Assembly: GCF_014193425.1 (NCBI RefSeq) | Contig: NZ_JACHZG010000001.1 | Coordinates: 186,001 to 250,000 of the forward strand | Origin: Microlunatus antarcticus | GTDB lineage: Bacteria; Actinomycetota; Actinomycetes; Propionibacteriales; Propionibacteriaceae | DNA length: 64,000 bases | Reading direction: 5' to 3' | In this document: one piece after another, positions 1 to 64,000 of the stretch | How the letters are laid out: each line of letters starts with the position of its first letter | Position numbering within the stretch: position 1 is the first letter of the stretch | Made by a program: the position numbers and the translations under genes | The notes under the pieces: model-generated | Seen by the model: only the letters and a program-made list of their open reading frames with translations | Told to the model about the DNA's origin: nothing | Databases searched by the model: none

Positions 1-1158
1 GGCTGGATCGCCTCCGACCTGACGCCGGGCCTCGACACCCGCATCACGCCGATGCGGCCCGACTTCGTGCTGGGCGTCTCGTCGGCGTCCTCGACGCTCG
101 CCCAGATGACCGTCCGCCGTCCGGTCGCCCGGGCCCTGGACCTCGGCACCGGCTGCGGCGTGCAGAGCCTCCACCTCGCGCGGCACGCCCGCGAGGTCGT
201 GGCCACCGACCTCAACCCGCGCGCCCTTCTCCTGGCCCGGCTCACCGCCGACCTCAACGGCGTCGAGGTCGACCTGCGCCAGGGCGACCTCTACGCCCCC
301 GTCGCCGGGGAACGTTTCGACCTCGTCGTCACCAACCCGCCGTACGTGCTCTCCCCGCCGACCGGCGAGCGCCTCACCTACCGCGAGGGCACCCGGACGT
401 CGGACGGCCTGGTCGAGGCGGTCGTGCGCCAGGGCGTCGAGCACCTCACCGACGGCGGCGTGCTGCAGGTCCTCGCCAACTGGGCCCACGTCCGCGGCGA
501 GGACTGGACCGACCGCGTCGCCGCCTGGGTGCCCGCGGGCTTCGACCTGCACGCCGTCGAGCGCGAGGTGCTCGACCCGTACGCCTACGTCGAGCTCTGG
601 CTCGCCGACGCCGGGCTGACCGGGGCGCCCGACTACCTCGAGCGGTACGCCGCCTGGTGCGCCTACTTCGACCGGCTCGGCATCGAGGGCGTCGGGATGG
701 GCTGGTTGCTGGTCCGCGGGCCGGGCGGCGCCGGCTCCGGCACGGGCCCCGCGCACCGCACGCTCGAGTCCTGGCCGTACGGCGTCGAGCAGCCGGTCGC
801 CCCGGCCTTCGCCCGCGAGCTGGACGTCGTCGACGCGCTCCGCGGGCGCACCGCCGACGAGGTCCTCGACACCGCCTGGACGCTGGCTCCCGACGTGGTC
901 GAGGAGACGTTCGGGGCACCGGGGGCCGACGACCCCTCCTCGATCGTCCTGCGCCAGCAGCGCGGGCTGCGTCGCGCCGTCGCGCTCGACACCGCCGCCG
1001 CCGGCGTGCTCGGGGCCTGCGACGGAGACCTCCCCCTGCGGACGCTGGTGGAGACCGTGGCCGGGCTGCTCCGGGTGGACGCCGCGCCGCTGGCCGCCGC
1101 GCTCGTCGACCGGGTCCGGGACCTCGCCGTGGACGGGCTGCTCACCGCCGACCGTTGA
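1..1158 (+). CDS. Class I SAM-dependent methyltransferase (HemK/PrmC-like), 5' end outside window
   Basis: The frame is open from base 1, so the gene begins upstream; 385 residues are visible. A SAM-binding motif I (LDLGTGCGVQS) is followed about 65 residues later by VTNPPYV, the NPPY signature of methylases that act on amide or amino nitrogen, as in the glutamine methyltransferases PrmC/HemK. The C-terminal third (about residue 230 onward) is Ala/Leu/Asp-rich and probably a helical accessory domain not found in PrmC. The target is unknown: the family includes protein, rRNA and small-molecule methylases. It ends about 110 bases before the topA start on the same strand, so it may be independently transcribed. 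Confidence 0.8.
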   Translation, partial: GWIASDLTPGLDTRITPMRPDFVLGVSSASSTLAQMTVRRPVARALDLGTGCGVQSLHLARHAREVVATDLNPRALLLARLTADLNGVEVDLRQGDLYAPVAGERFDLVVTNPPYVLSPPTGERLTYREGTRTSDGLVEAVVRQGVEHLTDGGVLQVLANWAHVRGEDWTDRVAAWVPAGFDLHAVEREVLDPYAYVELWLADAGLTGAPDYLERYAAWCAYFDRLGIEGVGMGWLLVRGPGGAGSGTGPAHRTLESWPYGVEQPVAPAFARELDVVDALRGRTADEVLDTAWTLAPDVVEETFGAPGADDPSSIVLRQQRGLRRAVALDTAAAGVLGACDGDLPLRTLVETVAGLLRVDAAPLAAALVDRVRDLAVDGLLTADR

Positions 1159-1214
1159 TCCCGGAATGGTGGAGCGCGCTGCATCGTTGGCGGCTCGGAG
1201 GGTAGGGCGGGTCG

Positions 1215-1220
1215 TAGAGT
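1215..1220 (+). promoter_or_regulatory. Possible -10 box for topA
   Basis: TAGAGT fits the actinobacterial TANNNT -10 pattern and lies 47 bases before the chosen GTG start. No clear -35 was seen. Confidence 0.3.
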
Positions 1221-1267
1221 GTGCCCGGCTCGCGCCCCGAGCGGGCGGGCACCAGATGGAGGAACAC

Positions 1268-4129
1268 GTGGCGAAGGCTGCAACAGGTCGGCCGAAGGCT
1301 GGCGGATCCGGTCGACGGCTCGTCATCGTCGAGTCCCCGACCAAGGTCGCGAGCATCGCGAGCTATCTCGGCGACGGCTACATCGTGGAGTCGAGCCGCG
1401 GTCACGTCCGCGACCTCCCGACCGGTGCCGCCGAGGTGCCCGCCAAGTACAAGGGTGAGAAGTGGGCCCGCACCGGCGTCGACGTCGACCACGACTTCGA
1501 GCCCCTCTACGTGGTCGCGCAGGACAAGAAGGCCACGATGCGCTCCCTCAAGGACGCGCTCGCCCAGGCCGACGAGCTCCTGCTCGCCACCGACGACGAC
1601 CGCGAGGGCGAGGCGATCGCCTGGCACCTGCTGCAGGAGCTGAAGCCGAAGGTCCCGGCGCGGCGGATGGTGTTCCGCGAGATCACGCCCAAGGCGATCG
1701 CCGACGCGGTGGCCAACCTCCGCGACCTCGACACCGACCTCGTCGACGCCCAGGAGACGCGCCGCATCCTCGACCGGCTCTACGGCTACGAGGTCTCCCC
1801 GGTGCTGTGGAAGAAGGTCATGCCCCGGCTGTCGGCCGGGCGCGTGCAGTCGGTCGCCACCCGCCTCGTCGTCGAGCGGGAGCGCGAGCGGATCGCCTTC
1901 CGCACCGGCTCGTACTGGGACCTCGACGCCGTCCTCGACGCGGGTGAGGGCGCCGAGCCGCCGCTGTTCCCGGCCCGGCTGACCCGGGTGGGGGAGCGTC
2001 GTGTCGCGCAGGGGCGCGACTTCGACAGCCGCGGCCAGCTCGTCAGCCGCCCCAACGAGGTGCTGGTGCACCTCGACGAGACGCAGACCCGCTCGCTCGC
2101 CGCGTCGCTGGAGACCGCGCCGTTCCGGGTCGCCGGCGTCGACTCCAAGCCGTACACGCGCAAGCCGTACGCGCCGTTCCGCACCACGACGCTGCAGCAG
2201 GAGGCCGGGCGCAAGCTCGGCTACACCGCGCAGCGCACGATGTCGGTCGCGCAGGACCTCTACGAGGGCGGCTACATCACCTACATGCGTACGGACTCCT
2301 CCGTGCTGTCCGACACCGCGATCAACGCGGCGCGGGCCCAGGTCACCCAGCTCTTCGGCGCGAGCTACCTGCCGTCGTCGCCGCGGATCTACGCCAACAA
2401 GGGCAAGAACACCCAGGAGGCCCACGAGGCCGTCCGGCCCGCGGGCGACACGTTCCGGACGCCCGCCCAGACGGGCCTGCGGGGCGACCAGTTCCGGCTC
2501 TACGAGCTGATCTGGATGCGGACCATCGCTTCGCAGATGAAGGACGCCGAGGGCTTCTCGACCACGGTGCGCATCGAGGCGACGCCGGCGACCGGCCTCG
2601 ACGGCGGCGCGGCCGAGCCCTGCACGTTCGTGGCCTCGGGCCGCACGCTGACGTTCCACGGCTTCCTCAAGGCCTACGTCGAGTCGTCCGACGAGCCCGA
2701 CGGCAGCGGCGACGACGCGCAGGCGCGGCTGCCGCAGCTGCGCGAGGACCAGACGCTGCGCCCGGAGTCGCTGACCCCGGCCGGCCACGAGACCCGGCCC
2801 CCGGCCCGCTACACCGAGCCGTCGCTGGTGGCCAAGCTCGAGGAGCTCGACATCGGCCGGCCCTCGACGTACGCGTCGATCATCCGGACCATCACGAGCC
2901 GGGACTACGTGTTCAAGAAGGGCTCGGCGCTCGTGCCGACCTGGCTCGCCTTCGCCGTGACGCGGCTGCTCGAGGAGCACTTCCCCGCGCTCGTGGACTA
3001 CAAGTTCACCGCGCAGATGGAGGACACCCTCGACGAGATCGCCAAGGGCAACGCGGCCCGCGTCGAGGTCCTGACCGACTTCTACTTCGGGGCGGGCGGC
3101 AAGCGCGTCCTGGACGGCAGCGGCGAGCCGGCACCCGACGCACCCGTGCTGAGCGAGGAGGACCTGGCCGGTCACGAGGGCCTGCAGCGCCTGGTCTCCG
3201 AGCTCGGCGACATCGACGCCCGCCGGCTCTCGACGTTCCCGGTCGGCGACCTGGGCTCGACGGTCGTCGTGCGGGTGGGCCGCTACGGCACGTACGTCGA
3301 GGACGCCGACGGGCGCCGCGCCAACGTCGACGACGAGCTGCCGCCGGACGAGCTCACGTACGAGCTGGCCCAGGAGCTGCTCAGCAAGCCGATGGGCGAG
3401 GAGCGCGAGCTCGGCGCCGACCCCGAGACCCACCGGACGGTCGTGGCGAAGCAGGGCCGCTTCGGGCCGTACGTGACCGAGGTGCTCGAGGAGGGCGCGC
3501 CCAAGAACGCGAAGCCGCGCACCGGGTCGCTGTTCGCCTCGATGAGCGTCGACAGCGTGACGCTCGAGGACGCGCTCAAGCTGATGAGCCTGCCGCGGGT
3601 CGTCGGCGCGGGCGCGGACGGCGAGGAGATCACCGCGCAGAACGGGCGCTACGGGCCGTACCTGAAGAAGGGGACGGACTCGCGCTCGCTCGAGACCGAG
3701 GACCAGATCTTCGACATCACGCTCGAGCAGGCCGAGGCGATCTACGCCCAGCCCAAGCAGCGCGGTCGGGCGGCGGCCAAGCCGCCGCTGGCCGAGCTCG
3801 GGCCGGACCCGGTCTCGGGCCGTCCGATGGTGGTCAAGGAGGGCCGCTTCGGCGCCTACGTGACCGACGGCGAGCTGAACGCGACCCTGCGCCGCGACGA
3901 CGACCCGACCACCATCACCGCGGAACGTGGCGCCGAGCTGCTCGCGGACAAGCGGGCCAAGGGCCCGGCGCCGAAGAAGACGACGCGCCGCGCACCGGCC
4001 AAGAAGGCGCCGGCCAAGAAGGCGACGTCCACCGCGACGAAGACGGCGACCAAGGCCCCCGCCAAGAAGGCCGCGGCCAAGAAGACCGCCGCCAAGCCGC
4101 GCGCCACGGCGTCCGCCCCGACGAGCTGA
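1268..4129 (+). CDS. topA: DNA topoisomerase I
   Basis: Type IA topoisomerase of 953 residues that relaxes negative supercoils through a transient 5'-phosphotyrosine link. The TOPRIM domain opens with LVIVESPTK (about residues 18-26) and carries the metal-binding DDDREGE near residues 109-115. The active-site tyrosine is in EGGYITYMRTDS (Y339). Near the C-terminus come four short repeats of the type GRYGTYV / GRFGPYV / GRYGPYL / GRFGAYV, and then a Lys/Ala-rich tail as in mycobacterial and streptomycete enzymes, which probably holds DNA. GTG at 1268 is chosen because GGAGG at 1258-1262 is 5 bases away; an ATG at 1256 would overlap that site. The stop shares a base with the next ATG. Confidence 0.97.
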   Translation: MAKAATGRPKAGGSGRRLVIVESPTKVASIASYLGDGYIVESSRGHVRDLPTGAAEVPAKYKGEKWARTGVDVDHDFEPLYVVAQDKKATMRSLKDALAQADELLLATDDDREGEAIAWHLLQELKPKVPARRMVFREITPKAIADAVANLRDLDTDLVDAQETRRILDRLYGYEVSPVLWKKVMPRLSAGRVQSVATRLVVERERERIAFRTGSYWDLDAVLDAGEGAEPPLFPARLTRVGERRVAQGRDFDSRGQLVSRPNEVLVHLDETQTRSLAASLETAPFRVAGVDSKPYTRKPYAPFRTTTLQQEAGRKLGYTAQRTMSVAQDLYEGGYITYMRTDSSVLSDTAINAARAQVTQLFGASYLPSSPRIYANKGKNTQEAHEAVRPAGDTFRTPAQTGLRGDQFRLYELIWMRTIASQMKDAEGFSTTVRIEATPATGLDGGAAEPCTFVASGRTLTFHGFLKAYVESSDEPDGSGDDAQARLPQLREDQTLRPESLTPAGHETRPPARYTEPSLVAKLEELDIGRPSTYASIIRTITSRDYVFKKGSALVPTWLAFAVTRLLEEHFPALVDYKFTAQMEDTLDEIAKGNAARVEVLTDFYFGAGGKRVLDGSGEPAPDAPVLSEEDLAGHEGLQRLVSELGDIDARRLSTFPVGDLGSTVVVRVGRYGTYVEDADGRRANVDDELPPDELTYELAQELLSKPMGEERELGADPETHRTVVAKQGRFGPYVTEVLEEGAPKNAKPRTGSLFASMSVDSVTLEDALKLMSLPRVVGAGADGEEITAQNGRYGPYLKKGTDSRSLETEDQIFDITLEQAEAIYAQPKQRGRAAAKPPLAELGPDPVSGRPMVVKEGRFGAYVTDGELNATLRRDDDPTTITAERGAELLADKRAKGPAPKKTTRRAPAKKAPAKKATSTATKTATKAPAKKAAAKKTAAKPRATASAPTS

Positions 4130-5652
4130 TGGCCAAGGGTCGCAAGGCCAAGGGCGCCCGCAAGCAGGACCGGGCGGAGGCGAAGGCGAAGGACAAGGCC
4201 GCCCGGGGACCACGGGCGGCCGGCCCCGTCGAGGAGCCGCTGCCGCCCGAGCTCCCGGCGGTCCCGGGTCGGCCCCCGGGCCAGCGGCTGTACGACGTGC
4301 CGTTCAGCTCGGCCGAGCCGCGGCTGATCAACGCCGACGTCGGCCTGCACAACCTGGTCGCCCGCGGCGGGCACAACGCCCCGTACTCGATCGACGTGAC
4401 CCTGCTCGACGCGCCCGACCACCGCCTGATCCGGTCGGGCGTGCTGCTGGCGCACCGCGTGCTCGACGGCCGGGGCGAGTGGTTCCTCACCGCGCCCGAG
4501 TGGCAGCCGCTGCTGCCCAAGGACCGGATCGAGCTGATGGGCCACGCCGACCTGCCCGAGGACCTCGCCACGCTCATCCGTCCGCTGCGACGCCGGGCCA
4601 CGCTCGGCCCGGTGGCCGGGCTCAACTGCGACCGCCGCGAGTTCGCGCTGCGCGACGACGCCGGCACCACGCTGGCGCTGGTGCGCGACGACAAGGTGAC
4701 CGTCCGCCGCGGCGGGCTCACCACCGCCCGCTACCGCGAGGTGATGCTCACCCCCGTCGGTCCGGGGCTGAGCGCCGACCAGCGGGCCTCCGTCGACCGG
4801 GCGTTCCGTCACGTCGGGGCCAACCGGGTGCCCCGGTTCCCGCGCCTCGTGACCCGCCTGGGCGCCCCGGCGACCGGCTCGTCCGACATCCCCGCCGAGC
4901 AGGCGCTCGACGGCACCATGCCCTTCCGCCGCTTCGTCGCCGCGCTCGTCGGCAACCGGCTGCGCGAGGTCGTGCGCTGCGACCTCGCCCTGCGCGGCGG
5001 CGACGGGGACGCGCTGGCCCGCCTGACGACGGAGGCGGCCGCGCTGCGCGCCGAGGTCGCCGGGCTCTCACCCGGCCTCGACCCGGCGTGGGCGGAGGAC
5101 CTGACCGACGACCTCGACTGGCTGGTCGCCGCCACGCAGGACCCGGCGACGCCGGCCCTGCGGGGTGCGGGGGCGGCCCCGCTGCGCAGCGAGCGCTACC
5201 TCTCCGTGCTCGAGCGGCTGGTCGCCGCCGCCCGGTCGCCACGGCTGGTCGTCGACGGCACGGAGCCGACGGTGGAGGTCCTCGCCCGGATGCTCGAGGC
5301 CGAGACCCGTCGCCTGCGCGAGGTCGCCGACCCGCTGCGGGCCGACGCGACCGACGCGCACTGGGACCAGGTCCGGCGGGCGGTGGACCGGCTACGGGCG
5401 CTCGCCCGGGTCGCATCGCCCGTGCTCCCGGACGCCTCGGCGACGGCTCTCGCCCTCCTGCGCAAGACGGCGCCGCTGCTGGCCGCCGTGCAGCTCGGGC
5501 TCCCGCCCACCGTCCCGGACGTCGCCGCGATGAGCCCGGCCGAGGCGTTCGAGGCCGGCCGCGACCACGAACGCACCCGGCTCGCCCACCGACGGGCCCG
5601 GCAGGACTTCGTGGAGCGGTGGGCGAAGACGGTGCGGAAGCTCGGCGCGTGA
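4129..5652 (+). CDS. CYTH/CHAD-like protein between topA and tmk
   Basis: 507 residues. After a Lys/Ala-rich N-terminal stretch, residues about 45-235 resemble a degenerate CYTH fold: a LLDAPDHRLIRSGVLLAHR segment like the conserved substrate-edge strand, EWFL, paired arginines (RPLRRRATL) and later charged strands. Residues about 260-500 are all-helical and Arg-rich, as in CHAD domains, which bind polyphosphate. CYTH enzymes hydrolyse triphosphates, but several of the acidic pairs expected in the tunnel are not obvious, so catalysis is doubtful. TGATG coupling to topA and a GTGA overlap with tmk place it in the replication operon. Family assignment rests on pattern recognition; a lineage-specific protein of other function is possible. 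Confidence 0.6.
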   Translation: MAKGRKAKGARKQDRAEAKAKDKAARGPRAAGPVEEPLPPELPAVPGRPPGQRLYDVPFSSAEPRLINADVGLHNLVARGGHNAPYSIDVTLLDAPDHRLIRSGVLLAHRVLDGRGEWFLTAPEWQPLLPKDRIELMGHADLPEDLATLIRPLRRRATLGPVAGLNCDRREFALRDDAGTTLALVRDDKVTVRRGGLTTARYREVMLTPVGPGLSADQRASVDRAFRHVGANRVPRFPRLVTRLGAPATGSSDIPAEQALDGTMPFRRFVAALVGNRLREVVRCDLALRGGDGDALARLTTEAAALRAEVAGLSPGLDPAWAEDLTDDLDWLVAATQDPATPALRGAGAAPLRSERYLSVLERLVAAARSPRLVVDGTEPTVEVLARMLEAETRRLREVADPLRADATDAHWDQVRRAVDRLRALARVASPVLPDASATALALLRKTAPLLAAVQLGLPPTVPDVAAMSPAEAFEAGRDHERTRLAHRRARQDFVERWAKTVRKLGA

Positions 5653-6311
5653 CCGTTCCCCCCGGTCCCACCGCCTCCCGCGGCGCCTTCGTGGTGTTCG
5701 AGGGCGGCGACGGGGTCGGCAAGTCCACCCAGGTCGACCTGCTCGTCCGCCGGCTCGAGGCGGCCGGGCACGAGGTCGTGCGCACCTTCGAGCCCGGCGC
5801 CACGCGGCTGGGCGCGCTGCTGCGCGGCGTGCTGCTGCACTCCGACGCCGGCGACGTGGGTGCCCGTACGGAGGCGCTGCTCTACGCGGCCGACAAGGCC
5901 GAGCACCTGCACGAGGTCGTCCGCCCCGCGCTGGCCCGGGGCGCGGTCGTGGTGTGCGACCGCTACGTCGACTCCATGGTGGCCTACCAGGGCGCGGGCC
6001 GGGTCCTCGACCCGGTCGAGGTCGAAGGCATCGCCCGCTGGGCCACCGAGGACCTGCGCCCCGACCTGACGGTCCTGCTCGACCTGGCCCCCGAGGAGGG
6101 GCTGCGCGGCCTCACGGACCCGGACCGGCTCGAGTCCGCCGGCCTCGACCTCCACGCCCGGGCGCGGGCCTTCTTCCTCGCCCTGGCCGAGCGCGACCCC
6201 GGCCGCTACCTCGTGCTGCCCGCCCGCCGCTCCCGCGAGGTGCTGGCCGAGACGGTCGCCGTACGCGTGGACGCCCTGCTGTCAGCGGACGCTGACAGAC
6301 TTCCCCGGTGA
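5649..6311 (+). CDS. tmk: Thymidylate kinase (dTMP kinase)
   Basis: 220 residues. It phosphorylates dTMP to dTDP with ATP in dTTP synthesis. The P-loop is EGGDGVGKST at about residues 18-27; the DRY motif (VVCDRYVDSMVAYQG) binds dTMP and is followed by the usual LLDLAPEEGL strand and a short LID region with DRLE. GTG at 5649 overlaps the upstream stop in GTGA, and the tmk stop overlaps the holB GTG in the same way, so translation is probably coupled through the operon. Confidence 0.95.
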   Translation: MTVPPGPTASRGAFVVFEGGDGVGKSTQVDLLVRRLEAAGHEVVRTFEPGATRLGALLRGVLLHSDAGDVGARTEALLYAADKAEHLHEVVRPALARGAVVVCDRYVDSMVAYQGAGRVLDPVEVEGIARWATEDLRPDLTVLLDLAPEEGLRGLTDPDRLESAGLDLHARARAFFLALAERDPGRYLVLPARRSREVLAETVAVRVDALLSADADRLPR

Positions 6312-7486
6312 GCATCCAGGCGACCGAGCCGGCGTACGGGGTCTGGGGCGACCTGGTCGGGCAGCCGGGCGCGGTGGAGACGCTGCGCCGGGCGGCGCGG
6401 GGCGACGACCACGCCATGTCGCACGCCTGGCTGGTCGTGGGCCCGCCGGGCTCGGGCCGGTCGAACGCGGCGCGGGCCTTCGCCGCCGCCCTGCAGTGCG
6501 AGCGTCCCGACGGCGTCGAGGCGGGCTGCGGTCGGTGCAACGGGTGTCGTACGGCGCTCACCGGGGCCCACCCGGACGTGACGCTGGTGCGCACCGAGCA
6601 GCTGTCGATCGGGGTCGAGGAGGTGCGCGACCTCGTCCGTCGGGCGGCGATGAGCCCGACCATGCGGCGCAAGCAGGTGATCGTCGTGGAGGACGCCGAC
6701 CGGGTCACCGAGCGCGGCGCGGACGCGCTGCTCAAGAGCGTGGAGGAGCCCGCGAAGGCCACGGTGTGGATCCTCTGCGCCCCCACCTCCGACGACGTCG
6801 TGGTGACGATCCGGTCGCGTTGCCGGCTGCTGTCGCTCGCCACCCCCACCCCGGCGGCCGTCGCCCACCTGCTCGTCACCCGCGACGGCATCGACCCCGC
6901 GCTGGCGACGGAGGCGGCGCGGGCGGCCCAGGGGCACGTCGGCCGCGCCCGGGTCCTCGCGCGTGACCCGTCGGCCCGCGCCCGACGGCGCGAGATCCTG
7001 CTCATCCCCTTCGGGCTGACCACGCTCGCAGCCTGCCTCGGTGCGGCGGCGCGGCTGGTGGAGATGTGCTCGGCCGAGGCGACGGCGGCGACCGAGCTGG
7101 TCGACACCCGCGAGAAGGCCGCCCTCGAGGAGGCGCTCGGCTTCGGCACCCGCGGCGCCCGTCCCCGGCAGGCGGCGGCCGCGGTCAAGGAGCTGGACGA
7201 GCAGCAGAAGGCGCGGGCCAAGCGGTTCCAGCGCGACGCCATCGACCGGGCGCTGACCGAGCTGACCGGCTTCTACCGCGACGTGCTGAGCCTGCAGACG
7301 CACTCGGGCGCGGCGCTGGTCAACGACGAGCTCGGCCCGCGGCTGGCGACGCTGGCGCGCCGTTCGACGCCGGAGTCGACGCTCCGCCGGATCGACGCGC
7401 TGCTGGGCTGCCGCACCGCCCTCGAGGGCAACGTCGCGCCGCTGCTGGCGCTGGAGTCGACCATGATCGCTCTCGTGGAGGCCTGA
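6308..7486 (+). CDS. holB: DNA polymerase III delta' subunit
   Basis: 392 residues. It is a clamp-loader subunit that helps load the sliding clamp during replication. It has the AAA+ layout of delta': GPPGSGRS at residues 45-52 in the P-loop position, with Arg replacing the ATP-binding Lys (expected for the non-hydrolysing delta' subunit), the CGRCNGC zinc-binding cluster, a Walker-B-like VVEDADRV and a sensor region around SRCRLL. The C-terminal helices form the collar. It is the last gene of the topA-tmk-holB run and is followed by a strong hairpin. Confidence 0.95.
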   Translation: MSIQATEPAYGVWGDLVGQPGAVETLRRAARGDDHAMSHAWLVVGPPGSGRSNAARAFAAALQCERPDGVEAGCGRCNGCRTALTGAHPDVTLVRTEQLSIGVEEVRDLVRRAAMSPTMRRKQVIVVEDADRVTERGADALLKSVEEPAKATVWILCAPTSDDVVVTIRSRCRLLSLATPTPAAVAHLLVTRDGIDPALATEAARAAQGHVGRARVLARDPSARARRREILLIPFGLTTLAACLGAAARLVEMCSAEATAATELVDTREKAALEEALGFGTRGARPRQAAAAVKELDEQQKARAKRFQRDAIDRALTELTGFYRDVLSLQTHSGAALVNDELGPRLATLARRSTPESTLRRIDALLGCRTALEGNVAPLLALESTMIALVEA

Positions 7487-7644
7487 CGTCCGAGACGACC
7501 GGCCCCAGACGCATCCGGCGGGGCCTCCCGATCCGTACGGTCTGAGAAAGATTCGATGTTCCTCACCGGATCGGGCCTCTACCGCCCGGCGACTTGTGAG
7601 GGGCCTCGACCTTCGGACATGATCGGACATGTTCGACCGGCTCG

Positions 7645-7669
7645 GCCGTCCCCCGTCCTGGGGGACGGC
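7645..7669. terminator. Hairpin ending the topA-holB operon
   Basis: A perfect 10-base stem, GCCGTCCCCC and GGGGGACGGC, with loop GTCCT, lies 158 bases after the holB stop. There is no T-tract, as is common for actinobacterial hairpin terminators. Confidence 0.55.
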
Positions 7670-7730
7670 GACCGACGCAGACGTTCCCTGGCCCGGGTGG
7701 GCCACCTGCCCCCCAGTACGCCCACCCGAG

Positions 7731-7762
7731 GAAGCCCGGCAGACCCGCATCTGCCGGGCTTC
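7731..7762. terminator. Second hairpin before the ricT-like gene
   Basis: A perfect 13-base stem (GAAGCCCGGCAGA and its complement) with loop CCCGCA, followed by CGTCTTT. It insulates the downstream promoter from read-through. Confidence 0.6.
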
Positions 7763-7781
7763 CGTCTTTCCGGGCGTCTCG

Positions 7782-7787
7782 TACGCT
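7782..7787 (+). promoter_or_regulatory. -10 box of a probably leaderless start
   Basis: TACGCT is 7 bases from the ATG at 7795, which would put the transcription start at or next to the start codon. No Shine-Dalgarno sequence is present. Confidence 0.5.
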
Positions 7788-7794
7788 GGCGCCC

Positions 7795-8685
7795 ATGCCC
7801 CGGCTCATGGCGGTCTCGTTCGAGCGCTACGGGCGGCTCTACTACCTCGATCCCGGCGAGCAGACGTTCCGGGTCGGGGACCGGGTGCTCGTGCCCACCG
7901 ACTCCGGGCCCGAGGTCGCCGAGTGCGTGTGGGCCCCGGAGTGGGTCGACGGGGACGGGGTCGAGGCGTTCGGCGACCTGCCCGCCTGCGCCGGTCCGGC
8001 CACCGACGCCGACCTCGCGCGCGACGCGGAGCACCGCCGTCGCCGGGCCGAGGCCAGGCTGGTCGTCCGGCGGCTGATCAAGACCCACGGGCTGGCGATG
8101 AAGATCGTGGGTGTCGACTACCTCGACCCGGCCACATCGCCCGAGGAGCTCGTCGTCTTCTACTTCACCGCCCCGCAGCGGGTGGACTTCCGCGTCCTGG
8201 TCGTCGAGCTCGCCCGCAGCCTCGACTCCCGCATCGACCTGCGCCAGGTGGGGTCGCGCGACGCCGCCCGGCTCAGCGGCGGGATCGGCAACTGCGGCCG
8301 CGACCTGTGCTGCGCCACGTTCCTCAAGGACTTCGAGCCGGTCAGCCTGCGGATGGCCAAGGCCCAGGACCTGCCGCCCAACCCGATGAAGATCTCGGGC
8401 GCCTGCGGCCGGCTGATGTGCTGCCTCAAGTACGAGCACCCGCTCTACACCGAGTTCGCCCGCGAGGTGCCGGCCGTGGGCTCGGCGGTGGAGGTGGACG
8501 GCGAGCCCGGGGTCGTCGTCGCCCACCAGGTGCCCGCCGACGCGGTGCTCGTGCGGATGAAGGACAGCGGAGCGGTCAGCCAGTGCAGCCGGGCCAGCGT
8601 CTGCGGGTCGCGCCAGACCTACGAGGAACGTCCCGAGCCGAAGCCCCGCCGGCGCGAGCGTCACCGGGCGAACCCGTCCGCGTGA
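7795..8685 (+). CDS. PSP1-domain protein, RicT/YaaT-like
   Basis: 296 residues with the PSP1 C-terminal domain. Two cysteine clusters are diagnostic: CGRDLCC (C167, C172, C173) and CGRLMCC (C204, C209, C210). In Bacillus RicT these coordinate iron-sulfur clusters in the RicAFT complex, which influences mRNA maturation by RNase Y. Actinobacteria mostly lack RNase Y, so the role here is open. The position directly after holB matches the Bacillus gene order (holB-yaaT). The start is set by a TANNNT box 7 bases upstream. The stop overlaps the next GTG. Confidence 0.85.
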   Translation: MPRLMAVSFERYGRLYYLDPGEQTFRVGDRVLVPTDSGPEVAECVWAPEWVDGDGVEAFGDLPACAGPATDADLARDAEHRRRRAEARLVVRRLIKTHGLAMKIVGVDYLDPATSPEELVVFYFTAPQRVDFRVLVVELARSLDSRIDLRQVGSRDAARLSGGIGNCGRDLCCATFLKDFEPVSLRMAKAQDLPPNPMKISGACGRLMCCLKYEHPLYTEFAREVPAVGSAVEVDGEPGVVVAHQVPADAVLVRMKDSGAVSQCSRASVCGSRQTYEERPEPKPRRRERHRANPSA

Positions 8686-10304
8686 CCTCGTCGCGCCCCC
8701 GACCCACGGCTCGCCTGGCCGGCGTGGTCGTCGTGCTCGTCACCCTGCTCGCCGGGTGCAGCGCGACCCCGTCGCCCGGACCCGACCGGCCGTCGACGGC
8801 GTCCACGCCGTCCGCCGCCCCCAGCGGGTCGACGGCCGCCCCCGCGCTGCCGTCGGTGGCCCCGACCCCGCCCGACGGGCGTCCGCTGCAGCCCGTGCCG
8901 GCGGTCGTGGCCCCCGGGATCACCGACCCGCCCGCGGGCTCCGGTCTCGGTCGCTACACCGGGCAGAAACCCGACTGGTCGGCCTGCAGCCGGCGCGTCG
9001 AGTGCGCCACCGTGTCCGCGCCGCTGGACTGGTCCGCGCCCGACGGCCGGGCGCTGACGCTGGTGATGGGCCGCGTGAAGGCCACCGCCTCCCCGCGGCT
9101 CGGCAGCCTCTTCCTCAACCCGGGCGGGCCGGGCGGCTCGGGCCTGAACCTGCTGGCCGGCTTCCCGTCGGAGGGGCTCGAGCACTACGACCTCGTGAGC
9201 TGGGACCCCCGTGGCGTGGGCCGTTCGACCCCCGTCCGCTGCTCCGGCGACGCCTCGCTGGACCGCCTGTTCGCCCTCGACGGCTCGCCCGACGACGACG
9301 CGGAGGCGGTCGCGCTCAACTCCGCGGTCGAGGGCTTCGGCCGGGACTGCCTGGCCGGCTCGGGGGTGCTGCTCGAGCACATCTCGACCGCCGACACCGT
9401 GCGCGACCTCGACCTGCTGCGCGGCCTGGTCGGTGACGAGCGGCTGAGCTACCTCGGCTTCTCGTACGGGACGCAGATCGGCGCGCAGTACGCCGACACG
9501 TTCCCCGAGCACACCGGCGCGATGGTGCTGGACGGGGCGGTCGACCTCGGCGACGACTCCCGGGTCGACCAGCTCCAGGGCTTCGAGCGGGCCCTCGACC
9601 ACTTCGCCACCTGGTGCGCCCAGCAGCGCTGCGGCCTCGGCTCCGACCGCGCGGCGGTGCTGGCGAGCGTGAAGCGGCTGCTCACCGACCTCGACGCGCA
9701 CCCGCTGCCGGGCGCGGGCGGGCGGGAGCTCACCCAGCAGCTCGGGGTCTCGGGCGTCGTCACCCCGCTCTACGACGGGGCCGACGGGTGGCCCCGGCTG
9801 CGGGACGCGCTCGACCAGGCCGGCCGGGGGCAGGGTGCCGGGCTGCTGGCGCTGGCCGACTCCGGGAACGAGCGCGGCCGCGACGGCCGCTACGGCTCCA
9901 TCGCGGCCTCGTTCCCGGCGATCCGCTGCCGCGACAGCCAGGCGGAGAGCGTCGCGGCGGCCGACCGGCGCGCGGCGAGCCTCGTCCCCCGGGCCCCGGT
10001 GCTGGGCCCCTTCAGCGGGGCGGACGTCTACTGCCCGCTGTGGCCGGTGCCACCGGCGCCGAAGACCGGGCGCCTGCACCGCGTCGGCGACCGGCCGGTC
10101 GTGGTCGTCGGCACGACCGGGGACCCGGCCACGCCGTACGAGTACGCGGTCGACATGGCGCGCGACCTCGACTCCGCCGTGCTCGTCACCCACGAGGGCG
10201 AGGGGCACACCGCGTACGGCTCCAGCGCCTGCGTCCGCGGGCTCGTGCAGGCCTACTTCAACGACGGCCGCGTCCCGGCGCTCGGGGCGCGCTGCGCGGA
10301 CTGA
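8682..10304 (+). CDS. Secreted lipoprotein alpha/beta hydrolase (TAP/S33 peptidase-like)
   Basis: 540 residues. A signal peptide ends in the lipobox LLAGCSA, so the protein should be lipid-anchored outside the membrane; a Ser/Pro/Ala-rich linker follows. The hydrolase has an oxyanion segment NPGGPGGSG, the nucleophile elbow GFSYGTQ and a C-terminal histidine in GEGHTAYG, the pattern of tripeptidyl aminopeptidases (SlpD/E, TAP family). The likely role is removal of N-terminal peptides or hydrolysis of small esters at the cell surface; the substrate cannot be read from sequence. GTG at 8682 overlaps the upstream stop (GTGA). Confidence 0.85.
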   Translation: MTSSRPRPTARLAGVVVVLVTLLAGCSATPSPGPDRPSTASTPSAAPSGSTAAPALPSVAPTPPDGRPLQPVPAVVAPGITDPPAGSGLGRYTGQKPDWSACSRRVECATVSAPLDWSAPDGRALTLVMGRVKATASPRLGSLFLNPGGPGGSGLNLLAGFPSEGLEHYDLVSWDPRGVGRSTPVRCSGDASLDRLFALDGSPDDDAEAVALNSAVEGFGRDCLAGSGVLLEHISTADTVRDLDLLRGLVGDERLSYLGFSYGTQIGAQYADTFPEHTGAMVLDGAVDLGDDSRVDQLQGFERALDHFATWCAQQRCGLGSDRAAVLASVKRLLTDLDAHPLPGAGGRELTQQLGVSGVVTPLYDGADGWPRLRDALDQAGRGQGAGLLALADSGNERGRDGRYGSIAASFPAIRCRDSQAESVAAADRRAASLVPRAPVLGPFSGADVYCPLWPVPPAPKTGRLHRVGDRPVVVVGTTGDPATPYEYAVDMARDLDSAVLVTHEGEGHTAYGSSACVRGLVQAYFNDGRVPALGARCAD

Positions 10305-10306
10305 GG

Positions 10307-10331
10307 TGAGCCGGGCAGCCCGTCCGGCTCA
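10307..10331. terminator. Bidirectional hairpin between convergent genes
   Basis: TGAGCCGG and CCGGCTCA form an 8-base stem across the gap between the hydrolase stop and the stop of the minus-strand gene, overlapping the latter. Confidence 0.45.
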
Positions 10332-10751
10332 GGCGCGCAGCGCGTGGAACGTGTCGTGCACGCAGAGGAACGCGCCCTGGACCGCGATCCCGACGCCCGC
10401 ACCGGCTCGCTCCGGCCGCTCGGGGTTCGCGCGCCACAGCCAGACGCCGCCGGCGACGTAGAGCGCGTCCGCCGCCGCGTTGACCGCCAGCACCCGGCGC
10501 AGGACGCGACGCTCGTGCTGCAGGGCGGCCGGCGCGTACGGGTTGTCCACCCGACGCATCCGCCGTCTCCGCAACGCGCCGGCCACGACCACGACCCCGG
10601 CGTCGACCGCCGCCCACCCGACCTGCTGGCGCCCGAACGCCCGCCACCACGCGTCGCCGCGGGCCACGAGCGGGAGGCCGACGGCGGTGCTGAGGACGGA
10701 CCAGCCGACCGTGACCCGAGCGAGGGCGATCTGACGCTGCCAGGGATCCAT
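10329..10751 (-). CDS. Small four-helix membrane protein (DUF6992-like)
   Basis: 140 residues with four hydrophobic segments (around VGWSVLSTAVGLPLV, GWAAVDAGVVVVAGAL, AAADALYVAGGVWLW and GVGIAVQGAFLCVHD). The FGRQQVGWAAVDA stretch recalls the DUF6992 family of uncharacterised membrane proteins; I am only moderately sure of that name. ATG at 10751 is preferred, with a GTG one codon upstream as the alternative; neither has a clear ribosome site. It is transcribed away from tRNA-Thr and converges on the hydrolase gene. No function is proposed. Confidence 0.7.
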   Translation of the reverse strand: MDPWQRQIALARVTVGWSVLSTAVGLPLVARGDAWWRAFGRQQVGWAAVDAGVVVVAGALRRRRMRRVDNPYAPAALQHERRVLRRVLAVNAAADALYVAGGVWLWRANPERPERAGAGVGIAVQGAFLCVHDTFHALRA

Positions 10752-10850
10752 CACCCGATCAGACCATGCCCTGCGGCCGCTTCGACGCGAGGCGTTCCGT
10801 TGGGTACAGTGGGCCGTCGTTCGTGGGGCACATCGTGCCCGCGGGCGCCC

Positions 10851-10926
10851 GCCGCCTTAGCTCAGCTGGTAGAGCGACGCTCTCGTAAAGCGTAGGTCAT
10901 CGGTTCGAATCCGATAGGTGGCTCCA
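10851..10926 (+). tRNA. tRNA-Thr (anticodon CGT)
   Basis: 76 bases including an encoded CCA. The acceptor arms GCCGCCT and AGGTGGC pair with one G-T wobble. The anticodon stem ACGCT/AGCGT closes the loop CTCGTAA, giving CGT, which reads ACG codons. The T arm contains GGTTCGAATCC. No integrase or partial tRNA copy is nearby. Confidence 0.97.
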
Positions 10927-10954
10927 GCCTGCCCCGCAACTGCCCGACCGGGCC

Positions 10955-11749
10955 TCACACGACCACGGTCATCCCGCCGTCGACGAAGATCGTCTGGCCG
11001 TTCACGAAGGCCGACGCGGGCGACGCGAGCCAGACCGCCGGACCCACCAGGTCCGCCGGCGTGCCCCAGCGGGCGGCAGGCGTACGGCCCAGCACCCAGG
11101 CGTTGAAGTCGGCGTCGTCGACGAGCGCCTGCGTCATCTCCGTCGCGAGGTAGCCCGGGGCGAGCGCGTTCACCTGGATCCCGGAACGCGCCCACTCGGC
11201 CGCCATGGCGCGGGTGAGCGTGCGGAGGCCGCCCTTGGCCGCGGTGTACGGGCCGATGCCCGGCCGGGCGAGGTCGGACTGCACCGACGCGATGTTGATG
11301 ATCTTGCCGCTCCCGCGGTTGATCATGCTCCGGGCGACGGCCCGCCCGACCAGGAACGCGCTGGTGAGGTCGGTCTCCAGGACCCGGCGCCAGTCGGCCG
11401 CCTCGAGGTCGACGAGCGGGACCCGGTGCTGCACGCCGGCGTTGTTGACCAGCACGCCGACGGGGCCGACCTCGGTCTCGACCCGGGCCACCGCCTCCGC
11501 GACGGCCGCCTCGTCGGTGACGTCGAACGCGTACGCGTGCACCCGGCCGCCGCCGAGCCGCGCGTCGAGCTCGTCAAGGGTGCGGGCCAGGCGGTCGGGG
11601 TCGCGGCCGTTGAGCACGACGGTCGCCCCGGCGCCGGCGAGGCCCTCGGCCAGCGCACGCCCGATCCCGCGGCTCGAGCCGGTGACGAGCGCGACCGTCC
11701 CGGTGAGGTCGAACAGGGCCGGGACGTCGGGGACCAGGGGCTCGCTCAT
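10955..11749 (-). CDS. SDR-family oxidoreductase, gluconate 5-dehydrogenase-like
   Basis: 264 residues with a complete classical SDR set: cofactor motif TGSSRGIG, NNAG, a serine in NIASVQSD and the YTAAK catalytic pair. The RPGIGPYTAAKGGL and GYLATEMTQAL stretches resemble gluconate 5-dehydrogenases (5-keto-D-gluconate reductases), which use NADP(H), but many SDRs look alike and no gluconate genes are adjacent. The start ATG at 11749 leaves 54 bases to the divergent hydrolase start. Confidence 0.85.
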   Translation of the reverse strand: MSEPLVPDVPALFDLTGTVALVTGSSRGIGRALAEGLAGAGATVVLNGRDPDRLARTLDELDARLGGGRVHAYAFDVTDEAAVAEAVARVETEVGPVGVLVNNAGVQHRVPLVDLEAADWRRVLETDLTSAFLVGRAVARSMINRGSGKIINIASVQSDLARPGIGPYTAAKGGLRTLTRAMAAEWARSGIQVNALAPGYLATEMTQALVDDADFNAWVLGRTPAARWGTPADLVGPAVWLASPASAFVNGQTIFVDGGMTVVV

Positions 11750-11790
11750 CCGTCCATCCCACCACCCGCGGCCCCGGGGTCGGCGCTGGC

Positions 11791-11796
11791 TACGAT
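11791..11796 (+). promoter_or_regulatory. -10 box of a probably leaderless start
   Basis: TACGAT followed by 7 bases and the GTG at 11804. It supports that GTG over upstream in-frame codons. Confidence 0.5.
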
Positions 11797-11803
11797 CGCG
11801 CGG

Positions 11804-12709
11804 GTGCCGACCGTGACGACCGACGTGCTGGAGCTCGCCTACGCGGAGGTGGGCAGCCCGGACGGCCCAGTGGTCGTGCTGCTGCACGGCTGGCCGGACG
11901 CGGCCCGTTCCTGGGGTCCGGTGGCGGCCCGGCTCGCGGCCGAGGGCCACCGCGTGCTCCTGCCGGACTGGCGGGGGACCGGCGGGACCCGGTTCCGCGA
12001 GGCCGGCACCGTCCGCGACGCGACCGCCTCCGCGCTGGCCTCCGACGTCCTCGACCTCGTCGACGCGCTGGGGATCGAGCGGTTCGCGGTCGTGGGTCAC
12101 GACTGGGGCGCGCGGGTGGCGTACGTGCTGGCCGCCGTCGTGCCGGAACGCCTCACGAGCATCGCGGGGCTGGCGCTGGCCTACCAGCCGCGCGGCGAGT
12201 TCGTCTTCCCGTCCTTCGCCCAGGCCCAGAACTTCTGGTACCAGTGGCTGATGTACGTCGACGCCGGTGCGGAGGCCGTCCGCCGCGACCCGGTCGGCTT
12301 CGCCCGTCGGCAGTGGGAGACGTGGAGCCCGCCGGGCTGGTGGGACGAGGCCGAGCTCGAGGCGACCGCCGAGGTCGCGTTCCGGCACCCGGACTGGCCG
12401 GCCACGACCCTCAACGGCTACCGCACGCGCTTCTTGCCCGACGAGCCGGTGGACGCGCGCTACGACGACGTCCGGGCGCGGGTCGCGGCGGTCGACCACC
12501 TCACCGTGCCGACGCTGATGGTCCAGGGTGGGGCCGACACCTGCGACCCGCCGTCGGAGTCCGAGGGGCTGGAGGGCCACTTCGACGCATACCGCCGCGT
12601 CGTGCTCGAGGCGGTCGGCCACTTCCCGCAGCGGGAGGATCCGGACCGCGTCGCCGACCTGGTGATCGAGCACCTGGCCCGGCACCCGGGGTCGGCCGGC
12701 GCTCCCTAG
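11804..12709 (+). CDS. Alpha/beta hydrolase, epoxide-hydrolase-like
   Basis: 301 residues. The HGWPD oxyanion segment, the nucleophile elbow GHDWGA with Asp as nucleophile, and the late histidine in VGHFPQREDPD are typical of soluble epoxide hydrolases and haloalkane dehalogenases. HGWP before an Asp nucleophile favours epoxide hydrolase; two cap-domain tyrosines are expected and candidate Tyr residues are present (NFWYQW, NGYR). The substrate is unknown. Its TAG stop and the stop of the convergent gene share the palindrome CTAG. Confidence 0.82.
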   Translation: MPTVTTDVLELAYAEVGSPDGPVVVLLHGWPDAARSWGPVAARLAAEGHRVLLPDWRGTGGTRFREAGTVRDATASALASDVLDLVDALGIERFAVVGHDWGARVAYVLAAVVPERLTSIAGLALAYQPRGEFVFPSFAQAQNFWYQWLMYVDAGAEAVRRDPVGFARRQWETWSPPGWWDEAELEATAEVAFRHPDWPATTLNGYRTRFLPDEPVDARYDDVRARVAAVDHLTVPTLMVQGGADTCDPPSESEGLEGHFDAYRRVVLEAVGHFPQREDPDRVADLVIEHLARHPGSAGAP

Positions 12710-13221
12710 GACGGCTGGGTCAGGGCGTCCAGGTAGCGCGCTGCGGTGGACCGTTGCAGGCGCCGCCCGACCGGGCCGGCGAGGTGGGTGAACCAGGCTC
12801 CCGGTCGGGAGAACGCGCGGATCCTCGCCTCGACCGCGCCGTCGGCGCGGAGCGCGACCTCGAAGCGTTCCTCGCCGCGTTCCGGGTGACCGGCCAGGGT
12901 CCCGTACGCGAAGCCGACCCGGTCCGGCTCGACCGTGACGACGACGACCTCGACCGGCGCCCGGACCAGCACGGGCCCGACGCGCATCCGCAGCACGGCC
13001 CGGACTCCGAGCGCCACCGCGCCGGAGGCGTCGACCGTGAGGCCCGCGCGGCGCTGCACCTCCCAGGTCAGGACGCGCGCCGCCGCCACGTCGAACCAGT
13101 CGCGACCCTGCCCGACGACGCGGCTGACGTCGAGGTGGTGGTAGCCCACCGGCAACGTTCCGCTGGTCGCACCGACCTCGTCGTACGTGAGGGCGAGGTC
13201 GGCCAGGTCCGCAGTCGTCAC
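12706..13221 (-). CDS. DUF1990 family protein
   Basis: 171 residues. The pattern YDEVGATSGTLPVGYHHL, RVVGQGRDWFDVAAARVLTWEVQRRAGL matches the DUF1990 family seen widely in actinobacteria and plants, whose biochemical role is not established. There are no membrane segments and no signal peptide. It starts with GTG and converges on the hydrolase with a 4-base overlap at the stop codons. Confidence 0.75.
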   Translation of the reverse strand: MTTADLADLALTYDEVGATSGTLPVGYHHLDVSRVVGQGRDWFDVAAARVLTWEVQRRAGLTVDASGAVALGVRAVLRMRVGPVLVRAPVEVVVVTVEPDRVGFAYGTLAGHPERGEERFEVALRADGAVEARIRAFSRPGAWFTHLAGPVGRRLQRSTAARYLDALTQPS

Positions 13222-13311
13222 GCCTCTACTGTGCGTCGCAACGAAGGGGCCGGGCGGCCGAGCATGGCGCTGAGAATGTTCTGAAGGTCACACTTATCGG
13301 CTGCGAGTGGT

Positions 13312-13391
13312 TCTCGGGGCTGGTTGAGTGCCGGTATCGACACGTCAGGCCTCGGGGGCCAGGGGTGGCGGCGCAGGGAAGAGTCCCGAGA
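13312..13391 (+). other. Possible structured leader upstream of the surface-protein pair
   Basis: TCTCGGG at 13312-13318 is complementary to CCCGAGA at 13385-13391 and would close an 80-base RNA that also contains a GGCC-loop-GGCC hairpin. I could not match it to a known riboswitch (c-di-AMP, c-di-GMP and cobalamin consensus parts are absent). It may be chance. Confidence 0.2.
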
Positions 13392-13407
13392 CGCCGCTGG
13401 TGCTGGT

Positions 13408-14616
13408 GTGCGCCGTTGGGTGCTGCGGGCGGGTCTGGTGCTGGCGGCGGGGGCGGCTGGTCTGTCGTTGTCGGCGGGGGCTGCGCAGGCGGACAGCGGG
13501 TTGAGTGGGACGTTGGGCCATGTGTCCGACACGGTGAAGAAGGTGACCGGTTCCGGTTCCTCGCACTCCTCGTCTTCCCAGTCGTCCCACTCGTCGTCGA
13601 AGTCGTCCAGCTCGTCGAAGTCGTCGCACTCGTTCACGTCGTCCCACCGCTCGTCGGTGAAGGTGTCGACGCAGCGGGTGTCGGTGCGTAAGAGCGTGGT
13701 CCGACCGGTGGTGCGGACCGTGAACCGCGTGGCCAAGCCCGCGGTGCGGGTCGTCCACGTGGAGACGGCGCACGAGAAGCGCGTGGCGAAGCAGGTCGCG
13801 CAGAAGAAGAAGCTGGTCGCGCAGAAGAAGCGGGTCCAGCAGGTCGACCGGGCCGTCACCGACGTGACGAAGACCGTCTTCGGCAGCTCCGCGAAGCCGA
13901 CTAAGGGCTCCCGCACCGCTCCGGCCGCGCTGGTGTCGGTGGACGTGTCGAAGGTGACGACGAAGGCTCTGGCTGACGTGACCTCCACGGTCCTGACCCC
14001 GCGTACGCCGCTCGAGCTGCCGACTGTGACGCTGCCTGACCTGAACGTGGCTGTGACTCTTCCGGCCCTTGACCTGAACGTGGTTGACCTGGCCGTGGTG
14101 GAGCTGCCGTCGGTGGGCGTGAGCGTCGGACTGCCGCAGGTGCAGGTCGACCTGCCTGGTGTCCTCCCCGGCGCCGGTCTGCCTCCCGTGGCGGTGCTGG
14201 CCACGACCGCGCCGCACGCCTCGAGCTCGACGTCAACCGCCGCGGCCTCGGCGTCGTCCGTGCACCCGGCGGCTGCTCCTCTTCTCACGACCCATCTGGT
14301 CCACCCATCGCTTGGACAGTCGGCGGACGGTGCTGCTGCCGTGACGGCGAACCAGGCCGACGGCCGTCGTGTGGTCGCAGCTCACGTCGAGGCCGGGGTG
14401 TCCCTCCTGGCCGCGTACGGCGCCTCGGGTGCCGGTGCGGGGCCGGGTGTCAGCCCGGACGGTTCGGCGGGCGCCGGCGTCTCGGGCCTCATGATCTTCG
14501 GGCTGGCCGTCTCGGCTGGTCTGGCGGGGCTGATGGCGTTGCACGCCCGGCCCGCGCACGCCCGTTCTGGGCACACGCTGGGGCTGCTGCGTCAGCCCGG
14601 CTTCTCTCCCGACTGA
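13408..14616 (+). CDS. Secreted Ser/Lys-rich surface protein with C-terminal membrane helix
   Basis: 402 residues. The signal peptide is cut after AQA at residue 28. A low-complexity Ser/His/Lys tract follows, then a basic stretch rich in Val, Arg and Lys with QKKKLVAQKKRV (short coiled coil), then a beta-prone series of Leu-Pro strands (LPTVTLPDLNVAVTLPALDL and similar), an Ala/Ser linker and a hydrophobic helix (GLMIFGLAVSAGLAGLMAL) with a 24-residue tail. It has no cysteine and no sortase motif. GTG at 13408 is chosen because the signal peptide then matches that of the next gene (same cleavage position, Asp next); TTG at 13324 is the alternative. Codon use (TTG, GGG, GCT, TCG) departs from neighbouring genes. 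Function unknown; probably envelope-associated. Confidence 0.7.
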   Translation: MRRWVLRAGLVLAAGAAGLSLSAGAAQADSGLSGTLGHVSDTVKKVTGSGSSHSSSSQSSHSSSKSSSSSKSSHSFTSSHRSSVKVSTQRVSVRKSVVRPVVRTVNRVAKPAVRVVHVETAHEKRVAKQVAQKKKLVAQKKRVQQVDRAVTDVTKTVFGSSAKPTKGSRTAPAALVSVDVSKVTTKALADVTSTVLTPRTPLELPTVTLPDLNVAVTLPALDLNVVDLAVVELPSVGVSVGLPQVQVDLPGVLPGAGLPPVAVLATTAPHASSSTSTAAASASSVHPAAAPLLTTHLVHPSLGQSADGAAAVTANQADGRRVVAAHVEAGVSLLAAYGASGAGAGPGVSPDGSAGAGVSGLMIFGLAVSAGLAGLMALHARPAHARSGHTLGLLRQPGFSPD

Positions 14617-14751
14617 CGTCTTCTCTCCACCCCCAGGTGCCCACCCTTCGCGGGTCGGCACGGCGCTCCTTGCGCGCCGGTCCCCGGGCCACCCCCGCAC
14701 CCCTCGTGCGGTCGGCCTACCTCCCTGAACTCGTAGAGAGAAGCAACCCCC

Positions 14752-16764
14752 ATGAACGCATGGTTCACCCGTCTGCTCGCCGGAGCAGCCTGCACGGTCG
14801 GCGCCTTGGCGCTGACGACCGGCGCCGCCCACGCCGATGATCACGACGGTGGTCTCGACCTCGGGATCGTGAAGGTCTCGACCCATCACGACAAGTCCTC
14901 CGGCTCGAAGTCGAGCAGCCACAAGTCGTCCAGCTCGAAGTCGCATTCGGGTGGGTTGAAGGTGTCGCTGCGGACGCCGGTGAAGGTCCGCGCCGACGTC
15001 AACCTCGGCTCGCGCCACTCCTCAAACAGCGTCCGCGTCGGCACCGGCGGCGGCTCCGGCTCGCGCAGCAGCAACCAGGTCGCCGTCCGCGTCGGCACCG
15101 GCAACAGCTCCTCGCACCGGTCCACGAGCAGCCGGGCGACGAGCAACCGGACGTACGTCCAGGTCCAGGCCCACGCCCGCGCGGTCAAGGCCGAGCAGAA
15201 GGCGGAACGGGCCAAGCAGGCCAAGGCGAAGGCCAAGGCGGTCAAGGCGGCGAAGGTGAAGGCCGCGAAGGTGAAGGCGGCGAAGGTGAAGGCGGCCCAG
15301 CAGCGTCAGCAGGCTCTCGAGGTGCGGGCTGATGCGGCGCTGCTGAAGGGTCTGATCCCCGCGACCCGGGTCCTGGCCGACGGGCGTGTCCTGGACTTGC
15401 CGGTCCGGGCCTGCGTCCTGGTGAACACCGACGGCTGCGACCGCACCCCCGACCCGACCCACACCGGCACGAACCCGGGCGCCGGCGACACCGGTGGCGG
15501 GCTCGGGTCGAGCCCGCTGCTGACCTCGGTGGTCACCGCCACCGCGACTGACGTCCCCGTCGTCGGCGACCTCGACGCCTGCGCCCTGATCAACGCCACG
15601 GGCTGCACCACGGGCACCGGCACCACCGGCCTTGGCTCTGGGACCAGCAACACCGGGTCGGGCAGCACCGGCTCGGGCAGCACCAGCTCGACGAACGAGC
15701 TAGTCACCGCCATCGTCACCGCCACCGCTGACCTGCCCGTCGTGGGCGACGTGAACGCCTGCGCCCTCATCAACGCCGGCAGCTGCACCACCGGCACCAA
15801 CCCGGGCACCGGCACCAGCCCGGGCACGGGCACCAACCCGGGCACGGGGAACACCGGCTCGAACCCCACCAGCTCGACCAACGAGATCATCACCGCGATC
15901 GTCACCGCCACCGCCGACCTCCCGGTCGTCGGCGACGTGAACGCCTGCGCCCTGGTCAACGCCGCCGGCTGCACCACCACCGGCACCGGCACCAACCCGG
16001 GCACCGGCAACACCGGCTCGACCGGGTCGAACCCGAACACCTCGACCGACCCGATCGTGACCGCGATCGTCACGGCCACCGCCGACCTGCCCATCGTGGG
16101 CGACGTCAACGCCTGCGCGCTCGTCAACGCCACCGGCTGCACCACCGGCACCGGCACCGGCACCGGCTCGAACAACCTGCCGGCGCTGCCGGTGATCGTG
16201 CCGCCGGTCGTGGGTCAGGCCACCGCTGACCTGCCCGTCGTCGGCACCGTCGACGCCTGCCTGCTGATCAACGCCCTCGGCTGCACCAGCGGAACCGGCA
16301 CCACCCCGACCGGGCCCACCGGCCCGGCCGTCCCGATCATCCCGGTCGTCATCGGCGAGGTCGGCACCACCATCCCCGGCGTCGGCGGCGTCGACGCCTG
16401 CGTCCTGATCAACGCCACCGGCTGCACCACCGGAACCCCCACCACCCCCACCACCCCGACGACCCCGACCACGCCCGGCGACGGCAACGGCGGCGACGAC
16501 GGCAACGGCGACAACGGCGGGAACAACGGCGGCGGCAACAACGGCGGGAACCGCAACGGGAACAACGGCAACAGCGGGAACGCCAGCACCGTGTTCCTGA
16601 CCGGCCCGCAGGGCCAGGCCGGCAACGGCCTCGGCGGCAACAACGGCGACGACGACCGGCTCGCTCAGACCGGCGCCGCGGCCGGCCTCGCGGGTCTGCT
16701 CGGCGGGGGACTGCTCCTGCTCATCGGCGGGCTCAGCCTCACCCTGCGCCGCCGTCGCAGCTGA
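14752..16764 (+). CDS. Sortase-anchored surface protein with seven Cys-x7-Cys repeats
   Basis: 670 residues. The signal peptide is cut after AHA at residue 28. It shares with the preceding protein a Ser/Lys/His tract (HKSSSSKSHS) and a Lys/Ala/Val coiled region (KAAKVKAAKVKAAK). From residue 221 a unit like DLPVVGDVNACALINA..C recurs; cysteine pairs start at 221, 277, 337, 399, 455, 503 and 550, always C-x7-C, separated by Thr/Gly/Asn/Pro linkers. A Gly/Asn-rich spacer leads to LAQTG (637-641), a hydrophobic stretch and RRRRS, the layout of a class E sortase substrate. The repeats recall chaplins by their paired Cys and hydrophobic content but differ in motif. The role is probably an adhesive or structural cell-wall protein (inference). 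Confidence 0.8.
   Translation: MNAWFTRLLAGAACTVGALALTTGAAHADDHDGGLDLGIVKVSTHHDKSSGSKSSSHKSSSSKSHSGGLKVSLRTPVKVRADVNLGSRHSSNSVRVGTGGGSGSRSSNQVAVRVGTGNSSSHRSTSSRATSNRTYVQVQAHARAVKAEQKAERAKQAKAKAKAVKAAKVKAAKVKAAKVKAAQQRQQALEVRADAALLKGLIPATRVLADGRVLDLPVRACVLVNTDGCDRTPDPTHTGTNPGAGDTGGGLGSSPLLTSVVTATATDVPVVGDLDACALINATGCTTGTGTTGLGSGTSNTGSGSTGSGSTSSTNELVTAIVTATADLPVVGDVNACALINAGSCTTGTNPGTGTSPGTGTNPGTGNTGSNPTSSTNEIITAIVTATADLPVVGDVNACALVNAAGCTTTGTGTNPGTGNTGSTGSNPNTSTDPIVTAIVTATADLPIVGDVNACALVNATGCTTGTGTGTGSNNLPALPVIVPPVVGQATADLPVVGTVDACLLINALGCTSGTGTTPTGPTGPAVPIIPVVIGEVGTTIPGVGGVDACVLINATGCTTGTPTTPTTPTTPTTPGDGNGGDDGNGDNGGNNGGGNNGGNRNGNNGNSGNASTVFLTGPQGQAGNGLGGNNGDDDRLAQTGAAAGLAGLLGGGLLLLIGGLSLTLRRRRS
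15403..16437 (+). repeat. Cys-x7-Cys repeat region within the surface protein
   Basis: Seven imperfect coding repeats, 47-62 codons apart. The core reads (V/I)VG(D/T)(V/L)(N/D)AC(A/L)L(I/V)NA..C(T/D). The DNA of the middle copies is very similar, including shared GTCGACG/GTGAACGCCTGCGCC stretches, which suggests recent expansion by recombination and possible copy-number variation. Confidence 0.8.
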
Positions 16765-16785
16765 CCACCAGCTGACCACCAAGAA

Positions 16786-16842
16786 CCGGACCCACTAGTC
16801 CGGCCACGAGCAGTCCGGGCACCAGACGCGGGGGCGTCTGGT
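16786..16842. terminator. Two tandem hairpins after the surface-protein gene
   Basis: CCGGAC-CCACTA-GTCCGG at 16786-16803 and a 9-base stem ACCAGACGC-GGGG-GCGTCTGGT at 16821-16842. They sit between convergent genes and could act in both directions. Confidence 0.55.
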
Positions 16843-16920
16843 CCCCGGCACCCACCGCCCGTCGGTCGGTTCGGCGCCCACCCTGTCCTCGGGGGGTGGC
16901 GCGCTGAACCGGCCGACGGG

Positions 16921-16946
16921 CCGTACCCACGCCCGGGGTCGTACGG
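16921..16946 (-). terminator. Weak hairpin after tetR
   Basis: CCGTAC and GTACGG arms, 14-base loop, immediately after the stop of the minus-strand regulator. The stem is short. Confidence 0.3.
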
Positions 16947-16948
16947 TC

Positions 16949-17578
16949 TCAGCCCGCCCAGCGGGCCAGCGTCGACTCGAGGAACCGGTCGAACAGCTCG
17001 AGCAGGTCGACCCGGGGGTCGAGCAGCCACTGCAGCTCGATGCCATCCATCGCCGCGACGAAGAGCCGCGCCTCCTGCTCCACCTCGGTCTCGCTCAGCG
17101 GCGTCACCTCGCCGTCGGCGACCGCCTCGTGCAGGTGTCGCTGGTGCTCGGCCACGACCATGGCGTAGCGGTGCTGGACGAACGTCCGCGCCGGGTGCGC
17201 GGGGTTCGTCGCTTCCGCGGTCAGCGTCAGGAACAGCTCGATCAGACCGCGGTGGGTGGCGTTGTAGACCATGGCCTCCCGCATGCTGCGCATCCACGCC
17301 AGGCCGCGCAGGCCGTCGGTCCCCGCGGGGCGGCTCTCGCGCGCCCACTCCTCGAGCACGGCGGTGAGCAGCCCCTCCTTGGTCCCGAAGTACTGCACGA
17401 GCGAGGCGGACGAGACGCCCACCCGCTCGCCGATGCTGCGCAGCGAACCGCCGTTGTAGCCGCGCTCGGCGAAGACCTGGGCGGCGGCGCTGACGATCTC
17501 CTGGCGCCGCTGCACGCCCTTGCGGTAGGGCCCGCGCTCGGCCCGCGCCGCCTTCGCGGTCTCGGAGACCACGTCCAT
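16949..17578 (-). CDS. TetR-family transcriptional regulator
   Basis: 209 residues from ATG at 17578, which has GGAGG 9 bases upstream; an in-frame start five codons earlier is less well placed. The helix-turn-helix reads AAAQVFAERGYNGGSLRSIGERVGVSSASLVQYFGTKEGLL. The C-terminal part should bind a ligand. It is divergent from the Gfo/Idh and isomerase genes with about 110 bases between, so it most likely represses that operon and itself; the inducer may be the sugar or polyol they process (inference). Confidence 0.88.
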   Translation of the reverse strand: MDVVSETAKAARAERGPYRKGVQRRQEIVSAAAQVFAERGYNGGSLRSIGERVGVSSASLVQYFGTKEGLLTAVLEEWARESRPAGTDGLRGLAWMRSMREAMVYNATHRGLIELFLTLTAEATNPAHPARTFVQHRYAMVVAEHQRHLHEAVADGEVTPLSETEVEQEARLFVAAMDGIELQWLLDPRVDLLELFDRFLESTLARWAG

Positions 17579-17604
17579 GTCTGCACCTCCCACCCCCGGG
17601 TTGC

Positions 17605-17637
17605 ACCAAAACTTAGCAGTTGGTTACGATTCAATCG
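17605..17637. promoter_or_regulatory. Candidate TetR operators and promoter in the divergent gap
   Basis: AACT-TAGC-AGTT (17610-17621), flanked by ACC and GGT, and the palindrome CGATT-C-AATCG (17627-17637) lie side by side. TTGCAC (17601-17606) and TACGAT (17625-17630), 18 bases apart, could be the -35 and -10 for the Gfo/Idh gene, so a bound regulator would block RNA polymerase. Confidence 0.45.
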
Positions 17638-17691
17638 AAGCGGCCGTCGGTACGCGGCGACCCGTCAGAGCAGACGAGAGAAGGCGATCGA

Positions 17692-18852
17692 GTGTCGTCA
17701 GGCAACGGACCCGTCGGTATCGGGTTCATCGGCACCGGCATGATCAGCAGCACCTACCTGGAGAACCTGACGCGGTTCCCGGACGTGCGCGTGGTCATCC
17801 TGGGCGACCTGAACGTGGCCGCGGCCAAGGCGCAGGCGGACCGCTTCGGCGTCGCCGAGTCGGGCACCCCCGAGGACGTGCTCGCGCACCCCGAGGTCGA
17901 GCTGGTCGTCAACCTCACCATCCCGGCCGTGCACGCGCAGGTCTCCGGCCAGGCCGTCGCCGCCGGCAAGCACGTGTGGTCGGAGAAGCCGATCAGCACC
18001 GACCGCGAGAGCGGCCGCGAGCTCCTGGCCCAGGCGGCCGCGGCCGGCCTGCTGGTGGGCATCGCCCCCGACACCGTGCTCGGCCCGGGCGTCCAGAGCG
18101 CCCGCCGCGCCATCGCCAACGGCGACATCGGGCAGCCGCTGTCGGCGCAGACCGTCATGCAGTACATCGGGCCGGACACGTTCCACCCGAACCCCGAGTT
18201 CCTGTTCGCCAAGGGCGCCGGCCCGCTCTTCGACATGGGCCCGTACTACGTCACCACCCTGGTGCACGTCTTCGGCTCCGTCGCCAGCGTCGCGGCCTTC
18301 GGCTCGCAGAGCCGGGCGCAGCGCTCGGTGCTGGTCGGTGACCGCCGTGGCACGGCGTTCGACGTCGAGGTCCCGACCCACGTGTCGGCGATCGCGCAGT
18401 ACGTCGACGGCGGCGTCAGCCAGAGCGTCTTCAGCTTCGACTCCCCGCTCAAGCGGCAGGGTGTCGTCGAGGTCATCGGCACCGAGGGCACGCTCGTCAT
18501 CCCCGACCCCAACCGGTTCACCGGCGAGATCAAGATCGCTCGCGGTGTCTCGATCACCGACGGCGGCGACCAGGAGGCGGTCCAGGCCGCCCTCTCCGCC
18601 CCGCAGGTGTGGGAGGACGTGCCGGTCACCGGTGTGTACGCCGAGCGCGGCCTCGGTGTGCTCGACCTGGCCCGCGCCGCCCGTACGGGTGGGCGGCCCC
18701 TCGCCTCCGGCGACCTCGGCTACCACGTGCTCGACACCCTCGTCTCGATCGACGAGTCGGTGCACGAGGGCCGCGTCGTCGAGGTCGAGAGCCGGGTCGA
18801 GCGGATCCCCGCCGTCGCCGAGGACTTCGACCCGTTCGCCCGCACGCTCTGA
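17692..18852 (+). CDS. Gfo/Idh/MocA family oxidoreductase
   Basis: 386 residues. The N-terminal Rossmann motif is GIGFIGTGMISSTY; the EKPIST motif, with the Lys that helps catalysis in this family, follows at about residue 100. The C-terminal alpha/beta domain includes the long sheet expected for sugar or inositol dehydrogenases. GTG at 17692 with GAGAAGG upstream is used. Together with the next gene it probably oxidises and isomerises a sugar or cyclitol; the exact substrate is not readable. Confidence 0.88.
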   Translation: MSSGNGPVGIGFIGTGMISSTYLENLTRFPDVRVVILGDLNVAAAKAQADRFGVAESGTPEDVLAHPEVELVVNLTIPAVHAQVSGQAVAAGKHVWSEKPISTDRESGRELLAQAAAAGLLVGIAPDTVLGPGVQSARRAIANGDIGQPLSAQTVMQYIGPDTFHPNPEFLFAKGAGPLFDMGPYYVTTLVHVFGSVASVAAFGSQSRAQRSVLVGDRRGTAFDVEVPTHVSAIAQYVDGGVSQSVFSFDSPLKRQGVVEVIGTEGTLVIPDPNRFTGEIKIARGVSITDGGDQEAVQAALSAPQVWEDVPVTGVYAERGLGVLDLARAARTGGRPLASGDLGYHVLDTLVSIDESVHEGRVVEVESRVERIPAVAEDFDPFARTL

Positions 18853-18928
18853 GCGCGTACGGCCCGACCTCGTACGCCCCGCACCACCGCTCGTCACCAC
18901 ATCCGCAGAGACGCAGAGGAGAACGCGC

Positions 18929-19729
18929 ATGACCACGCCCCAGATCTCGGTCCAGCTGTACTCGATCCACGAGGCGCTCGACGCCGACCTGGACGGCTCG
19001 CTCGCCAAGCTCGCCGAGACCGGTCTCACGACCGTCGAGGCTTTTGACTTCGTCCGTCGGGCCGACGCGCTCAAGGCGTCGTTCGACCGCTACGGCCTCA
19101 GCTCGCCGACCGCGCACGCGGTGCTGATCGAGAAGGAGGCCAACACCCCCGACGGCCTGCTGACCCGCCCGCCGGCGGAGGAGGTCTTCGCCGCTGCGCA
19201 GACCCTCGGCGTGCAGGTCGTCATCGACCCGTACGTGCCGCTGGACCACTGGCAGACGCTCGAGGACGTGCAGCGCAACGCCGACCGCCTGAACGAGGCC
19301 TCGGCCAAGGCGGCCGAGCTGGGCCTCAAGGTCGGCTACCACAACCACGACCACGAGCTCTCGGCCACGCTCGACGGCACGCCCGTCCTCGAGCTCTTCG
19401 CCAGGCTGCTCGACCCGGCCGTCGTGCTGGAGGTCGACCTCTACTGGGCTGCCGCGGGCGGGGTCGACCCGGTCGCGCTGCTGAAGCGCCTCGGCGACCG
19501 CGTGATCGCCGTGCACGTGAAGGACGGGCCGATCAAGCCGGGCACCTCCTCGCGCGACCTGCCGCGTACGCAGCAGCCCGCCGGCACGGGCGACGTCCCG
19601 CTCGCCGCCGCGCTCGAGGCCGCCACGAGCGCGCAGTACGCGGTGATCGAGTTCGACCACTACGAGGGCGACATCTTCGCCGGCATCGGCGAGAGCTACG
19701 CCTGGCTGCGGAAGACCCTCGGGCAGTAG
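18929..19729 (+). CDS. Sugar phosphate isomerase/epimerase (AP-endonuclease-2-like TIM barrel)
   Basis: 266 residues, ATG with AGAGGAG upstream. Barrel strands carry the metal ligands typical of the xylose-isomerase-like superfamily: YHNHDHEL with paired His, LEVDLYW with Glu and Asp, AVHVKDG with His, and VIEFDHYEGD with Glu. Such proteins act next to Gfo/Idh dehydrogenases in inositol and sugar pathways (IolE/IolI/IolH-like). It is 76 bases after the dehydrogenase on the same strand, and a perfect palindromic terminator closes the unit. Confidence 0.85.
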   Translation: MTTPQISVQLYSIHEALDADLDGSLAKLAETGLTTVEAFDFVRRADALKASFDRYGLSSPTAHAVLIEKEANTPDGLLTRPPAEEVFAAAQTLGVQVVIDPYVPLDHWQTLEDVQRNADRLNEASAKAAELGLKVGYHNHDHELSATLDGTPVLELFARLLDPAVVLEVDLYWAAAGGVDPVALLKRLGDRVIAVHVKDGPIKPGTSSRDLPRTQQPAGTGDVPLAAALEAATSAQYAVIEFDHYEGDIFAGIGESYAWLRKTLGQ

Positions 19730-19761
19730 TCGCGCGCGGGCGCCCGTCGCCCGCGGTGCAC

Positions 19762-19813
19762 GAAAAACTGGTGCTCACCACGGCAGATCTGCCGTGGTGA
19801 GCACCAGTTTTTC
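19762..19813. terminator. 52-base perfect palindrome, bidirectional terminator
   Basis: Two 26-base arms meet with no spacer at AGA|TCT (19787/19788). Each arm ends in A5/T5, so on both strands a GC-rich stem is followed by TTTTTC. It lies between convergent genes and is a textbook two-way intrinsic terminator. Confidence 0.85.
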
Positions 19814-19879
19814 ACGTGAACGTGAAAGTCCTGAGGCTCGCCCGTCCTCGCCGGAGGTGACGCCGGGCGAGGGGGCGGG

Positions 19880-21853
19880 TCAGCCGACGTGCACGTGCGG
19901 GCGGCGGGTGCGGTCGGGCTCCGCGCGACGCAGGACCTCGCGGGTCACCGGGGCGGCCTCGCCGACGCCGAAGAGGAAGAACCGGAGCAGGTTGAGGGCC
20001 GGGTTGCCCTCGGTCCACTCGAAGTAGACGTGCGGCAGCCGACCCGTCCGGTCGCGCGTCTCGAGCAGCAGGGCGGCGATGGCGTTGGGTACGGTCGAGC
20101 CGCGCAGGCGGAGCACGCGGTAGCGGCCGTGCCGGACCTCGCCGACCACGTCCAGCCGGCTGGCGAAGTCGGACGGGTCGGTGATCGTGATCTCGACGAA
20201 GATCACGTCGTTCGGGTCGGGGATGTCGTTGTCCCGGGTCACCTGCCGCAGCTTGTCGCTGTACTCGCCTCGGTCGCCCCGGTCGGGCTCGTTGGCGATG
20301 AACCGGATGGTGCGGTGCGAGCAGTCCCGGACGAAGGTGCTCGCGAGCTGGTCGAAGGTCACCTTGCTGACCCGGAGCTCGAAGGCCCGGCCGAACCGGG
20401 AGACGAACGACACCAGCAGGATCGCCGCGATGAAGACGGCCGCGATCTTGACCCCGTCGGGACGCTCCACGACGTTCGCGCCGGTCGTGTAGAGGAAGAC
20501 CACGGCGATGATCCCGAACGCGACGGTCAGCTTGCGCTGGCGGGCCCGGAGGGCGGCGAGCGTCACCGCGACGGCGGCGGAGGAGATCAGCACCAGCACG
20601 CCCGTGGCGTACGCCCCGCCCTGCGCGTCGACGTCGGCGCGGAACAGGATCGTGATCACGAACGCCCCGCCGATCAGGATCAGCACGAGCGGTCGCACCG
20701 CGCGGGCCCACGCGGGTGCCATCCCGTACCGCGGCAGGTAGCGGGGGATCAGGTTGAGCAGTCCGGCCATGGCCGAGGCACCGGCGAACCACAGGATCGC
20801 CACCGTCGACACGTCGTAGACGCTGCCGAAGGTGCTGCCGAGGTAGGAGTGGGCGAGGTAGGCGAGCGCGCGCCCGTTGGCGGGGCCGCCCGGCTGGAAG
20901 TCGGCGGCCGGGATCAGCAGCGTCGTCACCAGGCTGCTGCTGATCAGGAAGACGCTCATGATCACCGCGGCGGTGGCGAGGAGCCGGTGAGCGCCGCGGA
21001 TGCGACCGGTCGGGCGCTCCGGCGTGTCCCCCGGGGCGCTGTGGATCTGCGGCATGATCGCGACGCCGGTCTCGAAGCCGGACAACCCCAGCGCGAGCTT
21101 GGGGAACACGAGCAGGGCGATCAGCAGGATCATCAGCGGGTCGCCGTGCTGGGTGGTCAGCGCCGTACGCCAGTCGACCCACACGTGCGGCTCGGCGAGC
21201 ACATGAGCCGCGGCGACGCCGATGACGACGACGTTGAGGACGAGGTAGGTCGCGACCAGCGCGACGGCGATCCCGATCGCCTCGGTGAAGCCGCGCAGGA
21301 AGACGACGCCGAGCAGCCCGAGCAGGACGAGCGTGACGACGACCTGGTGGCCGCCGAGGTACGGCTCCAGGTGCGGGTTCTCGGTCAGGTGCGCGGTGGC
21401 GTCGGCGGCCGACAGCGTCATCGTGATGATGAAGTCGGTGGCCGCGAAGCCCAGCAGCACGAGGACGAGGAGCTTGCCCTTCCAGAAGGTCAGCAGCCGT
21501 TCGAGCATGGCGATCGAGCCCTCGCCGTGCGGGCTCTCCTTGGCGACCCGGCGGTAGACGGGCAGCGCGCCCAGCAGGGTGAGCGCCACCAGGACGACCG
21601 TCGCGATCGGGCTCACGGCGCCGGCCGCGAGGGCCGCGATGCCCGGCTGGTAGCCCAGCGTCGAGAAGTAGTCGACCCCGGTGAGGCACATGACCTTCCA
21701 CCAGGAGTGGGTCTTCTCCGCGGGCGGCGGCGCCGCGTGCGGGCCGGGGTGCCGGGCCGGGTGTTCCTCGGTGCCGCGCATGAGCCAGGTGCGCAGGCCG
21801 GTCGAGCGCACGTCGGGCGGGAGGGTGGTGACCACGTGTCCCAGTGAAGCCAC
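19880..21853 (-). CDS. APC-superfamily transporter, possibly a potassium transporter
   Basis: 657 residues. About 12 membrane segments fill residues 50-500, starting with [20 protein letters not shown], followed by a cytoplasmic C-terminal domain of about 150 residues. That layout resembles KUP/KimA-type potassium importers in the APC superfamily more than plain amino-acid permeases. It lies directly after kdpE on the same strand with only 47 bases between, and tandem 11-base repeats related to those before kdp sit in that gap. GTG at 21853 is the chosen start; no clear ribosome site. An amino-acid permease is the main alternative. Confidence 0.75.
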
Positions 21854-21874
21854 GTAGGGGCCTGTGCGGGAGGG

Positions 21875-21896
21875 ACTTCTACGGGATCTCTACGCG
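21875..21896 (-). promoter_or_regulatory. Tandem 11-base repeat, candidate KdpE site for the transporter
   Basis: ACTTCTACGGG (21875-21885) is followed directly by ATCTCTACGCG (21886-21896). The second matches the kdp-promoter unit ATCTTCACGCG at 9 of 11 positions. An 11-base tandem repeat is the usual binding mode of OmpR-family regulators. It is 21 bases before the transporter start. Confidence 0.5.
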
Positions 21897-21900
21897 TCGC

Positions 21901-22599
21901 TCAGGGCTGGAAGCGGTAGCCCATCCCGGTCTCGGTGATCAGGTGGCGCGGTCGGCTCGGGTCGGGCTCGAGCTTGCGGCGCAGCGTCTTCATGTACTGG
22001 CGCAGGTAGTGCGTCTGCTCCACGTACGTCGGACCCCACACCTGGAGCAGCAGCTGGCGCTGCCCGACCAGCCGCCCGGGCTGACGGACCAGCACCTCCA
22101 GCAGCTGCCACTCGGTCGGGGTCAGGTGCAGCCGGTCGTCCCCGTCCGGGCCGGCGGGACCTCCCGCCCGTCGGGCCGTGCGGTCCTCGACGTCGACGAG
22201 CCAGTCGCCGATGCGGACCGGGCCGGCGGGCTCGGGCTCGCCCGTGCGTCGGGTCACCGCCCGAACGCGGGCGAAGAGCTCGTCGACGTTGAACGGCTTG
22301 GTGACGTAGTCGTCGGCGCCCGCGTCGAGCGCCTCGACCTTGGCCTGGCTGTCGAGCCGGCCGGACAGGATGAGGATCGGCACGGAGGTCCAGGTGCGCA
22401 GGGACCGGACGACCTCGACGCCGTCCACGTCGGGCAGGCCGAGGTCGAGCACCACCAGGTCGGGGTGCGCGTCGGTGGCCGCCTGCAGGGCGCCGCGGCC
22501 GCTGCTCGCGGTCACGACCTCGTAGTCGCGGGCCTGCAGGTTGATCCGCAGCGTCCGCAGGATCTGCGGCTCGTCGTCGACGACCAGGACGCGGGTCAT
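21901..22599 (-). CDS. kdpE: KdpE response regulator
   Basis: 232 residues. The receiver domain has the acidic pocket DDE at residues 8-10, the phospho-acceptor D52 in VVLDLGLPD and K in VTKPF. The C-terminal winged helix of the OmpR/PhoB type includes LTPTEWQLLEVLVRQPGRLV and the recognition region THYLRQYMKTLRRKLE. The ATG start overlaps the kdpD stop (ATGA). It should activate kdp transcription when KdpD senses low potassium or high osmolarity. Confidence 0.95.
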   Translation of the reverse strand: MTRVLVVDDEPQILRTLRINLQARDYEVVTASSGRGALQAATDAHPDLVVLDLGLPDVDGVEVVRSLRTWTSVPILILSGRLDSQAKVEALDAGADDYVTKPFNVDELFARVRAVTRRTGEPEPAGPVRIGDWLVDVEDRTARRAGGPAGPDGDDRLHLTPTEWQLLEVLVRQPGRLVGQRQLLLQVWGPTYVEQTHYLRQYMKTLRRKLEPDPSRPRHLITETGMGYRFQP

Positions 22600-25169
22600 G
22601 CGGGCTCCTGCGGGGGGTGGGCGGAGACCGAGGGCAGCGAGATGGTCATGGTCAGTCCACCACCCGGCGTGTCCTCCGGCGTCAGGGTGCCCGCCATCGC
22701 CTCGACCAGGCCGCGCGAGAGCGCGAGGCCGAGCCCGACGCCGGTGCTGTTGTCGCGGTCGCCGAGCCGCTGGAACGGCAGGAAGATCTGGTCGCGGTCG
22801 TCCTCGGGCACGCCGGGCCCGGTGTCGGTCACGCGGACCTCCACGCGGTCGCCGTGCGCGCTCGCGGTGATGCCCGGTACGGTGCCGGGCGGGCTGAACC
22901 GCAGCGCGTTCTGCACGAGGTTGGCCACGGCCCGCTCGAGCAGCGCCGGGTCGGCCCGCACCTCGGGCAGGTCGTCGGCGATGCGGATCGAGACGGGCGC
23001 CCCTGGCGGCCCCAGGCTCGCGACCGCCCCGGACACGACGTCGGCGACGTCGACCTCCTGGACGAGCAGGGCCAGCGCCCCGGCCTGCAGCCGGCTCATG
23101 TCGAGCAGGTTCTCGACCAGCGCGGCCAGGCGGTCGAGCGAGCCCTCGGCGGTGTCGAGGAGCTCCTCCTGGTCGTGCGCGCTGAGGTCCAGGTCGGGGG
23201 AGCGGAGCGTCCCGACGGCGGCCTTGGCGGAGGCGAGCGGCGTACGGAGGTCGTGGCTGACCGCGCTGAGCAGCGCCGTGCGGACCCGGTCGACCTCGGC
23301 CAGCGAGCCGGCGGTCGCGGCCGTCTCCTGCAGCCGCTCGTGCTGCACGGCGCCGGCGGCCTGCGCGGCGAACGCCTCGAGCACCCGGCGGGCGTCGGCC
23401 TCGAGGGGGTGCCCGACGAGCACCAGGCTGTAGCGCTGGTCGACGTGGACCTCGGCGTCGCCCTGGCTCGGGGTGCGGACGACCGGTTCGCCGACCGACG
23501 CGACGACCTGCCAGGCGTCGTCGCTGCGCTCCACGTCGGGCCCCTGGCCGGCCTCGTCGCGGCGTTCCAGGAGCGTGACCCCGTCGAGGGCGAAGGTCTC
23601 GCGGACCTGGTGGAGCAGGGCGTCCAGCGGGCGTGAGCCGCGCAGCACGCTGCCGGACAGGGTGAAGAGCGTCGCGGCCTCGGCCCGCGCGCTGAGCGCC
23701 TCCCGCGTACGCCGGGCCGCCGCGTCGACGACCGTGCTGAGGGAGAGCGCGACGACGAGGAAGGCCACGAGGGCGACGAGGTTCTCGCGCTCGGCGATGG
23801 TGAAGAGCCGCAGCGGCGGGGTGAAGAAGTAGTTCAGCAGCAGGAAGCCGCCGACCGCCGCGACCAGGGCCGGCAGCATGCCGCCGACCAGGGCGACGGC
23901 CACGACCAGGAGCAGGAAGAAGACGAGGTCGGTGGCCAGGGACGCGTCGCCGGCGAACTGCTGGAGCAGCGCGGTGAACACCGGGAGCCCGCCGACGGCG
24001 AGCGCCAGCCCGGCGAGCCGCCGGCCCCGGCCCAGCGCGCTGGACCGGCCACCACGCAGCCAGTGGCGCAGGGCCTGGCTGCGGCGAGCCGTGCGCTCGT
24101 GGGTCACCAGGTGCACGTCGAGGGCGCCCGACTCCGCGGTCGTCGTCATCCCGACGCCGGGGGCGAGGAGCTGGGCCCAGCGGCCGCGACGGCTGGTGCC
24201 GAGGACGAGCTGGGTGGCGTTCACCGCGCGGGCGAAGGTGAGCAGCGCGTCCGGCACGTCGCTGCCCACGACCTGGTGGTACGTGCCGCCGAGGTCCTCG
24301 ACGAGCTCGCGCTGCAGGGCGAGGTGGGCCGGGCTGCCGGCGCTCAGCCCGTCGCTCCGCGCCACGTGCACGGCGAGGAGCTCGGCCGCGGTCGCCCGCG
24401 AGGCGATCCGCGCGGCGCGGCGGATCAGGGTGTCGCCCTCGGGCCCGCCGGTGAGCGCGACGACGACCCGTTCCCGGGTCTCCCACGGGGAGCCGATGCC
24501 GTGCTCGGCCCGGTAGCGCTCGAGCTGCTCGTCGACCTTGCCCGCGACCCAGAGCAGCGCGAGCTCGCGCAGGGCCGAGAGGTTGCCGATGCGGAAGTAG
24601 TTGCCCAGGGCGGCGTCGACGCGGTCGGCGGGGTAGACGTTGCCGTGCGCGAGGCGGCGCCGCAGCGCCTCCGGTGCCATGTCGATCAGCTCGATCTGGT
24701 CGGCCTGGCGGACGACGGCGTCGGGCACGGTCTCGCGCTGGCGGGCGCCGGTGATGTCGCCGACGACGTCGTTCAGCGACTCGAGGTGCTGCACGTTGAG
24801 CGTCGTGACGACGGTGATCCCGGCGTCGAGGAGGGTCTCGACGTCCTCCCACCGCTTCTCGTACCGCAGGCCCGGCGCGTTGGTGTGGGCGAGCTCGTCG
24901 ACGAGCACGACCTGCGGGCGCCGCGCCAGCACGGCGTCGAGGTCGAGCTCGACGAGCTCCGAGCCGCGGTAGGAGACGGTCGTGCGGGGCACGACCTCGA
25001 GGCCCTCGAGCAGGTCGGCCGTGTGCTGCCGGCCGTGCGTCTCGACGATGCCGACCACGACGTCGGTGCCGCGGGCGAGCCGGCGGTGGCCCTCCTCGAG
25101 CATCTTGTAGGTCTTGCCGACGCCGGGGGCGGCGCCGAGGTAGACCCTCAGCTCACCTCTGCCCACCAC
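22596..25169 (-). CDS. kdpD: KdpD sensor histidine kinase
   Basis: 857 residues, close to the E. coli length. Order: KdpD domain with P-loop GAAPGVGKT (residues 12-20) and VDELAHTN; a Usp-like domain (about 225-370); four membrane segments (about 395-490); a GAF-like region; the HisKA helix with H639 in SHDLRTPL; and an HATPase domain with NLVQNALRF and GLGLALSRG. It is a membrane kinase that phosphorylates KdpE. The GTG start lies 29 bases after kdpC. It is intact, not the shortened N-terminal form seen in some bacteria. Confidence 0.95.
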   Translation of the reverse strand: MVGRGELRVYLGAAPGVGKTYKMLEEGHRRLARGTDVVVGIVETHGRQHTADLLEGLEVVPRTTVSYRGSELVELDLDAVLARRPQVVLVDELAHTNAPGLRYEKRWEDVETLLDAGITVVTTLNVQHLESLNDVVGDITGARQRETVPDAVVRQADQIELIDMAPEALRRRLAHGNVYPADRVDAALGNYFRIGNLSALRELALLWVAGKVDEQLERYRAEHGIGSPWETRERVVVALTGGPEGDTLIRRAARIASRATAAELLAVHVARSDGLSAGSPAHLALQRELVEDLGGTYHQVVGSDVPDALLTFARAVNATQLVLGTSRRGRWAQLLAPGVGMTTTAESGALDVHLVTHERTARRSQALRHWLRGGRSSALGRGRRLAGLALAVGGLPVFTALLQQFAGDASLATDLVFFLLLVVAVALVGGMLPALVAAVGGFLLLNYFFTPPLRLFTIAERENLVALVAFLVVALSLSTVVDAAARRTREALSARAEAATLFTLSGSVLRGSRPLDALLHQVRETFALDGVTLLERRDEAGQGPDVERSDDAWQVVASVGEPVVRTPSQGDAEVHVDQRYSLVLVGHPLEADARRVLEAFAAQAAGAVQHERLQETAATAGSLAEVDRVRTALLSAVSHDLRTPLASAKAAVGTLRSPDLDLSAHDQEELLDTAEGSLDRLAALVENLLDMSRLQAGALALLVQEVDVADVVSGAVASLGPPGAPVSIRIADDLPEVRADPALLERAVANLVQNALRFSPPGTVPGITASAHGDRVEVRVTDTGPGVPEDDRDQIFLPFQRLGDRDNSTGVGLGLALSRGLVEAMAGTLTPEDTPGGGLTMTISLPSVSAHPPQEPA

Positions 25170-25198
25170 GTGATCATCCCTCCTGCGCCTCTCCCCGT

Positions 25199-26104
25199 TC
25201 AGCCGCGCGCCGGGAAGCGCGCGTCCAGGTCCAGGTTGAGCTCGAGGACGTTCACCGTCGGCTCCCCCAGGAAGCCGAGCGCCCGGCCCTGCGTGTGCCG
25301 CTCGACGGCGGCGGTGACGTCGGCCGGGGAGACCCCTCGGGCCGTGGCCACACGGGCCACCTGGAGGGCGGCGTACGCGGGACTGATGTGCGGGTCGAGG
25401 CCGGACCCGCTCGCGGTGACGGCGTCGGCCGGGACCGCGGGGACGGCGGGTGCGTCACCGCGTACGGGTCTGGTGACGGACCCGGTGAGGTCCTCGCCCG
25501 GGGTCGCGCACTCGACGCGCACGCCCTCGTACGACGCCAGGAACGGCTGGGCGGGGCAGGCCTGGTTGACGCTGACCACGCGGACGACCGGACCGGCGAG
25601 ACCCTCGGCGTGGAACACGGCCAGGACCGCCCCGACGCCGTCGGTCGTGCAGAAGGGACGTCGGCCGTCGACCCCGTCCGCCTGCCCCACGGCGACGCTG
25701 CGCGCGCAGACCTGGGTCAGCAGGCTCGGCGAGCCGGCGGCCTCGTCGCTGTCCGCCGGGGCGGAGGGGTCGGGCAGCGTGTCGACGACGTCCTCCGGCC
25801 CGAGGTTCGACGCGCTGGTCGCCGTCGGGTCGTAGCCGTCGCCGGCGGCGGACGGACGGGTCTGGAAGTACGGCGCCAGCGCGTTCCCGTCGGCGTCGGT
25901 GAAGGACTGCCCGACGAGCCGGCTGCCCACCGGCGTGTCGGAGCCCGCGCGCGTCACGAGCGAGCCGTCGGCCCGGCTCTGGAGCCCGGGGAGCTGGGCG
26001 ACCGCCAGCACGGCGAGGGGGTAGGCGAGACCGAGGAGCACGGTCAGGACCAGCAGCGCCCGGAGGGCGGCGAGGTGGGTGGACAACCAGGACGGACGAC
26101 GCAT
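25199..26104 (-). CDS. kdpC: KdpC subunit with a large Cys-containing insertion
   Basis: 301 residues against about 190-200 for E. coli KdpC. The N-terminal membrane helix ([19 protein letters not shown]) and the conserved end ([30 protein letters not shown]) are normal. Between SNLGP and that end, about residues 105-222, there is extra sequence with four cysteines (133, 152, 183, 199), probably an extracytoplasmic, disulfide-bonded subdomain. KdpC stabilises the KdpFABC complex and aids nucleotide binding to KdpB. TGATG coupling to kdpB. Confidence 0.92.
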
Positions 26105-28290
26105 CAGGACAACCCGGGGATGAGAGCGAGGAGGAGATCGATGATCTTGATCCCGACGAACGGGGCGACGATGCCGCCGAGGCCGTAGACCAGGAGGTTC
26201 CGGCGGAGCAGGGTGCTCGCGCCGCCGGGGACGTACCGGACGCCGCGCAGGGCGAGCGGCACGAGGGCGACGATGATCACCGCGTTGAAGATCACGGCGG
26301 AGAGGATCGCCGTGGTGGGGCTGTGCAGCCGCATCACGTTGAGCGCGTCGAGGCCGGGGTAGACCACGGCGAAGATCGCCGGGATGATCGCGAAGTACTT
26401 GGCGATGTCGTTCGCGATCGAGAACGTCGTGAGCGCGCCGCGGGTGATCAGCAGCTGCTTGCCGATCTCGACGATCTCGATCAGCTTGGTCGGGTCGGAG
26501 TCGAGGTCGACCATGTTCCCGGCCTCCTTCGCCGCCGAGGTGCCGGTGTTCATGGCCACGCCGACGTCGGCCTGGGCCAGCGCGGGCGCGTCGTTGGTGC
26601 CGTCGCCGGTCATGGCGACGAGCCGGCCGCCGGACTGCTCGGCCTTGATCAGCGCCATCTTGTCCTCGGGCGTGGCCTCGGCGAGGAAGTCGTCGACGCC
26701 GGCCTCCTCGGCGATGGCCTTCGCGGTCATCGGGTTGTCGCCGGTGATCATGACCGTGCGTATGCCCATCCGGCGCATCTCGTCGAAGCGCTCGCGCATC
26801 CCGCTCTTGACCACGTCCTTGAGGTGGATCACCCCGAGCGCGCGGGCCGGTTCGTCGCCGCGCTGCTCGGCGACCACGAGCGGCGTGCCGCCCGAGGCGC
26901 TGATGCCGTCGACGACCTCACCGACGCGGGGGTCCGGCTGGCCGCCGTTCTGGCGGACCCAGGCGAGCACGGCGGCCGTCGCGCCCTTGCGGACCTGGAG
27001 CGTGACGCCGTTCCCGTCGTGGTCGGGCAGGTCGACCCCGGACATGCGGGTCTGGGCGGTGAAGGGCACCCAGGTGGCGCCCTCCAGCTCACCGGCCGGG
27101 CGGGCGCGGAGCCCGTAGCCGTTCTTGGCCAGGACGACCACGGAACGTCCCTCCGGCGTCTCGTCGGCCAGGCTCGACAGCTGCGCGGCCTCGGCCAGCG
27201 CCAGGGCGTCGACCCCGGTCGCGGTGACCAGGTCGACGGCCTGCCGGTTGCCCAGCGTGATCGTCCCGGTCTTGTCGAGCAGGAGCGTGCTGACGTCGCC
27301 CGCGGCCTCGACGGCCCGCCCGGACATGGCCAGGACGTTGCGCTGCACCAGCCGGTCCATGCCGGCGATGCCGATGGCCGAGAGCAGGGCACCGATGGTC
27401 GTCGGGATCAGGCAGACGAGCAGCGACACCAGCACGATGCCGGTGACGCCGTCCGCGCCGATGACCCGGGAGCCGCCGGTGACGCCCTGCACGGCCGAGG
27501 AGTAGATGGCCAGCGGCTGCAGGGTCGCGACGGCCAGCAGGAAGACGATGGTCAGCGCCGAGAGCAGGATGTTCAGCGCGATCTCGTTCGGGGTCTTCTG
27601 CCGGTTCGCCCCCTCGACCAGGGAGATCATCCGGTCGAGGAAGCTCGCGCCCGGCTCCTGCGTGATGCGGACGACGATGCGGTCCGACAGCACGCGGGTG
27701 CCGCCGGTGACCGCGGAACGATCGCCGCCCGACTCCCGGATCACGGGCGCGGACTCGCCGGTGATCGCCGACTCGTCGACCGAGGCGATGCCCTCGACGA
27801 CGTCGCCGTCACCGGGGACGACCTGGCCCGCCTCGACGACCACGAAGTCGCCCCGGCGGAGCTCGGCCGCGGCCACGCCCTGCTCGTCGAGCTCCGTGGC
27901 GCCCGGCGTCCAGCCGGTCAGTCGACGGGCCGTGGTGTCCTCGCGCGTCCTGCGCAGGGCCTGGGCCTGGGCCTTGCCCCGCCCCTCCGCGACGGCCTCG
28001 GCCAGGTTCGCGAAGACGACGGTCAGCCACAGCCAGACGGTGATCGACCAGGCGAAGAGGCTGGGGTCGGCGATCGCGAGGACCGTGGTGAGGACGGAAC
28101 CGACCTCGACCACGAGCATGACCGGGTTGCGCCAGAGCGTGCGCGGGTCGAGCTTGCGCACGGCGTCGGGCAGGGACGTGACCAGCAGCCGCGGGTCGAG
28201 GACGCCGCCGCCGATGCGGCGTGGTTCCGGGGGTCGGGGCTCCAGCGCGGTGGGCGTCTGGGTCGTCGGGTCCTGGGTCGCGGTGCTCAC
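26104..28290 (-). CDS. kdpB: KdpB, P-type ATPase subunit of the potassium pump
   Basis: 728 residues. It hydrolyses ATP to drive potassium import through KdpA. The phosphorylation motif DKTGTIT has its Asp at residue 339; TGES lies in the actuator domain and [18 protein letters not shown] in the hinge. The N-terminal 40 residues are a Thr/Pro-rich extension. GTG at 28290 overlaps the stop of a 21-residue ORF. Family length and motifs are complete. Confidence 0.97.
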
Positions 28291-28352
28291 CGCGTCACCT
28301 CGTTCTGGGAGTGGGTGCTCTGGGTCGTGCTGGTGCTCGTCGTGCTGCTCAT
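28287..28352 (-). CDS. 21-residue Ser/Thr/Gln-rich ORF linking kdpA and kdpB
   Basis: ATG at 28352 overlaps the kdpA stop (ATGA) and its own stop overlaps the kdpB GTG (GTGA). More than half of its residues are Ser, Thr or Gln, and it has no hydrophobic stretch. It lies in a different frame from kdpB, so it is not an N-terminal extension. It may only carry ribosomes from kdpA to kdpB; a real peptide is possible but unproven. Confidence 0.35.
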
Positions 28353-30010
28353 CGGAGGGCCTCCGCGAGGGGTCCGAGCGCGAGCGAGGGGAGGTAGGTC
28401 AGGCCGACGAGCACCAGGGTGACGGCGGCGAGCATCCCGATGAACAGGCCGCGGTGCGTCGGCAGGGTGCCGGCGCTCGCGGGTGCTCGACCCTGGGCTC
28501 CCAGCGAGCCGGCGAGCCCGAGGACCAGGACGAGGGGGAGGAAGCGGCCGAGCAGCATGGCGAGCCCGAGCGTGGTGTTGTACCAGGTCGTGTTCGCGCT
28601 CAGCCCGCCGAAGGCGGAGCCGTTGTTGTTCGCCGCGGAGGTGTACGCGTACAGGACCTCCGACAACCCGTGCGGGCCGCCGTTCAGCATCGACTCCCGG
28701 GCCGACGGCAGCGCCATCGCGGCGGCCGTGCCGGCCAGCACCAGGGTCGGTGTCACCAGGAAGTACAGCGACGCGAACTTGATCTCGCGCCCGCCGATCT
28801 TCTTGCCGACGTACTCGGGCGTCCGGCCGACCATGAGGCCGGCCACGAAGACCGTGATGATCGCGAGGACCAGCAGCCCGTACAGGCCCGAGCCGACGCC
28901 GCCGGGCGCCACCTCGCCGAGCATCATGTTGAGCATCACCACGCCGCCCCCGGCCGCCGGGAACGAGTCGTGGAAGGAGTTGACGGCGCCGGTCGAGGTG
29001 AGGGTCGTGATCGCCGCGAACGTGGCCGACTGGGCCACCCCGAAGCGGGCCTCGGTGCCCTCGAGCGCCCCGCCGACCGCGGACGGGATGGTGCCGCTCG
29101 GGTGGACGAGGAACGCGTTCGTCAGGGCGACGCTGATGATCGCGAGCAGACCCATGGTCAGGGCGACGGCGCGGCCCTGCCGGAGGTCGCCGACCATCAG
29201 GCCGAAGACCCGCGGGATGCTGAACGGGATCACCAGGATGAGCAGCAGCTCGAACCAGTTGCTGAGCGAGGTCGGGTTCTCGTACGGGTGGGCGCTGTTG
29301 GCGTTGTAGAAGCCGCCGCCGTTCGTGCCGAGCTCCTTGATCGCCTCCTGGCTGGCCACCGGCCCGCCGGTCAGGTGCTGCGTCCCACCCGCGAGGGTCG
29401 TGACGTCGGTGCCGCCGGACAGGTTCTGGAAGGCGCCGCACGCGATCAGGACGACCGCGCCGACGAAGGCGAGCGGCAGCAGCACCCGCAGGCTGATGCG
29501 GACGAGATCGACCCAGAAGTTGCCGAGCGTCGCGCTGCTGGCGCGGGCCAGCCCGCGCACCAGGGCGAAGGCGACGGCGATGCCGACCGCCGCCGAGACG
29601 AAGTTCTGCACGGCCAGGCCGGCCATCTGGACCAGGTGGCCCATCGTCGACTCGCCGGAGTAGGACTGCCAGTTGGTGTTGGTCACGAAGCTGACCGCCG
29701 TGTTCCAGGCCTGGGACGGCTCGACGCCACCGAAGCCGAGGTTCAGCAGGAGGTGGCCCTGCAGCCGGAGGAACGCGTAGAGGAAGAGCACCGACACCGC
29801 CGAGAAGGCCAGCACGCTGCGGGCGTACGTCGCCCACGACTGCTCGGCGCGGGCGTCGACGCCGACCAGGCGGTAGACGACACGTTCCGGCGTGAGGTCG
29901 CGCTCCGACGTCGCGGCCGCGTGCAGCAGGTTCCCGACCGGCCGGTGCACGAGCACCAGCACCAGGACCAGGGACGCGACGAAGACGACGCCGCTCAGGG
30001 TCTCGGACAT
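28349..30010 (-). CDS. kdpA: KdpA, potassium channel subunit
   Basis: 553 residues with about ten membrane segments. It forms the selective potassium path of KdpFABC. The four selectivity-loop regions are recognisable: [44 protein letters not shown] and [11 protein letters not shown], with glycines in the expected places. ATG at 30010 has GGAGCGG upstream and overlaps the kdpF stop (TGATG). An upstream start would run into kdpF. Confidence 0.96.
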
Positions 30011-30099
30011 CAGAACCGCTCCGGGAACAGCAGCGCGCACACCAGGAAGACCACGAGGAGGACGGCCACGACGAGGCCGACCCCGTTCTCCACGCTCAC
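30010..30099 (-). CDS. kdpF: KdpF small membrane subunit
   Basis: 29 residues: one membrane helix ([20 protein letters not shown]) and the typical C-terminal PERF. KdpF stabilises the KdpABC complex as a lipid-like peptide. GTG at 30099, with GAGGGGAG about 9 bases upstream, overlaps the stop of the preceding small ORF; its own stop overlaps kdpA. Confidence 0.9.
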
Positions 30100-30179
30100 A
30101 GCCGCTGCTCCCCTCGGACCACCAGCGCGAGGACGGCGAACACGACCACCGTCAACACCACGAACACCACGTCAGCCAT
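30096..30179 (-). CDS. 27-residue single-helix membrane peptide upstream of kdpF
   Basis: The first frame of the kdp operon encodes M-A-D, a hydrophobic helix ([18 protein letters not shown]) and a charged end RGEQRL. Its stop overlaps the kdpF GTG (GTGA), so the two are translationally coupled. Similar small peptides exist, as I recall, before kdpF in other actinobacteria but have no assigned role. A second small subunit of the pump or a regulator of it is a reasonable inference. Confidence 0.6.
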
Positions 30180-30237
30180 CGGATCTCTGCTCTCTCACGT
30201 GTCCGAGAACAGCACCGGAGGGCCTCGGGGCGCAGCG

Positions 30238-30290
30238 ATCTTCACGCGCCTGCTACGCGCGGCCCGCGATCTTCACGCGGTCTTCACGCC
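30238..30290 (-). promoter_or_regulatory. Two tandem 11-base repeat pairs, candidate KdpE operator
   Basis: Pair one: ATCTTCACGCG (30238-30248) and CCTGCTACGCG (30249-30259). Pair two: ATCTTCACGCG (30269-30279) and GTCTTCACGCC (30280-30290). The pairs are 31 bases apart, three helical turns, so two regulator dimers could bind the same DNA face. The site is 58-111 bases before the first kdp ORF and also upstream of the divergent lipoprotein gene. Confidence 0.6.
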
Positions 30291-30331
30291 GCGCACCTAC
30301 GCTGACTGTCCGATCGAGAGGTGGTGGGTCC

Positions 30332-30892
30332 GTGCCCAAGCTGAGCCTGCTGGCGACCGCGGCCGTCGTGCTGGTGGTCGCGGGGTGCTCGAGCGCGCCG
30401 ACGCCCACGGTCACCCCTGCGCCCGCGCCGTCCGCGAGCGCGTCGAGCGCGACGGCTTCCGCCGGGCCCTGCCCCGACGGTGCGTACGTCATGACGGCGT
30501 TCGAAGGTCGCGGCCAGGCCGCGGCCGCGGGCAAGGGGACCGGCGGGAACATCGCCGCCGACTTCACCTCGGGGAAGTTCACGATCAGCTCCGACGGCTC
30601 GCAGCCGGCCAAGCTCGACCTCGGCCCGGTGAACGCGGAGATGCGCTTCAACGGCGAGATCACCGGCACGTACGAGGGTGACCCCTCGGCGCTGGCGCTG
30701 AAGACCACCGGCGCGCACGGCGACGTGGCGATCAAGGGCTTCGGCGTCAGCCGCAACTACTCCGCCGGGGGCCTGGCCAACCAGCTCATCGGCCAGGCCG
30801 CGACCGCGCAGGTCACCTGCGACGACGCCGCCGGGACCGCGCTCGTCGTCCTGCCCGACGCGACCCTCACCCTCACCCGCGCCGCCGGCTGA
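30332..30892 (+). CDS. Small secreted lipoprotein, function unknown
   Basis: 186 residues. The signal sequence ends in a lipobox (VVAGC), followed by an Ala/Pro/Ser/Thr linker and a domain of about 135 residues with two cysteines (CPDGAYVM and VTCDDAAG) near its ends that may pair. The strand-rich pattern suggests a beta-barrel or sandwich. GTG at 30332 has GAGGTGG about 8 bases upstream, and TACGCT (30298-30303) is a possible -10. It is divergent from kdp and shares the intergenic region with the candidate KdpE sites, so co-regulation with potassium is possible. Confidence 0.75.
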   Translation: MPKLSLLATAAVVLVVAGCSSAPTPTVTPAPAPSASASSATASAGPCPDGAYVMTAFEGRGQAAAAGKGTGGNIAADFTSGKFTISSDGSQPAKLDLGPVNAEMRFNGEITGTYEGDPSALALKTTGAHGDVAIKGFGVSRNYSAGGLANQLIGQAATAQVTCDDAAGTALVVLPDATLTLTRAAG

Positions 30893-30913
30893 GGAGCGCC
30901 GGCCGCCGCTCGC

Positions 30914-32350
30914 TCAGGCCGCCGACTCCTCGCCGGTCCGGGCGTGGGTGGGTGACTGGTGGGCGCGTCGCCAGACGTCGTCGGCGAACGCGGCGCAGCC
31001 GAGGTTGAGGGTTCCCTGGTTGGTGACGACGAAGACGTAGCCGTGCGGGGTGCGGAACACGTACGTCCCGGGCTCGGGTTGTCGGCGGCGCCAACGTCCG
31101 AAGGTGACGGCACGGTGGTGGGCTCGAGCGAGTGGTCCGAGGTTGTGCAGGCCGGTCTGGCCGGGCGGTCCGCCGTGATCGGGTTGTCGGTACGGGATCG
31201 AGTGGTCAGCGTCGAGGCTGCGGGCCACCGCCGAGCCGAAGGGGAACACCTCGGCGGGGTGCCGGGTGAACAGCGCCTCGCGCAGGCGGAGCGGCGTCTC
31301 GTACGCGTCGACCGGTGCGAGGTCGGCGGGATCGAGGACCGGGCGGACGGTCACCGGGCAGCCGGTCTCGGCGAGCCAGGTCCGCAGCTGCTGGAGGCTG
31401 GTCGGCTCGCCGTGCTCGGGCCGGACGACCCCGTGGCCGGTCGCTGTGGCGGTGTCGGACAGGTGGAAGTGCAGCACGATCCGCGGGCGCAGCGCCGCGA
31501 CGTCGGCAAGCTCGGTCGGCGCGCTCAGGTCGAGGGACGGGCCCCCGTCGTCGGGCTCTGACTCGTCGTCCGGCGAGGGCGTCGAGCGGTCCGCGTCGTG
31601 CTGGTGATCGATGAGCAGCTGGAGCGCCTGGGCGGGGCGAGCGAGGAGACCGAGAGCCTTGGCGCGGCGATGGTCGGCCGGCTCGGCGTCGCCGTCGAGG
31701 GCGAGGATGTCGGCGAGGCGGTTCACGGTGGCCAGCAGGAACGTGACGTCGCCGGCGGCGGCCTTGGCCACGAGGGTCTTCAGCCCGTCCTCGCCGGGGT
31801 AGGCCCACACCCCGCGGGCCTGGCGGGCCTCCTCGGCCCGCTGCTCGGCCAGGGCCGGGTCGGCCTGCACGATCGCCGCTGCGAGGATCCGGCCGAACCG
31901 GGCCCACGGCAGCCGGCCGAGATGAGCGGTGACGGCGCGGTCGACCAGGTCGGCCGCCTCTCGCGACAGCGTGTGGCAGGCGCGGGCGACGTGCACGGCC
32001 TGCCAGGCGCGCACCTCGCCGTGACGGATCCGGTCCCACAGGCGGGGATGACGGTGGCGCAGGTCGAGGGCGTCGGCCACGAGCTGCTCGGCGGTGCCGC
32101 TGCTTGTGGCACGAAGAGCGCCGAGCTCGTGGACCGCGTACTCCGACACGTCCGGGCACCCGTCACCGCCGTAGCCGACCCCACGCTCGACCAACGGCTC
32201 GTAGCCGGTCGCGGTGGTGTCGAGGTCATGCAGGTCCGCCCACCCGGCAGCGAGGACCAGCACCTCGCACTCGCGCTGGCGGAGGTCGGCCTCGTTCGCC
32301 ACCACGCGCGCCGCGAGCTGTGCTCCGGTGCACCCCGACGGATCGAACAT
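30914..32350 (-). CDS. DUF222 / HNH endonuclease domain protein (13E12-like)
   Basis: 478 residues. The N-terminal two thirds match DUF222, a helical domain common in actinobacteria, often in many copies. The C-terminal HNH motif is present as LDADHSIPYRQ, TGLHNLGPLARAHHRAVT. The family is dispersed and resembles the mycobacterial 13E12 repeat proteins; activity and role are not settled. ATG at 32350 is supported by a CAGAAT box 7 bases upstream; a GTG eight codons earlier is the alternative. Confidence 0.85.
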   Translation of the reverse strand: MFDPSGCTGAQLAARVVANEADLRQRECEVLVLAAGWADLHDLDTTATGYEPLVERGVGYGGDGCPDVSEYAVHELGALRATSSGTAEQLVADALDLRHRHPRLWDRIRHGEVRAWQAVHVARACHTLSREAADLVDRAVTAHLGRLPWARFGRILAAAIVQADPALAEQRAEEARQARGVWAYPGEDGLKTLVAKAAAGDVTFLLATVNRLADILALDGDAEPADHRRAKALGLLARPAQALQLLIDHQHDADRSTPSPDDESEPDDGGPSLDLSAPTELADVAALRPRIVLHFHLSDTATATGHGVVRPEHGEPTSLQQLRTWLAETGCPVTVRPVLDPADLAPVDAYETPLRLREALFTRHPAEVFPFGSAVARSLDADHSIPYRQPDHGGPPGQTGLHNLGPLARAHHRAVTFGRWRRRQPEPGTYVFRTPHGYVFVVTNQGTLNLGCAAFADDVWRRAHQSPTHARTGEESAA

Positions 32351-32434
32351 ACGAGCGATTCTGCCAGCGAGCACTGACAGAACACGGACCTCGGTGTTGT
32401 CCGATCCGTCGGACGTGGTGTCCCTCGCGAGCCG

Positions 32435-33532
32435 CTACGGGATCAGCGTGACCTTGATGGATTCCTTGCCGCTGGCGACGAGGTCGAGGCCTTTCTGGAA
32501 GTCGGCGAGGGGGAGCTGGTGGGTGCAGATCTCGTCCATGGGGAGCTTGCCGGACTCGATGAGGCGGATGGCGGCGGGCCAGCAGTGGGGGCCGAGGTGG
32601 GCGCCGAGGACGTCGAGCTCTTTGTCGTCGCTGATGATCGACCAGTCGACGCTGACGTCGCTGCCGAAGACGCTGTACTCGACGTAGCGGCCTTGCTTGC
32701 GGAGCAGGTTGAGGCCCTGGCCGACGGCTGAGGGGTGGCCGGTGGACTCGATGTAGACGTCGGCGCCGTAGCCGCCGGTGAGCTCTTTCACGCGGGCGAC
32801 GGCGTCTTCGCGGCCGATGTTGATGGTGAGGTCGGCGCCGGTGCGGGCGGCGATGGCGAGCTTGTTGTCGTCGAGGTCGAGGGCGATGACGAGGCGGGGG
32901 TTCTTGGCCTTGCTGCCGGAGATCATGCCGAGCCCGATGGGTCCGCAGCCGGCGACGACGACGACGTCGTCGAAGGTGAGGCGGGCGCGTTCGACGCCGT
33001 GCAGGGCGCAGGAGAGCGGTTCGGCGAAGGCGGCGTGCGCGGGGGGGATGTCGGCGCTGACCTTGTGCACGAGGCTGTCGGTGGTGAAGACCATGTAGGA
33101 GGCCATGGCGCCGGGGGTCGCGCGCTTGAAGCCGTACATGTCGTGGCGGGCGCACATGTGGTAGGCGCCGTCGAGGCAGTAGCGGCAGGTCCAGTCGGGC
33201 ACGATCTGCTCGGCGACGACGCGGTCGCCGACCGTGATGTCCCAGTGCGCGGCGGCTTCGTCGTCGAGCTCGACGACGCGGCCGGTGAACTCGTGGCCGG
33301 GGATGACCTCGGTCTCGGCCCAGGCTGGGCGGTTGGCGTCGCCCCAGAACTTCGCGGCGCCGTGGTAGCACTTCAGGTCGCTGGCGCAGATGCCGACGGC
33401 CTCGACCTTGACGAGGACCTCGCCGGGTCCGCGGGTGGGGACGGGGACCTCTTCGAGGCGGTAGTCCTCGGGTCCGTGGTTGACCACGGCCTGCATCGTG
33501 GTGGGGACCGGGGTGCCGGGGTCGACGGCCAT
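32435..33532 (-). CDS. Zinc-dependent alcohol dehydrogenase, erythritol/threitol dehydrogenase-like
   Basis: 365 residues. Catalytic-zinc ligands are in VGICASDLKCYH and GHEFTGRVVE; the structural-zinc cysteines in CRYCLDGAYHMCARH are reduced in number. The cofactor motif is GCGPIGLG, with VIALDLDD after it suggesting NAD. The KFWGDANRPAWAETEVIPGHEF and EQIVPDWTCRYC stretches recall enzymes annotated as erythritol/L-threitol dehydrogenases; this narrower name is tentative. Codons are almost all C-ending, more than its neighbours. It lies alone, with a terminator upstream belonging to padR. Confidence 0.82.
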   Translation of the reverse strand: MAVDPGTPVPTTMQAVVNHGPEDYRLEEVPVPTRGPGEVLVKVEAVGICASDLKCYHGAAKFWGDANRPAWAETEVIPGHEFTGRVVELDDEAAAHWDITVGDRVVAEQIVPDWTCRYCLDGAYHMCARHDMYGFKRATPGAMASYMVFTTDSLVHKVSADIPPAHAAFAEPLSCALHGVERARLTFDDVVVVAGCGPIGLGMISGSKAKNPRLVIALDLDDNKLAIAARTGADLTINIGREDAVARVKELTGGYGADVYIESTGHPSAVGQGLNLLRKQGRYVEYSVFGSDVSVDWSIISDDKELDVLGAHLGPHCWPAAIRLIESGKLPMDEICTHQLPLADFQKGLDLVASGKESIKVTLIP

Positions 33533-33636
33533 GTCGTGCCTCTCATGGGGACGGGTGCGCGGGAGCGCCCCTCACGGTAGCGAGCCGCGCCCCACGGTCG
33601 ACAGCCGCACGCCTTGCGTCAGAGCCGCTCAGGACG

Positions 33637-33674
33637 CAGCCAGCCGCACAGGTCGGGACCTGTGCGGCTGGCTG
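33637..33674 (-). terminator. Strong hairpin after padR
   Basis: A perfect 18-base stem with a GG loop (arms 33637-33654 and 33657-33674), 54 bases after the padR stop and upstream of the alcohol dehydrogenase start on the same strand. There is no T-tract. Confidence 0.6.
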
Positions 33675-33727
33675 GGCGGTACGCGGGTGCGTCCGGTCGG
33701 GCAGCCCTCGGGGGGCCGCCCCGGGCC

Positions 33728-34408
33728 TCACTCGGCGAGGATGCCGTACAGCTCGCGGCGGAGCTGGTCGACCTTCTCCTTGGCGCGGGACTGCTGCTCG
33801 GGGCTCGCGCCGCGGAACTGCTGCAGGCTGCCCAGGAGCTTGCGGGCGGCGTCGCGGAGCTCCGAGCCGGAGCCGCCCTCGCGGGCGTTGTCGAGCGCGG
33901 CGTCGATCGACTCGCGGTTCTCGGTGACGTGGGCGGTGCCCTCGTCCGTCAGGGAGTACGCGCCGCGGGGGCCGTCCTCCTTGGCCACGAGGCCCTCGTC
34001 GACGAGCTGGGCGAGCGTCGGGTAGACCGAGCCGGGGCTCGGCTTCCAGGCGCCGTCGGTCTTCTCGGCGATGGCCTTGATCAGGCCGTAGCCGTTGGAC
34101 GGGCCCTCGGCCAGCAGGCCGAGGATGGCGCTGCGGACGTCGCCGCGCCGGGCGCGACCGCCGCCGAAGTCGCGACCGGGACCGAAGCCCCGCCCACGAC
34201 CGCCGCCGAAGCCGCGACCCGGGCCGGCACCGGGACCGAAGTCACGGTCGGCGCCGGGGCCGAAGTCGCGACCCGGGCCGAAGCCCGGACCGCCGTGACC
34301 GCCTGGCCCGAAGCCCGGGCCGTCGAACCCGCCGGCCATCGCGGCCATGCGCCGGAAGGCCTTCCCGGGGATGAATCCTTGCTGAGCTGCGTTGAAGTGG
34401 CTACGCAT
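33728..34408 (-). CDS. PadR-family regulator with Gly/Pro/Arg-rich N-terminal region
   Basis: 226 residues. The winged helix is at about residues 90-160 (VRSAILGLLAEGPSNGYGLI, SPGSVYPTLAQLVDEGLV), followed by the helical dimer domain. Before it, residues 25-85 are built of GPGFGPGRDFGPG-like units, low in complexity and positively charged. The start has GAAGGAG upstream. PadR proteins usually repress a transporter or stress gene and themselves; no such partner is adjacent, so it may act on itself and on distant genes. Confidence 0.88.
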   Translation of the reverse strand: MRSHFNAAQQGFIPGKAFRRMAAMAGGFDGPGFGPGGHGGPGFGPGRDFGPGADRDFGPGAGPGRGFGGGRGRGFGPGRDFGGGRARRGDVRSAILGLLAEGPSNGYGLIKAIAEKTDGAWKPSPGSVYPTLAQLVDEGLVAKEDGPRGAYSLTDEGTAHVTENRESIDAALDNAREGGSGSELRDAARKLLGSLQQFRGASPEQQSRAKEKVDQLRRELYGILAE

Positions 34409-34455
34409 CTGGTGTCTCCTTCAGAGATCTGGTGCCGTCCCTGTGACGGCGTCAC

Positions 34456-34471
34456 CGATATATCGCCGATA
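34456..34471. promoter_or_regulatory. Candidate PadR operator
   Basis: Overlapping palindromes CGATATATCG (34456-34465) and TATCG-C-CGATA (34461-34471) lie about 48 bases before padR, in an otherwise GC-rich region. They could also cover its -10. Autoregulation is likely. Confidence 0.5.
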
Positions 34472-34529
34472 GTCTAGAAGATATTCCGGGCGACCTCAAG
34501 GGACATGCGACCTCGTACGGAGAACCGAC

Positions 34530-35960
34530 TCAGACCGGCCAGCCCTCCGGGCCCTGGGAGCCGGCGGGATAGGTCTGCATCGGCGTCCGGTCGGACCGCC
34601 ACGCGTCGAGGACCGAGTCGACGATCCGCCAGCACTCGACCGCGGTGTCGCCGCGGACCGCGAGCAGCGGGTCGCCGTCGAGCACGCCGGCCAGGACCTC
34701 GCCGTACGCGGGGAGGCGGCCGGGGCTGAGCGTGGTGTCGAGGCTGACGCGGTCGATGCTCATCGGGTCGTCCTCGCCGTTGATGTTGAGGTCGAGGGCT
34801 ATCGCGTCGGGGCCCATGACCAGCCGCAGCTGGTCGGGCTCGCAGGCGCCGGTCAGCCCGACGGGGAGGTGCGGGACGTCCTTGAACGTCACGACGACCT
34901 CCTTGCGCGCGACGCCGACGGCCTTCCCGGAACGCAGCCGGAACGGCACGCCGGCCCAGCGCCAGCTGTCGATCTCGAGGGTCACCTCGGCCAGGGTGTC
35001 GGTGCCGCGGGCGGGGTCGACGCCCGGCTCCTTCACGTAGTCGGGGACCTGACGGCCGTCGACGTCGCCGGCGACGTAGCGGGCCCGCCGGGACGCGGTG
35101 GCCGCGTCCCCGCCCCAGACCCGCGTGGCGCGGAGCACCTCGGCCTTGGACTCGCGCAGGTCGAAGGCCGACACCTCGCCGATCGGGTTCATGGCGACCA
35201 GGGCCATCACCTGCAGCAGGTGGCTCTGGATCATGTCGACGAGCGCGCCGGCCTTGTCGTAGTAGACCGCGCGACCCTCCAGCGTCAGCTGCTCGTCGAA
35301 GACGATGTCGACCGAGGCGACGTGCTGGTTGTTCCAGACGGGCTCGAAGATGCGGTTCGCGAAGCGGACACCGAGCAGGTTGAGCACCGTGGAACGTCCG
35401 AGGAAGTGGTCCACCCGGAACGTGCGCTCCTCGGGCACCAGCGTGGAGAGGCGGGCGTTCAGCGCCTTGGCGCTGGCGACGTCGGTGCCGAACGGCTTCT
35501 CGAGCACCAGCACGGTGCCCTCGGGCAGCGTCACGTGCTGGAGCGCGTCGCAGGCCCGGGCGGTGACCGCGGGCGGCAGCGCGAAGTAGAGCGCGGGGGC
35601 GGGCGCGGCCGCGGCGATCAGGCGGCCCAGGTCGTCGGCGGAGGTGACGTCGGCCCGCTGGTAGGAGGTCGTGGCCAGCAGCGCGTCGATCGTCTCGGTC
35701 GACACCTCGGCCGCGGTGAGCGAGGCCTTGAGGTGGTCGTGCCACGTCGGGGCGTCCCAGTCCTCGGCGCCGGCGCCCAGCAGGACGATGTCGCGCCGCT
35801 GCGGCTCGGCGTCGAGCAGCTTGCCCAGCGCCGGCATGAGCAGCCGGTTGGCCAGGTCGCCGCTGGCGCCGAGCAGCACGAGGGTCTTGATGTGCGCGGC
35901 GGGGACGGGGGCGCCCTGCACCGTCAGGTCGGGGTCGGGCGTGGCCGAGGAGATGCTCAT
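34530..35960 (-). CDS. zwf: Glucose-6-phosphate dehydrogenase, divergent form
   Basis: 476 residues. It would oxidise glucose 6-phosphate to 6-phosphogluconolactone with NADP. The Rossmann segment GASGDLANRLLMPAL, EKPFGTD and the catalytic His in IQSHLLQVM are present. The substrate motif is RVDHFLGR (residues 182-189), where most enzymes have RIDHYLGK: Tyr to Phe and Lys to Arg. GASGDLA is followed by N instead of K. Since opcA, tal and tkt are absent, it is probably a second, stand-alone copy. Reduced activity or another substrate is possible. Confidence 0.85.
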   Translation of the reverse strand: MSISSATPDPDLTVQGAPVPAAHIKTLVLLGASGDLANRLLMPALGKLLDAEPQRRDIVLLGAGAEDWDAPTWHDHLKASLTAAEVSTETIDALLATTSYQRADVTSADDLGRLIAAAAPAPALYFALPPAVTARACDALQHVTLPEGTVLVLEKPFGTDVASAKALNARLSTLVPEERTFRVDHFLGRSTVLNLLGVRFANRIFEPVWNNQHVASVDIVFDEQLTLEGRAVYYDKAGALVDMIQSHLLQVMALVAMNPIGEVSAFDLRESKAEVLRATRVWGGDAATASRRARYVAGDVDGRQVPDYVKEPGVDPARGTDTLAEVTLEIDSWRWAGVPFRLRSGKAVGVARKEVVVTFKDVPHLPVGLTGACEPDQLRLVMGPDAIALDLNINGEDDPMSIDRVSLDTTLSPGRLPAYGEVLAGVLDGDPLLAVRGDTAVECWRIVDSVLDAWRSDRTPMQTYPAGSQGPEGWPV

Positions 35961-35985
35961 GGCGTCACGCTACGGCGACCCTCGG

Positions 35986-36453
35986 TCAGCGTCGGCGCAA
36001 CGTGGCCTGACCGATCGCCGTCACGCACCCGCCCGCGACGGCCGTGGCCGTGCCACCGAGGAGCGCGGCCACGACGAGCGCCCCGTTGTACGACCCGAGC
36101 AGCAGGAGCATGCCCCCGGCGAGCATCACGCTGAGGATCAGCAGGGAGGTCAGGAGGGGGACCGCCGAGCGCATCCCGCGGCTCTCGTCGCCGACCGGAC
36201 GGAGCGGTGTCTCAGGCACCACGCGCCGGGGCCGCAGGTCGCGGAACAGGGCCTGCAGGTCCGCGTGCGACCGCGCGGCGACGGCGCGGGCGAGCCGGTC
36301 GTCGAGCTCGGCGGGGTCGAGGCGACCCGCGGCGAAGTGGTCGGCGAGGGCGTCGCAGGCGGCCGAGCGCTCGGACTCGCCGACGCGGAAGGAGGGCTCG
36401 GTGGTGCGCGACGGTCGGTTCAGGCCGTGCTGGTACGACGGGGTCTGGTCCAC
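35986..36453 (-). CDS. DUF1707 membrane protein
   Basis: 155 residues. The N-terminal DUF1707 domain reads RVGESERSAACDALADHFAAGRLDPAELDDRLARAVAARSHADLQALFRDL. Two membrane segments follow (SLLILSVMLAGGMLLLL and GALVVAALLGGTATAVAGG). DUF1707 proteins are small cell-envelope or regulatory proteins of unknown role in actinobacteria. GTG start, 25 bases before zwf on the same strand. Confidence 0.82.
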   Translation of the reverse strand: MDQTPSYQHGLNRPSRTTEPSFRVGESERSAACDALADHFAAGRLDPAELDDRLARAVAARSHADLQALFRDLRPRRVVPETPLRPVGDESRGMRSAVPLLTSLLILSVMLAGGMLLLLGSYNGALVVAALLGGTATAVAGGCVTAIGQATLRRR

Positions 36454-36554
36454 GAGCGTCAGCCTCGCGTGGTGGGCCGGGCTCCGGAAGAGCCGCCGCC
36501 GCCTCCACGACGCCGGTCCGACCAGGTCGAGACCGGGGTCGTAGCCCGCGGTCC

Positions 36555-37610
36555 TCAGACCGGGTAGACCGTCACCGCCGTGGCCTTGATCGCGAGGAAG
36601 ACGTCCCGCCCGGGGTAGAGGTCGAGCTCGCCGACCGAGGCCGGCGTGACGCTGGCGGTGATGGACTCGCCGGTGGCGGCGAGCGTGGTGACGCGGACGT
36701 CGTCGCCAGACGGCTCGAGCTCGCCGACCCGGGCGCGCAGGACCGTGCGCGGGCTGCCGTGCGGTGCGTCGACGAACACCGACACCGCGTTCGGGGCGAA
36801 CACCGCGGCCGCCGGTGCGCCCGGCGCGACCCCGCCCGTACCGGCGCCCACGTGCAGCCCGGCCGGGGTGGAGACGCCGGTCGCGTCGGCCACGCCGAGC
36901 ACGAGGTTCAGCCCGGCCAGCCGAGCCGTGAACGCGGTCTGCGGGTGCCGGAACACCTCGGCGGTCGGCCCCGTCTCGACGAGGTGGCCGCCCTCCAGCA
37001 CCGCGACGCGGTCGCTGAGCAGGAGGGCGTCGAGCAGGTCGTGCGTGACGAGCACGGTCGTCCGGCCGGTCAGGACGGAGCGGAGGACGCGGCGGACGAG
37101 CGGGGCGACGGTGACGTCCAGGGCGGCCAGCGGCTCGTCCAGCAGCAGCAGCCGCGGGTCGGTCGCGACCGCCCGCGCGATCGCGACCCGCTGCGCCTGG
37201 CCACCGGAGAGCTGGGCCGGCCGACGCGTCGCGAGACCGTCCGCCTCGACCGTCGCCAGGTGCGCACGGGCCGCGGCGTCGGCCGTACGACGGGGGACGC
37301 CCGCGGCGCGGGGCCCGAAGGCGACGTTCGCCAGGACGTCGAGGTGGGGGAAGAGCAGCGGGTCCTGGGCCAGGAGGCCGACGCGGCGCCGGTGGGGGGC
37401 GGGCCAGCGCCCGGCGCGGACGTCGAACAGCACCTCGCCGTCGAGCTCGGCGCGGCCGGAGTCCGGGCGTACGGTGCCCGCCAGGATGCCGAGCAGCGTC
37501 GACTTGCCCGCCCCGTTCGGTCCGAGCACGGCGAGCCGCTCGTGGTCGCCCAGCTCGAGGGAGACGTCGAAGTCGCGGGCGGCCAGCCGGGCCGAGAAGC
37601 TCAGCCCCAC
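36555..37610 (-). CDS. modC: Molybdate ABC transporter ATP-binding protein
   Basis: 351 residues. Walker A GPNGAGKST is at 30-38; the signature is LSGGQ, Walker B LLLLDEPLAALD, and the switch His is in VTHD. The last 70 residues (VGELEPSGDDVRVTTLAATGESITASVTPASVGELDLYPG) form a Mop/TOBE domain that can bind molybdate and report its level. GTG at 37610, immediately after modB. Confidence 0.93.
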   Translation of the reverse strand: MGLSFSARLAARDFDVSLELGDHERLAVLGPNGAGKSTLLGILAGTVRPDSGRAELDGEVLFDVRAGRWPAPHRRRVGLLAQDPLLFPHLDVLANVAFGPRAAGVPRRTADAAARAHLATVEADGLATRRPAQLSGGQAQRVAIARAVATDPRLLLLDEPLAALDVTVAPLVRRVLRSVLTGRTTVLVTHDLLDALLLSDRVAVLEGGHLVETGPTAEVFRHPQTAFTARLAGLNLVLGVADATGVSTPAGLHVGAGTGGVAPGAPAAAVFAPNAVSVFVDAPHGSPRTVLRARVGELEPSGDDVRVTTLAATGESITASVTPASVGELDLYPGRDVFLAIKATAVTVYPV

Positions 37611-37611
37611 G

Positions 37612-38403
37612 TCAGCGCCAGGTCCGGGTCGGACGCCCGGCCGCGAGGCCGACGACGGCGACCGCGACGGCCACCAGGAGCAGCGCGAGCGCGACGGCGG
37701 TGTTCGCGTCGGTCTCGCGCTGGAGGTAGATCTCCAGCGGCAGCGTGCGGGTCACGCCCTGGAGGCTGCCGGCGAAGGTCAGCGTCGCGCCGAACTCGCC
37801 CAGGGAGCGCGCGAACGCCAGGACCGCGCCCGACAGGAGCCCGGGCAGGACGAGGGGCAGGGTCACCCGGCGCAGCACGAGCGTCGGGGCGCCCCCGAGC
37901 GTCGCCGCGACCTGCTCGTAGCGCTGGCCGACGGTGCGCAGCGTGCCCTCGAGGCTGACCACGAGGAACGGCAGCGACACGAACGCCTGCGCCAGCACCA
38001 CGGCCGTCGTGGAGAACGCGATCTGCAGGCCCAGGACCTCCAGGGTCTGGCCCAGCAGACCGCGACGCCCGAACGTGTAGAGCAGCGCGATGCCCCCGAC
38101 GACCGGCGGCAGCACGAGCGGCAGGAGCATCAGCGACCGCACGACGCGCTGCCCGGGAAACGTCGTCCGCGCCAGCACCAGCGCCATCGGCACCCCGAGG
38201 ACCAGGCAGATCAGGGTGGACGCGGCGGACGTCCTCAGGCTGAGGCCGAGCGCGTCGAGCGACTCCTCGGTCGTGATCAGGGCGCCGAAGTGCAGCCAGT
38301 CGACCCGCGTCGCCAGCGCGACGAGGGGCAGCAGGACGAAGACGGCACCCAGGCCGGCCGGGACGAACACCCAGGCCGGGACCGCGGAACGGGGCCGGCT
38401 CAC
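37612..38403 (-). CDS. modB: Molybdate ABC transporter permease
   Basis: 263 residues with about five to six membrane segments and the permease coupling motif [29 protein letters not shown], whose loop contacts Mod[17 protein letters not shown] is typical of molybdate and tungstate permeases. GTG start 13 bases after modA; its stop is one base from the modC start. Confidence 0.93.
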
Positions 38404-38416
38404 CCCGGAGATCTGA

Positions 38417-39217
38417 TCACGGCCTGGCGAAGCCTGCGTCGGCCAGCACCTGCTGGCCCTGGGTGCCGGTGACGAGCTGGACGAACTGACCGGCGAGGTC
38501 GGCGTTCTTGCTCGCCGTGAGGGCGGCGATCGGGTAGGTGTTGACCGCCGCCTTCGACTCGTCGAAGGGGATGCCCTTGACCTTGTCGCCCGCGCCCTGG
38601 ACGTCGGTGACGTAGACCAGCCCGGCGTCGGCCTCGCCCGACTCCACCTTGCCGAGGACGTCGGTGACGGCGTTCTCCTCGCTGACGGGCTTGAGCGTGG
38701 TGTTGGTCGCGGTCTCGATCTTCTCCGCAGCAGCGCCGCACGGCACCTGCGGCGCGCAGACGACGAGCTTGACGCCCGGCTTCGAGAGGTCGGCGAAGGA
38801 CGTGACCTTCGCGGGGTTGTCAGGGGGGACGGCGATCTCGAGCGTGTTCGTGGCGAAGTTCACCGGCGAGCCCGCGACGAGCTGGTCCGTGACGACCTTG
38901 GTCATGTTGTTCGTGTCGGCCGAGGCGAAGACGTCGGCGGGCGCGCCCTGCTGCAGCTGCGTGACGAGGTCGGACGAGCCGGCGAAGCTGAAGGTCACCT
39001 TCGTGCCGGGGTGCGCGGTCTCGAACTGCTGGCCGAGCGTGGTGAACGTGCCCTTCAGCGACGCGGCCGCGAAGACGGTGAGCGTCTGGCCTGACGCGGA
39101 GCTGGCCGCCGGAGCCGAGGAGCTCGCCTGACCGGCCGGCGTGGACGAACCGCCGCAGCCGGCCAGGAGCGTCACGGCCGCGGCCGTGGCGGCCAGGGCG
39201 AGGGTGGTGCGGTTCAT
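38417..39217 (-). CDS. modA: Molybdate-binding lipoprotein
   Basis: 266 residues. A signal peptide with lipobox LLAGCGG and a Ser/Ala linker precede the binding domain: [39 protein letters not shown], which supply the oxyanion-binding Ser residues of ModA. A pair of cysteines ([10 protein letters not shown]) matches the disulfide of many ModA proteins. It captures molybdate or tungstate outside the membrane for ModBC. The ATG overlaps the regulator stop (ATGA). Confidence 0.94.
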
Positions 39218-39633
39218 GCGGTCTCCTGGTGCTTGCGGTCGTGGGGGGTCTCGATGATCACGGTCGTGGCCTTCACGACGGCCACCGCGACGGAGCCGGG
39301 CTCGAGGCCCAGCTCGCGGACGGCCTCGCTGCTCATCAGCGACACCACCCGGAACGGGCCGCACTGCATCTCGACCTGAGCCATCACCGTGTCGGTGGTG
39401 ACCTCGGTGACGAGGCCGACGAAGCGGTTCCGCGCCGAGCGCTCGACCTTCGACGGGTCCGTGACGGGGTTGGCGTGCTCGCGCGCGAACAGGGCCAGCG
39501 CCTTGCCGTCGACGACCTTGCGATTGCTGGCGTCGGTCTCGACCGGCAGCACGCCGGCCTCGATCCACCGCCGTACGGTGTCGTCGCTCACGCTGAGGAA
39601 CTGCGCCGCATCGCGGATCCGGATCTTCGGCAC
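39214..39633 (-). CDS. Excisionase-type HTH fused to a Mop/TOBE domain, likely molybdate regulator
   Basis: 139 residues. The N-terminal MerR/excisionase-like HTH (IRDAAQFLSVSDDTVRRWIEAGVLP) is followed by a Mop domain (RNRFVGLVTEVTTDTVMAQVEMQCG, SSEAVRELGLEPGSVAVAVVKATTVII). Molybdate bound by the Mop part would control DNA binding, giving a one-component sensor unlike the LysR-type HTH of E. coli ModE. GTG at 39633 begins the HTH. It is the first gene of the mod unit and is coupled to modA. Confidence 0.85.
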   Translation of the reverse strand: MPKIRIRDAAQFLSVSDDTVRRWIEAGVLPVETDASNRKVVDGKALALFAREHANPVTDPSKVERSARNRFVGLVTEVTTDTVMAQVEMQCGPFRVVSLMSSEAVRELGLEPGSVAVAVVKATTVIIETPHDRKHQETA

Positions 39634-39858
39634 GACAGCGAGCCTAGCCGAGCAGCAGCGGCTCTTAACGCGCGTCCTGTCCGCAGGCGCGGGTCCGCAC
39701 TCCGGGGCCGGGACGCCGCTCCAGCCGCTGGTCGTGGCCAGCAGCCCTGTCCTCGACACCACGAGCGGGTGTCACCGACAGCGACGTCTCCGGCGGCCGC
39801 TACGCCAGCGGCGCCGTGGCGCTCGAGGTCGCGGGCGCCCGCCGGCGCCGAGGTCGGC

Positions 39859-40071
39859 TCAGTCCTCGACGCCGAGCATGACCTCTGTGGCCTTGATCAG
39901 GGCGGTGACCTTCGAGCCGACGGTCAGCCCGAGTTCCTCGACCCCGTCGCGGGTGACGGAGGCCGTCACCTGCTGACCGCCGTCGAGATCGATCTTCACG
40001 ATGGTCATCACCGAGCCGACCTCGATCGAGGCGACCGTGCCGACGAGCTGGTTACGGGTGGAGAGGCGCAT
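39859..40071 (-). CDS. Mop protein (molbindin)
   Basis: 70 residues, a single TOBE/Mop domain (STRNQLVGTVASIEVGSVMTIVKI, RDGVEELGLTVGSKVTALIKATEVML). Such proteins form hexamers that store molybdate in the cytoplasm. It lies 225 bases upstream of the mod operon, same strand. That gap holds a GC hairpin near 39834-39856 and no gene I can support. Confidence 0.88.
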   Translation of the reverse strand: MRLSTRNQLVGTVASIEVGSVMTIVKIDLDGGQQVTASVTRDGVEELGLTVGSKVTALIKATEVMLGVED

Positions 40072-40172
40072 CAGACTGACTCCCGGGGTCGAGGTCGGAC
40101 CCCGTCCGGAGCCCCGGCGAGCCTAGGCCGGGCCATGGCGCCCCCGCCGAGCCGGTCGTCCCCGCCCTGGGC

Positions 40173-40862
40173 TCAGAGGTCGAGCAGCTGTTCGAAGAAG
40201 CCGCCGAAGCCGCGTTCGCGGTCGGTGAGGTGCACCTCGAGGATCCAGTGGCAGGGGTTGCCGGCGGCGTCGGGACGCCGCATCGGCTGATGGCTGCCCG
40301 GGGTGATGTAGCTGGTGACCTGGTCGTCCTCGACCCGTTCGTGCGGGAACTCCCCGACCAGGTGCCCGGCGTGCCGGGCGCCGTGGCCCCACCCACGCTC
40401 GCCCATCAGCCCGAGCACGTACGCGAACAGCTCGTCGCCGGTGATCTCCGGCGTCGCGGCGAAGTGGTCCCGCCCGGCCGCCCAGATCACCGGGAGGTCC
40501 GCGGCCAGGCGGTGCTTGTGCTCGTCGTCACCGAGGACGTAGGTGCGGCCGACGTCGGCCTCCCACTCGGAGAAGATCGGGCCGAAGTCGAAGAACACGA
40601 TGTCGTCGGACTCGAGGGTGAGCTCGGCGGGGTTCGACCGGTACGGCTCGAGCGTGTTGACCCCGGACCGCACGATCCGCTTGTGCCAGAACTTCCGCAC
40701 CCCGAACATCTCGTTCGCGAGGTCACGGATCTCGTCCGACAGCTGGCGCTCGGTGATCCCCGGGACGACGAGCCCGCGGCGGACGGCCTCGTCGAACAGC
40801 TGTACGGCCTTGGACTCGGCGTCGCGCAGGGCGGCGACCCGGTCGGTCTCGACGACGCTCAT
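40173..40862 (-). CDS. M24-family metallopeptidase-like protein
   Basis: 229 residues, a single pita-bread domain. Five metal ligands can be placed: Asp in FFDFGPIF or just after, Asp in WEADVGRTYV, His in GHLVGEFPHE, Glu in WILEVHL and Glu in GGFFEQLL. Related proteins are Xaa-Pro aminopeptidases and creatinases; this short form without an N-terminal domain is often of unknown substrate. Start ATG at 40862. Confidence 0.8.
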   Translation of the reverse strand: MSVVETDRVAALRDAESKAVQLFDEAVRRGLVVPGITERQLSDEIRDLANEMFGVRKFWHKRIVRSGVNTLEPYRSNPAELTLESDDIVFFDFGPIFSEWEADVGRTYVLGDDEHKHRLAADLPVIWAAGRDHFAATPEITGDELFAYVLGLMGERGWGHGARHAGHLVGEFPHERVEDDQVTSYITPGSHQPMRRPDAAGNPCHWILEVHLTDRERGFGGFFEQLLDL

Positions 40863-41034
40863 GGTCGGTCAGCGTACGACCGCCCCGTCACGCTCGACCT
40901 GCTCCAGGACCTCCTCGCGGCACGTCGGGCTGCCCTCGGCAAGGGGCCGGGAACAGCGAGGTGATCGCCGTGGAAGCGAGAACCAGCGCGGCGCGACGCT
41001 GCTGTGCCTTCGAGCCGGAACGAGGGCGGCCGGC

Positions 41035-41934
41035 TCAGCGCTGCTGGACGATGACCGGGGTCTGGCCGCTCTGGGGCCAGCAGCCCAGGCCACCGACGGG
41101 GATCGCCTGGCCCTTCTCGATCATCTCGCGCTGCTGGTCGAGGCACTTGCTGACCAGCACGTTCGGGTCCTTGGACACACTCGCCGCGATCTTCGCGTTC
41201 GCCCGCGCGTCGGCCTCGGCCGTCTGCTCGCGCTGCTGCGCGATCCGGGTGTTGCCGATTTCCTGCTGCAGCTGGTTGATCCGCTGCTGGGTCGCCTCGT
41301 CGTAGTCGACCTTGGGGATGATCACCGACTCGATGACGATCCGGTCCCCGATCCGAGCCACGAGCCGGGCCTTGACGGCGTCCGCCACCTGGTCGTTGCT
41401 GATCTTCGGCGTGGTCGTGTCGCCGCTGGCGGCCTTGGCCTGGCTGAGGGGGTCGTAGTCGCTGAACGCGTAGTTGAGCGCGGCGGCGAGCTCCTGGTTC
41501 ACCAGGCCCGGGCCGATGTTGTCGAAGCCGCGGTAGTCGGCGTAGAGCTCGCCCGCCGCCTCGGGCCGGATCTTCCAGCGCAGCGCGTTCTGGACGTAGC
41601 CGGTGGCCTGGTTGCCGAGCCGAATCTCGGTCCTCTGGTCGCCGAGGTGGTCGTCGATCTGGGTGCTGCCGTCCATCTGGACGACCCGGCTCCACGGCCG
41701 CTTCCAGTGCAGGCCGGGGGCGAACTCGTGGATCGGCTTGCCGAAGGAGACCTGCACGCCGACCGACTTGGCCTGGACCTGGGTCACGCTGCCCGCGACG
41801 ACCATGATCACGCCGAGGGTCATCGTGCTCACCCCCACTAGACGACCGATCCGGTTCCTGGCGCCGATGCAGGCGACGAGCACCGCCAGCCCGACGACGA
41901 AGACGACGATCGCGGACACGAACAACCCGGACAC
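41035..41934 (-). CDS. SPFH/band-7 domain membrane protein
   Basis: 299 residues. Two N-terminal membrane segments (LFVSAIVVFVVGLAVLVAC and STMTLGVIMVVAG) precede an SPFH domain (VQVSFGKPIHEFAPGLHWKRPW) and a helical, charged coiled region (QRINQLQQEIGNTRIAQQREQTAEADARANAKIAA). Such prohibitin/stomatin-like proteins form membrane oligomers that organise lipids or proteases. The NfeD partner often seen with them is absent. GTG start. Confidence 0.85.
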   Translation of the reverse strand: MSGLFVSAIVVFVVGLAVLVACIGARNRIGRLVGVSTMTLGVIMVVAGSVTQVQAKSVGVQVSFGKPIHEFAPGLHWKRPWSRVVQMDGSTQIDDHLGDQRTEIRLGNQATGYVQNALRWKIRPEAAGELYADYRGFDNIGPGLVNQELAAALNYAFSDYDPLSQAKAASGDTTTPKISNDQVADAVKARLVARIGDRIVIESVIIPKVDYDEATQQRINQLQQEIGNTRIAQQREQTAEADARANAKIAASVSKDPNVLVSKCLDQQREMIEKGQAIPVGGLGCWPQSGQTPVIVQQR

Positions 41935-42106
41935 GCTGGCCCACCTTCACGACGTGCGGCTATGGAACTGCTCGAGCACTGTACGGCTCGGCGGGCTCAC
42001 CCGCAGCCGTCCCGGATCGCGCCCGGTCCGCGGCCGATGAGTCCGGGGGAGGACGGTGGTCCCAGTGATGCAGGCACCCGCACCAGCACCCGACGGAAGG
42101 ACCACC

Positions 42107-42472
42107 ATGCTCGGCAGCTCAGAGGCGTTCCACGGCTTCTCCGTCGACGACGTCGAGGCGGCACGGACCTTCTACGCGGACACGCTCGGCCTGGAGGTGA
42201 CCGAGGAGAACGGCATGCTCTTCCTCCACCTCGCCGGCGGCACCCGGACCCTCGTCTACCCCAAGCCCGGCCACGTGCCGGCGACGTACACGATCCTCAA
42301 CTTCCCCGTGCCCGACGTCGAGGTGGCGGTGGACGCCCTCGTGGAGCGCGGGGTGGTCTTCGAGCGCTACGACTGGGTGAAGGACCCGAAGGGCATCCAG
42401 CGCGGGTACGGACCCGCGATCGCCTGGTTCACCGACCCGGCCGGGAACGTGCTGTCCGTGATCGAGGACTGA
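42107..42472 (+). CDS. VOC-family (glyoxalase/bleomycin-resistance fold) protein
   Basis: 121 residues. The paired beta-alpha-beta modules read [21 protein letters not shown] and [20 protein letters not shown], ending in [15 protein letters not shown]. The position of the final Glu fits the metal-binding pattern of VOC enzymes. The substrate is unknown. ATG at 42107 has GGAAGG about 9 bases upstream. Confidence 0.85.
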
Positions 42473-43367
42473 GCCCTCCCGACCGCGTCGTGCCGGCGGC
42501 CAGGGGCCGGTCCCAGGCGCGCGGCGCGGCGACGGGACCGGTGCGCGTGTCCTCGGGTCCCGGGCCGGGCTGGCAGTGGGGGCACCACCACGTCCGGCGA
42601 CGTTCCGCGTCGCCGGGGACCTCGTCGACGACCCGGACCGGCGTGCCGCAGCGCAGGCAGGCCTGCCCGGCCCGGCCGGAGACCCAGTGCTGGCGCCCGT
42701 CGCGGCTGTCGCCGGTCGTCACCTGGTAGGCGTTCGCGACGTAGGCCGAGTGCCGCAGGCAGCGCCGGGCCAGGGCCACGAGGGCCGGGACGTCGAGCTC
42801 GCCCACGGGCGTCCAGGGGCTGGTCCCGCGCAGGAAGCAGAGCTCGTTGACCCACAGGTTGCCCAGGCCGGCCAGGTTCCGCTGGTCGAGCAGGGCGGCG
42901 GCGACGGGTCGCTCCGGCCGGGACCCGAGGCGGCGTACGGCCTCGGTCGCGTCCCAGTCCGCCCGCAGCGGGTCCGGGCCGAGGTGGCCGACCGCCTCGG
43001 CCTCCTGCGAGGTCGGCAGGACCTCGACGACCGGCAGGTCGAGCCCGTACGCGGTGGCCCCGTCGTCCAGCTCGAGCAGCACGCGCACCTGGTCCATCAG
43101 GTGGCGCGGCAGGCGCTTGCCCGCGCCGACGACCGTCCAGCTGCCCGACATCTTGAGGTGCGTGTGGAGGGTGAGCGGCTCGCCCTCGGTGGTGAGGAAC
43201 CGGGTCAGCTGGTGCTTGCCGTGCGTGCCGATGCCCGTGATCGTCGCTCCGGCGAGGTCCACGGTCGCGAACGCCGGCACCCGCAGTTCCCCGTGGACGA
43301 CGCGTCGACCGACCAGCGCGGGCTCGAGCCGCCGGACCAGGCGGTAGATGCTGTCTCCCTCGGGCAC
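42429..43367 (-). CDS. Fpg/Nei-family DNA glycosylase (Nei2-like)
   Basis: 312 residues. The N-terminal [14 protein letters not shown] supplies the catalytic Pro2 and Glu3 that form a Schiff base with damaged DNA. A helix-two-turn-helix region includes [17 protein letters not shown], and the zinc finger is CLRCGTP...CPHC. It removes oxidised bases, mainly pyrimidines in the Nei group. After the zinc finger comes a 45-residue Pro/Arg/Gly tail, and the gene overlaps the convergent VOC gene by 44 bases. GTG start. Confidence 0.88.
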
Positions 43368-43384
43368 GCCTCCAGTGTGCGCAC

Positions 43385-43390
43385 TAGGGT
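43385..43390 (+). promoter_or_regulatory. -10 box of a probably leaderless start
   Basis: TAGGGT, 6 bases before the ATG at 43397. Confidence 0.45.
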
Positions 43391-43396
43391 CTCGTC

Positions 43397-44755
43397 ATGG
43401 CGGTGGCGGCGGTTCTCCCGGGCGTGGTCGCCCGGCCGCGCCTGGGTCTGGCCCGGCTCCCCGTCCCGCTCACCCTGGGCCTCTGCCTCGCGCTCCTGCT
43501 CACCGCCGGCGGGGTGGTCCTCGCCCGCGTGGCGCCGCACGACGCCGAGGTCCCGCTCTACAGCGGCACGGTCGCGGTGGGTCCGGGCGGTGCGGTGGGC
43601 GAGGTCGCGCCGGGCGCCGGCACCGTCGTCCCCGGGACCCGGGTGCTCGCCGGGCCGGGCAGCGCCGCCGCCGTGGCCGCCGAGCAGGCCTGGCTGGCCG
43701 CGGGGACGGTCCCGGCGGTCCCCGAGCTGGGCGCCGACAGCGACCTGGTCCGCGGCGCCCTGCTCGACCTGCACGTGCTGACCCAGACCTACGGCGTGCC
43801 CGTCGCCGGCTGGACCGGGGCCTGGCGCTACGTCTGGCCGCGCGACGCGGCCTTCGCGGCGGTCGCGTTCGCCCGGACCGGCCACGGGGACGACGCCGGA
43901 CGGGTCCTCGACTTCCTCGGCCGTGTGCAACCCGGCTCCGGCGTCTTCCAGGCGCGCTACCTGCCTGACGGCAGCGGCGTCCCCGACGACCGCGGCACGC
44001 AGCTCGACGGGGTCGGGTGGGCGCTCTGGGCGACCGCCGGCGTGGCCGAGACGCTGCCGCCGGCGGAGCGGCCGGCCTTCGTCGCGCGGCACCGGGCGCT
44101 CGTGGACACCTCGACCGCCGCCGCGCTGGCTGCGATCGACCGGCCGGGCGACCTGCCCCCGGCCTCGCCGGACTACTGGGAGGTCCCCGAACGTCGGACG
44201 ACGCTCGCCACCGCAGCGGTGCTGCGCGCCGGGCTCGAGGCGTCCGCCCGGCTGGAGACGACCGCGGGTGACGGCCCGGCGGCCGCGCGCGCGGCCGCGG
44301 GTGGGGCCCGGCTGAGCCAGGCGATCAGCCGGGACTTCGCCCCGCGCGGCTTCCCCCGGCGCCTCGGCGGCCGCGCCGGCAGCGTCGACCTCGGGGTCGC
44401 GTTCCTGCTGCCGCCCTTCGCCGAGTCCGTCGACCCGGTCGCGTATGCGCGGTTCGAGACCGCGCCCGCCGCGCTGACCCGCCCGGCGGGCGGTCTCGCC
44501 CCGGGCGGGTCCTGGAAGCGGGACGGGGTGAGCTGGACCCCCACGACGGCCACCTGGGCGCTCGTGGCGGCCGGCATCGGCGACCGCGAGCAGGCCGTCG
44601 CCCGGCTGGCCTGGCTGCAGGACCACCGCACGCCGGAGGGGTCGCTGCCCGAGAAGGTGCTGGCGGACGGGCGCCCGGCCGCCGTCGCGCCGCTGGCCTG
44701 GACCGCCGCCGCGGTCGTGCTCGCCGCCGACGAGCTGTCGCGTCCTCGACCCTGA
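43397..44755 (+). CDS. Membrane-anchored GH15-like (alpha/alpha)6 barrel protein
   Basis: 452 residues. An N-terminal membrane helix (PVPLTLGLCLALLLTAGGVVLA) should place the rest outside. The body resembles glucoamylase-type GH15 enzymes: YVWPRDAAF near residue 150, ASPDYWEVPE, WTPTTATWAL and a C-terminal GSLPEK. GH15 enzymes use two glutamates; the Glu in DYWE and the Glu in GSLPEK are candidates. Substrate may be a trehalose- or glucan-type sugar; not proven. Confidence 0.78.
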   Translation: MAVAAVLPGVVARPRLGLARLPVPLTLGLCLALLLTAGGVVLARVAPHDAEVPLYSGTVAVGPGGAVGEVAPGAGTVVPGTRVLAGPGSAAAVAAEQAWLAAGTVPAVPELGADSDLVRGALLDLHVLTQTYGVPVAGWTGAWRYVWPRDAAFAAVAFARTGHGDDAGRVLDFLGRVQPGSGVFQARYLPDGSGVPDDRGTQLDGVGWALWATAGVAETLPPAERPAFVARHRALVDTSTAAALAAIDRPGDLPPASPDYWEVPERRTTLATAAVLRAGLEASARLETTAGDGPAAARAAAGGARLSQAISRDFAPRGFPRRLGGRAGSVDLGVAFLLPPFAESVDPVAYARFETAPAALTRPAGGLAPGGSWKRDGVSWTPTTATWALVAAGIGDREQAVARLAWLQDHRTPEGSLPEKVLADGRPAAVAPLAWTAAAVVLAADELSRPRP

Positions 44756-44783
44756 CGTCGCGTGCCGTCGACGCGCGGCGCGC

Positions 44784-45887
44784 TCAATGCCGGAGCAGCA
44801 GCACCCCGGCGTACGCGGTCCCGGCGACCAGCGCCCAGGAGGCGAGGCCGAGCACCAGGGACCGCCCGCCGGTGCGGCGCAGCGTACGGAGGTCGATCCC
44901 GGTGCCGAGCCCGGCCAGGGCCGCCACCAGGAGCACCGACTGCGCGTGCTTGGCTCCGGTCAGGACGGCGCCCGGCAGGAGGCCGGTGCTGGTGACGGCG
45001 ATCGCGAGCAGGAAGCCGACGACGAAGAGCGGGACGACCGGAGCGCGACGCAGGGCCGCGGGGCGCGACCCGTCAGCGGTGGTCAGCCGTGCCCGACGGC
45101 GCCGGGCCAGCCCGACCCCGGCGACCAGCGGGGCCAGCAGGACGACCCGGCTGAGCTTGACCACCACGGCGGTCGTCAGCGCGCCCGGGACCCGGTCGGC
45201 GGTCGCGACGGTCTGGCCCACGTCGTGCACGCTCGCGCCGACCCAGCGGCCGAAGTCCGTCGGGTCGAGCCCCAGCGGCACGCGGAGCAGCGGCAGCAGC
45301 ACGATCGCGAGGCTGCCGCAGAGCGTGACGAGGGCGATCGCCACCGCCGTGTCGTCCTCGTCGCCGTCGGCCACGTCCGACATGGCCGCGATCGCGGAGG
45401 CCCCGCAGACGGAGAAGCCGGTGGCCACGAGCAGGGCGCGGGCGCGGGGGACGCGGAGCACCCGACCGAGCAGCTGCGTGCCGACGAAGGTCACGCCGAC
45501 CGTCGCGACGACCACGCCGAGGCCGCCGAGGCCGAGCTCGCGCAGCTGGGGCAGCCCGAGCTGGAGCCCGAGCAGGACGACGGCGATCCGCAGCAGCCGG
45601 TGCGAGGCGACGTGGGTGCCCGCGCGCAGGACCGGTCTGTGCAGGCCCAGGTTCGCGGCGGCGGCGCCGACCACCACGGCGACGGTGGAGGGATTGAGTC
45701 CCGGGACCACGTGGGCGAGGCCGAAGGAGAGCGCCGTGGCCGCCCCCACCGCGGCCAGGCCCGGCAGCACGGACGGCGCCGGCCCGCCCGACCGGTGACC
45801 GAGCAGGTGCCGCACGTCCAACGGGGCCAGGTCGCAGTCGGGTCGGCAGCGGCTGCGGGGCCGAGCCGGCGCGGTCGTGGTGGTCAT
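44784..45887 (-). CDS. YeiH/UPF0324 family putative sulfate exporter
   Basis: 367 residues, about ten membrane segments. Conserved parts include GLHRPVLRAGTHVASHRLLRIAVVLLGLQL and GFSVCGASAIAAMSDV, typical of UPF0324. The family has been linked to sulfate or sulfite export but its substrate is not firmly proved. ATG at 45887 is chosen; ATG at 45938 would add 17 residues and begin 6 bases from the candidate LysR site. It is divergent from a LysR regulator, as in E. coli yeiH/yeiE. Confidence 0.82.
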   Translation of the reverse strand: MTTTTAPARPRSRCRPDCDLAPLDVRHLLGHRSGGPAPSVLPGLAAVGAATALSFGLAHVVPGLNPSTVAVVVGAAAANLGLHRPVLRAGTHVASHRLLRIAVVLLGLQLGLPQLRELGLGGLGVVVATVGVTFVGTQLLGRVLRVPRARALLVATGFSVCGASAIAAMSDVADGDEDDTAVAIALVTLCGSLAIVLLPLLRVPLGLDPTDFGRWVGASVHDVGQTVATADRVPGALTTAVVVKLSRVVLLAPLVAGVGLARRRRARLTTADGSRPAALRRAPVVPLFVVGFLLAIAVTSTGLLPGAVLTGAKHAQSVLLVAALAGLGTGIDLRTLRRTGGRSLVLGLASWALVAGTAYAGVLLLRH

Positions 45888-45943
45888 GGGACCAGCGTGC
45901 GGGTCCCGAGCCGTCGGCAGTAGGAGGCTTCGGGGCATGGATC

Positions 45944-45960
45944 CATCAGGGCGGCTGATG
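45944..45960. promoter_or_regulatory. LysR box between yeiH-like gene and its regulator
   Basis: CATCAG-GGCGG-CTGATG is a perfect dyad and contains the T-N11-A pattern (T 45946, A 45958). It is 20 bases from the regulator start and next to its TAAGGT -10 (45969-45974). Confidence 0.6.
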
Positions 45961-45968
45961 GCCGGCGA

Positions 45969-45974
45969 TAAGGT
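45969..45974 (+). promoter_or_regulatory. -10 box of a probably leaderless start
   Basis: TAAGGT, 6 bases before GTG at 45981. Confidence 0.45.
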
Positions 45975-45980
45975 TCACCC

Positions 45981-46895
45981 GTGGTCTCTCCCCGCGTGCC
46001 GGACCTCGACAGCCTGGCTCTCCTGCTCGAGATCGCCCGGACGGGCTCCCTGGGGCGGGCGGCCGCGGCGCACGGCATCAGCCAGCCCGCGGTGTCGGCC
46101 CGCGTCCGCACGATGGAGGGGCTGGTCGGCGTCCCGCTCGTCGCCCGCACCGCCCGCGGGTCGACGCTGACGCCGGCCGGTGTGCTGGTGGCCGGCTGGG
46201 CGCGCGACGTGCTGGCCGCCGCCGAGGTGCTCGACGCCGGCATCACCTCGCTCCGGGCCAGCGACGAGCAGCGGCTGCGGGTCGGGGCCAGCATGACCGT
46301 CGCGGAGCACCTGCTTCCGCGCTGGCTCGTGCGGCTCGCGGCGGAGCGGCCGCTGACCGAGGTGAGCCTGGAGGCGATGAACTCGAGCCAGGTCGCGCTC
46401 GCCGTGCTCGCCGGTCGGGTCGACCTCGGTTTCGTCGAGGGCCCCGACGTCCCCGACGGGCTGGCCGACGAGGTCGTGGCGCACGACCGGCTGGTCGTGG
46501 TCGTGGCGCCCGGTCACCCCTGGGTGCGGCGCCGCCGGGTCGACGCGGCCGAGCTGGCGGCGACCCGGCTCGTGCAGCGTGAGCCGACTTCGGGGACCCG
46601 AGGCGCTCTCGAGGCCGCGCTCGCCGCGTACGCGCCGATGGCCGCGCCGGTCCTGGAGCTGTCCACGACGAGCGCGGTCAGCGGTGCGGCCGCGGCCGGG
46701 GCCGGGCCGGCGGTGCTCAGCCGGCTGGCGGTCGGCGACGACCTGGACCGTGGCCGCCTCGTCGAGGTCGCGACCACTGGCGTCGACCTGACGCGGGTGC
46801 TGCGCGCCGTGTGGGTCCCCGGTCGCCGGCCGAGTCCGCCGGCGCGGGACCTGCTGCGGATCGCGACCACCCCGCCGGTGCGGTCGCGTCGCTGA
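45981..46895 (+). CDS. LysR-family regulator
   Basis: 304 residues. The N-terminal HTH is SLALLLEIARTGSLGRAAAAHGISQPAVSARVRTME and the rest is a periplasmic-binding-like effector domain. Divergent from the YeiH-like exporter, which it most likely controls, as YeiE does in E. coli with sulfite or related signals. The GTG start follows a TANNNT box by 6 bases, so the mRNA is probably leaderless. Confidence 0.9.
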   Translation: MVSPRVPDLDSLALLLEIARTGSLGRAAAAHGISQPAVSARVRTMEGLVGVPLVARTARGSTLTPAGVLVAGWARDVLAAAEVLDAGITSLRASDEQRLRVGASMTVAEHLLPRWLVRLAAERPLTEVSLEAMNSSQVALAVLAGRVDLGFVEGPDVPDGLADEVVAHDRLVVVVAPGHPWVRRRRVDAAELAATRLVQREPTSGTRGALEAALAAYAPMAAPVLELSTTSAVSGAAAAGAGPAVLSRLAVGDDLDRGRLVEVATTGVDLTRVLRAVWVPGRRPSPPARDLLRIATTPPVRSRR

Positions 46896-46925
46896 CGCCT
46901 CGGCCTCGACCCGTTCTCGCGAGCC

Positions 46926-47384
46926 TCAGCGGGCGACGGCCTGCGCCACCCGGCTCTTGGTGATCAACGGGGTCAGGGCGGCGTGCAGGGCCTGCACCTC
47001 GTCGAGCGTGAGGTCGAGCCGCTCCATCACCGTGCCGGGGACCTCGAGCGCCTCCGTGCGCAGCTCACGCCCGGCGTCGGTGAGGGTGACGCGGAGGGTG
47101 CGCTCGTCGGCCGGGTCGCGGCGTCGGTCGACCAGGCCCAGCCCCTCCAGCCGCTTGATCAACGGCGACGCCGTCGCCAGGTCGAGCTGCAGCAGCCGGG
47201 CGACGTCGGACACCGAGAGCGGCGACTGCTCCCACAGGGCGAGCATGACCAGGTACTGCGGGTGGGTCAGCCCGAGGCGCTCGAGCACCGGCCGGTAGAC
47301 CCCGATCACGCTGCGGGAGGCGACGGCGAGGGCGAAGCAGACCTGGCGCTCCAGCGCCAGCGGGTTCACCTCGGTGTCGATCAT
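46926..47384 (-). CDS. MarR-family regulator, OhrR-like
   Basis: 152 residues. The winged helix contains PLSVSDVARLLQLDLATASPLIKRLEGLGLVDR and ADERTLRVTLTDAG. The N-terminal LERQVCFALAVASRSV has a Cys (residue 16) at the place where OhrR proteins carry the redox-sensing cysteine for organic peroxides. No ohr peroxidase gene is adjacent; the divergent gene is a small membrane protein. Its promoter region holds clear dyads. Confidence 0.85.
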   Translation of the reverse strand: MIDTEVNPLALERQVCFALAVASRSVIGVYRPVLERLGLTHPQYLVMLALWEQSPLSVSDVARLLQLDLATASPLIKRLEGLGLVDRRRDPADERTLRVTLTDAGRELRTEALEVPGTVMERLDLTLDEVQALHAALTPLITKSRVAQAVAR

Positions 47385-47398
47385 GCTCTGACTTTACG

Positions 47399-47427
47399 CG
47401 TACGCAGATACTTCGTACACTAAGTGT
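47399..47427. promoter_or_regulatory. Candidate MarR/OhrR operator in divergent promoter
   Basis: ACACT-A-AGTGT (47417-47427) overlaps the -10 TACACT (47416-47421) of the plus-strand gene, and CGTACG (47399) with CGTAC (47414) form a further inverted pair. A bound regulator would block both promoters. Confidence 0.5.
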
Positions 47428-47428
47428 T

Positions 47429-47740
47429 GTGACACGAACCGACAGGGCAGTGGATGTGGAAGACCGTTTCGGGCTCTGGTACCGCTTCAAGTCGCTGGTG
47501 GTCTTCAACCTGCTCTACATCGCCGGCCCCGCGCAGCTCGACCGGCACCTCGACCCGCGCAAGGCGGTCGAGCAGGAGTACGAGCGGCGGCGCGACCTGC
47601 ACCGCGAGCGGCTGGGCAAGCCGCCCGTGGTGAAGAAGGACCCCGGGAAGGACGACGGCGTCGACCCGGTCGTCCTGTGCGCCGTGGGCGGGGTGCTGGC
47701 CCTGGTCGTGCTCTTCGTCTGGGCGCTCGCGTCGCGCTGA
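47429..47740 (+). CDS. Small membrane protein with charged N-terminal half
   Basis: 103 residues. Residues 1-75 are highly charged (DRHLDPRKAVEQEYERRRDLHRERLGK region) with a hydrophobic patch FKSLVVFNLLYIAG, and the C-terminus is a membrane helix (VLCAVGGVLALVVLFVWAL). No family recognised. GTG at 47429 follows TACACT by 7 bases (leaderless). Divergent from the OhrR-like regulator, so it may be part of a peroxide or envelope-stress response (inference). Confidence 0.7.
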   Translation: MTRTDRAVDVEDRFGLWYRFKSLVVFNLLYIAGPAQLDRHLDPRKAVEQEYERRRDLHRERLGKPPVVKKDPGKDDGVDPVVLCAVGGVLALVVLFVWALASR

Positions 47741-47792
47741 CCCGCCCGGCGCGGACGGTACGGTGCCCGTCCCGGACGAGAGGCGGACCACC

Positions 47793-48782
47793 GTGCGTCA
47801 GCTGACCTACTTCATCGCCGCCACGCTGGACGGTCGGGTCGCCGCGCCCGACGGGGCGTTCGACCTCTTCACGACCGAGCCCGCCTACCTGACCGAGCTG
47901 GCCGCGGAGTGGGGCGACGCCTTCCCGACCGCCTTCCACCGGGCGGTCGGCTCGGTGCCGCCGCAGACGCGCTTCGACACGGTGGTGATGGGACGCGGGA
48001 CCTTCGAGCCGGCGCTCGCGGCCGGGCTGCGCAACCCGTACGAGCACCTCGAGACCCACGTCTTCTCCGCGACCCTGGACCCGGCCGAGGTGCCGGACGT
48101 CCACGTGGTGCCCGGGGACGCGGTCGCGCGGGTGCGGGAGCTCAAGGCGGGCGACGGGGCAGGCATCTGGCTGTGCGGCGGGGGTCGCCTCGCCGCGGCG
48201 CTCACCGACGAGATCGACCGGCTGGTGATCAAGCTCAACCCGCTGACCCTGGGCGCCGGGCGCCCGCTGCTCGAGGGCCCGTTCGCGCCGGCGCGCTGGC
48301 GGCTCCGGTCGAGCCGCACCTACGACGACGCCGGGGTCGTCCTGCTCGAGTACGAGCGTCCTGACGCGGTCGACGGCGCGGCGGGCAGCGGGCCGGCCGT
48401 CCGGCTGGCGCGCGGGACCTTCGACGTCGGGCTGCGCCCGGCCGGACCCGAGCTCGGAGGTGCGGTGGGGCGCTTCGACTTCGACAAGACGTTCCACGGC
48501 GACCTCGACGCCCGGGGGACCGGCGTGATGCTCACGGCCGGCGACCCCCAGCAGGGGTCGGCCGGCTACGTGGCGCTCGAGTCGTTGACGGGACGCCTGG
48601 ACGGTCGTCGCGGCAGCGTCGTGCTGCAGCAGCTCGGGCACCTGGTCGACGGTGCGCAGACCCTGACCTACCAGGTGGTCCCGGGGTCCGCGACGGGTGA
48701 CCTCGCCGGCCTCACCGGCGACCTCGAGCTGACGGTCGACGACGACGGCACCCACCACTACGTGCTGACCTACCGGGGCTGA
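47793..48782 (+). CDS. Fusion of RibD-C (dihydrofolate-reductase-like) and DUF3224 domains
   Basis: 329 residues. Residues 1-200 form a RibD C-terminal/DHFR-fold domain: LTYFIAATLDGRVAAPDGAFD, DTVVMGRGTFE, GIWLCGGGRLAAAL, DRLVIKLNPLTLGAGRPLL. Residues about 215-329 match DUF3224: RLARGTFDV, GRFDFDKTFHGDLDARGTGVML, GSAGYVALESLTG, VVPGSATGDLAGLTGDL. Each domain usually occurs alone; the first may reduce a small molecule with NADPH, the second is uncharacterised. GTG at 47793 has GAGAGGCGG upstream. The continuous frame makes a sequencing artefact unlikely. Confidence 0.85.
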   Translation: MRQLTYFIAATLDGRVAAPDGAFDLFTTEPAYLTELAAEWGDAFPTAFHRAVGSVPPQTRFDTVVMGRGTFEPALAAGLRNPYEHLETHVFSATLDPAEVPDVHVVPGDAVARVRELKAGDGAGIWLCGGGRLAAALTDEIDRLVIKLNPLTLGAGRPLLEGPFAPARWRLRSSRTYDDAGVVLLEYERPDAVDGAAGSGPAVRLARGTFDVGLRPAGPELGGAVGRFDFDKTFHGDLDARGTGVMLTAGDPQQGSAGYVALESLTGRLDGRRGSVVLQQLGHLVDGAQTLTYQVVPGSATGDLAGLTGDLELTVDDDGTHHYVLTYRG

Positions 48783-48825
48783 GCGACCGGTACCTGGGCT
48801 ACCCGGGACCGGCCCGGCACCCGGG

Positions 48826-50100
48826 TCAGCGCAGCGGGGTGGTGAGCGCCAGCGGGTCGTAGAGGCAGGCGTCGCGCGCGGCGAGGACGGCACCGGCGGT
48901 GACCGGCGGGTCCTGGTCCGTGACGAGGATCTGGGTGTCCGCGTACGGGCCCTCGTGCACCCGGGCCCGGAGCTGACGGTCCAGCGCCGGCATCAGGAAG
49001 GGCGCGAGGCGGCCGAGGTAGCCACCGAGGATCACGGCGTGCGGGTTGACCGAGCCGAGGACGTCGTCGACGGCCCGCCCGAGCGAGGACCCGGCCTGCT
49101 CCAGCGCGGCGAGCACGCCGGCGTCGCCGTCGCGCGCCCCCTCGACCAGCAGGCTGACCGCCTGCTCGGGGTCGGTGACGACGAGCTCGGCCGCCTGCTC
49201 GGCGTCGCGCAGGCCGGCCCGGGCGAGCAGCTCCTGGACGCGCAGCACGGAGTTGAGGCAGCCCAGACGGCCGCACCAGCACTCGGGGCCGTCGGCCTGC
49301 ACGTGGAGGTGGGCCAGGTCGCCGGCGCCGCCCCCCGCACCGCGGAAGATCTCGCCGTTGACGACGAGGGCGCTGCCGACCTCGGACAGACCGCCGAAGT
49401 AGGCGGCGACCGTGGTGGCCGGGTCGCTCAGCAGGACGCGGGCGGCGTAGAGGCCGGCGAGGTGGAAGTCGGAGGAGATGCCGACGCTCACGTCGGTCAG
49501 GCCGGTCTCGCCGAGGGCGGCGCGCACGGCCTTGCCGACGCCGGCGCCGTCCCAGCCCAGCGCACGGGAGGTGACGCTCGTCCCGTCGAGCCCGACGTAG
49601 CCCGGGACCGCGATCTCGACCGCGACGAGCTGGTGGCCCTCGGGGACGCGCGACAGCTGGCTGGCGATCGCGTCGGCGAGCACCAGGGCGCCGTCGTGGT
49701 CGTCCGCGAAGACGGCGGACAGGGTGTCCTGCCACAGCTCGGTGCCACCGACGGTGGAGCCCTGCACGTGCACGCGGTCGACCTCCACGTGGACGCCCAT
49801 GACGCACCAGGGCTCGCCGTCGAGCGCGATCGGACGGGTGGGTCGTCCGGCACCGGGGCGGCGGATGGGGTCGAGCTCGGCGACGAGGCGGCGCGAACGG
49901 AGGTCGCCGACGAGGTCGGTCATCGTCGAGACGCCGAGGCCGCAGCCCCGCGCCGTGTCGTGCCGGCTGCTCGGGCCGTGGTCACGCAGGTACCGCAGGA
50001 TCGCCGTCAGGTTGCTCTGCCGCAGCTCTCCCGAACCGCCGCCCCGCGAGACGTTGCCGTCTCTCAGACCGGTCGGCTCAGCCATACGTATCCCCGCCAT
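48826..50100 (-). CDS. ROK-family transcriptional regulator
   Basis: 424 residues. The N-terminal HTH (LRQSNLTAILRYLRDHGPSSRHDTARGCGLGVSTMTDLVGDL) is followed by a sugar-kinase-like ROK domain with the zinc cluster CWCGRLGCLNS. The lack of a strong ATP-binding DxGxT pattern supports a regulator rather than a kinase. ATG at 50100 has TAAGTT 7 bases upstream (leaderless); ATG at 50085, with GGGGA upstream, is possible. No sugar transporter is adjacent. Confidence 0.87.
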   Translation of the reverse strand: MAGIRMAEPTGLRDGNVSRGGGSGELRQSNLTAILRYLRDHGPSSRHDTARGCGLGVSTMTDLVGDLRSRRLVAELDPIRRPGAGRPTRPIALDGEPWCVMGVHVEVDRVHVQGSTVGGTELWQDTLSAVFADDHDGALVLADAIASQLSRVPEGHQLVAVEIAVPGYVGLDGTSVTSRALGWDGAGVGKAVRAALGETGLTDVSVGISSDFHLAGLYAARVLLSDPATTVAAYFGGLSEVGSALVVNGEIFRGAGGGAGDLAHLHVQADGPECWCGRLGCLNSVLRVQELLARAGLRDAEQAAELVVTDPEQAVSLLVEGARDGDAGVLAALEQAGSSLGRAVDDVLGSVNPHAVILGGYLGRLAPFLMPALDRQLRARVHEGPYADTQILVTDQDPPVTAGAVLAARDACLYDPLALTTPLR

Positions 50101-50450
50101 GAGAACCAACTTAACCGTTGAATTGGAAACTGACGCGTTCTGGCAAACCCTGCAGAAATCTTGACCAAACGCCAACGTCACAAGGATTTTCCGCGGCGCC
50201 GCCGAATGGGCGTGACCGTCCCGACCAGGGGAGCGAAGCCCCTGGCCACGGGCAGGTAACGGCCCGAGAGCCGCTGCTGGAGGCCTCCGACGGCCCGGGC
50301 GTGACGGGCTGACAACGCTGTCTCACGGAACGATACGTCGCGCGCGACCGATCGCTCGGGGCTCGCCCCGGCCGTCCTGCCGATGCCTTCGCTAAGGTTT
50401 CCCCGCGCCGGTGCCGGACCGGCCCCGCAGCGCCAGGAGACCCCCGCACC
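50101..50450. other. 350-base gene-free stretch between ROK gene and carotenoid pair
   Basis: No credible coding frame. It contains the ROK operator (50106-50126), a hairpin CCAGGGG-AGCGAAG-CCCCTGG at 50225-50245, the probable TAAGGT -10 (50393-50398) of the methyltransferase gene and AGGAG at 50435-50439. The middle part (50250-50390) shows nothing I can name. Confidence 0.55.
50106..50126. promoter_or_regulatory. Candidate ROK operator
   Basis: A 21-base imperfect dyad with arms CCAACTTAAC and GTTGAATTGG around a central C (8 of 10 pairs). It covers the -10 of the ROK gene, which suggests autoregulation. Confidence 0.45.
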
Positions 50451-51200
50451 GTGACCGACTCCGCCCGTCTCGACGTCGACGACGTGCCCGCCGCGTTCAC
50501 CGAGGCGGCGTCGCGCTACGACCGTATGGTGTCGCTGAACCCCGGCTACCACCGCCACCTCCGCTCGGCGGCCTCGGCCCTCCTCGAGACGCTCGACCCG
50601 CACCGTCCGCTGCGCGTGCTCGACCTGGGCTGCGGCTCCGGGGCCTCCACCCGGGCGCTGCTCGCCGCGGCGCGCGAGGAGGGGGCCGAGATCCGCGTGA
50701 CCGGTGTCGACGCGTCCGCCGGGATGCTCGAGCAGGCCGAGGCCAAGACCTGGCCCGCCGGCGTCGACTTCCACCAGGGCCTGGCCCAGGACCTCGGGGA
50801 GCAGCGCGCGGCCTGGGGGCTGGAGGCACCCGCGGACGGCGTGCTGGCCGCGTACCTCTTCCGGAACGTGACCGAGCGCGACGCCGTCCTGGCCGACGTG
50901 CACGACCTGCTCTCCGGGGGCGGGACGCTGGTCGTCCAGGAGTACTCGGTCGCCGGCTCGCCGTTCGCCTCCGCGACCTGGACGATGGTCTCCTGGGCCG
51001 TGGTCATCCCGCTCGCCTGGATCACCTCGCGCCAGACGCGCCTCTACCGCTACCTGTGGCGCAGCGTCCAGGGCTTCGACTCCGTCCAGACCTTCACCGA
51101 CCGCCTGTACGCGGCCGGCTTCGTCGACGTCGAGGTCCGGACGGTCCCGGGGTGGCAGCACGGCATCCTCCACACCTTCCGCGCCCGAAAGCCAGCGTGA
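50451..51200 (+). CDS. Class I SAM methyltransferase, CrtT-like
   Basis: 249 residues. SAM-binding motif LDLGCGSGASTRA, then GVDASAGMLEQAE and AAYLFRNVTERDAVL, as in the UbiE/COQ5 group. RNVTERD replaces the usual NV.D. The gene overlaps the next one by 4 bases (GTGA); in Streptomyces carotenoid clusters a methyltransferase called CrtT sits beside crtU, which supports a role in carotenoid end modification. A quinone methyltransferase is the alternative. GTG start with AGGAG upstream. Confidence 0.75.
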   Translation: MTDSARLDVDDVPAAFTEAASRYDRMVSLNPGYHRHLRSAASALLETLDPHRPLRVLDLGCGSGASTRALLAAAREEGAEIRVTGVDASAGMLEQAEAKTWPAGVDFHQGLAQDLGEQRAAWGLEAPADGVLAAYLFRNVTERDAVLADVHDLLSGGGTLVVQEYSVAGSPFASATWTMVSWAVVIPLAWITSRQTRLYRYLWRSVQGFDSVQTFTDRLYAAGFVDVEVRTVPGWQHGILHTFRARKPA

Positions 51201-52765
51201 GCCTCTTCCCCGTCACCCGCCGGTCCCGTCCCTGGCACCCCGGACGGGACCCGCGGGCCGTCCGGCACCCCGCCCTCCCCGGTCTGGACCGCGCGGCCGA
51301 GGGCGCCGGCCCCGTGGTCGTCGTCGGTGGCGGGGTCGCCGGCCTCGCGGCGGCGACCGGCCTCGCGGAACGTGGCGTCCCGGTCGTCCTCGTCGAGCCC
51401 CAGGACGAGCTGGGCGGCCGCGTCCGGGCCTGGGCGCTGGAGGACGGGCGGAGCATGAGCCGCGGCTTCCACGCCTTCTTCCGCCAGTACTACAACCTGC
51501 GGTCCCTGCTGCGTCGTGCCGACCCGGGGCTCGACCACCTCGTGCCGATCGAGGACTACCCGCTGGTCATGGCCGACGGGCCGGAGGACTCCTTCACCGG
51601 CATCCCGCGTACGCCGCCCCTCAACCTCGCCGCGTTCGTGGCCAAGAGCCCGTCGTTCACGCTGCGGGACCTGACCCGGGTCGACGCCGGCGCCGCCATG
51701 GAGCTGCTCGACGTGGCGTTCCCGGCCACGTTCTCCGACTACGACGGCGAGAGCGCCGCCCACTTCCTCGACCGCCTGCGCTTCCCCCCGCTCGCCCGTC
51801 ACCTCGCCCTGGAGGTGTTCGCCCGGAGCTTCTTCGCCGACCCGGACGACTTCGCCGCCGGCGAGCTCGTGGCGATGTTCCACGCGTACTTCCTCGGCTC
51901 CTCGGAGGGTCTGCTCTTCGACGTGCCCGACGACGACTACGAGACGACGCTGTGGGGTCCGGTGCGACTCCACCTCGAAGGGCTCGGCGTCGACGTCCGG
52001 ACGGGTGCCTCGGTCACGGGGCTGGACCTGTCCGGCGCGGGCGCGGCGGTCGTCACGCTGGCCTCGGGCGAGGAGCTCGAGGCGGCGGCGGTGGTGCTGG
52101 CCGCCGACCCGACCACCGCGCGCGGGCTGCTGCTCGCCTCGGGGATCGAGGACGAGGCCTGGCGGGAGCGGGTCGCCCTCCAGCGTCTCGCCCCGCCGTT
52201 CGCGGTCTGGCGGCTGTGGCTGGACCGGCGCGCGGCGCCCGGGCGACCCCCGTTCCTGGGCACCAGCGGCTTCGGGCCGGTGGACAACGTGTCGCTGCTC
52301 GAGCAGTTCGAGGCCGGGGCGCGGGCGTGGTCCGACGAGCACGGCGGCTCGGTCGTCGAGCTCCACGCGTACGCGCTCCCGCACGAGGACGGCGTGGTCG
52401 ACGAAAAGGCCCTGAGGGCGCGGATGCGGGTCGAGCTGGCCCGGGTCTGCCCCGAGCTCACGCACGCCGTGGCGGTGCACGAGGAGTGGCTCGTCCGGCG
52501 CGACTGCCCGCTCGCGGCGCCCACCCCCTGGGCCGACCGGCTCACCGTCTCGACCCCGGACCCGCGGCTCGTGCTCGCCGGCGACGGCGTGCGGTGCGAC
52601 TACCCGGTGGCGCTGATGGAGCGGGCCGCGACGACCGGCTTCCTGGCCGCCAACCGCCTCCTCGCCGACGTCGGCGTCCGCGGCCACGACCTGTGGAGCG
52701 TCCCGATGCAGGCCCGCAACCGCGTCAGCGCACCGCTCCACCGCCTGCTCCTGCGCGTCTCCTGA
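51197..52765 (+). CDS. crtU: FAD-dependent carotenoid desaturase/methyltransferase, CrtU-like
   Basis: 522 residues. FAD motif VVVVGGGVAGLAAATGLAERG, then RGFHAFFRQYYNLRSLLRRADP, ALEVFARSFFADP and MFHAYFLGSSEGLLFDVPD, a pattern I associate with CrtU/CruE enzymes that turn beta-rings into aromatic phi or chi rings (isorenieratene synthesis). The C-terminal VLAGDGVRCDYPVALMERA is the usual final FAD contact. Aromatisation needs a cyclic carotene, but no lycopene cyclase is in the window. A different carotenoid or quinone substrate is possible. Confidence 0.72.
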   Translation: MSLFPVTRRSRPWHPGRDPRAVRHPALPGLDRAAEGAGPVVVVGGGVAGLAAATGLAERGVPVVLVEPQDELGGRVRAWALEDGRSMSRGFHAFFRQYYNLRSLLRRADPGLDHLVPIEDYPLVMADGPEDSFTGIPRTPPLNLAAFVAKSPSFTLRDLTRVDAGAAMELLDVAFPATFSDYDGESAAHFLDRLRFPPLARHLALEVFARSFFADPDDFAAGELVAMFHAYFLGSSEGLLFDVPDDDYETTLWGPVRLHLEGLGVDVRTGASVTGLDLSGAGAAVVTLASGEELEAAAVVLAADPTTARGLLLASGIEDEAWRERVALQRLAPPFAVWRLWLDRRAAPGRPPFLGTSGFGPVDNVSLLEQFEAGARAWSDEHGGSVVELHAYALPHEDGVVDEKALRARMRVELARVCPELTHAVAVHEEWLVRRDCPLAAPTPWADRLTVSTPDPRLVLAGDGVRCDYPVALMERAATTGFLAANRLLADVGVRGHDLWSVPMQARNRVSAPLHRLLLRVS

Positions 52766-52784
52766 GCGGGCGGCCAGGACGCAC

Positions 52785-52884
52785 GAGCGCCCCCTGAGCC
52801 CGTCGAAGGGCCCCGAAGGGGTCCGCTCCTCGTAGGAAGCGCCGACCTCTCCGAGGCCCTCCGACAGGCTCAGGGGGCGTTCTC
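52785..52884. repeat. Long imperfect inverted repeat, dispersed-type intergenic element
   Basis: Arms 52785-52812 and 52855-52884 are near-perfect complements and contain the familiar core CCCTGAGCC(T/C)GTCGAAGGG. A smaller hairpin lies between them. It sits between convergent crtU-like and phoA genes and can act as a two-way terminator. Such cores are, as I recall, common in intergenic regions of actinobacteria. Confidence 0.6.
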
Positions 52885-52904
52885 CGTCCCCTGGCCTGCG
52901 CTGA

Positions 52905-54344
52905 CTAGCCCTTGGCGGGCGTCTTGAGCTTGAGGGCTCGCGCGATGGTGAAGTGCAGGTCGGTCTGGTCGGTCAGCCCGACGACGTTCGCGGCCTGCGG
53001 GCCGTAGCCGGCGATGCGGACCTGCGTCCCGGTGTGCTCCTGGCTCTCGCCGGCGGCGGCCGTGCCGTAGCTGATCGTCATCGGCGCCTTGTCTGCGGTC
53101 TCCAGCGTCACGGTGAGGCCCGGGGTGTTCGTCCCGGTCTCGACGATCTGGCTGGTGTGGCCGTGGTCGGCCGTGACGAACACCGAGGTGTTCCCCTCGT
53201 CCTTGGCGAACTGCAGGGCGACCTTGACGGCCGCGTCGAAGGCGACGACCTCACCGATCTGGCCGCACGCGTTGGCGGCGTGGTCCTGCTTGTCGATGCT
53301 CGCGCCCTCGACCTGGAGGAAGAAGCCCTTGTTGCTGTTCTTGAGCAGCGAGATCGACTTCGCCGTCATGGCCGCCAGCTGCGGCTGCGTCTTGGGCAGG
53401 TCGGGGTTCGGCGTGCAGCGGGCCGCGGGCTGCTCGGCCCCCGTCGGCGTCGCGGCGGGGCCGGCCAGCTGGACGGGCAGGTTGCCCTCGCCGAAGAGGC
53501 CGAGGACGGGCTTGGACTGGTCGGCCTTGGCCACGGCCGCCATCTGCGCGTCCGTCTTCACGACCTGGTAGCCGAGCGCCTGCGCCTGGGCCGAGAGCGT
53601 CTGGCCCTTGTACTTGCCGGCCGTGGCCGTCTCGGCGAAGGTCTTGGCGCCGCCACCCATGGTGATGTCGGCGCGGGTCTTGAGGATCTGCTCGGTGATC
53701 GAGCCGTCCCCGCCGTTCTCGAGGGCGTTGGTGGGGCAGGTCTTCGTCGTGGCGACCGGGCCGTAGCAGGAACGCGCCGTGACGTGCGAGGCCTCGACCG
53801 CCGGGGTGGCGTCCTGGATCTCGGAGGTGGTGATGTTGCCGGTCTTGAGGCCGCGCTGCTTGGCCAGCTCCAGCAGGGTGACCTGCTTCTTGCCCTTGAC
53901 GTCGACCGAGACCGCGCCGTTGTAGGTCTTGGTGCCGGTGGCCCAGCCGCTGCCGCTGGCGGCGGAGTCGGTCACGTAGTCGGGCTTGCCGGTCTCCTGG
54001 TCGAGCGAGAACGTCGTGTACTGACCGGTCATCGGCAGGGCGTCGATGCCGGGGAACCGGCCGTCCGCGCCGAACTGGTAGTTGCGGGCCGACGTGATCT
54101 CCGAGTCGCCCATGCCGTCGCCGATGAGGAGGATGACGTTCTTGGCCTTGCCGCCCGCGACGGCCTTGCGCACCTTCTTGGTCTGGTCGCCGTCGAGCCG
54201 CGTGGCGCCACCGTGCTTCGCCAGGGCCGCGGGCGTCGTGACCGGACCGGCCACGGCGGCGCCGGCGCTGAAGGCCAGACCCGTCACGGCGAAGGCGACC
54301 ACGACGGCGCGAGCCCGGGGTCGGGGGAGGGAGAGCTTGGGCAT
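52905..54344 (-). CDS. phoA: Secreted alkaline phosphatase (PhoA family)
   Basis: 479 residues. A signal peptide ([20 protein letters not shown]) leads to the mature enzyme: metal ligand GDGMGDSE, nucleophile serine in [24 protein letters not shown] and TADHGHTSQ. Extra cysteines ([22 protein letters not shown]) may form disulfides. It frees phosphate from organic esters outside the cell. Three tandem GTTC repeats upstream match a PhoP box, so it should be induced by phosphate starvation. ATG at 54344 is chosen for the signal peptide. Confidence 0.93.
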
Positions 54345-54403
54345 GGGCCTGCTTTCGCTTCGTCGCTCCTGCCCCGTGCAGGAACTGCCCTGATCTGACC
54401 CAC

Positions 54404-54436
54404 CGGGGCGGAACAGCGGGTGAACGGGTGCTGAAC
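54404..54436 (-). promoter_or_regulatory. PHO box: three tandem 11-base repeats before phoA
   Basis: Read on the minus strand: GTTCAGCACCC, GTTCACCCGCT and GTTCCGCCCCG, directly joined. Streptomyces PhoP binds such 11-base direct repeats with core GTTCACC. The site ends 59 bases before the start codon. Confidence 0.7.
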
Positions 54437-54624
54437 TCCCGGTCACGGACGCATCAACACTGAGACCCGGCTGTGCGCTCCTGTGCTGACGCTGTGAATG
54501 ATGATCATGGCTTCGGGGCTCGATCAACAGGCTTGTCCACAGCCTGAGGACGACGATCACGCCGGAGTCCATGATCGACGCGATGATCACCTGCTGGTCA
54601 CCGGGCCCGGGCCGTCAGTCGTCG

Positions 54625-54630
54625 TACGGT
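54625..54630 (+). promoter_or_regulatory. -10 box of a probably leaderless start
   Basis: TACGGT, 6 bases before GTG at 54637. Confidence 0.45.
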
Positions 54631-54636
54631 CGCCGG

Positions 54637-55557
54637 GTGAGCAACTCGACACCGCCCGACCACGCCGGCCGGGACCGCACCACCGCGATCAGCTCGTACA
54701 CGACCGTGCTCGGCCGGCTGAGCCTGGCGGAGGAGGACTTCCGCGCCTACTGGCGCGACGTCCACGGACCCCTCTGCTCCCGGGTGCCCGGGCTCGGCTG
54801 GTACGTGCAGCATCACTTCGCCCGCCACCACGACGCGCACCTGTGGCCCGGCCCGGAGGGTGCCGACCGGCTGGCCGGCTACGACCTCGACGGGGCCGTG
54901 GAGATCGGCTGGGCGGACGCCGCCGCGCAGGCCACGTTCCAGGAGGCGTCGAGCATCCTCTTCTCCGACGAGCAGAACGTCTTCTCCGAGACCGCCGCCT
55001 ATCCGCTGCCGGCCGGGTCGACCACGCTGCTCGACCGCAACCCCGACGCGACGCCGAACGGGGCGGACCCGTACGACCGCCAGCACGTCCACCTCGGTGT
55101 GCGTCCCGGGGCGAGGGACGACGTGGTCGAGCTGCTGAGCCGCGGGCTCACGGAGCTGGCCGCACGGACGGCCGACCTGGTCACGGCCCGGATCCACCCG
55201 CTCGAGCCGCACGACAACAGCACGCCCAACCCGCCGGCGCCGGGGGTCGCGCACACGGTCGTCGGCGAGCGGGTGGAGCTGGTCGTGCTCGAGGTCGCGT
55301 TCACCGACGCTCTCGCGCGCCGCCGGGCGCTGGCGGACGGACCGCTCGCCGAGGCCAACGCGGCTCTGGGCGGCCTCGTCAGCCACGTCACCCCGTTCGC
55401 GGTGAGCAGCGTCTGCACGTTCGTCCGCGACGGGGCGCTGACCGACGCGGGGCTGCGCGGCAGCCGGGTCGCGGAGCTGATCACCGCACTCGCCGCCACC
55501 AACCAGGTGGGCGACGACGTCCGGCACCTGATGCGGACCGGACGGCTCGCGGGCTAG
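54637..55557 (+). CDS. EthD-domain (dimeric alpha-beta barrel) protein
   Basis: 306 residues. The first half reads EEDFRAYWRDVHGPLCSRVPGLGWYVQHHF, typical of EthD, and GYDLDGAVEIGWADAAAQATF with FSDEQNVF. The second half looks like a diverged second barrel (HVHLGVRPGARDDVVELL, VLEVAFTDALARRRAL). EthD proteins assist oxidative reactions or degrade aromatics, without a common activity. It lies between phoA and the carotenoid operon, converging on the latter; no clear link. Confidence 0.72.
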   Translation: MSNSTPPDHAGRDRTTAISSYTTVLGRLSLAEEDFRAYWRDVHGPLCSRVPGLGWYVQHHFARHHDAHLWPGPEGADRLAGYDLDGAVEIGWADAAAQATFQEASSILFSDEQNVFSETAAYPLPAGSTTLLDRNPDATPNGADPYDRQHVHLGVRPGARDDVVELLSRGLTELAARTADLVTARIHPLEPHDNSTPNPPAPGVAHTVVGERVELVVLEVAFTDALARRRALADGPLAEANAALGGLVSHVTPFAVSSVCTFVRDGALTDAGLRGSRVAELITALAATNQVGDDVRHLMRTGRLAG

Positions 55558-55576
55558 AGCTGCCCGCGGACCATGA

Positions 55577-56635
55577 TCAGCCCGGGAACTCGCCGCGGCG
55601 GCGCAGCTCGTAGCGCCGCTCGGCGTAGTCGCGGTCGTCCATCCACAGCAGCCGCGTGGTGCGCTTGATCATCGGGATCAGCAGCGGCGAGAGCGCGCTG
55701 GCGATCTTGAAGCCGGGTCGGTCGGAGTACGCGATCGTCGCCTCGGTGATCATGGTCAGTGGGCGCCCCTCGGCGTCGACGCCGAGCGGGGTGGCGTGCG
55801 TCTCGACGACGCTGCCCTCGCCCTCGCCGTCGGTGATCGTCATGACGATGGTCCGCGAGTCGGGGCACGTGAAGACGGCCTGCACCGGCACGCCCCAGGT
55901 CTTGTTCAGCCGGAAGGTCACGTCCGTGACGAGCCGGTCGGGCGTGCTCGCCGCGTCGTCGACGACGAGGTGGCTGAAGGCGTACGGGTGGAACCACGCC
56001 CCGTGCCAGGGGTCCAGCCGGTTGGCGATGACGTCCTGCGGCTCGCACACGGCGGGCTCCGCGATCACCGCGGCCACCGAGCCGCGGGCGGGCGGTCGGA
56101 CCGGCAGCGCGGGGCGGTCGGTCGGGGGCTCGCCGGCGGTCGGCAGCCCGACCCAGATGAGGACGCCGTCGTCGTGGGTCCGGTACGGGCTCCAGGTGCG
56201 GTCGCCCTCGCGGGTCAGTGCGAGCCCGTGCCAGCGGCAGTACATCGTGCCGTCGATCACCGGGCAACGGTCCATCAGGGCACCGAGGTGCGGGCAGGAG
56301 CCCGGCCCCGCGACCAGCTCACCGCGCTCGTCGCGCCAGAGGACGACCTCGCGGCCCGCGATGGTGCGGGTGGTCGACTCGGTCCGGCCCACGTCGCCGC
56401 TGACGCCGGCCACGAACCAGCCGCCGGCGTTGCGCTGCTGGGCCAGCTCGAGCGAGGCACCGATGCGCGAGGGGCGGGCCAGCCGCCACGTCTCGCTCAT
56501 CTTGTCCTCGCGCGGCTGCGGGACCCGCTCGATGGGGACCCGCGGCCGGGGGCGCCCGGCGACGGGCACCGCGGCCGGCGTCGGCGCGCTGCGGCGGGCG
56601 CGGCTCGCCCGCGGACGGTCGGCCTCGAGGGTCAC
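55577..56635 (-). CDS. Rieske 2Fe-2S protein with DUF5914-like C-terminus, in the carotenoid operon
   Basis: 352 residues from GTG at 56635, which overlaps the crtB stop (GTGA); ATG at 56500 (307 residues) is the alternative. The Rieske cluster motif is CPHLGALMDRC...YCRWHG. The rest has DPWHGAWFHPYAFSHL and ERRYELRRRGEFPG, like DUF5914 proteins in other actinobacterial carotenoid clusters. It lacks a clear mononuclear iron triad, so it may feed electrons or oxygenate the carotenoid. Predicted task: late oxidation of the pigment (inference). Confidence 0.75.
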   Translation of the reverse strand: MTLEADRPRASRARRSAPTPAAVPVAGRPRPRVPIERVPQPREDKMSETWRLARPSRIGASLELAQQRNAGGWFVAGVSGDVGRTESTTRTIAGREVVLWRDERGELVAGPGSCPHLGALMDRCPVIDGTMYCRWHGLALTREGDRTWSPYRTHDDGVLIWVGLPTAGEPPTDRPALPVRPPARGSVAAVIAEPAVCEPQDVIANRLDPWHGAWFHPYAFSHLVVDDAASTPDRLVTDVTFRLNKTWGVPVQAVFTCPDSRTIVMTITDGEGEGSVVETHATPLGVDAEGRPLTMITEATIAYSDRPGFKIASALSPLLIPMIKRTTRLLWMDDRDYAERRYELRRRGEFPG

Positions 56636-57609
56636 GCCAGCTCCCCTCGGGTCTGGATCCGCCGGGGTCCGAGGACCAGGATGCGCGCGGTCGTCAGCGC
56701 CTTGCGCCAGGTCGGCACGCGGACGCGGTCGCTGAACACGTCGTACCCGGCCCGCTCGATCCGGTCGAGGATGCGCGCGTAGAGGACCCGGGCGGCCCCG
56801 ACGCAGCGCGCGGAACGGGGCGGGAGCAGCGCGATGCCGGTGTCGGCGTGGGCGTACAGCTCGCGGTTGCGCGCGATCTGGAAGGCCAGGCAGGCCCGCC
56901 ACTCCGGCGTCACCGTCCGGCCACCCGGGGCGAGAAGATCCACCCCGAAGCGCCGCAGGTCCTCCTGCGGGACGTAGACCCGACCCCGGTCGAGGTCCTC
57001 GTCGACGTCGCGCAGGAAGTTGGTCAGCTGGAAGGCGAAGCCGAGCGAGCGCGCCGGATCCTTGGCCGCGGGGGAGGTCGGACGCAGGACGGGGAGCATC
57101 ATCTCCCCGATCACGGCCGCCGAGCCCTCCATGTAGCCGAGCAGGTCCTCCCACCTCTCGTACGTGGTCGTCGTCAGGTCCATCGCCATCGCGGCGAAGA
57201 ACCGGTCGAAGCACTCGGGGTCGATGGCGCAGAGCCGGACGCTGTGCGCGATCGCCGCCATCACGGGGTCGTCGCTGGAACCCGTGGCGATCGCGACGCG
57301 GAACGCCTGCGCGAAGGCCTCGAGCCGGGCGGCCGTCTCGGGGTAGCCCTCGACGGGCACGGGACGACGCGAGTCCGGGTCGGGACCTTCCTCCTGCGGC
57401 AGGTCGACGATGTCGTCGGCCAGCCGGCACAGGGCGTAGACCGCGTACACGTGCCGGCGACGTTCCCTGGGCAGCAGCGCCGCGCCCCAGTAGTAGGTCG
57501 TGCCGTGCCGCTTCGTCAGCCGCCCGCACTCCGCGTAGCCGGCCGCGAGCTTCGCGGCCTCGGCGGACCCGTCGACGGGGACGGCAAGCTCGACCGGAGT
57601 GGAGCTCAT
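56632..57609 (-). CDS. crtB: Phytoene synthase
   Basis: 325 residues. It joins two geranylgeranyl diphosphates to phytoene. Two Asp motifs are visible: CRLADDIVDLP and FLRDVDEDLDRGRVYVP, both needed for magnesium-diphosphate binding. The ATG overlaps the crtI stop (ATGA), and its own stop overlaps the Rieske gene. Membrane-associated by family. Confidence 0.93.
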   Translation of the reverse strand: MSSTPVELAVPVDGSAEAAKLAAGYAECGRLTKRHGTTYYWGAALLPRERRRHVYAVYALCRLADDIVDLPQEEGPDPDSRRPVPVEGYPETAARLEAFAQAFRVAIATGSSDDPVMAAIAHSVRLCAIDPECFDRFFAAMAMDLTTTTYERWEDLLGYMEGSAAVIGEMMLPVLRPTSPAAKDPARSLGFAFQLTNFLRDVDEDLDRGRVYVPQEDLRRFGVDLLAPGGRTVTPEWRACLAFQIARNRELYAHADTGIALLPPRSARCVGAARVLYARILDRIERAGYDVFSDRVRVPTWRKALTTARILVLGPRRIQTRGELA

Positions 57610-59096
57610 CGGCGCCCGCCGGGCAGGTAGTCCGCCACCCGCTTCGCGGCGAGCTTGCCCGAGATCAGGACCATCGGGACCCCCACGCCGGGGACCGTGC
57701 CCGAGCCGGCGAAGAACATCCCCGGGAGGCGCTTCTCGACGTTCGGCGGGCGGAACGGCCCGGTCTGGGCGAACGTGTGGGCCAGCGCGAAGGGCGTGCC
57801 CGCGGCCATGCCCTGCTCCTGCCACTCGAGCGGCGTCAGGAGCTCCTCGACGACGACGTCGTCGGGGTAGCCGTTCTGGCCCAGGAAGCCGTGCAGACGG
57901 TCGCGCATGCGCGGTGCCTCCTGCTTCCAGTCGATCCGGCCGGTGTCGAGGTTCGGGACCGGCTCGAGGACGTAGAGCGACGAGCAGCCCTCGGGGGCCT
58001 GGTCGGGGGCGTCGAGCGAGTGCACCGAGACCAGCCGCGACGGGTCGGGCATCAGCGTGCCGCGCTCGAGCAGCGCCTCGAAGGACTCGTCCCACTGCTC
58101 GCCGAAGTGGATGTTGTGGTGCGCGGCCTCGGCCGGCGGCATCCCGCGGACGCCGACGTGCCAGACGACCGCGGAGGGGGAGTAGTCGCCCTGGCCGGGA
58201 CGCGCGGCCCGCGGCGGGCGCAGGTCGGGGAGCAGCTGCTCGTACGCGACCGGGGTGTCGAGCGTGCACACGACGGCGTCGGCGCGCAGCGTCTCGCCGC
58301 CGCTGAGCCGGACGCCGGCCACCCGGCCGCTGGGGGAGCGGAGCACCGACTCCACCGTGGAGTCGTACCGCAGGTCCGCGCCGTTCTTCTCCGCCGCGGC
58401 CGCCAGGGCCTGCGGGACGGCGTGCATGCCGCCCTCGGGGAAGTAGACGCCCTCGATGCTGTCCATGTAGGTGATCACGGCGTAGATCGCGAGCGCCTTC
58501 TCGGGGGCGAGCCCGGCGTACATGGCCTGGAAGCTGAAGAGCTTGACCAGGCGGGGGTCGTGGAAGAACGAGCGGACGGCGTCACCGAGCTTGCGGAACG
58601 CGCCGAGCCGCACCAGCTGCGCGGCCGCCCGCGGGCTGCGGAGCAGGTCGAGCGGGGAGTCGAAGTTCGCGTCGATGTAGTGCGGCATCTCGGCGAGGTA
58701 GAGCTTGCGGAGCCACGTCACGAACTCCTCGAACGCGGCCGCGTCCACGCTGCCGCAGGTGTCCGCGATCTCCTGGCGCATCGACTCGCGGTCGCCCTTG
58801 ACCATGATCGTGCTGCCGTCGGCGTAGCGGGCGCGGTAGGCGGGGTCGAGGCGCTTGAGCGGACCGAGCGCGGACAGGTCCGACCCGGCGGCGCGCAGGG
58901 CGTCCGAGATCAGGTCGGGCATGGTCAGGACCTTCGGGCCCGTGTCGAAGGAGAAGCCCCCGAGCTGCAGCTGTCCGCTGCGGCCGCCGGGGCCGGACGC
59001 CCGTTCGACGACGGTGACCTCGTACCCGGCACCCGTGAGGTGGCAGGCCGCAGCGAGGCCGGCGAGGCCCGCCCCGATGACGATGACGGGACTCAA
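57606..59096 (-). CDS. crtI: Phytoene desaturase (CrtI-type)
   Basis: 496 residues. The FAD motif VIVIGAGLAGLAAACHLTGAG starts the protein; GGFSFDTGPKVLTMPDL follows, and the final FAD contact is MFFAGSGTVPGVGVPMVLISGK. CrtI introduces four double bonds to give lycopene. The predicted start is TTG at 59096 with GGAG about 8 bases upstream. It follows crtE by about 100 bases and overlaps crtB. Confidence 0.93.
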   Translation of the reverse strand: MSPVIVIGAGLAGLAAACHLTGAGYEVTVVERASGPGGRSGQLQLGGFSFDTGPKVLTMPDLISDALRAAGSDLSALGPLKRLDPAYRARYADGSTIMVKGDRESMRQEIADTCGSVDAAAFEEFVTWLRKLYLAEMPHYIDANFDSPLDLLRSPRAAAQLVRLGAFRKLGDAVRSFFHDPRLVKLFSFQAMYAGLAPEKALAIYAVITYMDSIEGVYFPEGGMHAVPQALAAAAEKNGADLRYDSTVESVLRSPSGRVAGVRLSGGETLRADAVVCTLDTPVAYEQLLPDLRPPRAARPGQGDYSPSAVVWHVGVRGMPPAEAAHHNIHFGEQWDESFEALLERGTLMPDPSRLVSVHSLDAPDQAPEGCSSLYVLEPVPNLDTGRIDWKQEAPRMRDRLHGFLGQNGYPDDVVVEELLTPLEWQEQGMAAGTPFALAHTFAQTGPFRPPNVEKRLPGMFFAGSGTVPGVGVPMVLISGKLAAKRVADYLPGGRR

Positions 59097-59199
59097 CGAG
59101 ATCTCCAGGTTCTTCGGGTGGTGCTGCGTGACCGGGCGGTCGCGCGGAGGACGACCGTGGTTGTTCGGGCGGCGGGGGCGCCGCGGATGAGCGCGGGGG

Positions 59200-60399
59200 T
59201 CAGCGGTCTCTCCAGGCGACGAGGTGGGCCATGCCGGTCAGGCCCGCGACCCCGGCCGGGTCGAGCGCGGTCCGGTCCAGGGCGGCACCGGCCGCGCGCA
59301 CGTGCTCGCTGATGCGGGCCTCCACGGCCTCGACCACGCCCTGCTCGGCCAGCGCGGTCTGCAGCAGGCTCACGTCGGCCGGGCTCAGCTCCGGGGTGCC
59401 CACCCGGCGCAGCGTGCGCCGCGCGCCGCCCTGCAGCCGTTCGTCGGCGAGCGCCATGATGACCGTCGGCTTGCCGCTGATCAGGTCGTCGCCCGCCGGC
59501 TTGCCGGTCGAGCGCGGGTCGCCCCAGACGCCGAGCAGGTCGTCGCGCAGCGCGAAGGCCTCGCCGACCTCCTCGCCGTAGTCCATCAGCGCGTCGCGCA
59601 CCTCGTCCGGTGCGCCCGCCGCGGCCGCGCCGAGCTCGAGCGGACGCTGCACGGTGTAGCGGCCGGACTTCATCCGGGCGACCCGACGGGCGTGGTCGAG
59701 GTCGCGCCGACCCGCGGCGCTGCCGGTGAGGTCGCGGCTCTGCCCGTGCACGAGCTCGACGACCAGCAGGCGCCAGATCTGGCGCATGGCCCGCGGGAGC
59801 TCGGTGACCAGGTGGTCCGCTTCCGCGTGGGCGAGGTCGCCGACGAGCACGGCGATGGACTCCCCGAAGTGGCGTGCGTCCCCTCGGGCCCCCGCGTGCA
59901 GGTGCAGCTGCGCGGCGAGCGTGTGCACGGAGGGCTGCCCGCGGCGCGAGTCGGACTCGTCCATCACGTCGTCGTGGATCAGCGCGAAGATGTGGAGCAG
60001 CTCCAGCGCGGCACCGGCCCGGACGACGTCCGCCTCGCCCCGGTCGTCACGCCGTCCACCGGCGGCCACCCAGCCCCAGTAGGTCATGCTCGGCCGGATC
60101 CGCTTGCCCCCGGTGCCGTTCAGCGCCTGCAGCATCTCGGGGAGGTCGTGGTCGAGCAGGATGTCGGCCGGCGGCGCCGCCGGGCTCCCCGGCCCCAGGG
60201 GCGAGGCGAGCTCGACGCGCCAGGTGTGGACCAGCGCCGTGATGGCGGCGCGCAGCGCGCTGTCGACCGCGACGAGGTACTCGTGGGTCAGGGCCGTCGT
60301 CGACGCGGGCGGCAGCGTGCGGACGGTGCGGTCGCCCGTCCGTGGGCCGTCGGGGCCCGGGTCGGCGGCGGGGCGACGCGGGCTGGTGGAGGCGGTCAC
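59200..60399 (-). CDS. crtE: Polyprenyl (geranylgeranyl) diphosphate synthase
   Basis: 399 residues. The first Asp-rich motif is HDDVMDESD in LIHDDVMDESDSRRGQPSVH; the second is RDDLLGVWGDP. GKRIRPSMTYWGW matches the conserved region I. It makes the C20 precursor for phytoene. The N-terminus is about 35 residues longer and Pro/Thr-rich. GTG at 60399 lies 7 bases after idi, so the two are one unit. Confidence 0.9.
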   Translation of the reverse strand: MTASTSPRRPAADPGPDGPRTGDRTVRTLPPASTTALTHEYLVAVDSALRAAITALVHTWRVELASPLGPGSPAAPPADILLDHDLPEMLQALNGTGGKRIRPSMTYWGWVAAGGRRDDRGEADVVRAGAALELLHIFALIHDDVMDESDSRRGQPSVHTLAAQLHLHAGARGDARHFGESIAVLVGDLAHAEADHLVTELPRAMRQIWRLLVVELVHGQSRDLTGSAAGRRDLDHARRVARMKSGRYTVQRPLELGAAAAGAPDEVRDALMDYGEEVGEAFALRDDLLGVWGDPRSTGKPAGDDLISGKPTVIMALADERLQGGARRTLRRVGTPELSPADVSLLQTALAEQGVVEAVEARISEHVRAAGAALDRTALDPAGVAGLTGMAHLVAWRDR

Positions 60400-60406
60400 G
60401 CAGACC

Positions 60407-60976
60407 TCATACCCAGACCGACGGCTGCTGGTCGAGCAAGGGGACCTGGAGGGCCGCCCACGGGCTGAAGGCGAACGGGGTCGCCGTCACCGCCGAGGCG
60501 AGCGACGTCCACGGCACCCACCGCCACTCCATGACCTCCGAGGCGTTCGGGGACACGCGCGAGCCCGCGTGCGTCTGCGCCACGAACACCGGGCACACCT
60601 CGTTCTCCACGACCCCGCTGGCGTCGACGGCGCGGTAGGCGAAGTCGGGGAGCGCGCTGCGGACGGCACCCACCTCGAGCCCGAGCTCGTCGTCGAGGCG
60701 GCGGCGGACGGCGTCGGTCGGCTCCTCGCCCGGGCGGGGGTGGCCGCAGCAGCTGTTCGTCCACACCCCGGGCCACGTGCGCTTGCTCAGCGCGCGGCGC
60801 GTCAGCAGCACCTGCCCGGCCCCGTCGGTGACGTAGCAGGAGAAGGCGAGGTGCAGCGGGGTCTCGGTGTCGTGGACGGTCGTGCGGGGCGCCGTGCCGA
60901 CGGGGGTCCCGTCCGCGTCGACGAGGACGACGTCGTCGCCGGCGTGCAGCGGGGGGTGGGCTGTGGTCGCGACCAT
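60407..60976 (-). CDS. idi: Isopentenyl-diphosphate isomerase (type I)
   Basis: 189 residues. It interconverts IPP and DMAPP. The Nudix-like fold carries the catalytic Cys in TNSCCGHPRPGE and Glu in NEVCPVFVAQ; RRALSKRTWPGVWTN is the usual substrate segment. It is the first gene of the idi-crtE-crtI-crtB-Rieske operon. TAAAGT lies 7 bases upstream (leaderless). Confidence 0.93.
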   Translation of the reverse strand: MVATTAHPPLHAGDDVVLVDADGTPVGTAPRTTVHDTETPLHLAFSCYVTDGAGQVLLTRRALSKRTWPGVWTNSCCGHPRPGEEPTDAVRRRLDDELGLEVGAVRSALPDFAYRAVDASGVVENEVCPVFVAQTHAGSRVSPNASEVMEWRWVPWTSLASAVTATPFAFSPWAALQVPLLDQQPSVWV

Positions 60977-60983
60977 GGGCCAG

Positions 60984-60989
60984 ACTTTA
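60984..60989 (-). promoter_or_regulatory. -10 box of the carotenoid operon
   Basis: TAAAGT on the minus strand, 7 bases before the idi ATG. No -35 of the housekeeping type was seen, which leaves room for an activator or an alternative sigma factor. Confidence 0.45.
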
Positions 60990-61236
60990 GTGGCGGTCCG
61001 GAGAGCGACGAGGTGCTGACCGTCACACCTCAGCGCTGGGGAGAACGTCCCGGGGGCGTCTCTGCCTACCGTATTATTCGGGGAGCCTGCAGCACGTGTC
61101 AGGCGGGCCTCGGGTCGAGTGATCACCGGAGGTCGACAGATCTTCGGGTGCTTTATCAGGTCTGGTTGCGCGGCGTCCTCCACGACGGAGGGCGTCGAGC
61201 GCGACCACAGCGGGAAGGACTCCCACGAACGGGTCG

Positions 61237-62487
61237 ATGCGGGTCGCCATGGTCGGCACACGCGGCGTCCCCGCGCGGTACGGCGGCTTCGAGACCTGCG
61301 TCGAGGAGGTGGGCCGCCGGCTGGTCGAGGCAGGCCACGAGGTCGTCGTCTACTGCCGTCCCCCCGAGGGCGAGAAGGCCGGGGACCAGCCCGACGAGTA
61401 CCTGGGCATGCAGCTCGTGCACCTGCCCGCCGTGCGGCACCGGGTCCTGGAGACCCTGTCCCACACCGCCGTGTCGATGATGCACCGCTCGATCTCCGAG
61501 GCCGACGTGGCGATCGTCTTCAACGCCGGCAACGCCCCGCTCATCCCCGTCCTGCGCGCGCACGGCATCCCGGTCGCGACCCACGTCGACGGCCTGGAGT
61601 GGCGCCGCAGCAAGTGGAGCAAGGTCGGGCGCCGCTACTACCGCGCCGTCGAGGCGCTCGCCGTGCGCTGGTCCGACGCCCTGATCGCCGACGCGGTGGG
61701 CATCGCCGACTACTACCGCACGGAGTTCGCCGCGCCGACCGAGCTGATCGCGTACGGCGCCCCGATCCTCACGGACCCGGGTCACGACCGCATCGGCGAG
61801 CTCGGGCTGGAGCCCAAGGGCTACCACCTCGTGGTCGCGCGCTTCGAGCCGGAGAACCACGTCCTCGAGATCGTCCGCGGCCACGTGGCCAGCAACGCCG
61901 AGCTCCCGCTCGTCGTCGTGGGCTCCTCCCCGTACGGCGAGGACTACACCGCCGAGATCGAGGCCGCGGCGAACGACAACGTCCGCCTGCTCGGCGCGGT
62001 CTGGGACCAGACCCAGCTCGACCAGCTCTACGCGAACGCCCTGAGCTACGTCCACGGCCACTCCGTCGGCGGCACCAACCCCTCGCTGCTGCGCGCGACC
62101 GGGGCCGGGGCGTACGTCATCGCCTACGACTGCATCTTCAACCGCGAGGTCCTGAACGGCGACGGCGACTACTTCTCCTCGCCCGAGGAGCTGGCGGCCC
62201 TGCTGGAGGCCAGCGAGCGCGAGCCCGAGCAGGCGGTCGCCCTCGGGTCGTTCGCCCGCGAGGCCATCCGCCGCTACGACTGGGACGACGTCGCCCGCCG
62301 CTACGAGGCGCTGTGCGCCCGGCTCGTCGCCGGTCCCCGCGCCAAGCGCCGCCCGAGCGGTCGCCGGGTCGGGACCTGGGACGAGACGGTCACCGGCTTC
62401 GACGCGGCCGGTCCGGCCGTCGCCTTCCGCGAGGTCGGCGACCCGCAGCAGGCCGACCAGCACGGGCGGGCCGACGCGCGCGTCTGA
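61237..62487 (+). CDS. DUF1972-type glycosyltransferase
   Basis: 416 residues. The start GTRGVPARYGGFETCVEEVGRRL is the DUF1972/rhamnosyltransferase N-terminal signature, and the C-terminal GT4 half holds VHGHSVGGTNPSLLRATGAG with the donor-binding Glu/Asp region partly altered. It should transfer a deoxysugar or hexose from a nucleotide sugar during capsule or cell-wall glycan synthesis on the cytoplasmic side. GGAAGGA lies far upstream of the ATG; the start is uncertain within a few codons. Confidence 0.83.
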   Translation: MRVAMVGTRGVPARYGGFETCVEEVGRRLVEAGHEVVVYCRPPEGEKAGDQPDEYLGMQLVHLPAVRHRVLETLSHTAVSMMHRSISEADVAIVFNAGNAPLIPVLRAHGIPVATHVDGLEWRRSKWSKVGRRYYRAVEALAVRWSDALIADAVGIADYYRTEFAAPTELIAYGAPILTDPGHDRIGELGLEPKGYHLVVARFEPENHVLEIVRGHVASNAELPLVVVGSSPYGEDYTAEIEAAANDNVRLLGAVWDQTQLDQLYANALSYVHGHSVGGTNPSLLRATGAGAYVIAYDCIFNREVLNGDGDYFSSPEELAALLEASEREPEQAVALGSFAREAIRRYDWDDVARRYEALCARLVAGPRAKRRPSGRRVGTWDETVTGFDAAGPAVAFREVGDPQQADQHGRADARV

Positions 62488-62518
62488 CCGACGCGCACCG
62501 CCGTCCGAACCGCTCCGC

Positions 62519-63655
62519 CTAGGCCTCGCCCAGCACCACCGCGCGCCAGCGCTCCGCGAACTCGCGCTCGGTGAAGCGCGCCTCGTAGGTCTCCCGCGCC
62601 CGTACGCCCGCAGCCGTCACCCCGGCCCGGTCGAGCCGGCGGAGCACCGCCGCGAGCGCGGCCACGTCGCCCGGCGGGAAGAGCCAGCCGTCCACCTCGG
62701 GCGTGACGATGTCGACCAGCCCGCCGCCGGCGCTCGCGACGACCGGACGGGCCCGGGCGAGCGCCTCGATCGCCACCAGGCCGAAGGGCTCGGGCCGGTC
62801 GGAGGGGACCACGACGACGTCGGCGGCCTCGAGGTAGGGCGACGGGTCGGGCACCTCGCCGACGACCTCGACGCTGTCCGGGTGGGCCAGTGCGGCGACG
62901 AGCCCCGGGACGTCGGTGCGCTCGCCGCTGGCCGGCGGGCCGCCGAGCACGGTCAGCGTCCCCGCCACCTGCGCCGCGTCCCAGGCGGCCAGCAGGGTGC
63001 GGTGGCCCTTCCACCCGTTCCACCGGCTGGCCACGACGAAGCGCAGCCCGCCGCTCCGGCCGGCCAGCGGGACGGGCGGCCCGGGGTCGGGCGTCCCGTT
63101 CGGCACGACGACCGTGCGCCCGAGCAGGGTGGCGGGCAGCGACCCGGCGGCCGCGCTCGAGATCGCGACCAGCCGGCCGCAGGCGAGGGCCGGTCCGGTG
63201 AGGGCGGCGAGGTCGGCCCGCGTCCAGATCTCCTGCACGTGACCGAGCACCCGGGGCACGCGGGCCAGGCGGGCGACCGGGGCGGCCAGCAGGGTGGCGC
63301 TCGAGGTGCAGTAGACGGTCGAGGCGCGGACGCGGCGCAGCTCGGCGAGCAGCCGGGCCCCGCGGCCGAGGAGGCGGGCGAGCCCGGCCGGCGTCCGGTA
63401 CGCCCGGCGCAGGACCGGCACGTCGAGGTGGCGCACGGTCACGCCGCGCTGCTCGAGCACGCGGCACAGGGAGAGCTCGGGCGCAGGGTGCTCGAGGTCG
63501 GTGGGGAGCCAGACCTCCAGCCCCGGGACGCGCGGGTCGGCGCGGGCGGCCTCGACCATCTCCAGCAGCATCCGGTCGGCCCCGTAGAGCTCGTCGCTGG
63601 GGTGGACGAAGACGAGCGGACCGCGCCGCTCGGTCGGGTGCAGCGGTGCGGGCAT
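62519..63655 (-). CDS. GT4-family glycosyltransferase
   Basis: 378 residues. The GT-B layout is complete: N-terminal LVFVHPSDELYGADRMLLEMV, the hinge VVPNGTPDPGPP, RFVVASRWNGWKGHRTLLAAW, and the donor motif PSDRPEPFGLVAIEALARARPVVAS with E-x7-E. The N-terminal GADRMLLEM is common in exopolysaccharide transferases. It converges with the previous gene and is divergent from the phosphatidyltransferase gene. Confidence 0.87.
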   Translation of the reverse strand: MPAPLHPTERRGPLVFVHPSDELYGADRMLLEMVEAARADPRVPGLEVWLPTDLEHPAPELSLCRVLEQRGVTVRHLDVPVLRRAYRTPAGLARLLGRGARLLAELRRVRASTVYCTSSATLLAAPVARLARVPRVLGHVQEIWTRADLAALTGPALACGRLVAISSAAAGSLPATLLGRTVVVPNGTPDPGPPVPLAGRSGGLRFVVASRWNGWKGHRTLLAAWDAAQVAGTLTVLGGPPASGERTDVPGLVAALAHPDSVEVVGEVPDPSPYLEAADVVVVPSDRPEPFGLVAIEALARARPVVASAGGGLVDIVTPEVDGWLFPPGDVAALAAVLRRLDRAGVTAAGVRARETYEARFTEREFAERWRAVVLGEA

Positions 63656-63661
63656 GGGCGC

Positions 63662-63689
63662 ACAGTAGTGGCGCCTCCCGGGATAAACT
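63662..63689. promoter_or_regulatory. Back-to-back -10 boxes
   Basis: TACTGT on the minus strand (63662-63667), 6 bases before the glycosyltransferase ATG, and TAAACT on the plus strand (63684-63689), 8 bases before the ATG at 63698. The two promoters overlap in a 42-base gap. Confidence 0.45.
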
Positions 63690-63697
63690 CCGCCCCG

Positions 63698-64000
63698 ATG
63701 CCCAGCGACAGCACGACGGACACGCGACCGGGGTTCCGTGACGCGATGACCCGGCTGCGCGGTGCGCAGAAGAGCGCGCGCGGCGGACCGCCGTACTCGA
63801 TCTTCGTCAACCGCCCGATGGGACGGGTGCTGGCCGCGCTGGCCTTCCGGGCCGGGCTGACCCCGAACCAGGTCACCGCGCTCAGCGCCGTGGCCACGTT
63901 CGTGGGCGTCGGTCTCCTCGCGGCCGCACCGGCCTCGTACGTCACGGGCGTCGCCGTCTGCCTGCTGCTCGTCCTGGGCTACGCGCTGGACTCCGCCGAC
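63698..64000 (+). CDS. CDP-alcohol phosphatidyltransferase-like protein, 3' end outside window
   Basis: The first 101 residues are visible. NRPMGRVLAALAFRAGLTPNQVTALSAV is the conserved start of the family, followed by a membrane helix (GVAVCLLLVLGYALD). The metal-binding motif begins as DSAD (residues 98-101) at the window edge, with Ser where Gly is common. The family transfers phosphoalcohols to lipids (phosphatidylinositol-type or glycerol-type). Its adjacency to glycosyltransferases suggests envelope lipid or glycan synthesis. Confidence 0.83.
   Translation, partial: MPSDSTTDTRPGFRDAMTRLRGAQKSARGGPPYSIFVNRPMGRVLAALAFRAGLTPNQVTALSAVATFVGVGLLAAAPASYVTGVAVCLLLVLGYALDSAD

Follow-up and report, generated by a model that had tools for sequence, protein, structure and literature searches.

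What are the two exported proteins encoded side by side in this stretch of the Microlunatus antarcticus genome, and do they work together? A sequence-only reading of the 64,000-nucleotide stretch (the window) had taken them for descendants of a common ancestor that act together as an anchored fibre and its partner, perhaps in a hydrophobic or adhesive layer. We call the upstream protein P1 and the downstream one P2, and compare them with a second copy of the pair in the same genome (the paralog) and with the pairs of four other genomes, two of the same genus (G003 and G011) and two of Auraticoccus (G024 and G102). The features given below lie on the forward strand, apart from the downstream edge of the cassette, to which no strand is assigned.

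P2 carries paired cysteines and a sorting signal

P2 (14752–16764; 670 residues from an ATG start) begins with a predicted signal peptide of 28 residues (14752–14835), which resembles that of the Auraticoccus P2; Cys14 is found in both and is absent from G011. The translation contains a Ser/His/Lys tract (14884–14949), and residues 135–185 (15154–15306) form a Lys/Ala/Val stretch modelled by AlphaFold as a helix (H135-185) at low to moderate confidence; the two make up a basic stalk. A coiled stretch of this kind had been described for both proteins; the model supports it for P2, to which that support is limited. Further on are an array of seven repeat units (15361–16425), a Thr/Gly/Asn/Pro-rich spacer, the sorting motif LAQTG (16660–16674) and a hydrophobic helix (16678–16734; AlphaFold helix H643-669) followed by an Arg tail. 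The motif and the helix agree with those first read from the sequence.

Each unit holds one C-x7-C pair (cysteines 221/229, 277/285, 337/345, 399/407, 455/463, 503/511 and 550/558), and together they account for every one of the 14 cysteines in mature P2. None of 20,000 residue shuffles of P2 reached seven such pairs, the maximum being four, and the count of seven made earlier stands. Every mature cysteine is also paired in the paralog (six units), in G011 (four), in the C-terminal piece of G003 (five) and in G024 (eight). The range among relatives is thus four to eight, and the two copies in the same genome differ by one unit, apparently in register. In Auraticoccus the spacing of the cysteines shifts to 10–11 while the plan is kept; judged from these sequences, one pair per unit survives change of both spacing and sequence. 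The P2 of G003 is broken by a frameshift and has no stop of its own, its frame running past its helix, and is either dispensable there or affected by sequence errors.

Prediction of the units in tandem, which had been suggested with the original proposal, was carried out with AlphaFold on P2 using four sequences, a shallow input (mean pLDDT 45.3, pTM 0.44). The model places two strands in all seven units, and in each the first cysteine is the fourth residue of the second strand. The best blocks reach 78 in unit 2 and 79–85 in units 3–5, with units 1, 6 and 7 lower. The unit cores have a mean hydropathy of 0.76–1.42; mature P2 overall is not hydrophobic (mean −0.13).

With its signal peptide, LAXTG motif, hydrophobic helix and basic tail, P2 has the anatomy of a LAXTG substrate and, on these features, is probably anchored to the wall. 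The motif reads LAQTG in the window, the paralog and G003, LAHTG in G011, LASTG in G024 and LARTG in G102. LAXTG is the signal of class E sortases, which anchor chaplins, according to PMC5148588. A class E sortase, proposed earlier as something to look for, was not found in the M. antarcticus assembly, which is 95.19% complete; two class F-like sortases were found there instead, both below the NCBIfam cut-off. The other four genomes with the pair do have a class E sortase; NCBIfam identifies it in G003, G024 and G102, and in G011 (L093) it is recognised solely from its motif.

P1 is an exported partner free of cysteine

P1 (13324–14616) is 430 residues long from a TTG at 13324, or 402 from the GTG at 13408 that had been taken as its start. 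The TTG is probably the true start. In G003 the position of the GTG is occupied by GCG, and the TTG is the sole in-frame ATG, GTG or TTG from the upstream stop to the signal peptide. Some uncertainty attaches to this assignment, since in G011 the sole such codon in the same interval is a later GTG. Either start predicts the same cleavage site, which lies after residue 57 when counted from the TTG. In both proteins the cut falls between A-x-A and D, the Asp being the one noted earlier; residue 28 is the right number for P2.

As first described, P1 contains no cysteine and has Leu/Pro/Val strands (14010–14200) and a C-terminal hydrophobic segment (14485–14541; 19 residues, Kyte-Doolittle mean 2.06) that is likely a membrane helix. 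The strand region is preceded by a Ser/Lys/His tract (13546–13653), both being read from the translation, and the hydropathy of P1 is barely positive (mean 0.16). P1 also has a C-terminal tail, QPGFSPD (14593–14613), which appears as PGFAPD in G003 and G011 and as LPTHSPD in Auraticoccus, where both P1 partners are without the C-terminal helix. Between the window P1 and its paralog the N- and C-terminal parts are nearly constant, and about residues 260–380 are strongly different.

The codon use of the two genes had been said to differ from that of their neighbours. This is so for P1 (distance 0.218) and its paralog (0.205) and not for P2 (0.116), measured against 28 called ORFs longer than 250 aa that include the P2 frame (mean 0.092, s.d. 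0.036) and of which one lies further out than P1 (0.237). P1 is not odd in G003 (0.081) or G011 (0.069).

The pair matches no family tested

The window pair, with P1 in its 402-aa form, gave nothing against Pfam at E up to 1, and the chaplin model had no match at E up to 0.1 in four P2 relatives or six P1 members. The sole Pfam matches among these were histone-like HC2 in one of the six P1 members (0.028) and Gram_pos_anchor in one of the four P2 relatives (0.028, below the cut-off). NCBIfam returned MinC for the window pair at 0.18, which is not credible. With no credible match in either collection, a chaplin or other known family was rejected as the identity of the pair. Among PDB sequences the unit profile made one chance match (E 2.7), the P2 profile matched inulosucrase (E 0.038) through the low-complexity C-terminal part only, and the P1 profile had no match at E up to 0.1. 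The database search with the repeat that had been recommended thus yields, at the level of sequence, a repeat that matches no family tested (Pfam, NCBIfam and PDB sequences). Chaplins are defined in PMC13251363 by three GN motifs 12–13 residues apart and two cysteines. The GN motif is absent from all seven window units, each taken with the 25 residues that lead up to its first cysteine and the 4 that follow its second; by sequence, P2 is not a chaplin. No description of the P1/P2 pair was found in the open-licence PMC literature, where MdbA-type oxidative folding is reported in actinobacteria.

The two genes are kept together in a few genomes

P1 and P2 are adjacent, with P1 first, in all six loci from the five genomes, across four genomic settings, and in this respect the view of them as a pair is upheld. 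Profile searches did not detect the pair in the other 386 of 391 genomes of the order. The full P2 profile had matches in 15 of the 391, of which five were kept; the other ten loci have at most one cysteine pair in the frames read, four of them being cut by the locus end. Matches to the P1 profile fell in seven, and the two discarded loci (L123 and L124) are unlike P1, so that with weak matches set aside both profiles agree on the same five genomes. Between three and four candidates were scored per genome with these long profiles, and a divergent pair could therefore be missed.

A profile of the window-type unit matched 3 of 198 family genomes, M. antarcticus included, and 15 of 396 phylum genomes at E up to 0.05. 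Apart from M. antarcticus these were 14 genomes that each gave a single weak match, the best at E 6.7e-5; the two of these 14 loci that were inspected (L040 and L041) encode enzymes by reading. The Auraticoccus-type unit profile matched 2 of 197 family genomes and none of 296 phylum genomes, the latter in a search run without a positive control. A wide distribution was rejected on these searches of family, phylum and order genomes, and the pair would appear, so far as detected, to be confined to some Propionibacteriaceae.

The pair was duplicated as a cassette

Comparison of the two copies by blastn shows that P1 and P2 were duplicated together within the genome as a 3.7-kb cassette (13267–16938). 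The second cassette lies just after the tmRNA gene and adjoins it (locus L005), a position that had suggested an integration site. A mobile element was rejected: no integrase was noticed on visual inspection of the L005 frames of at least 150 aa, and there was no match in plasmid sequences searched with P2 or phage sequences searched with P1.

The upstream edge of the cassette (13267–13323), delimited by blastn and alignments, holds a GCTGAGAATGTTCTGAA stretch common to the paralog and G003, which is a candidate promoter or leader. Synonymous change against G003 is low in the first 20 codons of P1 (13324–13383; 1/18), a block chosen after the profile had been inspected, compared with 4/17 in codons 21–40 and 80/169 in codons 41–396; the final block, codons 381–396, is likewise low (2/12). 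A known riboswitch in the leader was rejected as there is no Rfam match there. Over 169 nt the leader has a weak predicted fold (z −2.46), and cores of 85–86 nt give z of −1.77 in the window, −0.91 in G003 and +0.87 in G011. The downstream edge (16765–16938) has two stable, terminator-like hairpins, with a fold z of −7.04 for 16790–16930, downstream of P2.

P1 and P2 resemble one another in composition

The stalks of P1 and P2 are alike in composition in the window (cosine 0.91), the paralog (0.90), G003 (0.95) and G011 (0.98), and do not match in Auraticoccus (0.63 and 0.67), these values being computed among P1 and P2 members alone. The likeness is not exclusive to partners, as the G003 stalks give 0.87–0.90 against the window copies and 0.83–0.94 against G011. 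The local alignment of P1 with P2 was matched by 1 of 300 whole-sequence shuffles for the mature N-terminal parts and by none of 300 at full length. We do not count this excess as homology because the shuffle control ignores the localisation of the Ser/His/Lys tracts. The similarity may be compositional, at least largely, and the common ancestor proposed for the two proteins is not retained.

A possible clamped stalk and its partner

We give a probability of roughly 0.5 to the reading that P1 and P2 are an obligate exported surface pair, a disulfide-clamped hairpin stalk with its partner, perhaps forming a chaplin- or CwpA/CwpB-like coat. On this reading, each cysteine pair would form a disulfide within its unit and clamp the end of a hydrophobic β-hairpin. 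A sortase would tie P2 to the wall and the stalk would carry the hairpins outward. P1 would remain at the membrane or wall and support or complete the layer via its basic stalk and Leu/Pro/Val strands. By analogy with long chaplins or CwpA/CwpB, the resulting coat, built of different units, might alter surface hydrophobicity or adhesion. This explanation is supported by the complete pairing of the mature cysteines under changing spacing and sequence, by the constant adjacency of P1, the agreement of the profiles and the one-cassette duplication, by the two predicted strands per unit, the hydrophobic cores and the class E signal, and by the likeness of the stalks within the window genus. It is weakened by the failure to find a class E sortase in the M. 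antarcticus assembly, by the overall hydropathy of mature P2, by the absence of the P1 helix and stalk match in Auraticoccus, by the frameshift in G003, by stalk likeness between non-partners and by the shallow input of the single structural model. A more specific version, which we consider less likely than not, is a two-component coat of Propionibacteriaceae with an origin separate from that of chaplins. Here an anchored row of disulfide-clamped hairpins (P2) would be served by its own partner at the membrane or wall (P1), the P1 stalk varying in step with that of P2, and the two genes would be kept and duplicated together as a movable cassette that includes leader and terminator.

P1 might not be part of a coat but an assembly or retention factor that keeps P2 membrane-bound before it is sorted, with the tail (PGFSPD/PTHSPD) as a recognition end. 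Its place as first gene in every locus, its nearly constant ends flanking a variable region, and a tail that is the most recognisable feature common to Auraticoccus would all fit; however, the tail is predicted to be cytosolic in the window genus, where it follows the helix, and extracellular in the helix-less Auraticoccus proteins, and we think this role unlikely. It also seems doubtful that the two proteins serve as an adhesin or aggregation factor in which the P2 units are loops that bind a ligand and do not make up a hydrophobic layer. Varying repeat number is common in many repeat adhesins, and the changing unit count, the Thr/Gly/Asn/Pro-rich spacers and the overall hydropathy of P2 would suit such a role, but Pfam finds no known ligand-binding domain and the unit cores are hydrophobic. 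That P1 and P2 are ordinary low-complexity exported proteins and neighbours by chance, with nothing in common beyond a largely Ser/Thr/Gly/Ala/Lys-rich composition, is very improbable given the conserved adjacency in four settings, the cassette duplication and the strict cysteine pairing.

If the surface-pair reading is true, chaplin-type surface layers arose more than once in actinobacteria, cysteine-paired hairpins are one solution, and the Propionibacteriaceae are a further family with its own version. The features that withstand divergence, one cysteine pair per unit and an upstream partner gene, offer a handle on systems missed by similarity searches.

Comparison with known systems

P2 is like the long chaplins ChpA-C of Streptomyces in being exported, in its LAXTG-type signal, helix and basic tail, and in its hydrophobic cysteine-bearing units. 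It differs from them in the lack of a Pfam chaplin match for the pair, in having four to eight units with one short C-x7-C pair each where ChpA-C have two domains, and in being accompanied by an upstream partner in every locus. PMC13251363 describes CwpA and CwpB of Actinoplanes missouriensis as sortase-anchored, lineage-restricted proteins free of chaplin domains with a proposed role in surface hydrophobicity. P2 shares with them a sortase signal without a chaplin domain and a restricted lineage. The four mature cysteines of CwpA lie at 44, 146, 213 and 292, and the word 'repeat' is absent from the main text of the paper (PMC13251363). Going by that description, the cysteines of CwpA are not arranged as C-x7-C, and CwpA differs from P2 in this respect.

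Wall-anchored LPXTG/LAXTG repeat stalks in general consist of a stalk, a repeat array, a spacer and a sorting signal, and P2 follows the same plan. Unlike these, it has very small units that each contain a single cysteine pair, it shows no known domain, and it is accompanied by a companion gene in each locus found.

Architecture of P2 and a model of its repeats

The genes of the exported protein P1 (13324-14616) and the repeat protein P2 (14752-16764) lie in the same orientation with a gap of 135 bases, in a genome of 4.37 Mb (18 contigs, 95.19% complete). P2 begins with MNAWFTRLLAGAACTV, where by our reading a signal peptide would be cut after residue 28, and continues with a Ser/His/Lys tract, a Lys/Ala/Val helix, seven C-x7-C units, a Thr/Pro/Gly/Asn spacer, LAQTG, a helix and RRRRS. 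The seven units and the LAQTG motif claimed from the sequence alone are indeed present: all 14 cysteines of mature P2 fall within the seven pairs, as against a maximum of four pairs in 20,000 residue shuffles.

An AlphaFold run on four sequences was poor overall (mean pLDDT 45.3, pTM 0.44). Two strands are seen in every P2 unit; the pLDDT of the best ten-residue block is highest in units 3-5 (79-85), followed by unit 2 (78), unit 6 (69) and units 1 and 7 (55-59). The first cysteine of each of the seven units occupies the fourth position of the second strand, and the cysteine paired with it follows four residues after that strand ends. The simple reading of the model is that each unit may form a small hydrophobic hairpin, its end clamped by a disulfide. 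Mean hydropathy is 0.76 to 1.42 in the unit cores, against only -0.13 for the mature protein overall, so a 'hydrophobic layer' hinges on display of the units; the N-terminal stalk of exported P2 would raise the hairpins off the wall.

P1 and its conserved start

Cysteine is absent from P1, whose N-terminal half is basic. Beyond it lie a Val/Leu/Pro strand region and then a hydrophobic segment at residues 388-406, and the protein ends in the tail QPGFSPD. Since P1 is always present and lacks a sorting signal, we suggest that it is a partner staying closer to the membrane than P2. In every pair genome of the window genus the two proteins have stalks of similar composition (cosine 0.90-0.98), though the stalks of the same-genus genome G003 also give 0.83-0.94 against the stalks of both window-genome copies and of a further member, G011, in a comparison confined to stalks of pair proteins; in Auraticoccus the P1 and P2 stalks do not match (0.63, 0.67). 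The likeness is thus no more than suggestive.

The P1 start at GTG 13408 proposed in the sequence-only reading is not conserved. TTG 13324, the more probable start, is common to the window, its paralogous copy and G003; G011 offers only a GTG that lies further on. Counted from the TTG, codons 1-20 (13324-13383) are identical in window and paralog and show one synonymous change among the 18 residues in common with G003, compared with 4/17 for codons 21-40 and 80/169 for codons 41-396 (Fisher p 0.0007 for codons 1-20 against 41-396, the block having been picked after the profile was seen). So few changes suggest constraint on the nucleotides themselves, beyond coding need, and part of the stretch, CTCGGGGG...GTGGCGGC, is retained in G011 5' of its sole usable start. 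This is a possible cis-regulatory leader, and may be a regulatory site, a structured leader or an unusual start. No Rfam family matched in the leader, and the evidence for folding is weak.

The P1 tails read PGFSPD, PGFAPD or PTHSPD (window 14593-14613, L005, L013, L014, L076, L077), and the preceding stretch varies from hydrophobic helix to soluble. The share of G-ending codons in P1 (0.61 of G- plus C-ending) exceeds that of all 37 called window ORFs (0.20-0.58). It is high in both P1 copies of this genome (13324-14616 and L005:8918-10201), with 0.45 in G003 and 0.44 in G011; the shift is lineage-specific.

Distribution and divergence of the pair

P1 lies directly upstream of P2 in all six loci, bearing out the expectation that the two are conserved together. 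Among 391 genomes of the order, the P2 profile matched 15 and the P1 profile seven; after reading of the loci the same five genomes were retained for both. Ten weak P2 matches were set aside (five resemble one dehydrogenase family, two have an LADTG end without the cysteine array), as were two weak P1 matches. Within the window genus, two of 19 other genomes have the pair. Unit profiles run on phylum samples of 396 (window type; 14 weak matches, 12 unread) and 296 genomes (Auraticoccus type) gave nothing credited beyond the pair genomes. In the named species collection, a first scan confirmed none among 39 stretches, and a second found Auraticoccus cholistanensis as the sole one among 499. The pair genome G102 is identical to A. 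cholistanensis F435 over the 12,771 bases compared, which makes the family Propionibacteriaceae; G024 and G102 share a genus. More strongly changed relatives would be missed by these profiles.

From its sequences the pair evolves fast. In the Auraticoccus genome G024, P2 has an acidic stalk and eight units of the type LDLCVDAAVLGTAACGG, whose cysteines are separated by 10 or 11 residues; Auraticoccus P1 lacks the C-terminal helix. The case for homology across the genera is built on the order of the genes, the signal peptide of P2, the plan of one cysteine pair per unit, the LAXTG end and a P1 tail ending in PD. Cys14 of the signal peptide is found in the window, G003 and both Auraticoccus genomes, and is Leu in G011.

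A second cassette and the history of the locus

The second pair of this genome (locus L005) is 75% identical to the window pair in P1 and 92-95% in P2, over the matched parts only. The cassette (L005:6760-10258) lies directly downstream of a tmRNA gene (L005 10352-10718), both on the minus strand, and about 94 bases separate its start from the end of that gene. tmRNA genes are frequent integration sites; no integrase was seen near the cassette in frames inspected by eye. Homology of the two copies spans 13267-16938, from 57 bases 5' of P1 to 174 bases 3' of P2, and takes in two strong hairpins, which makes the whole a self-contained cassette. The hairpins (16790-16930) are very stable (fold z -7.04) and lie in the gap where P2 and a gene that we read as TetR-like converge. 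The second P2 has one unit fewer, apparently through an in-register deletion, and in the second P1 the two ends are almost unchanged, with strong divergence at about residues 260-380.

The DNA on both sides of the G003 pair matches the window flanks; in the two species, then, the window locus is probably the earlier site of the pair; no flank match was found in G011 or the two Auraticoccus genomes. In G003 a frameshift breaks P2 (L013:6745-8729) in two, and the frame continues at its end into the convergent gene next to it, through either decay or an error in the sequence.

Sortases

LAXTG is given as the signal of class E sortases (PMC5148588). The class E enzyme expected with the pair is present in the other four pair genomes (G003, G024 and G102 by NCBIfam, G011 through the same TLTTCQDLF motif only) but was not found in the 95.19% complete assembly of the window genome. 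For its two sortases (L096, L103) the class F model gives the top match, though below cut-off, and the G003 enzyme as query gave one weak match with an internal stop (E 0.005, 28% identity). The plainest explanation is that the gene falls in the 5% that the assembly lacks. Among three genus members in which no pair was detected, G018 has a class E enzyme by NCBIfam and G010 by motif only, and none was detected in G002, which has a single sortase (L095); enzyme and pair are thus not one-to-one. In all, class E was detected in six of eight genomes searched (four by NCBIfam, two by motif only; the NCBIfam scan covered 10 of 28 sortase loci).

Comparison with known surface proteins

P1 and P2 failed the chaplin tests. 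In a study of Actinoplanes, sortase-anchored hydrophobic proteins other than chaplins are shown to be important in development and in the spreading of colonies, and are proposed to render the surface hydrophobic (PMC13251363). By analogy this precedent makes a surface reading of P1 and P2 plausible, not membership; their likeness to CwpA/CwpB is one of description, as given there, rather than of sequence comparison. On sequence evidence P1 and P2 are a real, duplicated, lineage-restricted exported pair, and we infer a function among the sortase-anchored actinobacterial surface proteins, a known kind, within which the distinctive cysteine-paired repeat sets them apart.
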